Positions 1-38,248 of a stretch of 38,248 nucleotides of DNA are shown here, in pieces. Made by a program: the position numbers and the translations under genes. The DNA is from Fidelibacterota bacterium (lineage in GTDB: Bacteria; Fidelibacterota; UBA8477). The notes beneath the pieces were generated by a model. It saw only the letters and a program-made list of their open reading frames with translations. It did not search any database and was not told the origin of the DNA. The stretch's first letter is position 1, and every line of letters starts with the position of its first letter. The stretch covers positions 1 to 38,248 of the forward strand of contig JAIPJR010000016.1 of assembly GCA_021734045.1 (NCBI GenBank), written 5' to 3'.

Positions 1-1
1 C

Positions 2-694
2 AACACCGATGGAAACCAAATTTTTTGGGTGGAGTCGGCCGGTCCGTTAAAAACGCCTGCCCGGTATCGCAATCACCATGGGCAGCATCTGGAGCATGCA
101 CCTTACATGGAGCGGGATTTTCGTGTCCCGGAGTTGCAGCCACCGGTGGACAAAACCGGGGAGTTTGAGGTTCTCGTAAAGCTTACCAACGGTTACCAAA
201 CAATCTACCAGGCTAACCATCCCTTCGATCTGGTGGGCTGGGACGGCTATTATTTCCCGTGGATATTCAATATCAATGATTTTATGCCCATCGTGGGAAA
301 AATCCATCAGCCACCACCGGTGCATCAAACCTTTGAGGCGCCGGGATTTGTGGTGTGCTCCTTCGTACCACGTCTGTTTGACTGGCATGAGCTTTCCATC
401 CCCGCGCCCTATGCCCACAGTAATGTGGACAGCGACGAAATTCTCTACTATTCCCGGGGCAATTTCATGATCCGCAAGGGCATCAGTGAAGGTTCCATTA
501 CACTGCACCCGGCCGGACTGCCCCACGGACCCCAACCCGGTAAGTATGAAAACTCCATCGGAAAAACTGAGACCAATGAGCTGGCCGTGATGGTGGATAC
601 CTTCAAGCCACTCCATCTCACCGCATTGGCGCTGGAGATTGACGATCCCGGCTACCCCCTTAGCTGGTTAGAAGAGGATGATTCCAAATGGTGA
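2..694 (+). CDS. hmgA: homogentisate 1,2-dioxygenase, C-terminal part (5' end outside window)
   Basis: The frame is open to the left edge, so the track's start at 29 (a GTG) is not real and the N-terminal part is missing. The product opens the ring of homogentisate to maleylacetoacetate in tyrosine and phenylalanine breakdown, using non-haem Fe(II). The visible part is the catalytic cupin half, with the family blocks GWDGYYFPWIFNI, HQPPPVHQTFEAPGF and HSNVDSDEILYY. The metal ligands should be the His and acidic residue of the HSNVDSDE block and the His of LPHGP, by analogy with known structures. It overlaps the next gene by 7 bases (ATG at 688 inside the last codons), so the two are translationally coupled. 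Acetoacetyl-CoA synthetase downstream fits, because this pathway ends in fumarate and acetoacetate. The sequence resembles the bacterial HGD-like branch more than the human enzyme, so substrate preference is a family inference. Confidence 0.88.
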   Translation, partial: NTDGNQIFWVESAGPLKTPARYRNHHGQHLEHAPYMERDFRVPELQPPVDKTGEFEVLVKLTNGYQTIYQANHPFDLVGWDGYYFPWIFNINDFMPIVGKIHQPPPVHQTFEAPGFVVCSFVPRLFDWHELSIPAPYAHSNVDSDEILYYSRGNFMIRKGISEGSITLHPAGLPHGPQPGKYENSIGKTETNELAVMVDTFKPLHLTALALEIDDPGYPLSWLEEDDSKW

Positions 695-1323
695 TAGATC
701 CGAAAACACAGACTTATAAAGAAAACTACAAACTGCTCATCGGCAGCATTGTGCCGCGTCCCATCGCTTTCGTTTCTACGCGCTCCCCTGATGGTGTGCT
801 GAATCTGGCGCCATTTTCTTTTTTCACAGCCATTTCCTCCGATCCGCCCACCATCTGTTTTTCACCCGGACGCCGGGGATCGGATGGCGCGAAAAAGGAC
901 ACCTGGACCAATATTGAAGCGACGGGTGAGTTTGTGGTGAATGTGGTAACCGAAGAGATGGCCGCTGCCATGAACGAAACCGCCACTGAACTACCGCCGG
1001 AGATGAGCGAATTCGAGTACGCCGGTTTTACACCGGCAGCCAGTGATTTGGTCGCCGTTCCGCGGGTGGCCGAATCGCCCATCAGTATGGAGTGCGAACG
1101 GATTCAGATTGTGGAATTGGGGAATGCGGGACCTGGTGGGGCCGCGTTGGTCATCGGTGAAGTGATCCGGTTTCATGTGGCTGATCATTTACTGGAAAAC
1201 GGCCGGATTGATGTGGGGCTGCTGAATCCGGTGGCTCGTCTAGCCGGGACAGAGTACACCACCCTTGGACGCCGGTTCAGTCTGGAGCGCAAACCCTGGC
1301 CATCCAGCAAACATACCAAATAA
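688..1323 (+). CDS. flavin reductase-like domain protein (FMN-binding split barrel)
   Basis: A 211-residue protein of the flavin reductase-like (DIM6/NTAB) family. Recognisable blocks are the N-terminal IGSIVPRPIAFVST, the NLAPFSFFTAIS segment that contacts FMN, and a C-terminal LNPVARLAGTEYTTLGRRF motif typical of the branch found beside aromatic catabolism genes. There is no signal peptide or membrane segment, so it should be cytoplasmic. The start ATG lies inside the end of hmgA, which indicates coupled translation and a shared role. Members either reduce free flavin for a partner monooxygenase or simply bind FMN; no monooxygenase partner is visible here. The exact reaction is unknown. A role linked to tyrosine/homogentisate degradation is inferred from position only. 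Confidence 0.8.
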   Translation: MVIDPKTQTYKENYKLLIGSIVPRPIAFVSTRSPDGVLNLAPFSFFTAISSDPPTICFSPGRRGSDGAKKDTWTNIEATGEFVVNVVTEEMAAAMNETATELPPEMSEFEYAGFTPAASDLVAVPRVAESPISMECERIQIVELGNAGPGGAALVIGEVIRFHVADHLLENGRIDVGLLNPVARLAGTEYTTLGRRFSLERKPWPSSKHTK

Positions 1324-1421
1324 ACCACGCGTCACCCGACTGTCGCCATACCTCGTTTTCTCAGTGAATGACCTTATCGCAACCCATCAAACCTGAGTTT
1401 TCATAAACCTCACAGTGCATC

Positions 1422-3380
1422 ATGACGGATTCAGCTAAAATTTTATACACACCCTCTCCGGAAAACATCGCCCGCTCTCAGATGACGGCATTCCGGGAAT
1501 TCGTGAACCAACTTTACCAGTTGGATTTGCCTGATTATGCCGCCCTCTATGAATGGTCGGTGACCCAGATTCCCCAATTCTGGGCGGCTGTCTGGGATTT
1601 CATGGCGATTCGTCACTCCGCAGAGCCGGAAGAGGTAGTGGATGATCTGAGTAAAATGCCCGGTGCCCAATGGTTCAGCGGTGCACGACTGAATTTTGCC
1701 GAAAATCTGTTGCGCTTCCGAGACGACCGCATCGCCATTCGTTTCCAGGGTGAGGACCAGGTCACCACCACCCTCACCTATGGGGAACTGTATGAAAAAG
1801 TGGCGCAAACTGCCGCTGCCCTAAAAGCCGCCGGCGTGGGTCCCCATGACCGGGTAGCCGGATTTATGCCCAATCTGCCGGAAACCGTGATTGCCATGCT
1901 GGCAACGGCGAGTCTGGGCGCCATCTGGTCCTCGTCCTCCCCTGATTTTGGCATCAAGGGTGTGCTGGATCGTTTCTCACAGATTGAGCCCAAAGTTATT
2001 TTCGCTGCCGATGGTTATTTCTATGGTGGAAAACGTTTCGATGCACTGGAAAAACTCGCCGGCATTCTGGACAAACTGCCTACCGTGGAGACCGTGGTGA
2101 TTGTGCCCTACGCCAGCCAACCACCTCTGGACAATTTTCACAATGCCGTTCTTTGGGATGATTTTCTGGTGCAGGACCCGACGGAAATTGACTTCGTCCA
2201 ACTTCCCTTCAATCATCCGCTGTACATCATGTACTCCAGCGGCACCACGGGTTTGCCCAAATCCATTGTCCACAGCGCCGGCGGCACGCTGATCCAGCAT
2301 TTGAAGGAATTACGCCTTCATACCGATCTCACCCGTGAGGATACCATTTTCTACTTCACAACCTGCGGTTGGATGATGTGGAATTGGCTGGTCTCATCCC
2401 TGGCGGTTGGTGCAACAGTGGTGTTGTACGACGGAAATCCATTTTACCCCGACGCTTCAGCTTTGTGGAAAATGGCGGAAGAAATGGGCATTACCGTTTT
2501 CGGAACCAGCGCTAAATACCTGTCGGCACTGGAAGCCGCCGACGCCAAACCTGGCCGGGATTTTAATCTCAATTCCCTACGCGCCATCCTTTCAACCGGC
2601 TCGCCCCTTTTGGAGGAGAGCTTCGACTATGTCTATCGTGAGGTTAAATCCAATGTACTGCTGGGCTCCATCTCCGGTGGCACCGATCTCATCTCCTGTT
2701 TCGCCCTGGCCAATCCGGTTTTACCCGTCCGAAGGGGTGAACTCCAATGCCGGGGGTTGGGGATGAAAGTAGAGGCATTTGATGAAACCGGTGCAGCGGT
2801 TTTGAAGACGAAGGGTGAGCTGGTCTGCACCGCGCCTTTCCCCTCCATGCCGGTCTATTTCTGGAATGACCCGAATGGCGAAAAATATCGTAACGCCTAT
2901 TTTGATCAGTTCCCCAATGTGTGGCGCCACGGGGATTTTATCGAAATCAATGAACACGGTGGTGTTAAGATTTTTGGTCGCTCGGATGCCACGCTGAATC
3001 CCGGTGGTGTGCGCATCGGAACGGCAGAGATTTATCGCGTGGTGGAGAGTTTTCCGGAGATTGCGGACACGCTGGTGGTGGGGCAAAATTGGAACGGTGA
3101 TGAGCGGGTGGTACTATTCGTAAAAATGGCTGCAGGACAACCCCTGGATTCCGCTCTTGCGAATGCCATTCGGATGAAAGTTCGTCAAAATTGCAGTCCG
3201 CGTCATGTCCCGGCCAAAATTCTGGCTGCACCTGACATTCCCTATACCATCAATGGAAAAAAAGTGGAGGTTGCGGTGAAGCAACTGATCCAGGGTGGGG
3301 AAGTGAAAAATCACGACGCCTTGAAAAACCCCGAAAGTCTGGATTTTTTCCGAAATATCCCTGAATTGAAGCTTGATTAA
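1422..3380 (+). CDS. aacS: acetoacetyl-CoA synthetase (acetoacetate--CoA ligase)
   Basis: A 652-residue adenylate-forming enzyme of the usual AacS length. It activates acetoacetate with ATP and CoA to acetoacetyl-CoA. The AMP-binding P-loop reads YSSGTTGLPKSIVHSAGG (about residue 270) and is followed by the acetoacetyl-CoA synthetase-type TTCGWMMWNWLVSSL block. The hinge region GRSDATLNPGGVRIG is present, and the C-terminal TINGKKVEVAVK carries the expected catalytic lysine. The N-terminal ACAS-type segment is complete. The gene is 98 bases after the flavin reductase gene on the same strand, so it may share the transcript. With hmgA it makes metabolic sense: homogentisate cleavage yields acetoacetate, which this enzyme brings into central thiolase metabolism or lipid/PHB synthesis. 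No strong Shine-Dalgarno precedes the ATG. Confidence 0.93.
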   Translation: MTDSAKILYTPSPENIARSQMTAFREFVNQLYQLDLPDYAALYEWSVTQIPQFWAAVWDFMAIRHSAEPEEVVDDLSKMPGAQWFSGARLNFAENLLRFRDDRIAIRFQGEDQVTTTLTYGELYEKVAQTAAALKAAGVGPHDRVAGFMPNLPETVIAMLATASLGAIWSSSSPDFGIKGVLDRFSQIEPKVIFAADGYFYGGKRFDALEKLAGILDKLPTVETVVIVPYASQPPLDNFHNAVLWDDFLVQDPTEIDFVQLPFNHPLYIMYSSGTTGLPKSIVHSAGGTLIQHLKELRLHTDLTREDTIFYFTTCGWMMWNWLVSSLAVGATVVLYDGNPFYPDASALWKMAEEMGITVFGTSAKYLSALEAADAKPGRDFNLNSLRAILSTGSPLLEESFDYVYREVKSNVLLGSISGGTDLISCFALANPVLPVRRGELQCRGLGMKVEAFDETGAAVLKTKGELVCTAPFPSMPVYFWNDPNGEKYRNAYFDQFPNVWRHGDFIEINEHGGVKIFGRSDATLNPGGVRIGTAEIYRVVESFPEIADTLVVGQNWNGDERVVLFVKMAAGQPLDSALANAIRMKVRQNCSPRHVPAKILAAPDIPYTINGKKVEVAVKQLIQGGEVKNHDALKNPESLDFFRNIPELKLD

Positions 3381-3396
3381 TTGTGCGGTGTTGAGA

Positions 3397-3418
3397 AGCT
3401 GTTCTCCTGAGAACGGCT
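3397..3418. terminator. possible bidirectional hairpin between convergent aacS and pyrD
   Basis: AGCTGTTCTC and GAGAACGGCT form a near-perfect stem around a two-base centre, in the 68-base gap between two convergent genes. No strong T-run follows on either strand, so termination is inferred mainly from position. Confidence 0.35.
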
Positions 3419-3448
3419 CATAATTTCGACAAAATCTGATGCGCAGCC

Positions 3449-4492
3449 CTAATTCACGCCTGAAACCAGCCGTTTAATCAACCCCGGTCCCTGATAAATC
3501 AATCCGGTGTAAACCTGAATCAATGCCGCCCCGGCATCCAGTTTTTCCTGTGCACTTTCCACCGAGTCAATGCCACCCACACCGATTACCGGCAGGCGTT
3601 CCTGGGATCTGGCCACGATTTTTTCAATCATCCGGGTGGCGTGTTCCCGCAAGGGTCGCCCGCTGAGTCCGCCGGTTTCGTTGCTCCCAGGGTCATTTTC
3701 AACGCCCGCCCGTCCAATCGTCGTATTGGTGGCGATGACGCCGTCCACACCACGATCCAGCATGACGCTGAGGGCATCGTCCAGTTCCGCATCGGTTAAG
3801 TCCGGCGCCAATTTTACCAGCAATGGCAGCCGGCGGTTGAGACGCACCGATTCGGCATCCCGGGTCGAAATGATGGCGCGCAATAATTCATCCAGGAAGT
3901 TCCGTCCCTGCAGCCGGCGTAAGCCTTCCGTGTTGGGCGAACTGATATTCACGGCCAGATAATCAGCCACCGGAGCGAACGATTTCACCAGCGAGGTATA
4001 ATCATCAGCGGCCGCTTCCAGGGGTGTGGTTTTGTTCTTTCCGATATTAATACCCAAAACAAATTTCCGCGGTGCTCCCGGAGCCGGCAGATTCTTCAAG
4101 ACAGCCTCAGCACCCACACCGGGGAATCCCATGCGATTAATCAGGGCGTTTTGGATTGGTAAGCGGAAGTTGCGCGGTTTGGGATTACCGGATTGGGGAC
4201 GGGGTGTGACGGTACCGATTTCAAGATGGCCGAACCCCAAATTTGCCAGACCGCGCCAAGCTGTACCATCTTTGTCAAATCCTGCCGCCAGACCGATCCG
4301 GTTGGGGAAGGTGAGTCTAAACACCGTGACTGCATGTTTTGTGTCATGGGTGCCAAACAGACTGCGTGTCAGCCAATTCAGAGGCGGACGTCCTGCCATC
4401 CGCGACAACGTCATGGCGGCAGTGTGCATGGTCTCCGGTTGAAATTGAAACAGGAGCGGACGAATCAGATGCCGGTAGCCCCAACTACTCAC
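3449..4492 (-). CDS. pyrD: dihydroorotate dehydrogenase (quinone), class 2
   Basis: A class 2 enzyme of 347 residues from the chosen start. It oxidises dihydroorotate to orotate with FMN and passes electrons to membrane quinone. The N-terminal amphipathic segment before the barrel (RHLIRPLLFQFQPETMH) is the class 2 membrane-association feature. Barrel motifs include GLAAGFDKDG, GFGHLEIGTVTP, NRMGFPGVG, YLAVNISSPNT with the catalytic serine position, LVKLAPD, and the phosphate-binding VIGVGGI and ALIQVYTGL. The track start at 4504 is a GTG. I prefer the GTG at 4492, because it overlaps the stop of the upstream pyrFE as GTGA, the usual coupled arrangement. It is last in the pyr operon and catalyses step 4 of UMP synthesis. 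Confidence 0.93.
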   Translation of the reverse strand: MSSWGYRHLIRPLLFQFQPETMHTAAMTLSRMAGRPPLNWLTRSLFGTHDTKHAVTVFRLTFPNRIGLAAGFDKDGTAWRGLANLGFGHLEIGTVTPRPQSGNPKPRNFRLPIQNALINRMGFPGVGAEAVLKNLPAPGAPRKFVLGINIGKNKTTPLEAAADDYTSLVKSFAPVADYLAVNISSPNTEGLRRLQGRNFLDELLRAIISTRDAESVRLNRRLPLLVKLAPDLTDAELDDALSVMLDRGVDGVIATNTTIGRAGVENDPGSNETGGLSGRPLREHATRMIEKIVARSQERLPVIGVGGIDSVESAQEKLDAGAALIQVYTGLIYQGPGLIKRLVSGVN

Positions 4493-5898
4493 GGCACGTC
4501 CCACAATCCGAATTCTGCCAGTTGGCGCCCCTGCTCCCGGGAAATTGCGCCGTTCGTGTACCAGTAATCCAATAATCCGGCGATGCTGAATACGCTGTGA
4601 AGCGTATACGGGGTGTGCTTGAAGATAGCCTGTCCCTGTTTCTGCCGGTCAATCAATACCACAATGTCCCGCACCTCCAAATCCACCGCTTCCAGCTTTT
4701 TGATGCTCTCAAATTTGCTGCCACCGGTGGATACCAAGTCGTCAATCACCACAACACGATCACCCTGCGCGTACACGCCTTCCACCGGAACTTGCGTGCC
4801 GTAATCTTTCACCTCTTTACGGGGGTAAAGCATGGACCAGCCGCCCTGGAGGCTAATGGCCGTGGCGATGGGCAACGCCGCGTAGGGCAGCGCGCCCAGA
4901 TGTTGAAATTCAAGCTGTTTTAAAATGCCCCTGAATGCCCGGGCCACATCGGTCATCAGCGCGGGAAACGCCACCAGGCGGCGCAGGTCAATGTAAATGG
5001 GCGAGGTTTCACCGGATTTGAGTTTGAATGCGCCGAATTTCACACATCCGCTGGAAAGCAGTCCGTCCGCGATGCGCTGTTTCAGAGGAGAAAAATGTTC
5101 CGGCTGTGTCTCGTTGGATTTCCGGCTGGCGTTAATGTCGTCCCGCAGCGTCCGGGCTGCTTGGGCCGGATCATCTGCGTTTGCAATACTGCGGGAAGCA
5201 TTGATGAGTAAGCCCATCCCGTCGGGTCGTAATCCTGCTGCCAGCGTGGCATGCAAATCACCGCCTTGGGCACCCACGCCCGGCACCAGCATCCAGAGTT
5301 CCGGTGCCACCGCCCGAACCCGTGCCAGCGCTTCCGGTTGGGTGGCTCCTACCACCAATCCCAGATTCCCGTGGGTATTCCACCGCTGCGCCAATTCCGC
5401 GACCTGTTCGTACAACAAACCACCCGTGGATAATTGCAGCTCCTGCAGGTCGGCGCCACCCGCGTTGGATGTCCGGCACAGCAGAAACGCCCCCTTGGCG
5501 ACATTTTCTAAAAAAGGATTTATGGAATCGCGTCCTAAATAGGGATTGATGGTGACTGCGTCCGCTCCCAGCGTGTCAAAAGCCGCTGACGCATAGGCGG
5601 TTGCGGTGGAGGTAATGTCGCCGCGTTTGGCGTCCAGAATAACGGGAATCTCAGTCGGTACCGCCCGAATAACCGCTGCCAATGCCGCCATTCCCGGCGC
5701 ACCGAATTGCTCAAAAAAAGCGCTGTTGGGTTTAAATGCGGCGGCGTATTGGGCTGTTGCGGTGATGATTTTTTCACAATACGCTTGCGCAGCGGCAGCG
5801 GTGGGTTCGGGAAGTGTCTCCGGGTGCGGATCAAGACCCACGCACAATAGTGAGTTTGCTGATTTAACTCGTGATTCAAGTTTTTCGATGAAGGTCAT
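4489..5898 (-). CDS. pyrFE: orotidine-5'-phosphate decarboxylase / orotate phosphoribosyltransferase fusion
   Basis: A single 469-residue protein catalysing the last two steps to UMP. Residues ~1-265 are a type 2 (long) OMP decarboxylase with LLCVGLDPHPETLP, KPNSAFFEQFG, and the catalytic VILDAKRGDITSTA block. Residues ~275-469 are orotate phosphoribosyltransferase with KLKSGETSPIYIDLR and the PRPP loop VVVIDDLVSTGGSK. The order OMPDC-OPRT is the reverse of animal/plant UMP synthase and matches the inverted fusions reported in some cyanobacteria and kinetoplastids. The track start at 5952 is a TTG; I chose the ATG at 5898 because family homology begins there and GGGAAA lies 6 bases upstream. 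No frameshift or linker stop separates the domains. The stop overlaps pyrD by four bases. Confidence 0.93.
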   Translation of the reverse strand: MTFIEKLESRVKSANSLLCVGLDPHPETLPEPTAAAAQAYCEKIITATAQYAAAFKPNSAFFEQFGAPGMAALAAVIRAVPTEIPVILDAKRGDITSTATAYASAAFDTLGADAVTINPYLGRDSINPFLENVAKGAFLLCRTSNAGGADLQELQLSTGGLLYEQVAELAQRWNTHGNLGLVVGATQPEALARVRAVAPELWMLVPGVGAQGGDLHATLAAGLRPDGMGLLINASRSIANADDPAQAARTLRDDINASRKSNETQPEHFSPLKQRIADGLLSSGCVKFGAFKLKSGETSPIYIDLRRLVAFPALMTDVARAFRGILKQLEFQHLGALPYAALPIATAISLQGGWSMLYPRKEVKDYGTQVPVEGVYAQGDRVVVIDDLVSTGGSKFESIKKLEAVDLEVRDIVVLIDRQKQGQAIFKHTPYTLHSVFSIAGLLDYWYTNGAISREQGRQLAEFGLWDVP

Positions 5899-6103
5899 AT
5901 TGGTTTTCCCATTTAGGCCCCACGCATTTTCCTGAGCTCCGGTTCCCCGCAAGAAGTGGATTGATGCAAGGTCGCAGGACGAATGTGGATGAATATTTTA
6001 GTGTATCATCTGGTTGTGCTTTGACGAGCTCAGCAAGATAACCAGATGATTGATCCATCCAGGCATTGATCCTGCCCTCACCTTTGTAATCCGCAGCAAT
6101 CAT
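5876..6103 (-). CDS. small ORF overlapping the pyrB stop, uncertain
   Basis: A 75-codon frame whose ATG overlaps the pyrB stop as ATGA and which runs into the start of pyrFE. The position suggests translational coupling that could carry ribosomes across the 201-base gap. I do not recognise the peptide, and its middle is encoded by an 11-base inverted repeat. It may be only an open frame through a repeat insertion. Confidence 0.2.
6005..6050. repeat. inverted repeat between pyrB and pyrFE
   Basis: ATCATCTGGTT (6005-6015) and AACCAGATGAT (6040-6050) are perfect 11-base complements. The 24-base centre contains a further TGCT/AGCA pair and a core that, on the minus strand, reads TGAGCTCGTCAAAG. 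That core resembles the TGAGCTTGTCGAAAG repeat at 8634-8648. It may be a palindromic intergenic repeat or an RNA processing/stability structure inside the pyr operon. No T-run follows, so a terminator is unlikely. Confidence 0.6.
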
Positions 6104-7095
6104 GCCTTCCCCAGCACCATGGCCAATAACGCCATGCGCACATAGAGTCCATATTCCATCTGGCGAAAATAGGCCGCCCGGGGGTCTTCATCCACCCCGG
6201 GGGTAATTTCATTCACCCGCGGGAAGGGGTGCATCACAATCATTTTGTCTTTGGCGTGCGTCAAAGTATCCGGTGAAATGATGAAGGCGTCTTTGGTTTT
6301 TTCATACTCAGCCGTGTCTTTAAACCGCTCCCGCTGCACACGCGTGACATACAAGACATCGCTGGATTGTATCACCTCCTCCGTGAGAACATCGTATTGT
6401 GCCTGGGAAACACCTTTCTCGTCGAGTTCGGTAATAATCTCCGCCGGCATCCGTAAAATTTCCGGTGCCACATAATTGATTTTTACACCATAAAGTGAAA
6501 GTAATCGTGAGAGGGAATGTACCGTCCGGCCAAATTTCAAATCCCCCACCATGGTCACGGTGAGTCCGTCCACCGTGTGTAATTCTTCCAGAATGGTAAA
6601 CATATCAAGCAATGCCTGGGTGGGGTGTTCGCCAATCCCGTCACCGGCATTAATCACCGGCTTGCGGGCGGCATCAGCAGCGATTTTAGCCGCACCCACT
6701 TCCGGATGGCGCAACACAATCACATCGGTGTAGCATTCCAGCGTCCGAATGGTGTCCGGCAGTGATTCGCCCTTGGCCACGGAGGAATAGTGCACCTCGT
6801 TAATGGGAATCACACTCCCGCCCAGCCGTTCCATGGCGGATGTGAAGGACGAACTGGTTCGGGTGGAGGGTTCGTAAAACAGATTAGCCAGGATTTTCCC
6901 CTTCAATAGATCGAAGGATCCGACCCGGGCAACCATTTCACGCATTTCGTGAGCCACGCCAAAGATATACTCCAAGTCTTTGCGGCTCATTTCTTTCACG
7001 GAAATAATGTCATGTCCGTACCAGGGAGCGGTGCGCTGATCGCCAAACGGCAGGTGCGGATTGGTTTTGCGTAAGGGTGGGACGAATGAGGTCAT
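6100..7095 (-). CDS. pyrB: aspartate carbamoyltransferase, CAD-like
   Basis: A 331-residue catalytic chain that joins carbamoyl phosphate and aspartate to carbamoyl aspartate (step 2). The carbamoyl-phosphate loop is [12 protein letters not shown]; other family blocks are [34 protein letters not shown] and [14 protein letters not shown]. The C-terminus [20 protein letters not shown] closely follows the ATCase domain of animal CAD as I remember it, more than E. coli PyrB. The track start at 7266 is rejected: the ATG at 7095 has AAAGGAG 8 bases upstream, and the extra 57 codons include a translated intergenic repeat. No pyrI regulatory chain gene is visible. It lies 274 bases after pyrC in the same operon, with a hairpin in the gap. 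Confidence 0.95.
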
Positions 7096-7131
7096 GGGGT
7101 GGTCTCCTTTATTACTGGAAGTCTGCGTGCT

Positions 7132-7199
7132 ACCGGTTGTCTCCCTGAGTTTGCCTGCCGCGTCAGAACGAACTGGAGGCGGGTCGCAGGGCAACCGGT
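7132..7199. repeat. large imperfect hairpin between pyrC and pyrB
   Basis: ACCGGTTG (7132-7139) and CAACCGGT (7192-7199) are perfect complements, continued inside by CCCTG/CAGGG after a short bulge and by GCC/GGC pairs. The left arm carries GTTGTCTCCCTGAG, also present at 8624-8637 in the leader. It is probably a dispersed palindromic repeat. Because it lies ~37 bases ahead of the pyrB start codon in the transcript, it could influence mRNA stability. Confidence 0.6.
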
Positions 7200-7369
7200 A
7201 AATTTTTGATGTAAGGTTAAATAGTATTGTGCGTTTCTGGAGCTGCACTCGCTGCAATATGGCCAACCAGACTGAGCCGGCAAAACGCGGCTGGTGGCGA
7301 TTAATTCATTAAACAACGAAAGAAAAAAATAGCTGAAGGAGGAAAAGTCGTGCCGGTGGAGAATCCGCA

Positions 7370-8443
7370 TCACCGGAGGGCCGACTCCCCGGATTTGACC
7401 GGAACGCCCGAACCCGGCGCGGCCAGGATTTTCCCCTCCCGGAATACCGTCTCACCGCGCAGCACAACCCGCTCCACCTTGCCGGTGACCCGCCAGCCCT
7501 CGAAGGGTGTCCATTGGGCTTTGGTGAATTGTTCCGCACCCCGAATTGTCCATTCGGCATTTTCATCCACCTCAATCCAGGTTTCAGGTTGCGAGGGCAG
7601 ATTGAACAGTTTTTCCGGATTGGTGTGATACCGCAGTGAAATGTCGTCCACAGTGAGCTTCTCTTCGCGGACCGCGGTGAGCAGGAGGGGCAGGGCGGTC
7701 TCCAGTCCCGGAAAACCCGGTGGCGGATTCTCGCCCCGTTTTTCAGCAACGGTATGGGGGGCATGGTCCGTGGCAAAGCAGTCGATAAATTCCAGATTTT
7801 CCCACAGAAAGGCGTTATCTGCCGGGGATGCCAGCCGGGGACGCACTTCGCCGGGACCGGGTCCCAATTTTTCCAGAAAATCGGTGTTGAGGAAGAGGTG
7901 ATGCGGCGCTACCTCGCAGGTGACGGGAATCCCTCGTTCTTTTGCCTTCCGGATGATGGCTAACTCATCGGCTTTGGCCAGATGGGCAATGTGTACAGGC
8001 CGGTTGAATAATTCCGCCAGCAGCACCATGGCTGCCACGGTATGGCCTTCCGCGTGTGCCACAATGGGCAGGTCAGCCGGCCAGGTTTCGAAATGGGTCA
8101 TCCAGTGGCGCATATCATCCAGTCGCAGCGGACCGTAGGTCTGGTTCAGGTACATTTTCAACCCAACAACCTCTTTGGCCAGGTCCACTGTGGAACCAGC
8201 ATTATCAGCGCCGGCGCCCAGATAGAGTCCCCAGTCACAGCGGGCTTTTTCGGAAGCGGCCGTTTGCGCCAACTTCAGACCCGCTTTGTCAGTCACCGGC
8301 GGATTGGTGTTGGGCATGGCCAGAACGGTGGTGGCACCACCGGCCAGCGCGGCTTGCGTCCCCGTATCCCAATCCTCTTTATGGGCAGCGCCGGGCTCCC
8401 GCATGTGGACATGGACGTCAATAAGGCCGGGGAGTTTTAGCAT
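7370..8443 (-). CDS. pyrC: dihydroorotase, CAD-like
   Basis: A 357-residue amidohydrolase that cyclises carbamoyl aspartate to dihydroorotate (step 3). Metal-site features are all visible: LIDVHVHMREPG (two His), the bridging Lys candidate in VGLKMYLN, PIVAHAEGH, VHIAHLAK, and the catalytic Asp in DCFATDHAPHT. The GFPGLETALPLLLTAV and WTPFEGWRVTGKVERVVLRG blocks are very like the DHOase domain of animal CAD. The compact length without the N-terminal beta-sandwich also agrees with that type. The track start at 8464 is an ATG without Shine-Dalgarno; I prefer the ATG at 8443, preceded by AAGGTG and giving MLKLPGLIDVHVH. It is the first gene of the pyr operon, behind a repeat-rich leader. Confidence 0.95.
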   Translation of the reverse strand: MLKLPGLIDVHVHMREPGAAHKEDWDTGTQAALAGGATTVLAMPNTNPPVTDKAGLKLAQTAASEKARCDWGLYLGAGADNAGSTVDLAKEVVGLKMYLNQTYGPLRLDDMRHWMTHFETWPADLPIVAHAEGHTVAAMVLLAELFNRPVHIAHLAKADELAIIRKAKERGIPVTCEVAPHHLFLNTDFLEKLGPGPGEVRPRLASPADNAFLWENLEFIDCFATDHAPHTVAEKRGENPPPGFPGLETALPLLLTAVREEKLTVDDISLRYHTNPEKLFNLPSQPETWIEVDENAEWTIRGAEQFTKAQWTPFEGWRVTGKVERVVLRGETVFREGKILAAPGSGVPVKSGESALR

Positions 8444-8458
8444 TGTGCACCTTGGTAT

Positions 8459-8475
8459 GAACATCGAATGAATCG
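8459..8475. repeat. direct repeat GAACATCGAATGAATCG, copy 1
   Basis: This 17-base sequence is identical to positions 8594-8610, 135 bases away in the pyrC leader. Confidence 0.8.
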
Positions 8476-8490
8476 AATGGAGTCGAATAA

Positions 8491-8521
8491 AGAAAAGGTC
8501 ATTTTCCGAAAGAAATGATCC
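8491..8521 (-). terminator. weak terminator-like hairpin just upstream of pyrC
   Basis: On the minus strand, GG(A)TCATTT pairs with AAATGACC around CTTTCGGA, followed by TTTTCT. The stem is AT-rich with one bulge. It sits ~50 bases ahead of the pyrC start codon, a position where an attenuator would act. Confidence 0.3.
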
Positions 8522-8593
8522 GGAGAATAATCACCCAAATGAGAGTATGAGTAAAATAGGAGGGCGATTTTTATCCTTCGATGAAAAGGTAAA

Positions 8594-8610
8594 GAACATC
8601 GAATGAATCG
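8594..8610. repeat. direct repeat GAACATCGAATGAATCG, copy 2
   Basis: This is the second exact copy of the 17-base repeat at 8459-8475. The pair may mark a small duplication or a repeat-element boundary. Confidence 0.8.
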
Positions 8611-8623
8611 GGAAAAATGCTCA

Positions 8624-8648
8624 GTTGTCTCCCTGAGCTTGTCGAAAG
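8624..8648. repeat. intergenic repeat GTTGTCTCCCTGAGCTTGTC
   Basis: The first 14 bases, GTTGTCTCCCTGAG, recur exactly at 7136-7149. The core TGAGCTTGTCGAAAG is mirrored in degenerate form at ~6021-6035 and perhaps at 21364-21380. A similar motif is, from memory, common between genes in many unrelated genomes. Confidence 0.6.
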
Positions 8649-8793
8649 CTGAGCTTGGCGCTTTCAGCTTGGGAATTCCCCTCCTCTGGAGGGGGAGACC
8701 GGCTTCAGACGGGCAGGGGTGGGTTGTGAACTTGACCCGATAGGATAAGCAACTGCGAACCTGATCCGGGCTATTGAATTGTCTATTATTGAG

Positions 8794-8814
8794 ATGCTGA
8801 ACCGAGTTCAGCAT
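8794..8814. repeat. palindromic repeat ATGCTGAA-N5-TTCAGCAT, copy 1
   Basis: A perfect 8-base stem around CCGAG. With its flanks it reads AGATGCTGAA-N5-TTCAGCATGACG, shared with the copy at 12739-12759. Confidence 0.75.
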
Positions 8815-8863
8815 GACGGATTCTCCCATGACCATTAAAGAATCGTTTAAACGCTTCCCGGAT

Positions 8864-8890
8864 AAAAAAAATTCCCGAAAACAGGGAATT
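8864..8890 (-). terminator. minus-strand hairpin with T-run in the pyr leader
   Basis: On the minus strand AATTCCC-TGTTTTC-GGGAATT is followed directly by six T. The shape is that of an intrinsic terminator, but no minus-strand gene precedes it. It could end a short leader RNA (attenuation) or be incidental. Confidence 0.4.
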
Positions 8891-9102
8891 AAGTGGGTGG
8901 GTCGTGGGCTTGGCTGAAGCTGCCGATGGGTTCGAAACATCGGGTTGGTATTTAATGCTGATTCCCGCTGGTGTCAAGGTGAATTAGCAGAAGCCGGAAA
9001 AAACATCGTCATCACAACGCGACTTTCCAATTTTTCCCTTGGCCACCCATTCCCGTTGGATTATATCTCACGGCAACCCGGCAAAGGAAAGAAGGACATA
9101 CC

Positions 9103-9801
9103 ATGTGGCGCAAATTTTACATCATCACCAGTCTGCTCACCATCACCACCCTGACCGGCCTGACCAATTCCGCTCAGGCGCAATATCTCCAGCTCAATTA
9201 TGATTTCGGTGAACAGTCGGACGGGGTGGCCCGGGATTATTTCACCACTTACCTGGAATTTTTCAAACCCGACGCCTATGGCAGTACATTCTGGTTTGTG
9301 GATATGGCTTACGATAATCCGGGTAATCGTAGTCTGTCGGTGGCGTACTGGGAAATCGCTCGCTATTTCCGTATGCCCAACTGGCCTACCCAATGGTCCC
9401 TCACACTCCAATACAACGATGGTATGGCACCATGGGGCAGTCTGGGACAGGTGTGGCTGGCGGGATTGAACTACCCGATCTCGGTGGGTGGACGGGTGCT
9501 TTCCACCGATTTGCTCTACCGCCACATGCACGGCTCCACCGCGCCCGATTTTCAATTCACCGTCGCCTGGTACGAGAATTTTCTGGCAGACAAACTCACC
9601 CTAAGCGGCTATCTGGACATCTGGACCCAGGATGATGCCACGGGAAACGCAAAACATACCGTGGTCCTCGCCCGACCCCAGTTCTGGTATAACCTGAATC
9701 CCGTCTGGGGCGTGGGTGGTGGATTTGAGCTGAGTAATAACTTCCTGCCCACATCGGATTGGGAATTCATGCCCCAGGTGGGTGTGAAGTGGACTTTTTA
9801 A
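9103..9801 (+). CDS. DUF5020 family outer-membrane channel, Tsx-like
   Basis: A 232-residue exported protein. The N-terminus MWRKFYIITSLLTITTLTGL-NSAQAQ is a signal peptide with cleavage likely after AQA. The mature part starts with LQLNYDFGEQSDG and ends in VGVKWTF, a terminal aromatic typical of outer-membrane barrels. Alternating strands such as GSTFWFVDMAY, LSVAYWEIARYF and WSLTLQYNDG match the DUF5020 family, which I associate with the Tsx nucleoside-specific channel fold. A good Shine-Dalgarno (AAGGA) precedes the ATG. It is transcribed divergently from the pyrimidine operon, so a role in nucleoside or pyrimidine uptake is attractive but is an inference from fold and position. The substrate cannot be read from the sequence. 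Confidence 0.8.
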   Translation: MWRKFYIITSLLTITTLTGLTNSAQAQYLQLNYDFGEQSDGVARDYFTTYLEFFKPDAYGSTFWFVDMAYDNPGNRSLSVAYWEIARYFRMPNWPTQWSLTLQYNDGMAPWGSLGQVWLAGLNYPISVGGRVLSTDLLYRHMHGSTAPDFQFTVAWYENFLADKLTLSGYLDIWTQDDATGNAKHTVVLARPQFWYNLNPVWGVGGGFELSNNFLPTSDWEFMPQVGVKWTF

Positions 9802-10087
9802 GACACGGATTTTTCAAACCGATACCTGAGTAATCCTAACAAATCCCTGTTTTTCCAAAACCGGCTGGAACTTTTCGTTTCCCGGATTACATTAACCTTC
9901 GTTGAATAAATCAGATAAGGTCGTTGGGGGTAGCGTGGATTCAGTTCTCCACGATGAATTCATTTTCCGGAATTGATCCACTTGACCCGAATGGAAGACT
10001 CGCCTGCTGGCGTAATTTTTGTTCGAAGTTCAGTCGGGGACCAATGACCAGGGAATTTAAGACAAAAGGGAAGATTTGGAGGGAGAG

Positions 10088-12493
10088 ATGAGATTTGTCA
10101 AATCATGGATTTTGAGGTTCATTGTAGGTATAATAATAATTTTTAATACAACCCTCAGTTGGGCTCAAACTATTCCGGACAATTGGACTGGTGATACTGG
10201 AATAGATATTTATAAAGAGGTTACGGTTGTGCATGCTGGAACATTTTGCGCTCGAGTTGATGTTCAGACTGGAACTCAAGCGAACTGCGATTTGACCAGT
10301 TCATCAGAAGTGGCTGTGAACGCAGGCGATACATATACCTTTTCGTTTTGGTACCAGTCGAGTGCTCATGTGAAAGCTCGTGCTGTATATTTTTGGACTG
10401 GGGCAACCACAACTTACAGGGGTTATACAAACGTAAGTGAGTCAACTTGGAAGCAGTTTAGTGAATCCGGGACTGTCCCCACAGGGGCTACCAACGTATT
10501 GGTTGGAATTCGATTTTATGATCAAAGTAGTTTTGTGGCTCCTGAGATTCAATATATTGATGACGTTACGTTCGAATCACCCTCGGGCAACTCACTAAAT
10601 GTCACCAACGGAGATTTTGAATCCTGGCCTACTTCAGCTACACCCTCAGCAATATCCAATTTGACCATCAATTCATTGACATCTTCAAAAATGAATATAA
10701 GTTGGACAAAACCTTCAGGTGTTTTTGGAACGGAGTGGGATGGCGTGGTCGTCTTTATGCGTGCTGGTGCAAGCAACGATGCGACCGTTTCTAGTACTGA
10801 CGGCATCGATTTCAATGGTAATCTTTCTTTCGGCAGTGGCACTCAAAGTGGTAACAGTTATTGTGCAACAAGACAAACCACCGATGCAAACGGTGATATA
10901 ATTGTTACCGGATTGTCAAACAACACAACCTATTATGTCACCGCATATACCTATAAAGAGGTCACTGGTGACAACAATGACGACACTTGGTCTTCTGCGG
11001 CCACGGAAGTGTCGGACGAGGCAGAAGTTCAGGGCATTACTTCCCTTACTGGTTCACCAGGTGATTCAAAAATAGATCTTAGTTGGACGAACTATGACGG
11101 TGCCCAAGGGACTTGGTGGAATAATGTCATTATCTTAGCAAAATCGGGATCCAGTGTAGATGGATCACCCTCAGGCGATGGTTCTGCATATACAGCCAGC
11201 TCTACTTTTGGCTCTGGATCAGAAATCGGTACCGGTAACTATGTTGTTTACAAAGGCACGGGTACGAGTGTCTCGGTTACTGGATTGAGCAACGGAACTA
11301 CATATTATTTCCGAGCATTTGTTGTTGATGGTACCGATTGGACCGACTCTGATCAATATCAAGATGCAAATGCAACACCTGTTATTTTGCCAAACGCCTG
11401 GATCAATGAAATACACTATGATAATAATTCGACCGATGCGAATGAAGGCGTTGAAATTATTGTTGAGAATAGCGGCAGTTATACGTTGAGCAATTTTCAG
11501 ATTAACTTATACAACGGTAGTGATGGTACATCTTACGATTCAAACACATTAGATCAATTTACATCGGGCACAACTACTAGCGGCTTTACTTATTATTCTT
11601 TGATGTGGTCAGGTATTCAAAATGGGCCGGATGGTATGGCCTTAAGTTACAATGGTAATCTGATTCAGTTTCTTAGCTATGAAGGTACATTTTCTGGTTC
11701 AGGTGGCCCTGCGGATGGGGTGACCTCGACTGACATCGGAATCTCTGAAGATGGAACAGGGTCAACAACCACTTCTCTCCAGCTAACTGGAAGCGGTACC
11801 AAATATTCTGATTTTACTTGGACTGCTGACCTGGCACAAACTTGGGGAACTCCCAATAACGCTGGCGACCAATCCCTCCCCGTCACCCTCTCCCAGTGGG
11901 AAGCATCCAGCAAGAACAGTGCGGTACAGTTGAGCTGGACCACCGATTCGGAGATCGAGAATCTGGGTTTTATCATTGACCGGGGACTCACGGAAAAGGG
12001 TCCCTGGCGCCAGATCGCCGATTTTAATTCCCACGCTGCTTTAAAAGGTCAGGGCTCCACCAATTCCGTCACAGCGTACACTTTCACTGACGAAGCGGTG
12101 GCGGTTGGGGAAACCTACTATTACCGGCTCAGCGATGTGGACTACAAGGGTACGCGGACGGAACACGATGCTATTTCTGTCACCGTGTCTGACAAAGACC
12201 AGAACGCCCTGCCCGGTGGATTTCAGTTGGAAAAAATCTTCCCTAATCCCTTCAATCCCAGCGTGACCATTGACTTCACGGTGGTGGAGCCCACCGCCAT
12301 CACGGTGAATGTGTTTGATCTGCAGGGACGCTTGGTCAATGCGCTGATCGAGCAGCATTACGCGGCGGGAAATTATCAGATCCAGTGGAACGGTCTGACG
12401 CCAAACGGACGACCGGCCCCCAGCGGCATCTACCTGTTACAGATTCGGGATGACGCATATAATCTTGTGCGAAAAGTGGTTTTAGCCCGGTAA
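10088..12493 (+). CDS. secreted multidomain Fn3/LTD protein with C-terminal sorting domain
   Basis: An 801-residue exported protein. After a signal peptide (FIVGIIIIFNTTLSWAQ) come a beta-sandwich like carbohydrate-binding modules (~20-155), two fibronectin type III-like repeats (~165-290 and ~290-430, each ending GLSN-TTYY), and a lamin-tail/LTD-like domain starting INEIHYDNN and including LIQFLSYEGTFSG (~440-590). A linker domain beginning LPVTLSQWEASSKN follows, and then the sorting cassette IFPNPFNPSVTIDF...SGIYLLQIRDD. That cassette marks export by a type IX-like or related FCB system. The start is the ATG at 10088 with GGAGG just upstream, not the TTG at 10076. The first ~1780 bases are AT-rich (one line counted 37% GC), while the last ~630 resemble the rest of the window (52-55% in two lines). 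No catalytic site is visible; adhesion or polysaccharide binding is a guess. Confidence 0.8.
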   Translation: MRFVKSWILRFIVGIIIIFNTTLSWAQTIPDNWTGDTGIDIYKEVTVVHAGTFCARVDVQTGTQANCDLTSSSEVAVNAGDTYTFSFWYQSSAHVKARAVYFWTGATTTYRGYTNVSESTWKQFSESGTVPTGATNVLVGIRFYDQSSFVAPEIQYIDDVTFESPSGNSLNVTNGDFESWPTSATPSAISNLTINSLTSSKMNISWTKPSGVFGTEWDGVVVFMRAGASNDATVSSTDGIDFNGNLSFGSGTQSGNSYCATRQTTDANGDIIVTGLSNNTTYYVTAYTYKEVTGDNNDDTWSSAATEVSDEAEVQGITSLTGSPGDSKIDLSWTNYDGAQGTWWNNVIILAKSGSSVDGSPSGDGSAYTASSTFGSGSEIGTGNYVVYKGTGTSVSVTGLSNGTTYYFRAFVVDGTDWTDSDQYQDANATPVILPNAWINEIHYDNNSTDANEGVEIIVENSGSYTLSNFQINLYNGSDGTSYDSNTLDQFTSGTTTSGFTYYSLMWSGIQNGPDGMALSYNGNLIQFLSYEGTFSGSGGPADGVTSTDIGISEDGTGSTTTSLQLTGSGTKYSDFTWTADLAQTWGTPNNAGDQSLPVTLSQWEASSKNSAVQLSWTTDSEIENLGFIIDRGLTEKGPWRQIADFNSHAALKGQGSTNSVTAYTFTDEAVAVGETYYYRLSDVDYKGTRTEHDAISVTVSDKDQNALPGGFQLEKIFPNPFNPSVTIDFTVVEPTAITVNVFDLQGRLVNALIEQHYAAGNYQIQWNGLTPNGRPAPSGIYLLQIRDDAYNLVRKVVLAR

Positions 12494-12597
12494 CGGCAAG
12501 ACAGGCATGGAGAGAATGATGTTGATCAAGATCAATACACATAAATCGAAGGAACGAAAGATAAATTAGCTGACGGATATCCGAATTTAAACTGAGG

Positions 12598-12626
12598 AAG
12601 CCCCGGCTAAAGACACCGGGGCTTTT
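12598..12626 (+). terminator. rho-independent terminator of the Fn3/LTD gene
   Basis: AAGCCCCGG and CCGGGGCTT form a perfect 9-base stem with a 9-base loop, ending in CTTTT, about 100 bases after the stop codon. Confidence 0.88.
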
Positions 12627-12738
12627 CACGTGTTAGTATCACAATAGCGTAATCGTAAGCGGAAAGAGAAAACATTCACCACTGAGAGCACCGAGAATAG
12701 CTGGAACTGACCGGCCGTCTCCCTCTGAGCGGAACAAG

Positions 12739-12759
12739 ATGCTGAAATAAATTCAGCAT
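12739..12759. repeat. palindromic repeat ATGCTGAA-N5-TTCAGCAT, copy 2
   Basis: Same arms and same flanks (AG... and ...GACG) as the copy at 8794-8814. Only the five central bases differ. Confidence 0.75.
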
Positions 12760-12852
12760 GACGCTTTGGTGTGCGCTATTGAGTACCCGGAGCACGCAGC
12801 GTCCCTGTGGGAGAAAAACATCCGCGTACGCAACACCAGGGATAACGATAAC

Positions 12853-12883
12853 GACTTCATACAGGCGCTGAAGTCTGTTTTTT
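12853..12883 (+). terminator. orphan terminator-like hairpin
   Basis: GACTTCA and TGAAGTC pair around TACAGGCGC and are followed by TGTTTTTT. It lies ~230 bases beyond the terminator of the previous gene with no ORF between. It may therefore end a small RNA starting after 12630. Confidence 0.6.
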
Positions 12884-13090
12884 AGTATGGAGAATTGGGA
12901 TTTGTTTGAGATTTGATGCTTGAGATTTGAGATTTCTTAACCGCTTACGCCGCAACCAAAGATTACCCTGGTATTGTGATAAGGCGCGCGAAAATCCCAC
13001 CCTTTTCCCTTGACAATCTGTTGAAATTGGTGGAGTCTTCAGACCGTTCAACGCCAGGAAAGGCGTGAATAAAAAGGGCAGCGCAGAATC

Positions 13091-14890
13091 ATGTGGTGGG
13101 ACACAGACGATCAATTTGAGGATACGCAGGCAGCCACGCTGCCGGTGCGGGAAATCTTTCGCCGGATTTTCCCGTTTATCCGGCCGTACCTGAAATTATT
13201 TCTCACCGCCCTATTGCTCTCGCTTGCCGGCGTCATCTTTGTCCTAATCCAGCCCCTGATTCTCCGGCAAATTATTGACAACGATATTCCCTCGGGACAA
13301 TTCAGTGCCGTGATGCGCTCGGGATTCCTTTATCTGGGAACCATGGCCGGGTCGGCATTGGTGGCATTTTTTGCCCACTGGCTGGCGCAGAAAGCCGGTG
13401 TTTTTGCGGTGAATGACCTGAAGGGCAAACTCTTCAGTCACCTGCTGAAATTGGGACTGCCGGTGCTGGAAAACGAGCCCACGGGGAAACTGGTGAGTCG
13501 GGTGGAATCGGATCCTCAGCGCATCATCGCCCTAACCTCCACCATGTCTCAGCAAATTCTTCTCTCGCTGGGAATGCTCACCGGTGCACTCATCGTCCTG
13601 GCCACCGTGGATTTGCGTCTGTTCGCCGTGGCGGGCACGGTTCTGCCGCTCATCGTGTTGGGTGCCATTCTCATGTTCAAATTCCTGCGCCCTTATTACC
13701 GGGAGGAACGCGCCCGTTACGCCAAAGTCACCGGCGTCGTGGCTGAATTCGTCAAGGCAGCCCCCATCTTGCAGATTTTCAATCGCCTCCACTGGGCACA
13801 CCGCCGACTGGATGAGCGGGTGCTGGATTTCAATCGTTTTTCCGGATGGTTGGGATTCACCAATTACGGCATCTTCCGCGGGCTCATGTTCTTTGAAGTG
13901 GTGGCCACGGTTCTGGTTTTGTGGAATGGTGCCCACTGGATCGAGGACGGCACCATGACCGTGGGGACGTTGGTGCTTTTTGCCCAATACATTGCCCAGA
14001 TCGCCTGGCCGATTTACATGTTCACCGAACAACTGGCGGAGATTCAACGCGCCGGCGGTGCGGCCGACCGGATATTTTCCACATTGGATACGGCGTCCTC
14101 TATCCAGTCACCGGCGAAACCCCACGCCATTCCAAAAACAGTAGAATCGCTGAACTTTGACCATGTGAATTTCGAATATGACGCGGACAAACCCATCATC
14201 AGGGATGTCTCCTTCGCCGTCCATGGCGGCCAGAGCGTGGCGTTCGTGGGTCCCACCGGTGGGGGTAAAACCACGCTAATTAACCTGCTCTGCCGTCTGC
14301 GGGATCCGACGGGTGGACGCATTCTGCTGAATGGCACCGATATCCGGGAATTCGATCCCCATGAATACCGGCGACTGTTCGGTCTGGTATTGCAGGATCT
14401 CTACCTGTTTCCCGTTTCGGTTCTGGAAAATCTGAAGGTCTTTCGGAACGAATTGCCCGATGAAAATGCCATTGAGGCTGCCAAGATCGCCGGGATTCAC
14501 ACCACCATTTCCCACCGGCAGGACGGTTACGACACTATTCTGGCTGAGCGGGGCGGAGACTTGTCTTACGGACAGCGCCAACTGCTGGCATTCGCCCGGG
14601 CGCTGGCGGTGAACCCGGATATCTTGGTGTTGGATGAGGCCACCTCCTCGGTGGATCCGGGGACAGAGCAGCGGATTCAGCGCACATTGGAATCGCTCAT
14701 CACCGGGCGCACCAGCTTTATTGTCGCCCATCGTCTCAGCACCATCCGGCGTGCTCACCAGATTTTTTATGTGGAGAATGGCGCAATTCTGGAGCGCGGG
14801 AATCACGACGAACTCATGGCTAAGCAGGGTCCCTATTACAAATTGGTCATGCGTCAGACCATTCATCATCCGGATGGAGAGACGGTCTGA
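13091..14890 (+). CDS. ABC exporter half-transporter, catalytically complete subunit
   Basis: A 599-residue type IV (ABCB-like) exporter half. The membrane domain of about six helices covers ~25-310 (e.g. LFLTALLLSLAGVIFVLI). The nucleotide-binding domain has Walker A GPTGGGKTTL, Q-loop LVLQDLYLF, signature LSYGQRQ (not LSGGQ), Walker B ILVLDEATSSVD with the catalytic Glu, and H-loop IVAHRLST. It is followed with a one-base overlap (TGATG) by a second half-transporter, so the two surely form a heterodimer in the inner membrane. The atypical signature here and the altered Walker B in the partner are the expected pairing for one dead ATP site. Substrate is unknown; lipids, peptides or drugs are all possible in this family. 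The start ATG has only a weak Shine-Dalgarno. Confidence 0.92.
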   Translation: MWWDTDDQFEDTQAATLPVREIFRRIFPFIRPYLKLFLTALLLSLAGVIFVLIQPLILRQIIDNDIPSGQFSAVMRSGFLYLGTMAGSALVAFFAHWLAQKAGVFAVNDLKGKLFSHLLKLGLPVLENEPTGKLVSRVESDPQRIIALTSTMSQQILLSLGMLTGALIVLATVDLRLFAVAGTVLPLIVLGAILMFKFLRPYYREERARYAKVTGVVAEFVKAAPILQIFNRLHWAHRRLDERVLDFNRFSGWLGFTNYGIFRGLMFFEVVATVLVLWNGAHWIEDGTMTVGTLVLFAQYIAQIAWPIYMFTEQLAEIQRAGGAADRIFSTLDTASSIQSPAKPHAIPKTVESLNFDHVNFEYDADKPIIRDVSFAVHGGQSVAFVGPTGGGKTTLINLLCRLRDPTGGRILLNGTDIREFDPHEYRRLFGLVLQDLYLFPVSVLENLKVFRNELPDENAIEAAKIAGIHTTISHRQDGYDTILAERGGDLSYGQRQLLAFARALAVNPDILVLDEATSSVDPGTEQRIQRTLESLITGRTSFIVAHRLSTIRRAHQIFYVENGAILERGNHDELMAKQGPYYKLVMRQTIHHPDGETV

Positions 14891-16602
14891 TGCTACGGGT
14901 CGTCCTCAAATGGTTCGTCGGATACTGGCGCCGGCAATGGCGCGGGATGCTGGCGCTGTTCCTGTTGACCACGGTAGGCATTGCACTGCGTTCGCTCTAT
15001 CCGTATGTCTTTAAGTATGTGATTGATTCTCTCACCGAGGGTGTTGATTTCACCCGTGTGCGTACCTGGATATTGGTTATTCTGGGGCTGGGAATTGCCC
15101 GGGAGATCACCCAATGGCTGCTCCCATCTACCCGCTATTTCCTGAACCTGAAATTTGGTCAGGCCATCCGGTTGGATCATTTTGACAGCATTCTGCGGAA
15201 AAATCATCGCTTTTTTAACCGGTTTCGCAGCGGCGATTTAATTACCCGGCTCACCGACGATATTGATGGTGATTTGAAATTATCGTGGTTTTCCGCATCC
15301 GGTGTCATGCGTCCGGTGGAGGCAACACTGACACTGTTATTCTCCATCATTCTAATGGCCACGCTCCACTGGCAGCTCACCCTTTTGGCTATTTTACCGC
15401 TACCGCTCATCGTGTGGATCATGACCAAAACGGAGCACTGGCAGGCTCGGGCCTACAGTGAACGGCAAAAGGCTACCAGTGACACGGTAGATGTATTGGA
15501 AAGTGTGTTTGCCGGTATTCGAATTGTAATTGGCTACGCCACCGAGCAGGCGCAGACGAAGATTTTTCACCGTACGCTGGGGGAGCGGAAAATCAAGGAA
15601 GAGCGGGTGGTATTCGTCCGGTCTCTGCTGGAAAGTCTGGGAAGTGTCATTAATCAGGTAGGACTGGTGATCGTGCTTTTCGCCGGTGGTTGGCTGGTGA
15701 TACAAAAATCCATTTCCATCGGAGATTTTTACGCATTCGTGGCATATCTCACCGCCATTACGGAACCGATTTGGACCATCAGTTGGTTTTTCGTCTCCTC
15801 CAAGCTGGCTGAGACGTCGGTGCAACGATTGAAGGAATTAAAATCGGGTGATAATCTGGTGATGGGTACCCGTGAGCCGGAAGAAATTCGGGATGAAGAA
15901 ACGGTTTTGACATTCGAAAATGTGCATTTTGCTTTTCCGGGAACGGGTGTGCCCATTCTGGAGGGCGTGGACTTAACGCTGCAACCCGGTGAGATTGTCG
16001 CCGTGGTGGGCGCGGTAGGCAGTGGAAAATCGACTTTGCTCCAACTGGCCGGCGGATTATTAACACCGGATGAAGGCCGTATCGAATTTCAACAGGTTCC
16101 CGTCCATGATTTGACACCGGAAGTCCGGGCGCGAATGATTGGGTTTGTGCCGCAGGAGGTGATCCTGTTCAGTGGCAGTGTGGCGGAAAATATCACCATG
16201 GGTCGGGAACATATTGAGCCTGTTCACATGGCATCCGCTTCACGCACATCCGTTCTGGAAAATGAAGTTTCACCAGAAAAAATGGTGGAGCAGGGTGGCG
16301 TGGGTCTTTCCGGTGGACAGCGCGCCCGCACGGCGATTGCACGAGCGCTGGCCGGAAATCCCCGAATGCTATTATTGGACGATGTGACTGCCGCGCTGGA
16401 TCTCACCACGGAGCGACACTTCTGGCAGCATCTGCGCAGCGACTATCCGGAGGTGGCGGTACTGGTGACCACCCACCGCGAAGCGACGGCTTATGCCTCC
16501 CGCCGGGTTCTGTGGCTGGAAAAAGGTCGTATCCGTGCAGTGGGGCAGCACCGCGAATTGTTGAAAAAATTTGAAGAGTACCGGTTTCTCTTCGCGCGAT
16601 AG
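14890..16602 (+). CDS. ABC exporter half-transporter, degenerate-site subunit
   Basis: A 570-residue partner of the preceding gene with the same layout: membrane domain ~15-310, then a nucleotide-binding domain with Walker A GAVGSGKST, Q-loop FVPQEVILF, canonical signature LSGGQRART, Walker B MLLLDDVTAALD and H-loop VTTHREA. The residue after the Walker B aspartate is Asp rather than the catalytic Glu. The composite site made by this Walker A/B with the partner's LSYGQ is therefore probably non-hydrolytic, while the other site (partner DE + this LSGGQ) is complete. This is the arrangement known from TM287/288- and BmrCD-type exporters. The ATG overlaps the previous stop by one base, so equal expression is likely. 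The gene is convergent with the next one. Confidence 0.92.
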   Translation: MLRVVLKWFVGYWRRQWRGMLALFLLTTVGIALRSLYPYVFKYVIDSLTEGVDFTRVRTWILVILGLGIAREITQWLLPSTRYFLNLKFGQAIRLDHFDSILRKNHRFFNRFRSGDLITRLTDDIDGDLKLSWFSASGVMRPVEATLTLLFSIILMATLHWQLTLLAILPLPLIVWIMTKTEHWQARAYSERQKATSDTVDVLESVFAGIRIVIGYATEQAQTKIFHRTLGERKIKEERVVFVRSLLESLGSVINQVGLVIVLFAGGWLVIQKSISIGDFYAFVAYLTAITEPIWTISWFFVSSKLAETSVQRLKELKSGDNLVMGTREPEEIRDEETVLTFENVHFAFPGTGVPILEGVDLTLQPGEIVAVVGAVGSGKSTLLQLAGGLLTPDEGRIEFQQVPVHDLTPEVRARMIGFVPQEVILFSGSVAENITMGREHIEPVHMASASRTSVLENEVSPEKMVEQGGVGLSGGQRARTAIARALAGNPRMLLLDDVTAALDLTTERHFWQHLRSDYPEVAVLVTTHREATAYASRRVLWLEKGRIRAVGQHRELLKKFEEYRFLFAR

Positions 16603-16716
16603 GGGATATTCACCACAATAACACCCCGCGTACAAAGTAAAAACATCGTACGCCTGGCTGCCATCTCCATTCTTAGCGCCTCGCCGTGGGAATAGCGTCC
16701 GGAATCCAAAAATCAC

Positions 16717-17451
16717 CTAATCGGTCAGATATTGAACCATCTCCCGCTTGGGGACAATTTCAAAAATTGGAATGGGCGTCTCTTTTCCGCCCTGAATCCA
16801 GGTTTGGAAGAAGGCTTCCTCTTCGGGCAGGGTATGATCTACCATTTTAAAACGCTCAGCCAGGACGTAAACCGGGATTCCTGATGTGCAAGCCTGCTCC
16901 ACCAGCATTTTGGTACCGAATTTATTTACGAATTCATTTTGTCGAAGCCAATCAGCTCCCAAAAGTAGAACATCCACATCGCGCACATGGTTCACCAGTT
17001 CAATATCCGGTACACAATGGACGGAAATTCGGGCACCCCGGAGCCGCTCTGCCAACGCCACACCCTCCCGGGCGGGTAAACTTTCGGCGCAAATCACCCG
17101 GTCCACTTGCTCGTTCAATTTGATGAGTGTTGACTCCACAATGGAGCTACGACTAAACGTGAGAAAGCGTTTGAAGCGTTTTAATGGCTCCAGCGCCTGG
17201 TGAATTACTTCGCGTTTACCATGCCTGACCAGGTGCGTGATTTCAGTAATGGATTCGGATGTGATACCGTGTTTTTTGAAAAAGGCTTCGGTAAAATGCC
17301 ACACCGCCATCACAGGGAAGGCATTCTGAAGCAATAAAATACCTTCATCAATCTGTTCTTTATCAGACTGTTGGATGAGGTTGATGAACTCAGCCAAGAG
17401 GGCTGATGAACCCAATTCCCGGTTATTGGCAAGGGCTTTGAATTTGTCCAC
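16717..17451 (-). CDS. eIF2B alpha/beta/delta-like family protein
   Basis: A 244-residue cytoplasmic protein of the IF2B-like superfamily, which includes methylthioribose-1-phosphate isomerase, ribose-1,5-bisphosphate isomerase and eIF2B regulatory subunits. Signature blocks are FLTFSRSSIVESTL, ICAESLPAREGVALAERL, DVLLLGADWL and FVNKFGTKMLVEQA. The Cys before AES and the Asp of GAD are in the positions of the catalytic pair in the isomerases, so a sugar-phosphate isomerase-like activity is possible. The protein is shorter than MtnA (~340). Start is a GTG sharing one base with the stop of the peptidase gene upstream (TAGTG), with AAGGGAAA as Shine-Dalgarno. Why a nucleotide/sugar enzyme would be coupled to an exported peptidase is unclear. 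Confidence 0.82.
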   Translation of the reverse strand: MDKFKALANNRELGSSALLAEFINLIQQSDKEQIDEGILLLQNAFPVMAVWHFTEAFFKKHGITSESITEITHLVRHGKREVIHQALEPLKRFKRFLTFSRSSIVESTLIKLNEQVDRVICAESLPAREGVALAERLRGARISVHCVPDIELVNHVRDVDVLLLGADWLRQNEFVNKFGTKMLVEQACTSGIPVYVLAERFKMVDHTLPEEEAFFQTWIQGGKETPIPIFEIVPKREMVQYLTD

Positions 17452-18842
17452 TATTTCCCTTTTATCATTAAATACATGGGATCCCAGGGCGGTAACGTTA
17501 CCGGCTGGCCAGTCAATGCCGTTTTCATTTCCCGCGTGATAAATTTTTCATGGACGATCGAACCGTATAGGTATTGATCGAACCAGGCATCCGTCATGGT
17601 CCAGTAGCCGTCACGCCCTCGCTCCGTTCCCCAGGAATTTTCCACCAACCATTGACGAGGCTTGCCATTCACTACATCCACCCCAACAAAAACCATGGCG
17701 TGAGTAGGAATCGATTCACGGAATAACAACTGCTCCGACCGGGTAAGGGAGATATCCACACCCAGGAGCGCCTCAAAATCATAAATCCCCATTACCATGG
17801 CACCATCATCACCCAGATGCTGCTGTCCCACATCACAGCCAAACCATACCGGTTGGTCATTTAGAACCGACTGCAGGGTGGCCTGTTTTAAATCCGCCAT
17901 GGGAACATTGAGCACGAACATGTCCGGCTTTTCGAACAAGTCCCGGTCTAGACTGATTTCATAGGTCTGAAAATATTCCTGCAGTGGATTGGTGAGCAGG
18001 TAAACATACTCATCAAGATTAGCCTCCACCGCCTGGCGGGCGAATTCCACGGGCGTGTAGGTTTTGGGCTTGCTGATGTCTCCATCCTTATCCTCATACT
18101 GCCACGTGAATGACTGAGGCGGTTCTCCCAGTGTCAATACCAGCACGCGGTAAATATCTTGTAAAGCGGCCTCCCGAATCTGATGCGCGTCCTCAATGGA
18201 CATGCCGGTTTTATTCCCATTCATAATGCCCGCGGCGGCTTTGCGAAGGCGCTTGGACAATACATCATTCAAATCTCCCGTGTGAGAACTGGCGTAAGTC
18301 TCAGGCATGGCGTACATGGGCACCAAACCATACTTCTCCACCAAATCAACCACCATGTTCCATTGTCCGCCATCACCAATGGGATGCTGCAAGAGCCAGG
18401 TTAATTCACGGTCATTGGGATTCCGGCTGCGCCAGTCAATTACCTGATTCAGAAACAGATTTGCCTTTTCCATTTTGTCGTAGAAGAACAGAAAATTTTG
18501 TGAAAATTCAAATTCAGCCAGGTCGAATTCCTCGATCATGCGGGGACGTAAAATATTAAGTCCGGCAAAAAGCCAGCAGCGCCCGCTGCTTTTTTGATTG
18601 GTAATACCCGTCACCTCAATCTTGTGTGAAAAGAACTGATTTTGGGCGATGCGTGTCTCCCGGTCAATCGCCAATTCTTTCATCCCGTGATCAGCCAAAG
18701 CATTCCCGGTTGCCTTAATGACTGTGGGATCGCCCAATCCGGTATTGAACCGGGCAAAATCATTGGATGTGAGAGCGCCTTGCTGACCCCCGGCCAGGCT
18801 GAAAAGTCCTGTTGCCAGGATCAAAAGCATTACACGTTGCAT
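17451..18842 (-). CDS. exported C1B cysteine peptidase (bleomycin hydrolase/PepC family)
   Basis: A 463-residue papain-fold peptidase of the C1B family. The catalytic triad is visible: Cys in QKSSGRCWLFAGLN (~80), His in THAMVFVGVDVV (~385) and Asn in WLVENSWGTERGRDGYW (~410). Typical PepC/bleomycin hydrolases are cytosolic aminopeptidases, but this one begins MQRVMLLILATGLFSLAGGQ, a signal peptide, so it should act in the periplasm or outside. The start at 18842 is chosen over the track's 18875 because AGGAGG lies 6 bases upstream and the signal peptide begins there. The C-terminal residues (MIKGK) do not match the usual self-trimming tail that I know from the cytosolic enzymes. It overlaps the IF2B-like gene by one base, indicating a two-gene operon. 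Confidence 0.9.
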   Translation of the reverse strand: MQRVMLLILATGLFSLAGGQQGALTSNDFARFNTGLGDPTVIKATGNALADHGMKELAIDRETRIAQNQFFSHKIEVTGITNQKSSGRCWLFAGLNILRPRMIEEFDLAEFEFSQNFLFFYDKMEKANLFLNQVIDWRSRNPNDRELTWLLQHPIGDGGQWNMVVDLVEKYGLVPMYAMPETYASSHTGDLNDVLSKRLRKAAAGIMNGNKTGMSIEDAHQIREAALQDIYRVLVLTLGEPPQSFTWQYEDKDGDISKPKTYTPVEFARQAVEANLDEYVYLLTNPLQEYFQTYEISLDRDLFEKPDMFVLNVPMADLKQATLQSVLNDQPVWFGCDVGQQHLGDDGAMVMGIYDFEALLGVDISLTRSEQLLFRESIPTHAMVFVGVDVVNGKPRQWLVENSWGTERGRDGYWTMTDAWFDQYLYGSIVHEKFITREMKTALTGQPVTLPPWDPMYLMIKGK

Positions 18843-19118
18843 ATCAATCCTCCTGAGTGAAATGCAGTTCTGCAAATTGACTGCCAGATTCTATGGAAGG
18901 ACCACAGATTATTTATTTGCAATGGGCCTAAGGGTGTTGTGTAGCTTATAGAGGCGTGTGAAATATTTCAGGCCACGCTAAAATTTAGGACCCGCTTTTG
19001 AGAATTGGGAAATGCGCTTTGGATTTTGTTTCAGCTTTGGTGCTTGTGAATCGTGATTTTGCCGATGAGTGCTTCTCCGGCTACTTGCAGAGCCGTCACG
19101 TACATCGATTTGTGAAAA

Positions 19119-19676
19119 TTACAGCTGCCCCACCAGTCGCAGTGTGGATTCCAGCAGGAAATAAAATACGATAGCCCAGGCCGCACCATGCAGCCAGCCC
19201 GCGATCACATCCAGTAAGTAATGCGCACCACAGTACATGCGTGAGTACCCAACCAAAAGGGTCAGGGGAATAAACACCCACAGCAAAGCAGGAAAGTACA
19301 AACCCACTGCGGTACAGACTGCGGCGGTGTTGGTGGCGTGATTAGACGGGAATGATTTCTTTCCCGAATTCATGATCCCCAAGGGCTGAATTTCTGTGAT
19401 TGTTTTAGCGGGTCGTCGGCGGTCGGTGGCGGGCTTGATAAGCCTGGAATTAATGCCGTCTGACAGCCCGCCCGCCGCAGCACCGATCACCATGGCGGCA
19501 AGCCCTGTCCGCCAATCGGAATAGATGAGAATTCCAAAGAACAATACCACAGCCCAAATCCATTGATAGGGATTGGAAATAGCAATCATCAACGGGTCCA
19601 GCCAAGCCCGGCGTCCCGGTCCTGCAACCCAATAAGCCCATTTTTCTTCAAGCGGATGAATGGGGATTTTCAGCAT
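19119..19676 (-). CDS. PAP2-family membrane phosphatase
   Basis: A 185-residue integral membrane protein with the three PAP2 motifs: KPATDRRRP (motif 1), PSNHATNT (motif 2) and SRMYCGAHYLLDV (motif 3, SR-x5-H-x3-D). About five to six hydrophobic segments are visible, including WAVVLFFGILIY and LLWVFIPLTLLVGY. Members dephosphorylate phosphatidic acid, undecaprenyl diphosphate or phosphatidylglycerol phosphate at the outer face of the inner membrane; the sequence does not decide which. The ATG at 19676 heads a normal length for the family. It is divergent from the M32 carboxypeptidase gene across a 142-base gap that must hold both promoters. The 276 bases between its 3' end and the C1B peptidase gene contain nothing I can name. 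Confidence 0.88.
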   Translation of the reverse strand: MLKIPIHPLEEKWAYWVAGPGRRAWLDPLMIAISNPYQWIWAVVLFFGILIYSDWRTGLAAMVIGAAAGGLSDGINSRLIKPATDRRRPAKTITEIQPLGIMNSGKKSFPSNHATNTAAVCTAVGLYFPALLWVFIPLTLLVGYSRMYCGAHYLLDVIAGWLHGAAWAIVFYFLLESTLRLVGQL

Positions 19677-19818
19677 GCTGGAAAAATTGAAAAACCGGCG
19701 CCAAATTCCTAATTAAACTTCTCCCAAAACCAATGAATCCTTATGGATGGAATCCGTGCTTCCGGTATTATCTTTGCCCCCTGAAAAGCGGATTGATATG
19801 TAAATAGAAGGAGAAATT

Positions 19819-21333
19819 ATGTCAGCTTTGGAAAATGTTTTAAATGAATTAAAGAAAATTAGCTATTTGAGAGGTGCAGAAGCCCTGCTCAGTTGGGACC
19901 AGGAAACCTACATGCCGGAAGGCGCTGGAGATGCCCGCTCCAATCAAATCGCCCATATTTCCACGCTGCTGCATAATACACTGGTGGGTGAAACCATGTC
20001 CAAAAATCTGGGCGAACTGGTGGATTTGGGATCTGGAAAAATCCGGGATGAATCCCTGCCTGCTCGTGAACAGCGCCGGTTGAAGGAAATTTGGCGGGAT
20101 TATCATCACGCCGCTGCACTGCCCTCAGAATTTGTGGAAGAGGTTTCCAAGCACGCCTCCAGAAGTCAGCAATTGTGGGTAAAAGCCCGCCAGGCTAACG
20201 ATTTCTCCATGTTCCAACCCTCGCTGGAGAAGACGGTCGAATACAAACACCGGGAGATTGAATACCTGGGGAAATTGGACACACCTTATGACACGCTGTT
20301 GGATGAGTTCGAACCGCATATGACCTCGGCGAAGGTGACAGAACTGTTTTCCGAAATTCGCAGCCGTCTGGTACCCTTGATTCAGGATATTACGGCGGTG
20401 AAGGATCGTGTGGATAATTCGATTTTGAAAAAAGATTACCCCATCGAGCAGCAGTGGGACTTTGGAATGAGCATGCTGAAGGCCATGGGATTTGATATGG
20501 TGTATGGACGCCAGGATAAATCCGCTCATCCCTTTACCACCTCCACCCATCCCACCGATGTGCGGGTAACGACCCGACTCATGGCCAATGACCTGAAGTC
20601 AGCCCTATTGAGCACACTCCATGAGGGCGGGCATGGTTTGTATGAACAGGGGTTACCGGGGGAGGAGGCTGACAATCCGTTTGGTGAGGCCATTTCCCTG
20701 GGCATCCATGAAAGTCAGTCCCGATTGTGGGAAAATCTGGTGGGCTTAAGCCGTCCGTTCTGGGCATTCGCCTATCCCAAATTGCAGGAATATTTTCCGG
20801 AGTCCCTGACGAATGTGCCGGAGGATGATTTTTACAAGGCGATGAACAAGGTGGAGCCCAGTCTGATCCGGGTGGAAGCCGACGAGGCTACTTATAACCT
20901 CCATATCATGGTGCGCTATGAAATTGAGAAACTGCTGATTAATGAAAATTACCCCGTGGCGAAACTCCCGGAATTGTGGAATGACAAGATGGAGGAATAT
21001 CTGGGAATTCGACCCGATAAAGATGCTAACGGTGTGCTGCAGGATGTCCACTGGTCTTTTGGTGCCATTGGCTATTTTCCCACCTACACGCTGGGGAATC
21101 TGTATAGCGCAATGTGGTTTAATCAGGCTCAGCAGGAAATCCGGGATTTGAATGGTAAAATGGCCCAGGGTGACCTTCTGCCGCTGCGGGATTGGCTGCG
21201 GGAGAAAATTCATCGCCATGGTCGCAGCAAGACAGCAGATGAGCTGGTGCGGGAGATTACTGGAGAGGAGCTGTCAGCCAAACCGTTCCTGGATTACCTG
21301 GAAAAGAAATACCAGGGTATTTACGGGTTATAA
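19819..21333 (+). CDS. carboxypeptidase Taq-type metallocarboxypeptidase (M32)
   Basis: A 504-residue cytoplasmic zinc peptidase removing C-terminal residues from peptides. The zinc motif HEGGH lies in LLSTLHEGGHGLYEQG (~265-280), and the third ligand and substrate-binding blocks are in LGIHESQSRLWEN and SLIRVEADEATYNLHI. Length agrees with M32 enzymes (about 500). There is no signal peptide. The start ATG has AAGGAG 6 bases upstream. It precedes gpmA by 93 bases on the same strand and may be cotranscribed, though the two functions are unrelated. A CCTGAGCCTGACGAAG sequence in the gap is loosely like the intergenic repeat at 8624. Confidence 0.93.
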   Translation: MSALENVLNELKKISYLRGAEALLSWDQETYMPEGAGDARSNQIAHISTLLHNTLVGETMSKNLGELVDLGSGKIRDESLPAREQRRLKEIWRDYHHAAALPSEFVEEVSKHASRSQQLWVKARQANDFSMFQPSLEKTVEYKHREIEYLGKLDTPYDTLLDEFEPHMTSAKVTELFSEIRSRLVPLIQDITAVKDRVDNSILKKDYPIEQQWDFGMSMLKAMGFDMVYGRQDKSAHPFTTSTHPTDVRVTTRLMANDLKSALLSTLHEGGHGLYEQGLPGEEADNPFGEAISLGIHESQSRLWENLVGLSRPFWAFAYPKLQEYFPESLTNVPEDDFYKAMNKVEPSLIRVEADEATYNLHIMVRYEIEKLLINENYPVAKLPELWNDKMEEYLGIRPDKDANGVLQDVHWSFGAIGYFPTYTLGNLYSAMWFNQAQQEIRDLNGKMAQGDLLPLRDWLREKIHRHGRSKTADELVREITGEELSAKPFLDYLEKKYQGIYGL

Positions 21334-21426
21334 TATAGAAAAATAGTGAAAAAAATAGATGCCTGAGCCTGACGAAGAGCAATTTTTCTCACGCTGACAG
21401 GGAAAAGACTGGAGAGATAAAAAACC

Positions 21427-22173
21427 ATGTACAAAGTCGTTTTATTACGCCACGGCGAAAGTGTGTGGAACAAAGAAAACCGCTTCACCGGCTGGACAGA
21501 TGTGGATTTATCTAAAAAGGGAATTGACGAGGCTCATGCAGCTGGCGCGGTGTTAAAGCAAGAGGGATTTACATTTGATCTGGCCTTCACATCGGTGCTG
21601 AAGCGCGCCATCCGCACACTGTGGATCACGCTGGACGATATGGATTTGATGTGGATTCCGGTTCATCGGAACTGGCGGTTGAACGAGCGGCATTACGGCG
21701 CTCTGCAGGGGTTAAACAAAGCCGAAACAGCAAAAAAGTTCGGTGATGACCAGGTCCTGGTCTGGCGCCGGTCGTATGATACACCACCACCGGTGCTGGA
21801 AAAAACCGACGAACGCTGGCCGGGTCATGATCGCCGTTACGCGGACTTACCAGAATCCGATCTGCCGCTTACCGAATGCCTGAAGGATACGGTCAACCGC
21901 TTCCTGCCGTATTGGCTTCAGGAAATCGCACCGGTTATCAAATCGGGTAAACGGGTCATTATCGCGGCACATGGAAATTCACTGCGTGCGCTGGTAAAAT
22001 ACCTGGATGATGTTTCTGACGAAGCGATTGTGAAGCTAAATATTCCCACGGGAATGCCGCTGGTTTATGAGTTGGATGAAAAGCTGAAGCCCGTTAAATC
22101 ATATTACCTGGGTGACGAGGAAAAGGTCAAGGCAGCCATGCAGGCAGTGGCAAATCAGGGTAAGGCGAAATAG
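21427..22173 (+). CDS. gpmA: 2,3-bisphosphoglycerate-dependent phosphoglycerate mutase
   Basis: A 248-residue glycolytic enzyme interconverting 3- and 2-phosphoglycerate through a phosphohistidine. The catalytic block [20 protein letters not shown] carries the phosphorylated His. [19 protein letters not shown] and the second His in [16 protein letters not shown] complete the site. The C-terminal tail ([13 protein letters not shown]) is present, as in full-length BPG-dependent mutases. The ATG follows GGAGAG by about 10 bases. The gene is convergent with the flavoprotein gene; the 105-base gap shows no convincing terminator. Confidence 0.96.
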
Positions 22174-22278
22174 TACTCCGGATAAATTTCATTTAGTTTC
22201 GAATGCATTCCCAACATTGGCGTGGGGATTGAATTTTCATCTTTCGTTGCTACTGTCTCATCCCTCACATGACCCAGC

Positions 22279-23493
22279 TTATGCCAACTGTCCCGCGACA
22301 AAACCCGTTGTCCAGGCCGCTTGGAAATTAAATCCACCGGTAATCCCGTCAATATCCAGAACTTCCCCGGCGAAATAGAGATTGGGGCAAACCTTACTTT
22401 CCAAAGTCTGTGTATTCACGCTCCCCAGGCTCACACCACCACAGGTGACAAATTCCTCTTTAAATGTGGTCTTTCCACTCATGGTGTACCGGTCCGCAGT
22501 GAGAACCTGCAGAAGCTGATTCAGATTCCTCCGACTCAATTCGCGCCAGCGTGTTCCTAAAATTAACCCACAGCGTTCCAGGAGAAAATGCCACAACCGT
22601 TCCGGCATTTCAAAGGGCCTGACCCGTGACAATTGTCGTTGACCCCATGTGGCGATTGTTTCTTGGAAGCGCGCCAAAACCACATTTTCATTTGTCAGGT
22701 TTATCCAGTTCACCCGTACCGTACAGTCGTAGTTGAGCTCAGCCAGCTTGCGCGAGGCCAGCGCAGATAATTGTAAAATTGCCGGACCACTAAAACCCCA
22801 GTGGGTGATGAGCAGTGGTCCTGTGGCGTGGTATTTTGTCCCGTCAATACTCACCCGGGCGGTTTTCATGCCCAGTCCCGGTAGACGGGTAATGTGGTCC
22901 CGGGGCAGATTAAAGGTGAACAGGGACGGCACCGGTTCCACAATGTCATGCCCCAGTCGTTCAAGCCACACCAAACCACTAGGTTTCGGAGAACCTCCGG
23001 TTGCCACGATAACCTTATTGAATGTTCGCGAAACCGGTTTCCGGCCTGAAAAACACAACCCCAGACCCTCAGCAGTCATCCGAATTTCTGAAATGCCACT
23101 GTTCAATACGAGGTCGATTCCCAGCCGCTCAGCCTCTTTTAAAAAACAATCCACAATGCTCCGGGATGTCCGGGATTTTGGGAACACACGGTTATCAGGA
23201 TCAACCACCAGCGGTACACCGCGCTGCTGAAACCACGCCATGGCATCCTGGTTATCAAAACGATGAAAGAGTCGTTTCAGTGCATTCCCACCCCGTGGAT
23301 AAGCGGCGATTAATTGCGTACGGGAGGGCGTTCCATTGGTCACATTGCAGCGCCCGCCACCGGAAATTCTCACCTTGGCCAAGACCTGGCCGGATTTTTC
23401 AAAAATGGTTACAACAGACCGGGGAAATGTCTCTTTTGCTGTAATGGCTGCGAAGTATCCCGCTGCGCCACCACCAATGACCGCGATATTCAA
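22279..23493 (-). CDS. BaiN/HI0933-like FAD-dependent oxidoreductase
   Basis: A 404-residue flavoprotein of the HI0933/YhiN/BaiN family. The Rossmann FAD motif is at the very N-terminus (IAVIGGGAAGYFAAI), followed by the family hallmark KVRISGGGRCNVTN. KVIVATGGSPKPSG marks the second part of the FAD domain, and the C-terminal EFVTCGGVSLGSVN and YFAGEVLDIDGITGGFNFQ close the site. The family includes an enzyme acting on bile acid intermediates in gut clostridia, but most members have no known substrate and I would not transfer that role. The start is a TTG at 23493: an in-frame stop lies close upstream and there is no ATG, and no clear Shine-Dalgarno. The protein is soluble. Confidence 0.9.
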   Translation of the reverse strand: MNIAVIGGGAAGYFAAITAKETFPRSVVTIFEKSGQVLAKVRISGGGRCNVTNGTPSRTQLIAAYPRGGNALKRLFHRFDNQDAMAWFQQRGVPLVVDPDNRVFPKSRTSRSIVDCFLKEAERLGIDLVLNSGISEIRMTAEGLGLCFSGRKPVSRTFNKVIVATGGSPKPSGLVWLERLGHDIVEPVPSLFTFNLPRDHITRLPGLGMKTARVSIDGTKYHATGPLLITHWGFSGPAILQLSALASRKLAELNYDCTVRVNWINLTNENVVLARFQETIATWGQRQLSRVRPFEMPERLWHFLLERCGLILGTRWRELSRRNLNQLLQVLTADRYTMSGKTTFKEEFVTCGGVSLGSVNTQTLESKVCPNLYFAGEVLDIDGITGGFNFQAAWTTGFVAGQLA

Positions 23494-23608
23494 GAGTCGC
23501 TGCTTCTAATTTCATTCATACATCACGCTGCCTCCGTTCATACTCAAAACTAATCGATTCACGGATGGTTTCGTTCAGAAATTATACCGGCGGAGCTGAG
23601 AATCTTCC

Positions 23609-24010
23609 TCATTGCCAGATCGCCAGAATAATGCCGGCCATCGTTAGTCCCAAAAAATGATAACTGATGTTGATGAAATAGAGACGGATGCCCTTGTTGG
23701 CGAAAAATATCTCGTCGGCGCATGTGACCACCACAAATCCCAGCCAAATCCAGAATGCGGTTTCCAAACCACCCAGCCAGGTGTCAGCCTGAGTGTAATG
23801 AATAAAATGTGCCAGGATGTACACGCTCAATACCCTGGCCAGGAATGTGAATATCATCGCCTGGGTGGGATTTTTTTGATCCCGCGGTGATGAAGTCACC
23901 AATTGCTGCCAGATTTTTCCAAACAGGAGCAAATACCAGATGGCTCCCAGCAGAAAAGACCCTGCAGCAGCCACCAGTACGGCCCATAAGTGAATAGAAA
24001 TCACTTCCAT
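23609..24010 (-). CDS. DUF1761 family small membrane protein
   Basis: A 133-residue protein with about four membrane helices (e.g. LWAVLVAAAGSFLLGAIWYL, FTFLARVLSVYILAHFI, AFWIWLGFVVVTCADEIFF). The pattern of a short tryptophan/tyrosine-rich first helix followed by the LFGKIWQQL loop fits the DUF1761 family. Function is unknown in the family as far as I know. A strong Shine-Dalgarno (GGAGGT) lies directly upstream of the ATG at 24010. It is separated from the flavoprotein gene by 115 bases on the same strand. Confidence 0.75.
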   Translation of the reverse strand: MEVISIHLWAVLVAAAGSFLLGAIWYLLLFGKIWQQLVTSSPRDQKNPTQAMIFTFLARVLSVYILAHFIHYTQADTWLGGLETAFWIWLGFVVVTCADEIFFANKGIRLYFINISYHFLGLTMAGIILAIWQ

Positions 24011-24326
24011 AATACCTCCGGTTAAAATGCTGTCAAGTGTGGCTGAAATTAGGTAGAAAACGCGTTAATACCAATAAAAACAGACAGATGAAATATTAGT
24101 GAAAATGGTAGTGCGCGAGCAGGCGGTATTTGCCAGGGGGCGTTTCAAGTTATGGTTGGTAAATTTATGGCTAACGATCCGAATCAAAGTGCCGACTAAA
24201 ATTGGGGAGTAAATTGGTCTGGTTTGGGAAGGAGAAATCAGCCGGGAAAACAAAACCCCTGTAAAAACAGGGGCTTTGGTAGATTTCGCGAGAAAATGTG
24301 GATAAGTTGTTAAAAACCTGAATAGG
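24011..24326. other. intergenic region upstream of DUF1761 gene
   Basis: This 316-base gap contains the terminator of the preceding DUF3501 gene (24256-24273) and presumably the DUF1761 promoter, which I cannot locate. No ORF in it is convincing. Confidence 0.5.
24252..24273 (-). terminator. rho-independent terminator after DUF3501 gene
   Basis: Read on the minus strand, CCCCTGT and ACAGGGG form a 7-base stem around four T and are followed by TTTTGTTTT. It lies about 55 bases after the DUF3501 stop and probably ends the Fe-S/DUF1801/DUF3501 transcript. Confidence 0.75.
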
Positions 24327-24881
24327 TCATGATTTCAAATCCTCTGCCAGGGCGGTTTGAACATCGCCGGATAATTCACTTTCCAATGTCAAATCCGGGT
24401 GATCCGACCCTAAAGCTACCGGGACCTTACCCTGCGTGTCGAATTTTAGGTATTGCACCGAAGAGAGACGGTCCTGACCTAACTGGCGCGGATCGAATTT
24501 AGCATAAGCTTTGGAGCCATCCTTCAATTTGGCATATAAATGCTCAGGGAGTTTTACCCACTGCCGTAATTTCACATCACGCTCCCCTTTGTCATCAATC
24601 TCAATGAGCAGCGTACATCCCAATTCGCCGTCACCACCCAAAATCTCATTGTAGGTATCAATCTCGTGCTGGATATCCTCTTCCCGTACCAACTTCTCAA
24701 TCCGCATCATTTCTTGAATTTGATAGCACATGGTGTCGCGATTTTCAAACAGGAAGGTGAGGTCATCTCCCAGATGAACCCGGCGACGGTCTTTAGCCGC
24801 GAGAACGTCCGGACGAATCTCCTCCCGTTTTTCGGTGTAGGTCATATAATCCAGAATTTCACTTCGTTCGATGGGTTTCAT
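24327..24881 (-). CDS. DUF3501 family protein
   Basis: A 184-residue soluble protein I recognise as DUF3501 from its N-terminal MKPIERSEILDYMTYTEKRE, the RRRVHLGDDLTFLFENRDTM block and the MMRIEKLVREEDIQHEIDTYN segment. The function is not known. Family members typically sit beside rubrerythrin and a two-CCG-domain Fe-S protein, exactly as here, so a part in peroxide or redox defence is likely. It has a single Cys (GELGC) plus the Cys of TMCYQ and no evident metal motif. Its ATG follows the TAA of the DUF1801 gene without a gap (TAAATG), with GAGAGGG as ribosome site, so the two are coupled. It is the last gene of the cluster. Confidence 0.85.
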   Translation of the reverse strand: MKPIERSEILDYMTYTEKREEIRPDVLAAKDRRRVHLGDDLTFLFENRDTMCYQIQEMMRIEKLVREEDIQHEIDTYNEILGGDGELGCTLLIEIDDKGERDVKLRQWVKLPEHLYAKLKDGSKAYAKFDPRQLGQDRLSSVQYLKFDTQGKVPVALGSDHPDLTLESELSGDVQTALAEDLKS

Positions 24882-25265
24882 TTATTTCCCTCTCTTTAAT
24901 TTTACTTTTTCTCTGTTTTCCGCCGCTCTAAACAACACCATTTGCTGGATTACATCGTAAGGAATTGGTTGATCCAGCGGAAATTGCACGGCTCCTTTTG
25001 AGCTTTTGTAAGCTGACAATTCTTTTTGAAACTGCTGGATGCCACTGGGGGCAGGATAAAAACCAATGTGCCTTTTGCATACCGCAAAATGAACCAAATT
25101 ACCATTCAGAAAGAAGGTGGGCATTTGATAACTCATCTTCTCTTCACCGTCAGGAGCGGCTTCCCGAATCGTTAACCGGATTTTTTCCAGAATTTCCTGA
25201 AGCTGAGACGGAAAAGCTGCGATATATCTATCAATGCTATCGGGTATTTGCGCATCAGGTTTCAA
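24882..25265 (-). CDS. DUF1801 domain protein (YdhG-like, frataxin-like fold)
   Basis: A 127-residue protein from the chosen start. The body reads IDRYIAAFPSQLQEILEKIR, then EAAPDGEEKMSYQMPTF and HIGFYPAPSG, the standard DUF1801 pattern. Some members (B. subtilis YdhG) have been described as frataxin-like iron chaperones, which would suit a cluster with rubrerythrin and an Fe-S protein; I infer this only by family and position. The track start at 25310 is a TTG without ribosome site. I prefer the TTG at 25265, preceded by GGAG at 8 bases and giving the usual family N-terminus length. It begins 54 bases after the Fe-S gene and abuts the DUF3501 gene. Confidence 0.82.
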   Translation of the reverse strand: MKPDAQIPDSIDRYIAAFPSQLQEILEKIRLTIREAAPDGEEKMSYQMPTFFLNGNLVHFAVCKRHIGFYPAPSGIQQFQKELSAYKSSKGAVQFPLDQPIPYDVIQQMVLFRAAENREKVKLKRGK

Positions 25266-25319
25266 AGTGAACGCTCCGGTAATTTGAATCCACTTTGAAT
25301 AATTGAGCAAATTGATGTG

Positions 25320-26681
25320 TTATGAGGATGGCTTCTCCTCCGGATCAATCATGGTTTCAAACCCATCCGCCCGATAGGCCCTGGCCAGAACGGACATGGG
25401 ATGCAGTGGTTTCTGACCAGCATGCTGCTCAAACTGAATGGCTGCCAGCGGGCAGTCGGTGGACCAGAGTTCAGCATCGGCGCCTTGAACCCCATCGAAG
25501 GCCTTTTTCCCCAGCCGTTTCGCCGGATCAAAGCCCTCTACTTTCATGGCATAAGTACCATTGTGACCACAGCATTCCATGGTGGTACTGATTTTTACAT
25601 GGGGAATTTTACGCATGAGATCCCGGCCTTTAAAACCCACGGCCTGGGCACGCAAATGACAGGGCACGTGATAGGCGATTTTTTCGCCCGGGGTACTCTT
25701 GAAATCAGTTTTGAAGCGCTCCTGATCACGAATCGACCAGAGGAATTCAGATGGATCATTGATAGCTGCGGCCAGCTTTTCGGCACGCAGTTTGTCCTCT
25801 CCGGTTAGAAGTTCAGGATATTCGCGTCGCATCATCATTGCGCAGGTGGGATTAATGGCCAGGACTTTGGCACCTTTCTCCACATAGGGCAGCAAAATAT
25901 CGATATTTTTCAGAGCATTCTTCTTTAGCTGCTTGTAATCACCCTGCTCCCAGGCTGGCATACCACAGCACACCAGACCATTCACGCACGCTGTATTTAC
26001 GCCATTATGCTCTAATACTTCCAGGGTATCCACACCGATATCCGGCTCGTTGTTTTGAACGAAACAGGTTTGGAACAGGACTGCTTCCGCGCCGGGGTCG
26101 GGTTGAATTTTGCCGCTCTTTTCCGCCCATTTCTCAAATGTGGTCTGGGCAAAATTGGGCAGGAGTTTGTCCCGGTGAATGCCCACGGTTTTTTCCATAA
26201 AGAAACGGGAAATACTTACTTTGTTGGCGAGATTGGCTATGCCGAATGACATCCGTGCCAATTTGGCGGCTCCATCCGGATTTCCCAGCATACGGTCGCG
26301 CAGGGTTTTGCGTTTTTTGGTTGCTCGAACCGCGGTATAACGGTGAACCAGTTTGGGGAAATCGAGCTGGAATTCATGACCATCCCGTGGCGTGTAGGGA
26401 CATTGGACCTCGCATAATTTGCACTGAAAGCAGGCTTCCATGATGTGGTCGGTTTCGTCACTGGTAACCTGCCGGACATCGCCGTCATATTTTTTATCCA
26501 GCAGGTCAAAAAGGGAGGGGAATGCATCGCAGTATTTGAAACACATACGACAGCTGTGACAGATTTCGAATGCGCGCTCGACCTCTTGGCTCAGCAGGGC
26601 CGGATCCCAGTATTTTGCTTCCGTGGGATCGTAGCTTAAACCCTCGCTGGGCAAAAATGAGATGTTCTTCTTTTCATTCAT
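25320..26681 (-). CDS. (Fe-S)-binding CCG-domain oxidoreductase, GlpC/HdrD-like
   Basis: A 453-residue cytoplasmic protein. Two 4Fe-4S motifs occur near the N-terminus (CHSCRMCFKYC and CFQCKLCEVQCPY, ~40-100). Two CCG (cysteine-rich) domains follow: TCFVQNN...VNGLVCCGMPAWEQGD and PCHLRAQ...MECCGHNGTYA. This is the architecture of GlpC and the heterodisulfide reductase HdrD/HdrB family, which pass electrons between Fe-S clusters and a partner. In the rubrerythrin/DUF3501 neighbourhood it may supply electrons to rubrerythrin, which here lacks its own rubredoxin domain; that is an inference. The start at 26681 has AGGGG upstream and is better than the ATG at 26696, which overlaps that site. A terminator between rubrerythrin and this gene implies lower expression or a separate promoter. 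Confidence 0.92.
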   Translation of the reverse strand: MNEKKNISFLPSEGLSYDPTEAKYWDPALLSQEVERAFEICHSCRMCFKYCDAFPSLFDLLDKKYDGDVRQVTSDETDHIMEACFQCKLCEVQCPYTPRDGHEFQLDFPKLVHRYTAVRATKKRKTLRDRMLGNPDGAAKLARMSFGIANLANKVSISRFFMEKTVGIHRDKLLPNFAQTTFEKWAEKSGKIQPDPGAEAVLFQTCFVQNNEPDIGVDTLEVLEHNGVNTACVNGLVCCGMPAWEQGDYKQLKKNALKNIDILLPYVEKGAKVLAINPTCAMMMRREYPELLTGEDKLRAEKLAAAINDPSEFLWSIRDQERFKTDFKSTPGEKIAYHVPCHLRAQAVGFKGRDLMRKIPHVKISTTMECCGHNGTYAMKVEGFDPAKRLGKKAFDGVQGADAELWSTDCPLAAIQFEQHAGQKPLHPMSVLARAYRADGFETMIDPEEKPSS

Positions 26682-26764
26682 GTCGTTTCCCCTCATACGA
26701 ATGTGATTTAATCAGCTGCCGTCACCCTGGTTGCACTGCATGCAATTTGGATTAGGATGGAAAA

Positions 26765-26818
26765 ATCAAAAAAACCGCCAGCTTGTGATGGTGTATCTGT
26801 ACCACAAACTGGCGGTTT
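26765..26818 (-). terminator. rho-independent terminator after rubrerythrin gene
   Basis: On the minus strand AAACCGCCAG and CTGGCGGTTT form a 10-base stem that extends inward through a second imperfect stem (TTTGTGGT/ACCATCACAAG), followed by TTTTGATTTTT. It starts 19 bases after the rubrerythrin stop and separates it from the Fe-S gene. Confidence 0.9.
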
Positions 26819-26836
26819 AAGTATTCATGATCAGAG

Positions 26837-27256
26837 TTAGCTGATCGTGTCTAACAGGCTCTGAAAACGGCCGGCATGGGATTTCTCAGCCTTAGCCAGT
26901 GTTTCAAACCAATCGGCAATTTCATTGAAACCTTCTTCGCGGGCAGTCTTGGCCATGCCCGGGTACATGTCGGTGTACTCGTGGGTTTCGCCAGCCACTG
27001 CGGATTTCAGATTGTCAATCGTATCACCAATGGGTAGATCGGTGGCCGGATCGCCGACGGCTTTCAGGTAATCCAGATGGCCGTGGGCGTGGCCGGTTTC
27101 ACCTTCAGCGGTCTCACGGAAATTGGATGCAATTTCCGAGTAACCTTCTACATCAGCGACTTTACCGAAGTATAGGTAGCGACGATTGGCCTGGCTCTCA
27201 CCTGCAAATGCTTCTTTCAGATTATCGTGGGTTTTGCTTCCTTTCAGGTCAGCCAT
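26837..27256 (-). CDS. rubrerythrin, diiron domain only
   Basis: A 139-residue four-helix ferritin-like protein that reduces peroxide with a diiron site. Ligand-bearing blocks are [50 protein letters not shown] and [13 protein letters not shown]. The usual C-terminal rubredoxin domain (two CxxC) is missing: the protein contains no cysteine at all, so electrons must come from another protein. The neighbouring Fe-S protein is a candidate. An AAGGAGG ribosome site precedes the ATG, suggesting high expression. A 17-base palindrome lies ~93 bases upstream and a strong terminator follows, so it is likely an abundant monocistronic message with read-through to the downstream genes. Confidence 0.93.
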
Positions 27257-27348
27257 TTTTTCCTCCTTGAGTTGTTTTTTACTCGTTTCAGCATACCCGC
27301 TTGCTACCGGGATGCCGTTTTTACTTATAAATTGTCAAGCGCGCGTAT

Positions 27349-27378
27349 TTTAGAATGATTCTAAATAGAATGCAATGA
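27349..27378. promoter_or_regulatory. Fur/PerR-type operator upstream of rubrerythrin
   Basis: TTAGAATGATTCTAA (27350-27364) is a perfect 7-1-7 inverted repeat, the architecture of PerR and Fur boxes, extended by one further T/A pair. It continues into ATTCTAAATAGAAT, a second partial palindrome sharing the middle half-site. A minus-strand TTGACA starts about 10 bases further towards rubrerythrin. The Fur-family gene ends 25 bases away, so its product is the obvious ligand. Confidence 0.78.
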
Positions 27379-27389
27379 CAAATAACTGC

Positions 27390-27830
27390 CTACTGTCGTT
27401 TCCCGCGTATCAGAATAGAAATATCATTCACTCGAATATCCTCTGGCAAATTCAGATTGATCTGTACCTGGTCCGACTGGATGTCGTGTAGTGTTCCCGA
27501 ATCCTCATCTAAAAAATGAAAATGAGGTTCGGTATTGCGGTCATAAATGACTTTATCGGAATGGTCAAATCGAATCGCTTGCACCAATCCGGCGGTTTCC
27601 AGCGCGTGAACCGTGTTGTAAACAGTAGCCAGACTAATACCGGGAAATTTAGCATCCACCCAGGCTTTAATATCTTCCACGGACGGATGGTTGGCCTGAT
27701 TCAGGATGTATTGACAAATGGTAAGGCGCTGCGCAGTAGGGCGCATACCCGCCTGTTTCAATTCGCCACGGATTTCTTCCGGGGTCAGCGTGGGATGCGG
27801 GGATTGTTGCGTCATTGGTGATGTTTTCAT
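27390..27830 (-). CDS. Fur-family transcriptional regulator (PerR/Irr-like)
   Basis: A 146-residue DNA-binding regulator. The winged helix covers ~20-90, with GMRPTAQRLTICQYIL, HPSVEDIKAWVDAKFPG and the recognition helix ISLATVYNTVHALETAGLVQ. The metal-sensing part keeps IYDRNTEPHFHF but reads DEDSG where PerR and Fur have CxxC, and the second CxxC near the C-terminus is also absent. Structural zinc is therefore not expected. In this it resembles Irr-type members. It probably controls the rubrerythrin gene through the palindrome just downstream of its own stop. A perfect TATCTTAAGATA palindrome lies immediately upstream of its ATG and might serve autoregulation. It is divergent from the SGNH hydrolase gene. 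Confidence 0.9.
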   Translation of the reverse strand: MKTSPMTQQSPHPTLTPEEIRGELKQAGMRPTAQRLTICQYILNQANHPSVEDIKAWVDAKFPGISLATVYNTVHALETAGLVQAIRFDHSDKVIYDRNTEPHFHFLDEDSGTLHDIQSDQVQINLNLPEDIRVNDISILIRGKRQ

Positions 27831-27832
27831 AC

Positions 27833-27844
27833 TATCTTAAGATA
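27833..27844. promoter_or_regulatory. perfect palindrome at the start of the Fur-family gene
   Basis: TATCTTAAGATA is a perfect 12-base palindrome 2 bases upstream of the regulator's ATG in the divergent promoter gap. It could be an autoregulatory site, but its sequence differs from the rubrerythrin box. Confidence 0.35.
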
Positions 27845-27909
27845 ATGCAGAATGACACTTTCCCAATAAATTCAGAACGATATCGCTTAGGAACGGAGTT
27901 TCAGCGGCC

Positions 27910-28638
27910 ATGAAAACCTATATACACGCTCTTTTAGACCCCAATCTCAGGCGCCTCTCAATCCGGATCGGGTTGTTCGCTGCCGTGCTGATTGGTTGCA
28001 CTTTTCAGCAGCAAATGCAACCACAGGAGGGACCGCAACACCGTTTCGAGTCGGCGATTCAGGCGTTCGAGGAGCTGGACCAGGGAAACCCCATACCGCC
28101 TGGGCGGATTCTTTTCGTGGGAAGCAGTTCCATCCGTGGCTGGCAGACACTGGAGGAAGATTTTGCTGACTATGGTGTCCTTAACCGCGGTTTTGGCGGA
28201 TCCGAATTATCTGATGTCCTCCACTTTTTTGACCGGGTGGTGGTGCCATACCAGCCGCGTCAGATATTTCTCTACGAAGGTGATAATGATGTGGCGGCCG
28301 GGGAATCTCCCGAAATTATTTTCGGCCATTTTAAAACATTTGTGCATTTGGTACGGGAAAAATTACCTGGTACGCCCATCGTGTTCATTTCCATTAAACC
28401 CAGCGCTTCCCGTAAGCAATTCATTCCGGCTATGGCAACCACCAATCAGCTGATTGAGCGCTATTGTGCTCATGAGGATGATCTAACCTTCATAGATATT
28501 TTCCATCCCATGCTGGATGAAAATGGTTACCCCATTGCTGACATTTTCAAAGCGGATAGTTTGCATATGAATTCGGCCGGGTATAACTTGTGGCAGTCAA
28601 TTATTGCACCTTATTTACTACCGGAGATTAAACACTAA
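27910..28638 (+). CDS. SGNH/GDSL-type hydrolase, probable lipoprotein
   Basis: A 242-residue serine hydrolase. The nucleophile block is ILFVGSSSIRGW (GSSS in place of GDSL), followed by NRGFGGSELSD (Gly/Asn oxyanion positions), LYEGDNDVAAG, and the catalytic DSLHMNSAGY (Asp-x-x-His). The N-terminus has a positively charged stretch, a hydrophobic segment and a plausible lipobox VLIGC, so it is probably anchored in a membrane facing the periplasm. The family removes acyl groups from lipids or sugars; the substrate is unknown. Its stop is six bases before priA, so the two are cotranscribed. Confidence 0.87.
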   Translation: MKTYIHALLDPNLRRLSIRIGLFAAVLIGCTFQQQMQPQEGPQHRFESAIQAFEELDQGNPIPPGRILFVGSSSIRGWQTLEEDFADYGVLNRGFGGSELSDVLHFFDRVVVPYQPRQIFLYEGDNDVAAGESPEIIFGHFKTFVHLVREKLPGTPIVFISIKPSASRKQFIPAMATTNQLIERYCAHEDDLTFIDIFHPMLDENGYPIADIFKADSLHMNSAGYNLWQSIIAPYLLPEIKH

Positions 28639-28644
28639 ATCGCT

Positions 28645-31086
28645 ATGACCGAGCCCGTTTATCCGCCCTACGCTGACCTGGTATTCCCGCTCAATGTGCG
28701 GCAGGCGTTCTCTTTCCAGATTCCGACGGACATCCAACCGGTCATCCAGATCGGCCAGCGCGTCATTGCTCCTCTGGGACACCGGAAACAACAGGGCATG
28801 GTGATTGGATTTCGACATGAGGTTGCGCCTGAGATGGTGGATAAAATGCGGCCGCTGGAACGCATCGTGGACCCAGTTCCCATTTTCAACCAGCCGCTTT
28901 TGGATCTGCTGAAATGGATGTCCACCTATTATCTCACGCCCTTAGGGAAAGTGATTCAGACGGCAATTCCATCGGATGCCCGATTAAAGAAAGAGACACT
29001 CATCACCTGGCAGGAGTCTGCCGCCAGGAATGATGACGATGCAGACTCTGTAACGGCATATCTTCGTGAGAAATCACCGGTAAAACTGTCAGCGCTGAAA
29101 ACAAAATTTGGTGCGGCTGAGGCGATCCAGGTGGTTACCAGGTTGCAGCGAACCGGACAGATTGATCTGGAAAATGTATTTGCCATGCGCCAGCAGCGCC
29201 CGGCTGATTTTCTCCTGATTCCGGAAATCGCCACGGCACAGGAGCAGTTGCCTCGTAAGGGCAGCAAACAATTGGCGGTTTATGAAGCATTACTGCCTTA
29301 TCCGGGAGGAAAACAGCAGTCGGCTGTGCAGGCTGAGCTGGGTGCCACTGGTGCGGTTTTGCAGGGGTTGGTTGACAAGGGGCTTCTGATAAAACGACCG
29401 GTGCGCCCAGACCTGGATCCGTTGAAAGACTACCATCGGCCACCGGATAAAACCATTGTTCTGAATCCGGAACAGGCGCGTGCTACCGAGGAAATTCAGC
29501 GGGCCATGGGGCGACATGAATTTACCCCCTTTTTTCTGTTTGGTGTGGCGGGCAGTGGAAAAACGGAGGTTTATCTGGAATCTGCCGGCCTGGCACTGGA
29601 AAAGGGCCAGAGTGTCATTGTGCTGGTGCCTGAGATCGCCCTGGCGCCCCAACTGGCGCAGCGTTTTCAGCAGCGGTTTGGTGATGTGGTGGCGTTGTGG
29701 CATTCTAATCTGCGGGGTGCAGAAAGACTCCAAACCTGGCAAGCCATTCAGCGGGGCGAATTCAAAATCGTGGTGGGTGCTCGGAGTGCGGTATTGACGC
29801 CGGTGAAGGATTTGGGGCTGATCGTGGTGGATGAAGAGCAGGAAAATGCCTATAAGCAGGAGGACACGGATCCAAAATACCACGCCCGGGATGTTGCGCT
29901 CATGCGGGGGCGATTTGAAAAGGCGGTGGTGATATTGGGCAGCGCTACGCCCTCCCTGGAGACCTATTACAACCAGATTCAGTCGCGCTTCAAATCGCTC
30001 CACCTCTCCAAGCGTTGGGAAAAAGCCGTCCCACCAGTGGTGGATGTGGTGGATATGGCAACGGAATATGAGGAAACCGAAGATTGGTCTTCGCCCTTTT
30101 CTCGCAAACTGCGTGCGGGTATTGAGGAAACCCTCGCCAGTGGAAAACAGGTAATATTGCTGCAAAACCGGCGTGGGTACGCACCAATTGTGAAATGCCG
30201 AAGTTGTGGGTACGCATTAGCCTGCCCAGATGATGAAATTACACTCACGTATCATAAAGTGGGTCACCGGATGCGCTGCCATTTCTGCGGTTATGAATCG
30301 GCGCCACCCACCGCGTGTCCCGCCTGCGGTGCGGTGGACTTACACATGGGTGGATTGGGAACACAAAAGGTGGAAGAAGCTTTGCTGGCACTGTTTCCGG
30401 ATGTGTCCGTTTGCCGGATGGATTTGGATACCACCCGACTCAAGGGAGCGCACCAGAAAATACTGGGGGATTTCGCCCGGCAGAAGTACAGTATTTTGCT
30501 GGGAACGCAGATGATTGCCAAGGGACTGGATTTTGAAAATGTGACACTGGTGGGTGTCATGAATGCCGATTCCGGCTTGCATTATCCCGACTTCCGCGCC
30601 CGGGAAAAGACCTTTCAACTGGTATATCAGGTGGCGGGGCGCTCTGGGCGTGGTGAATTTCCCGGAAGGGTTGTCATCCAGACCTGGCAGCCTGATAATT
30701 TTGCTATTCAATGCGCTACCCGGCAGGATGTGAAGCTGTTTTATAACAAGGAACTGGAGGATCGGAATCAGCTTGATTATCCACCTTTTTCCCGTCTGGT
30801 CACATTTGATTTTACCGGCCCCCGCCGTAGTGATGTTGAGCGGGTTGCCGGGCGTGTAGCAGAGATTTTAGACGATTTTGACGGGTTGACCATTTTAGGG
30901 CCGGCACCGGCATTGGTGGAGCGGAGTCGGGACGGTTTTCGCTGGAAATTGATTGTGAAATCACCCAAAGCCAAAGATCCGTCCGGGAAGCAATTACACA
31001 CCGCCACCCGTTATGTTCAGCAGCGATATACCCATAAATCCATCCGTATGAGTATTGATGTGGACCCGGTCCGGACCATGGGATGA
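28645..31086 (+). CDS. priA: primosomal replication restart helicase PriA (N')
   Basis: An 813-residue superfamily 2 helicase that reloads the replisome at stalled forks. An N-terminal DNA-binding domain (PLNVRQAFSFQIP; GQRVIAPLG) is followed by Walker A LFGVAGSGKTEVYLE, motif II VVDEEQENAYKQ, GSATPSLET, the zinc insert and helicase motifs YQVAGRSGRGEFPGRV near the C-terminus. Two departures from the norm are visible. Motif II reads DEEQ instead of DEEH. The zinc insert has only seven of eight cysteines, because the second pair CPxCD is CPDDE here. No frameshift is apparent. The start has no Shine-Dalgarno and probably relies on coupling with the SGNH gene. The stop overlaps the next gene as ATGA. 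Confidence 0.95.
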   Translation: MTEPVYPPYADLVFPLNVRQAFSFQIPTDIQPVIQIGQRVIAPLGHRKQQGMVIGFRHEVAPEMVDKMRPLERIVDPVPIFNQPLLDLLKWMSTYYLTPLGKVIQTAIPSDARLKKETLITWQESAARNDDDADSVTAYLREKSPVKLSALKTKFGAAEAIQVVTRLQRTGQIDLENVFAMRQQRPADFLLIPEIATAQEQLPRKGSKQLAVYEALLPYPGGKQQSAVQAELGATGAVLQGLVDKGLLIKRPVRPDLDPLKDYHRPPDKTIVLNPEQARATEEIQRAMGRHEFTPFFLFGVAGSGKTEVYLESAGLALEKGQSVIVLVPEIALAPQLAQRFQQRFGDVVALWHSNLRGAERLQTWQAIQRGEFKIVVGARSAVLTPVKDLGLIVVDEEQENAYKQEDTDPKYHARDVALMRGRFEKAVVILGSATPSLETYYNQIQSRFKSLHLSKRWEKAVPPVVDVVDMATEYEETEDWSSPFSRKLRAGIEETLASGKQVILLQNRRGYAPIVKCRSCGYALACPDDEITLTYHKVGHRMRCHFCGYESAPPTACPACGAVDLHMGGLGTQKVEEALLALFPDVSVCRMDLDTTRLKGAHQKILGDFARQKYSILLGTQMIAKGLDFENVTLVGVMNADSGLHYPDFRAREKTFQLVYQVAGRSGRGEFPGRVVIQTWQPDNFAIQCATRQDVKLFYNKELEDRNQLDYPPFSRLVTFDFTGPRRSDVERVAGRVAEILDDFDGLTILGPAPALVERSRDGFRWKLIVKSPKAKDPSGKQLHTATRYVQQRYTHKSIRMSIDVDPVRTMG

Positions 31087-32006
31087 TGAGATTACTATAC
31101 CACATACTCAGGTTGACCCTATCAATTTTCTTGCTGGTAATGCCGGTTTGTGGCCAGTCCCCTGGTGAGCCTGCCGAACCAGTGCGCGGACTCATGTTGC
31201 AGGATGGTACGCTAACGCTGGTGACCGATAGTCAGGACACCACGCTGTTGCAGGATGCATCCGGGCGGGTGGTCAAAATTGCCAGGGAAATCCAGGCACT
31301 CACCGGATTGCGCCTGCGGGATTCACTCACCATTTTTTTCATCAATAATACGGACCGGGTCCGGCAATTTATTCCCACCGCACCCACCTGGTCAGGCGGC
31401 CTTACCACGGATCCTAACACACTCTATGTGTACGATAATAACCCTGTTAACTGGCCCACCACCTTGCGGCACGAACTGACCCATGTGTTGGTGGCTCAAA
31501 ATAATGTGGATATGCCTATTTGGTTCAACGAAGGTCTGGCGCAATATGTGGCAGGAAACTGGTCTTGGAACGGTTACATCACGCTGGGAAATGCGGTCCT
31601 GCATTCCGATGTCATTCCGCTGACTGATCTGGGCATGGTGCTCACGTATAGCCGGGCAAAGGCGGAATTGGGTTATGCTGAAGCGCTTCACGCGTTCAAA
31701 TACATGCTGGAGCGACAGGGAAAAACCATCTTACCGCTAATCCTGGTTTCTGATAATATGACATTTAATGAACGCTACGAGATGGCCGCCCGGGAAACGA
31801 TTCTGGATTTTGAAATCGGCTGGCGCCAGCAACTGGAGCGCTCTTACGCCTTTTTCCGGCTGGCCAAATTTCCTGAAATGTTATGGTTGCTTATGCCATT
31901 TCTGGTACTGGCGGGCTGGTTACTCATGCGCTACCGGAATCGGAAAAAATTGAAACAATGGGAGCTGGAAGAGGCTTTCGAGGAACGTCGTAGCATGTTG
32001 GATTAA
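31083..32006 (+). CDS. MA-like (gluzincin) metallopeptidase, membrane-anchored
   Basis: A 307-residue exported zinc peptidase. A signal peptide (LTLSIFLLVMPVCGQ) precedes a domain with TLRHELTHVLVAQN, the HExxH zinc motif (~135), and WFNEGLAQYVAG, whose Glu is the third ligand 19-20 residues on, as in gluzincins of the peptidase MA family. Near the C-terminus there is one membrane helix (WLLMPFLVLAGWLLM) followed by a short charged cytoplasmic tail rich in Lys, Arg and Glu. The catalytic domain should face the periplasm. The ATG overlaps the priA stop by four bases. Its substrate is unknown; the next gene may encode an envelope partner. Confidence 0.83.
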   Translation: MMRLLYHILRLTLSIFLLVMPVCGQSPGEPAEPVRGLMLQDGTLTLVTDSQDTTLLQDASGRVVKIAREIQALTGLRLRDSLTIFFINNTDRVRQFIPTAPTWSGGLTTDPNTLYVYDNNPVNWPTTLRHELTHVLVAQNNVDMPIWFNEGLAQYVAGNWSWNGYITLGNAVLHSDVIPLTDLGMVLTYSRAKAELGYAEALHAFKYMLERQGKTILPLILVSDNMTFNERYEMAARETILDFEIGWRQQLERSYAFFRLAKFPEMLWLLMPFLVLAGWLLMRYRNRKKLKQWELEEAFEERRSMLD

Positions 32007-32120
32007 TGTGGTGCAATCGCCTAAACCATTTTAAAACTCTCCTGGTAATCCGGAAAAAATAGCTTCCAGACGCTGCATTTTCGCTTGCAACCGAAAGCCG
32101 GTGTTTCTCCATTGTTACCC

Positions 32121-33611
32121 ATGGAAAAGCTTGTAAATTCCCCTTCAATGAGCGGGTGGAAATTTCTCATAAGCCTTTTTCTTGTCGGTAGTTTGTTAGG
32201 CCGCCAAACAAACCAACTGGTTTCCATTGACTCAGTGGCAACCCCCCAGGTTTTTATCACCAATGTGGCGGCAGCCCTCACCGATCTAACCCATACGGAA
32301 GTCTGTATTCTGGGTGATAATGTGATTGACGCCGAATTGTGGGACTCGCTGGCGGCAGATGGCGGACTGGATGCGCGGGACATTGAGTTGTTACTGAACG
32401 ACACGCTCACACTGGAGACCATCGCACTGGCAGGCAAGGATTTACTGGAGATTAAAGCACTGGGTGAGCGTTCCGGGTACAAGTTACACTACTATGGCAT
32501 TCAGGATCCCAATCCGTTTGATAATAACTGGCAGTTACATCATACCAATATTCACAATGAAGAAAAGTACTCGGTTGTCCTCACCACCGATTTGATGGAT
32601 GAGGCGAATGCTTTTCTGCCATTGGAGCGGGCGAAGCAGCGACAGCGTGTATTCGAAATTACCCGTAGCGGGTTGCTGTATACCGGACCACTGCTGTTAA
32701 AAGGTACACCAAAAGGTTTCCCCATCACCGTGCAGGAGGCGTTGCGGTACTATTTTTCATCGCTGACGGAGGTGGGGGAATTCTCCAGAGAGTGGATATC
32801 TGCACAAAAATTTGACGACCGTCCTTTGTGGCGCTGGGATTTTGAGAAGGTGGGTTTGACCTATTCATCCCTGCAACGCACCAATTACAAGCAGGGCGAT
32901 TTGCAGATTTATCCTGAATTACGTCAAACACCCATCAATCTGCTGGATACCCAATTGCAATTGCGACTGTGGCGCCAGAATCCGTTCAGCACTTGGGAGA
33001 TGCGGGTAATTACCAATTACGCCATGGCTGAGCTGGAATTTGAAGAACCCCAGGAGCATCAGGATGAAATTGAAATCAATACGGCCTATCGGGTGAATTT
33101 CCGTAAGATAACCGAGATGAAATTATTGCCGGAAATGTTTATACAGCTCCGCTATCTCACCGAGTTCACGCCCGTGGAAGGACAGAAACAGCGCAAAGAC
33201 CTGGGGTTGAATCTGGGAGTGTACATGCCCCAGTTCCGCAATTTTTCCAATACCCAATTGAGTGCCGCACTTATGTATGATGTTACCCAGACCGTATTCA
33301 CTCAGTTGCTGGGTGTGGATTACAAAACCCGCTATAAAGTCCCGCTGGATGCCATTAACTGGCGAATTGATCTGCAGGGGACCAAGTTTGTGAAAGTGCC
33401 CGGTTTGGAACAGAATACGACGCCGCTGCTCATGATGCGACTGGACAGTTATCTTATGGTGCCCTTTTACGCGAACCTGAGATTTGTACCCACCATTAAG
33501 TTGTTCTACTATCGCGAATCGGGTAAGCAGTATATGTTCAATTCCTTCATGGGCATGTCACTGGAATATTACAATACCTGGAAATTCCAGTATCTTGACT
33601 TCATCTTTTAG
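32121..33611 (+). CDS. unknown envelope protein, probable beta-barrel
   Basis: I do not recognise this ~496-residue protein. After a hydrophobic signal-like segment (FLISLFLVGSLLG) comes a soluble-looking part to ~150 (TEVCILGDNVIDAELWD), then from ~230 a series of alternating strands with aromatic ends such as LQLRLWRQNPFSTWEMRVI and LGLNLGVYMPQFRNF. The C-terminus FQYLDFIF ends in Phe, as outer-membrane barrels do. Start is uncertain: ATG at 32085 (track), 32121 or 32148 all lack a ribosome site, and the two later ones place the signal sequence near the N-terminus. It sits between the MA peptidase and the nitrilase-family gene in one run. Outer-membrane location is an inference. Confidence 0.65.
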   Translation: MEKLVNSPSMSGWKFLISLFLVGSLLGRQTNQLVSIDSVATPQVFITNVAAALTDLTHTEVCILGDNVIDAELWDSLAADGGLDARDIELLLNDTLTLETIALAGKDLLEIKALGERSGYKLHYYGIQDPNPFDNNWQLHHTNIHNEEKYSVVLTTDLMDEANAFLPLERAKQRQRVFEITRSGLLYTGPLLLKGTPKGFPITVQEALRYYFSSLTEVGEFSREWISAQKFDDRPLWRWDFEKVGLTYSSLQRTNYKQGDLQIYPELRQTPINLLDTQLQLRLWRQNPFSTWEMRVITNYAMAELEFEEPQEHQDEIEINTAYRVNFRKITEMKLLPEMFIQLRYLTEFTPVEGQKQRKDLGLNLGVYMPQFRNFSNTQLSAALMYDVTQTVFTQLLGVDYKTRYKVPLDAINWRIDLQGTKFVKVPGLEQNTTPLLMMRLDSYLMVPFYANLRFVPTIKLFYYRESGKQYMFNSFMGMSLEYYNTWKFQYLDFIF

Positions 33612-33639
33612 AAAACTTGCGTGTAGATAGATTATCCGC

Positions 33640-34584
33640 ATGTTCCCCGTTCAACTCATCCCCGTATCACCGCGGCTCTCTGCAGATGATTTTCGTGATG
33701 TAGAATTACTGTATGAAAAACTCCGGCGTGCCATCCCTGGAAAACTGGATGGTGAACAGACCGTTCTGGTTTTTCCTGAATACATTGGATTGGGATTTTA
33801 TCTCACATTGGGAGGTGGTCCAGTGCTGAAGTCGAAAAGTCTGGCCCTGGCCATGAGTGAAATGGCGAAAGCGAAAATGGGCCGGGTTTTGTGGCAATTT
33901 TTCAAAACCTACCTGGATTTTTTTGTGGGACCGGCTGAGCAGCGGCTGAAACGGGCTATTTTTCAAACCTACGCTCGCGATGCCTGGGCGATCTACCGGG
34001 TGACATTCGAAAATCTGGCGGAGGCGCACAACTGCTGGGTGGTGGGTGGCTCCATTTTGCTGCCGGAGATTGCGTTACAGCAGGGGAAATGGCGTCTGCG
34101 CGGCAATCGTCTGTTCAATCAATCGGTGGTGTTCAATCCCGCGGGAAATATCGCCGGTGTTACGTCTAAAGTCCATCTCACGCCGGATGAGTCGGGATTT
34201 GTGAATCGCTCTGATGCTAAGAAGTGGGGACCGGTGGAGACCTCTTGGGGCAAGCTGGCGGTTCTGATTTGCGCGGACTGCTGGTATCCGGATATGTATG
34301 GACGGGCTTTGGAGATGGGCGCAACCCATTATGCCGTTCCCGCCATGGTGAGCCCCAACACAGCCTGGGCAAATCCATGGCAGGGTTATCGTCCGGCAGC
34401 CTCCGAACCGGCGGATATTCCTGCCGGGCTTGTGCGTAATATTACTGAAGCCGAAGCTTGGGAGCGTTTTGGGCTGGAGGGGCGGTTGAAAAACATCCGG
34501 CATCAGGGCGGTGTCATTTCAAACTTCAAGGGACAATTGTTAAATCTCACAGCTTTCGGTGAATCGAAAGTCATTTCACCCTAA
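33640..34584 (+). CDS. carbon-nitrogen hydrolase (nitrilase superfamily)
   Basis: A 314-residue soluble amidase-type enzyme. The Glu-Lys-Cys triad is visible: Glu in LVFPEYIGLG (~48), Lys in TSKVHLTPDE (~180), and Cys in AVLICADCWYPDMYG (~210). The insert of ~50 residues between the Glu region and the Lys (WQFFKTYLDFFVGPAEQRL) makes it longer than a typical 270-residue member. There is no signal peptide. Substrate is unknown; omega-amidase, carbamoylase or amide hydrolysis in general are possible. It begins 28 bases after the barrel-like gene and is followed 14 bases later by the acid phosphatase start. Confidence 0.87.
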   Translation: MFPVQLIPVSPRLSADDFRDVELLYEKLRRAIPGKLDGEQTVLVFPEYIGLGFYLTLGGGPVLKSKSLALAMSEMAKAKMGRVLWQFFKTYLDFFVGPAEQRLKRAIFQTYARDAWAIYRVTFENLAEAHNCWVVGGSILLPEIALQQGKWRLRGNRLFNQSVVFNPAGNIAGVTSKVHLTPDESGFVNRSDAKKWGPVETSWGKLAVLICADCWYPDMYGRALEMGATHYAVPAMVSPNTAWANPWQGYRPAASEPADIPAGLVRNITEAEAWERFGLEGRLKNIRHQGGVISNFKGQLLNLTAFGESKVISP

Positions 34585-34598
34585 AAGGATTGATCGCT

Positions 34599-35342
34599 AT
34601 GCAAACATGGAAAATGGTCTGTCGTCACACAGTTCTGCTCCTGGGACTGGTATTTTTCACCAATTGTGCTACCACCACACTCCAATCGGATAATACCCTG
34701 GGCCGCCTGGTGGTGGGATTTGACATTGATGATACGATTTTGTACTCGGAGGATAATTTTCTGGCGGTTCCCCCCAATCCCGCTGATCCCGCCCATCTGG
34801 ACTACGCCTGGATTAATTCCCACGACAGTGTGTATTCAAAAGTCATTACCGATATGGCCAAGGTGGTTCATTTTTTCCGAGCTCAGGGACACGCGGTGTA
34901 TTTTATCACCGCCCGCCCCGGCGTGAATGGGGATTACCTGGCGCGTTTTTTAACCCGGGAGCTTGAATTTCCAGTCGTGGTGAATGACAATCTCTTTTTT
35001 TCACCCAAAGAGCGCGATCCTGAAACAGGGATTCGCCACACGGTGAAACATCGGCTAATCCGGAAGCTGGGAATTCATCTGTTCTATGGTGATTCGGACA
35101 CGGATATTGTGGCGGCTCTGGTTGGCGGCGCCCATCCGGTACGGGTGGTGCGGGATCCCAAATCCCTGCACGCCTATAGTCGTAATCATTTCGGAGATAT
35201 TATCAGCGAGCCCTCGGCTGGGAATCCTTTTACCGTAGAAGATTATAAGAAATTTATTCTAACCGGTGTGGGACCTTACGGGGAAACCATTTTCCCAATA
35301 TACGATTTTGAAAGACCCTTACCGGGATTTGAGTCAGACTGA
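34599..35342 (+). CDS. HAD-superfamily acid phosphatase, class B (AphA-like), lipoprotein
   Basis: A 247-residue exported phosphatase. The signal ends in a lipobox-like FFTNC, so it is likely lipid-anchored. HAD motifs are in order: VVGFDIDDTILYS (nucleophile DxD), FITARPG (motif II Thr), KHRLIRKL (motif III Lys) and FYGDSDTDIVAAL (motif IV). The spacing and the YSKVITDMAKVVHFFRAQGH block resemble E. coli AphA, a nonspecific periplasmic phosphatase releasing phosphate from nucleotides. The start at 34599 is chosen over the TTG at 34590 because of AAAGGAT 9 bases upstream. It is the last gene of the plus-strand run and is convergent with the glycosidase gene 23 bases away. Confidence 0.88.
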   Translation: MQTWKMVCRHTVLLLGLVFFTNCATTTLQSDNTLGRLVVGFDIDDTILYSEDNFLAVPPNPADPAHLDYAWINSHDSVYSKVITDMAKVVHFFRAQGHAVYFITARPGVNGDYLARFLTRELEFPVVVNDNLFFSPKERDPETGIRHTVKHRLIRKLGIHLFYGDSDTDIVAALVGGAHPVRVVRDPKSLHAYSRNHFGDIISEPSAGNPFTVEDYKKFILTGVGPYGETIFPIYDFERPLPGFESD

Positions 35343-35365
35343 AAGTGTAAGATATATAATCCGGT

Positions 35366-38011
35366 TCAATAATCCGGATAGGGATCGGGCATAATCTCCA
35401 TTCCGGCGATACGGAAATGGTTCACGTCTCCATTCATGTTCTGCAAAGGCCATTTTTTTTGATCAAATGAGAGTTGATTCTCGCCTGGATTTAACCGGAC
35501 AGGCTGCCATTCGGTAAATCCCCAGGTGTCCCAGCTTCCCAATTGGGGGAATGCCCACATGAGTTGAGGTGCCGCCCGGTTTACAGACATTAATGCCACA
35601 CCGCAGCGATTGTCGGTTTCAACGGGACCTTCACCATTGGCATAGAGGAAGCGAATAGCGAAGGGACCACCGTTGCGCATGGTGACCTTGATGGTGTACG
35701 CCTCCCGTTGTTGACCCAAATCCACAAAGCCCTGATTGTTGTCCTGCAGGTTTAAATAGATGGATGGGCCCCGCAAGTAGGCTGCCGTGGGCAGGGACGT
35801 CTGGCCGGAGGAATCCAGTGCCATAAAAGCCAGATATCCGAGCAGACTGTCCGGAACCATCCAGGGTGAGGTGGAAATGGTATCCAGAACCATACTGTTT
35901 AAGGTAGCCACGATCTGGTTTGTGTGGCTTGCCCAGTGCAGTGTGTCACCCGCCAAATCACACACGGGTGCCGGTGGCAGTGCCAAGTCAGCTCCCTGAA
36001 GGTTGATGGCGTCTGCGTCATGGGGCGAGTGGGTAAGCGTGATGACCACGCGGTATTCTTTGGGAATTTTCAGTGGGATGGGATCTTGGGGATTCCAGAT
36101 TTGGTCATTAACGCGCATTTCTTTAATCGTGTCGCCGGTGCCTTTTAGGTGTATATCAAACTGCGAACCCTGCACCATGAAATCGGTGAGACGGAAACTG
36201 GACCATTTCCACGGATTATTGGGCTTTAGTTCCAAGCCAAAACCCGCTCGCTCGTCCAGATACACCACATTAACACCGAAAAGTCCCCGGTAAATTGCAC
36301 CCAAATAGCCGGCCACGCTCCAGAGTTGGCGGTCGGAATTTACCACTGTACCCAGGGGCGAGCCCGTATTGTAAACCAGATTTTCGTTGTGGGTGAGAAA
36401 GAGTGCTGCCGCCCGCGTGAGTGATTTGAAACTGTGGGTGTAAACCAATTGATTCCCCATCTTTTTGGCAGCCAATAGTTGATACGCTTCCACAAATGGC
36501 CAGATTGCTCGGTTGTGATACGGCGGACGATCCGGTAGTTGTGGTGCAATTACCGGTGTGCCGAAATCGGTGCGGGGATAGGTGGCAATGAGGTTCTCCA
36601 TGAATGCAGTGGTGTCCGGGGAAAATAAAATCGCCACTGCTTCTCCTAATGCGTCTCGGGTGGGGGCGGGTAAGAGTGAAGGAAAAGGCAGAAAATAATC
36701 GGTAAGAACACCGGTGCGCTGGTTGGTAAAACTATTCCACAGCAGGTTTGTGTAAATCCCTGCGCGCCGGGACCAGATCATGGCATCGGAGGAACCGGCT
36801 GGTGACATGAAGGCGGACAGTTTCATCGCTTGCAGGAAGAGAAAATTGGTGCTGAGTGCCTGAGAACCACCGATATCGGCCGGCAACATCCAGAATGGAT
36901 AGGTCTGGGCGCGCCAGTCTTTGAAGGAAGTTTCGCCCTTGAATAACATCGTTTTGCTTGCGCGATTCCAATTGAAATCCCGTTCCAATGCGTCCAGAAT
37001 CGGTGTTCGCATTGTCTCCAGCCAAGTGGAATCACCGGTTGCCAGAAAGATTCGCCATGCACCGATTGCCCAGACGATCCGATCAGTGGAGACAGGCCAG
37101 CTGCCACCGGTGCCCGTGTCCTGTATGATGCGTCCGTCGCTGTCAATTTTTGCCACCAGACTGCGGCGTGAAATATCCGGAAAGGAAAATGCCAATCCCA
37201 GGTCGATGGCGTAGCTAATGTCACGGGTCCAGACACCGGACCATTCCTCGCCGGCCATGAAGGTAGAATCGGCGCGAATATTCAATAGAGCCTCCTCCAA
37301 AGCCAGATTATACACTGCCTCCAGTAATGGTGCAGTGGGGCTGTGGAATCGGGGGCGGCCGGACAGGTCTTTTTGCAACTCCCATTTCCGGGTTTCCATT
37401 TCTTCCGGTTGCCCTGCCGGGAAAGTGACTGAAAGGGTATAAATAGAGTCACTGTCCTCATCCTGAAATTTCATTTCATCAGGTGTGGTTCCGCTGTCCC
37501 AGAGCCATTCAAGTGGTGCGGTTCCGCCGGCGAGATAGAGCCCTTCGAATTCGTTGCGGGCAATGGAATCACCGGTTGGGGAAATGTATATGCCGGATTG
37601 CTGCCAGGCATTCAACACCGGCCGGAAATCAACCCGGAAATGGACAGTGACGGGCTGGGAAATTGGCGGCTGGATTTGGCGTGGTTCGGTATCGGGTTGT
37701 CCGAATACCACAGTAGGTGCGTAAAACTGACGAATTCCCGGTGGAATATTCAGATAATGATTCTGGCCAAATCCGGCTTCGTTATCCGCACCGTTTATGC
37801 TCAATTTGTAGTAAATGGGTTGCTGTCGTGCGTAATCATGTACCGGGTAATTGGAAGTCATGGACGTGATGGAATGGGCTTTAGCTATATAATCTCCCTC
37901 CCGGACCTGGTCTGAGTCAATGGTGAAGGGTTGACCGGAATCGGTGGAGCAGGTGGTCCAGAGGAATGTGAGAGCAGAGATTGTGAGAAGGAGCGTTAGG
38001 TGTCGGCGCAT
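35366..38011 (-). CDS. six-hairpin glycosidase-like lipoprotein with C-terminal carbohydrate-binding domain
   Basis: An 881-residue exported protein. The N-terminus MRRHLTLLLTISALTFLWTTC is a lipoprotein signal. An N-terminal beta domain (to ~270) is followed by an (alpha/alpha)6 barrel (~270-660) with EEWSGVWTRDISYAIDLGL, IIQDTGTGGSWPVSTDRIVW, FKDWRAQTYPFWMLPADIG and PYHNRAIWPFVEAYQLL. I recognise these blocks from Bacteroidota six-hairpin glycosidases of unassigned specificity. Candidate acids are the Asp of TRD and Glu of VEAY. The last ~130 residues look like a CBM35/6-type beta-sandwich (YTIKVTMRNGGPFAIRFLYANG). The track start at 38197 falls inside the tRNA on the other strand and is rejected; 38011 gives a proper signal. 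It probably degrades or debranches an alpha-glycan at the cell surface; the substrate is unknown. Confidence 0.82.
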   Translation of the reverse strand: MRRHLTLLLTISALTFLWTTCSTDSGQPFTIDSDQVREGDYIAKAHSITSMTSNYPVHDYARQQPIYYKLSINGADNEAGFGQNHYLNIPPGIRQFYAPTVVFGQPDTEPRQIQPPISQPVTVHFRVDFRPVLNAWQQSGIYISPTGDSIARNEFEGLYLAGGTAPLEWLWDSGTTPDEMKFQDEDSDSIYTLSVTFPAGQPEEMETRKWELQKDLSGRPRFHSPTAPLLEAVYNLALEEALLNIRADSTFMAGEEWSGVWTRDISYAIDLGLAFSFPDISRRSLVAKIDSDGRIIQDTGTGGSWPVSTDRIVWAIGAWRIFLATGDSTWLETMRTPILDALERDFNWNRASKTMLFKGETSFKDWRAQTYPFWMLPADIGGSQALSTNFLFLQAMKLSAFMSPAGSSDAMIWSRRAGIYTNLLWNSFTNQRTGVLTDYFLPFPSLLPAPTRDALGEAVAILFSPDTTAFMENLIATYPRTDFGTPVIAPQLPDRPPYHNRAIWPFVEAYQLLAAKKMGNQLVYTHSFKSLTRAAALFLTHNENLVYNTGSPLGTVVNSDRQLWSVAGYLGAIYRGLFGVNVVYLDERAGFGLELKPNNPWKWSSFRLTDFMVQGSQFDIHLKGTGDTIKEMRVNDQIWNPQDPIPLKIPKEYRVVITLTHSPHDADAINLQGADLALPPAPVCDLAGDTLHWASHTNQIVATLNSMVLDTISTSPWMVPDSLLGYLAFMALDSSGQTSLPTAAYLRGPSIYLNLQDNNQGFVDLGQQREAYTIKVTMRNGGPFAIRFLYANGEGPVETDNRCGVALMSVNRAAPQLMWAFPQLGSWDTWGFTEWQPVRLNPGENQLSFDQKKWPLQNMNGDVNHFRIAGMEIMPDPYPDY

Positions 38012-38169
38012 AATGTCACCCAAGGGTTGTGAAAATTCAGTGTGTGTTTCAGTTGCACCGAATGTAAGTGCGGACAGGCGGCTGTGCCAGAATTGACGGC
38101 GGTCCGGTACAGAAAATTCGCTTGAAGGCGGGACGGGAACGGCTATATTCGCTGTGCTTTTTTGTAACA

Positions 38170-38243
38170 CGAGGCGTGGCTCAGCCCGGTAGAGCACCTG
38201 CTTTGGGAGCAGGGGGTCGCAGGTTCAAATCCTGCCGCCTCGA
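38170..38243 (+). tRNA. tRNA-Pro (anticodon TGG)
   Basis: The cloverleaf is complete. The acceptor CGAGGCG/CGCCTCG pairs over 7 bases, the D-stem is GCTC/GAGC, the anticodon arm is CCTGC-TTTGGGA-GCAGG with anticodon TGG, and the T-arm is GCAGG-TTCAAAT-CCTGC. The discriminator is A and the 3' CCA is not encoded. It is divergent from the glycosidase gene. Confidence 0.96.
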
Positions 38244-38248
38244 CACTT

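Follow-up and report, generated by a model that had tools for sequence, protein, structure and literature searches.

The locus studied here raises two questions: which of its five neighbouring genes work together, and what reduces a rubrerythrin that carries no rubredoxin domain. The window, i.e. the whole stretch of 38,248 nucleotides that was analysed, belongs to a marine Neomarinimicrobiota (Ca. Marinimicrobia) bacterium with a 92% complete genome and a haem-copper terminal oxidase (COX1 match in genome G000 at 1e-124). An earlier note on this DNA had described five same-strand genes, and all five open reading frames were found in place on the minus strand: a Fur-family regulator (27390..27830; Pfam FUR, 84 bits), a 139-aa aerobic-type rubrerythrin, RBR (26837..27256; Rubrerythrin, 102.5), a CCG-domain Fe-S protein, RFO (25320..26696; CCG 44 and Fer4_17 27), a DUF1801 (YdhG-like) gene (24882..25310; DUF1801, 62) and a DUF3501 protein (24327..24881; PF12007, 180). 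A DUF1761 membrane protein gene (23609-24010) and a PriA-like helicase gene (28645-31086, judged from the translation) lie near the cluster, and no further stress genes were seen adjoining it in the window.

The locus belongs to the known RBR-RFO-DUF3501 module, which is real and well conserved. The same note had taken the system to be a candidate uncharacterised one, but its core trio is the aerobic-type rubrerythrin module that Cardenas, Quatrini and Holmes published (2016, PMC5114695). The proposal that RFO compensates for the lost rubredoxin is not new either, as it is made in that paper. The module was taken up in later papers (PMC7050145, PMC7852563), one of which traces the trio as far as mitochondria-targeted proteins of protists (PMC7050145).

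Linkage was determined for 91 DUF3501 loci from several phyla (the window, 80 named contigs and 10 other loci, with a few genomes present twice across the sets), of which 82 were uncut on the upstream side. Both RBR and RFO were found at 78 of these 82 loci, RBR only at 2 and neither at 2; the recurrence stated in the note thus stood, and the clustering of three of the five genes is far beyond chance. RBR-DUF3501 pairs with RFO not alongside were seen at L061 and L085, one a SAR324 and the other an Acidimicrobiaceae genome, and provide natural cases in which to examine what the donor is. Among 244 Neomarinimicrobiota genomes, module RBR, counted from 68% identity upwards, was present in 28, exactly those that had RFO; all 28 also had DUF3501 (Fisher p 9e-35, kinship ignored). 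Outside this set DUF3501 was found only in genomes G022 and G023. COX1 was detected in 26 of the 28 module genomes and in 22 of the 51 genomes with a classical two-domain RBR. One genome contains an aerobic-type rubrerythrin gene broken by several stops (G068:C99:6974-7380) and gave no match to DUF3501 or RFO, so that the whole module has apparently been lost there.

The window RBR contains no cysteine, as had been noticed from the sequence, and its diiron ligand positions (E20, E53, H56, E90, E93, E124, H127) are invariant among the sampled relatives. Of 102 linked RBR open reading frames, 101 stop 8-18 residues past the last ligand motif and one is masked. Such a tail is too short for a rubredoxin domain, which is therefore absent from the window RBR and from every readable linked RBR (0/101). 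With the linkage counts above, neither of the two outcomes that the note had named as fatal to its electron-donor idea occurred. The rubredoxin family gave no match in the window genome (92% complete) or in five other genomes, and free rubredoxin was dropped as an electron donor. As no rubredoxin was detected in RBR or elsewhere in the genome, a carrier other than rubredoxin must reduce RBR. The window RBR matched sulerythrin at E 2e-54, and the closest solved relatives were PDB 4di0, 8fuh and 9onm (E about 5e-67), which we take to be Burkholderia structures; a literature search for the recent Burkholderia-type rubrerythrin structures brought up no paper. By analogy with the published activity of its homologue ferriperoxin (Hydrogenobacter thermophilus, PMC3317640), the window RBR is probably a peroxidase.

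In RFO, a COG0247-like protein, the two 4Fe-4S and two CCG motifs of the original description were located at C46/49/52/56 and C89/92/95/99 (each CX2CX2CX3C) and at residues 243-245 and 375-377. The eight [4Fe-4S] cysteines are kept almost without exception among 100 RFO relatives, and the first CCG domain has its four cysteines. The second CCG domain is degenerate: its motif reads CSG in 64 of the 100 relatives (Ser for Cys376), and Ala418 replaces its last cysteine (E. coli GlpC Cys372) in the window and in at least 96 of the 100 RFOs. We infer from these two losses that the domain speaks against an HdrB-type cluster and for plain electron transfer. The predicted structure of RFO (pLDDT 91.6) matched LutA as the top hit, mycobacterial EtfD and HdrB, and sequence search found no solved relative. 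An assignment of RFO to GlpC itself was rejected, as the protein scored below the NCBIfam GlpC equivalog cut-offs (259.8 vs 278 and 192.9 vs 279.9) and has Ala418 in place of Cys372.

The closest named relatives of the window DUF3501 are in JAIPJQ010000088 (89%) and MNWS01000271 (71%). Its predicted structure (confidence 95.6) matched only the solved homologue 3fjv from B. pseudomallei, which is described as a protein of unknown function and nothing further, so the fold gave no functional hint. No DUF3501 relative was found in viral contigs, and viral carriage was rejected. The DUF3501 proteins of G022 and G023 (97-108 bits) are encoded beside a Fur protein and opposite Ni-SOD; in G022 an S26 peptidase is also opposite and a peroxiredoxin sits between Fur and DUF3501. 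Rubrerythrin gave no match in either genome. At L058:1429-3814 and L059:5600-7463 a divergent DUF3501 lies next to Fur and Ni-SOD, at L058 also with a peroxiredoxin and an S26 peptidase, and the genomes of these two loci gave no rubrerythrin or RFO match. The accessible text of the papers that mention DUF3501 describes no RBR-free DUF3501 beside Ni-SOD.

The cassette of the window genus groups with Myxococcota/SAR324/Actinomycetota cassettes and not with those of its own phylum (AU p about 1e-57), which suggests that it was acquired by horizontal transfer. In the RFO tree the window genus stands apart from all other Neomarinimicrobiota (AU p 5e-58), indicating at least two origins of the cassette in the phylum.

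The window Fur protein has one Cys only and no structural Zn site (CxxC pairs). Its regulatory metal ligands H48, D97, H103, H105 and D116 are present, the presumed counterparts of B. subtilis PerR H37, D85, H91, H93 and D104. The structural Zn site is also missing in Leptospira PerRA/PerRB and in Irrs. The best NCBIfam match was PerRB, under its cut-off. In the tree of this short protein, the window Fur formed a group (96% support) with its paralogues in G000, G244 and G238, and this group was joined next by IrrA (89% SH-aLRT), apart from the CxxC-bearing Fur proteins tied to the cassette elsewhere in the phylum. Its earlier description as a peroxide-type Fur was thus borne out for the family and the PerR-type metal site, but the protein groups with the zinc-site-free Irr/PerRB type. 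In G000 and G238 the paralogue is the first gene of a dps-ZIP or dps-ZIP-catalase operon. Such operons headed by an Irr/PerR-like Fur were seen at L178:1472-4756 and L176:2729-4505, and their operator is of the type found in the window's rbr promoter. The window Fur may sense peroxide, by guilt by association with dps-ZIP-catalase only.

A perfect 7-1-7 palindrome, the predicted operator TTAGAATGATTCTAA (27350..27364, strand not assigned), lies between fur and rbr. The palindrome TTAGAATNATTCTAA occurs at this place in each of the three genus members; none of their genomes has a second exact copy, and base composition alone would predict 0.0075 such sites. The operator sits in the 17-bp spacer of the predicted rbr promoter TTGCAT/TAAAAT (27347..27375, minus strand), and the predicted promoters of the genus-mates, read by eye, have spacers of 17 and 16. 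It presumably resembles the PerR box of B. subtilis as well as the Irr box of rhizobia. Copies with one or two mismatches precede the regulator paralogues. Loose (two-mismatch) matches showed no excess over a reversed-pattern control, so a regulon based on them was rejected and only exact and regulator-adjacent sites were used. In other families of the phylum a CxxC-bearing Fur with a PerR-type site stands in front of the same cassette, in many loci with an TAGGAATNATTACTA-like box ahead of it. As boxes and linked Fur types differ between families, it appears that two distinct Fur-family regulators came to stand at the cassette independently of each other within one phylum. An intrinsic terminator hairpin follows rbr (26766..26818, minus strand; z -5.5), and the two genus-mates have one there too (z -6.1 and -4.9). 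This strong, conserved terminator separates rbr from the Fe-S gene, which makes a five-gene operon too simple a description.

Taken as a whole, the locus is probably best explained as a peroxide-removal RBR-RFO-DUF3501 module that was transferred, is switched by an Irr/PerR-like regulator and has RFO as the candidate donor. The gene content, linkage, co-occurrence, phylogeny and operator conservation behind this explanation were computed; we infer the donor, the role of DUF3501, the repression with its signal and the expression levels as follows. The RBR diiron site would reduce H2O2 or organic peroxides. RFO, with at least two [4Fe-4S] clusters and a GlpC/LutA/HdrB-like fold, would be the best candidate to supply the electrons, and DUF3501 would act as a conserved partner. 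The adjacent Fur would bind the operator in the rbr promoter and release it under peroxide or a changed iron or haem state. With the terminator after rbr, RBR would be the most abundant product, and RFO-DUF3501 would be expressed from read-through or from a promoter of their own. The putative source of the cassette would be of the Myxococcota/SAR324/Actinomycetota type, and its regulator is related to that of the genus' dps-ZIP operon.

RFO is the leading, although unproven, electron donor of RBR. Another reading, less probable but still of considerable weight, is that RBR receives its electrons directly from a flavoprotein, for example NADPH-FNR, and that RFO and DUF3501 take part in assembly, in repair or in some other redox reaction within the same stress response. 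For the turnover of ferriperoxin, NADPH and FNR were sufficient (PMC3317640), so RFO is not strictly required, and two uncut loci at which RBR and DUF3501 stand without a neighbouring RFO argue in the same direction, as do the RBR-DUF3501 pairs without RFO that PMC5114695 reports for 25 organisms. The replacement by Ala of the final cysteine that GlpC has in its second CCG domain would also fit. However, FNR was an added in vitro partner and need not be the only one in vivo; the sharing of the same genomes by RFO and module RBR in the phylum and the nearly complete retention of the eight cluster cysteines likewise speak for RFO as the donor. We consider it unlikely that RFO ties RBR to the pool of quinols or to some other central source of electrons, as in a respiratory-type cytoplasmic peroxidase, with DUF3501 a general peroxide-response protein that also works without rubrerythrin; the last part is suggested by DUF3501 beside Ni-SOD (in one case with a peroxiredoxin) in two rubrerythrin-free genomes.

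It is similarly improbable that the locus mainly serves iron or haem homeostasis, with RBR handling iron as a ferritin-like protein controlled by Irr and peroxide removal not its main role. The grouping of the regulator with IrrA, the haem sensing of Irr-type proteins and the argument of the Leptospira authors that PerRA/PerRB may act as Irrs would agree with such a role, but the operons that begin with the nearest related regulators are of the dps-ZIP(-catalase) kind, other families use a CxxC-bearing PerR-type Fur at the same cassette, and disruption of the homologue ferriperoxin, a peroxidase, abolished aerobic growth (PMC3317640). Hardly credible is a five-gene iron/peroxide system with DUF1801 as an iron-chaperone component, as the earlier note had proposed. 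The coupling on which it drew is there, the DUF1801 stop codon abutting the DUF3501 ATG. However, DUF1801 was present at the module locus in only 1 of 110 stretches, in both genus-mates RFO is followed directly by DUF3501, and all three genus genomes have DUF1801 genes elsewhere. DUF1801 is a bystander insertion seen in this species only; its likely start is TTG 25265, which is preceded by GGAG and better than 25310.

The trio is widespread, and the questions that it poses are its electron path and the role of DUF3501. What the locus contributes is a clean test of co-occurrence, a signature in the cysteines by which RFO can be told from GlpC, a regulator and operator predicted to serve the cassette, and DUF3501 loci without RBR, which are informative about the role of DUF3501. 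New here are the suggested gain of the cassette from distant bacteria and what seems to be its control by a local stress switch that is related to the one governing another stress operon.

In comparison with known systems, the only solved DUF3501 is 3fjv. GlpC, LutA and HdrB have the superfamily and the CCG domains in common with RFO, and GlpC also its eight [4Fe-4S] cysteines; GlpC differs in Cys372, which is Ala418 in RFO, and glpA/glpB do not adjoin RFO. The zinc-free Irr/PerRB regulators share with the window Fur the HxH motif (H103-F-H105), the PerR-type Asp and the lack of CxxC. The window Fur differs from Irr in having no Cys-Pro haem motif, in a host phylum far from the alphaproteobacteria and in its peroxide and iron defence neighbours. 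The Cys-Pro haem regulatory motif is not universal among Irrs. Ferriperoxin, a peroxidase with NADPH-FNR in vitro (PMC3317640), and sulerythrin are single-domain proteins without rubredoxin, like the window RBR; in H. thermophilus, however, the RFO gene is apart from the other two module genes (PMC5114695), whereas in the window it lies in the cluster. The module of Cardenas et al. has the same three families, the clustering and the missing rubredoxin in common with the window, to which the window adds a local Irr/PerR-like regulator with its predicted operator, the DUF1801 insertion and a terminator between rbr and RFO.

Follow-up and report, generated by a model that had tools for sequence, protein, structure and literature searches.

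In a 38,248-nucleotide contig of an uncultured Fidelibacterota bacterium, a member of the phylum formerly known as Marinimicrobia, we found a 17-bp palindrome that is very probably (we would put it at about 0.8) the operator of an adjacent PerRB-like repressor controlling a rubrerythrin (rbr) operon, the pair acting as a local peroxide switch. This whole stretch of DNA is called the window below. The observations behind this reading are the sequence itself, its conservation, the co-occurrence across phyla of the same box with one regulator subfamily, and a regulator that has the full set of PerR-type metal ligands together with the specificity Asn.

The palindrome and the rbr promoter region

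The palindrome (TTTAGAAT-G-ATTCTAAA, 27349..27365, unstranded) lies in the AT-rich gap of 133 bp between a Fur-family gene (27390..27830, minus strand) and the rubrerythrin gene (26837..27256, minus strand), exactly where a sequence-only reading of this DNA had placed it. Read along the minus strand, on which both genes lie, the box follows the regulator and precedes rubrerythrin, whose start is 93 bp away. The perfect 7-1-7 symmetry described in that reading is indeed present, but it extends one base further on each side (8-1-8, not 7-1-7). The core 15-mer TTAGAATGATTCTAA (27350-27364) is perfect and is the sole match at up to three mismatches within the window. Palindromy by itself is weak evidence and hardly remarkable here: under a first-order Markov model, 3.0 perfect palindromes of the 7-1-7 form and 0.9 of the 8-1-8 form are expected in the window, where 3 and 2 are observed, and the probability of one falling inside the 133-bp gap is 0.012 (7-1-7) or 0.0037 (8-1-8). 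The significance of the box thus rests on conservation and comparison.

Among named genomes, MAGs of Candidatus Neomarinimicrobiota, in the phylum Fidelibacterota, come nearest. We aligned the gap of the window species with those of two genomes of the same genus (G001 and G002), in which the gene order is unchanged and the regulator shares 89% and 63% identity with the window copy. All 17 bp of the palindrome are unchanged in both genomes. Exactly these 17 columns form the longest unbroken stretch of identity in the gap, where 40% of the other columns are identical (shuffle P about 7e-5), and the distance from the box to rbr is constant in all three genomes (93-94 bp).

Two further elements singled out by the sequence-only reading are present without being conserved, which leaves a functional role for either unsupported. 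One is an overlapping second half-site, formed by an AGAAT repeat after the palindrome (27367-27371; TAGAAT, 27366..27371, plus strand). The overlapping half-site reads ATTCTA in the window species, and is degenerate in G001 (TTTCTA) and G002 (TTTT); we thus rejected the repeat as a second operator half, and the extra TAGAAT is probably non-functional. The other is a TTGACA on the minus strand (27338-27333), the counterparts of which in the same-genus genomes are TTGCCA and GATGAA. Being neither conserved nor followed by a good -10, it was rejected as a -35. A hexamer match suggests a candidate rbr promoter on the minus strand at 27347..27375 (-35 TTGCAT, 27375-27370; spacer of 17 bp; -10 TAAAAT, 27352-27347), with a weak consensus that could be due to chance. 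Its layout is kept in G001 (TTGCTT-17-TAAAAT) and roughly kept in G002. The palindrome occupies the spacer of this candidate promoter and overlaps its -10. For simple steric repression this arrangement is a better fit than the TTGACA, which is not conserved.

The first gene after the palindrome encodes an aerobic-type rubrerythrin of 139 aa that lacks a rubredoxin domain. It is accompanied on the minus strand by genes for an Fe-S oxidoreductase with CCG domains (RFO, 25320..26696), a DUF1801 protein (24882..25310) and a DUF3501 protein (24327..24881), the last being a constant partner of aerobic-type rubrerythrin (PMC5114695). Rubrerythrin without a rubredoxin domain, RFO and DUF3501 define the published aerobic-type cluster (PMC5114695), and the window has all three; it differs by the insertion of the DUF1801 gene between RFO and DUF3501, where no open reading frame is listed in G001 or G002. 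The terms PerR, promoter and binding site have 0 occurrences each in the text of the paper describing the cluster (PMC5114695), and we came across no publication dealing with the regulation of rubrerythrin in Marinimicrobia. Most of the other rbr-RFO-DUF3501 clusters examined in the phylum (L216-L230) have a Fur-family gene alongside, one that encodes a short CxxC Fur/PerR protein whose DNA helix H4 carries Arg where the window regulator has Asn, and a scan for perfect palindromes found no box before these clusters. The same cluster would thus be under two Fur-family subfamilies within one phylum, which we read as displacement of the regulator.

A cysteine-less regulator and its box across phyla

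The regulator (146 aa) is a member of the Fur superfamily (Pfam FUR, 84.4 bits for a cutoff of 23.1), and its AlphaFold model, predicted with confidence (pLDDT 89), gives Foldseek matches to Fur and PerR structures, DNA-bound Fur included. PerR proteins are characterised by their regulatory metal ligands, which include Asp in place of Glu at PerR position 104, and by an Asn in helix H4 (PMC8638851). The regulator has these ligands (His48, Asp97, His103, His105 and Asp116) and the Asn (Asn72), as does canonical PerR of the Bacillus subtilis type, and His48, Asn72, His103, His105 and Asp116 are invariant in 30 homologues. The CxxC structural zinc site of canonical PerR is absent from its 146 residues. 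A PerR/Fur-type box with an adjacent Fur-family regulator, as proposed by the sequence-only reading, is upheld, but the regulator is not a canonical PerR and comes closest to PerRB and Irr. The spacing of its metal ligands is identical to that of PerRB (His44-Asp93-His99-His101-Asp112), and PerR ligands at this spacing, the Asn and the lack of CxxC together characterise a PerRB-like, Cys-less PerR. Among the NCBIfam models, PerRB (NF047461) scores best with 135.8 bits, below its cutoff of 250; IrrA (86 bits, cutoff 150) and Irr (82.9 bits, cutoff 170) are below theirs as well. With all scores under cutoff, we call the regulator PerRB-like, and not an equivalog of any named family. In a maximum-likelihood tree it falls outside the Irr clade of 8 rows (support 100/99).

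Several known systems resemble the window pair in part. Leptospira PerRB and PerRA have the same ligand spacing, the specificity Asn and no CxxC, PerRB is also the best NCBIfam model, and the autoregulatory sites of perRA have been described as Irr-box-like (PMC8638967); the score short of the PerRB cutoff sets the window regulator apart, as does a box that precedes the rubrerythrin operon and not the regulator gene. PerR of B. subtilis (box TTATAATNATTATAA) shares the 7-1-7 architecture, the five metal ligands, the Asn and peroxide-defence neighbours, but the window regulator lacks the Cys4 structural zinc and the window box carries GAA/TTC steps (TTAGAATNATTCTAA). The perR-rbr operons of deltaproteobacteria (PMC545781) also have the regulator next to rubrerythrin and a palindromic candidate operator, with other operator sequences (e.g. 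AATAGGAATCGTTCCTGTT for D. vulgaris rbr2).

We then turned to 80 named homologues, chosen for protein similarity to the regulator and with no regard to the box; their loci total 590 kb. The 15-mer matched 12, 35 and 23 times in these loci at 0, 1 and 2 mismatches, against 0, 0 and 4 for the reversed sequence used as control. At 0-1 mismatch it adjoins the regulator in 32 of the 80 loci (none in the 590 kb of the reversed control), and nearly all sites in the homologue loci immediately flank the regulator, on its upstream or its downstream side. When loci with a site at up to one mismatch were counted by clade of the maximum-likelihood tree, the box was present in 7 of the 10 loci of the window clade (Fidelibacterota, Bdellovibrionota, Sericytochromatia and Planctomycetota), in 5 of 8 of the alphaproteobacterial Irr clade and in 20 of 32 of the Cys-less Verrucomicrobiota, rows that are not independent, as Opitutae dominate the Verrucomicrobiota set, although the association is still seen separately in several phyla. 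At the same threshold it was found beside none of the CxxC PerR-type regulators (0/8 and 0/3 loci) and in none of the 14 loci of the gut Akkermansia branch. Two of the 10 window-clade loci (L063 and L065) have no box within two mismatches in the region tested; the L065 box is found some 850 bp upstream, next to a fragment of a catalase. At least six bacterial phyla have the box beside cysteine-less PerRB/Irr-type regulators. Among 60 genomes of the window's own phylum, the four with the regulator have 8 sites against 0 in the control, and the other 56 have 70 against 59.

The genes neighbouring box and regulator are mostly peroxide genes (the names KatG, Dps, AhpD-like and SufC were assigned by sequence reading beyond the Pfam match). 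They encode AhpC with an AhpD-like protein in Oligoflexia (L060) and Bacteriovoracaceae (L067), catalase (a fragment in L065; L048/L066), Dps with a ZIP transporter (L048, L049) and a pyridine-nucleotide disulphide oxidoreductase (L062); at the Irr genes of Pelagibacteraceae (L110, L112, L118 and L124) the box occupies the intergenic space ahead of a gene for a KatG-like peroxidase. In the Opitutae locus L076, a gene for a SufC-like ABC protein neighbours box and regulator, and suf-like genes follow the regulator. This recurrence beside homologous regulators in several phyla, mostly by peroxide-defence genes, supports at the sequence level the earlier proposal of a concrete operator for the cluster. 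As a separate observation, two boxes about 29 bp apart lie upstream of the regulator in Opitutae (L072, L076, L078, L083-L086, L090 and others).

Regulon search and competing explanations

The sequence-only reading had also offered the 15-mer as a search string for a regulon, and in this use it failed: the window genome has 90 matches at up to three mismatches against 103 in the control, and there is no excess at up to two mismatches in the same-genus genomes (10 against 13 in G001, 10 against 9 in G002). At up to one mismatch the window genome contains two sites, the rbr box and C8:15421, before a TonB-dependent receptor gene. The latter was rejected as an operator, being retained with an alteration in G001, lost in G002 and inside an inverted repeat. 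This repeat (GGGGTTACC...GGTAACCCC, L051:5300-5480, on contig C8 of the window genome G000) sits between a gene end and the receptor gene and is conserved in all three genomes of the genus. Other sites with two mismatches (before zapA-like and EF-G-like genes, so named by sequence reading) have no redox or iron link and were treated as chance. A search of three further genomes at up to one mismatch gave a total of 5 sites, 4 of which adjoin the regulator. The failure of the string in the window genome makes the regulator look local, and the 4 of 5 sites beside the regulator elsewhere suggest that the system is local too.

Against the operator reading stand the weak consensus of the candidate promoter, the two window-clade loci lacking a box within two mismatches in the region tested, and the presence in the window genome of two regulators of the same subfamily, each of which could use the box. 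The second regulator, a Cys-less paralogue (C2:2729-3136 in G000) followed by dps and ZIP transporter genes (locus L049:2663-4505), is 44-45% identical to the window regulator, has the same helix residues and has a degenerate box upstream (TTTGAGTTATTCTAA, two mismatches; its G001 counterpart TTAGAGTTATTCTAA has one). Binding of the rbr operator by this paralogue, mainly or jointly, would make the rbr operon cross-regulated with dps-ZIP. We consider this improbable: each box adjoins its own regulator; in both species it is the same arm of the paralogue box that deviates, which suggests that the two specificities are separate; and G002 has a perfect rbr box yet yielded no close paralogue (next match E 6.9e-9, 33% identity). 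It is scarcely credible that the palindrome arose by chance in an AT-rich gap. A window like this should contain some three perfect 7-1-7 palindromes, and the degenerate scan of the genome revealed no enrichment, but exact conservation within the genus contradicts a chance origin, as does the recurrence of the box beside homologous regulators across phyla.

The main rival explanation bears on the signal. The regulator may be functionally an Irr, using the same box, responding to iron or heme and repressing the iron-rich rubrerythrin operon at low iron, with peroxide as at most a secondary signal. The box is of the Irr-box type, its sequence being shared with Irr loci: TTAGAATAATTCCAA and TTAGAATTATTATAA stand beside Irr-type genes (likeness to the Irr box or ICE being judged from these loci). 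The Rhodospirillaceae locus L075, whose regulator scores 172 bits as IrrA (cutoff 150), has Irr, box, rbr, RFO and DUF3501 in an order identical to that of the window. It has been argued that PerRA and PerRB of Leptospira are closer to Irr and regulate iron in its manner (PMC8638967). In Bradyrhizobium, a rubrerythrin-like gene is bound and repressed by Irr (PMC3413700), and the window regulator has an HxH motif. Given that argument and the use of the same box by Irr proper, iron or heme may be what is sensed. We nevertheless regard an Irr function as rather unlikely for this Fidelibacterota protein, which stands apart from Irr in the tree; it scores 135.8 bits as PerRB against 83-86 as Irr, lacks the heme-regulatory Cys-Pro motif, has the full five-ligand PerR metal site, and belongs to a clade whose neighbouring genes encode peroxidases and not heme functions.

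The proposed switch and its setting

In the peroxide switch that we favour, the regulator, made from its own promoter and devoid of structural zinc, would bind the operator as a metal-loaded homodimer and block the promoter of the rbr-RFO-(DUF1801)-DUF3501 operon, the -10 of which the operator probably overlaps. Peroxide would oxidise the metal-site histidines, the dimer would be released and the rubrerythrin peroxidase system would be made. One regulator would serve one operator, as a local switch and not a large regulon, and the paralogue would control a second small operon (itself, dps and ZIP) through the related box. Binding, repression, transcription as an operon, and peroxide rather than iron as the signal are what we infer from sequence.

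This kind of operator is already known, as the Irr box or the PerR box, and the window site is a new, well-supported example of it. It suggests which regulator and operator an uncultured lineage uses for the aerobic-type rubrerythrin cluster. The so-called Irr box appears to serve a wider range of cysteine-less regulators of the Fur family, in the neighbourhood of peroxide genes. A defined regulator-operator pair also provides a means to test peroxide against iron sensing by PerRB-type proteins, which is debated for Leptospira PerRA and PerRB. It is possible, though somewhat less likely than not, that the operator code TTAGAATNATTCTAA and the Cys-less PerRB/Irr branch form one ancient, portable peroxide/iron switch, found in at least six phyla, that displaced CxxC PerR before rbr-RFO-DUF3501 within Fidelibacterota and of which Irr is one specialised offshoot. 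Irr would then derive from a wider PerRB-type family and would not be an alphaproteobacterial invention.

Two other elements lie near the palindrome. No box was found ahead of the regulator's own gene, so that autoregulation through the 17-bp box is not indicated for the window copy; a different palindrome (TATCTTAAGATA, 27833-27844) stands there instead, immediately upstream of the regulator start and within a block conserved in the genus (partly in G002). It is unique in the genome and thus not a regulon-wide site. In the 5' leader of rbr there is a stem-loop (27289-27317, minus strand), its position kept and its sequence altered in G001 and G002; it may act as a leader element or be a relic resembling a terminator.
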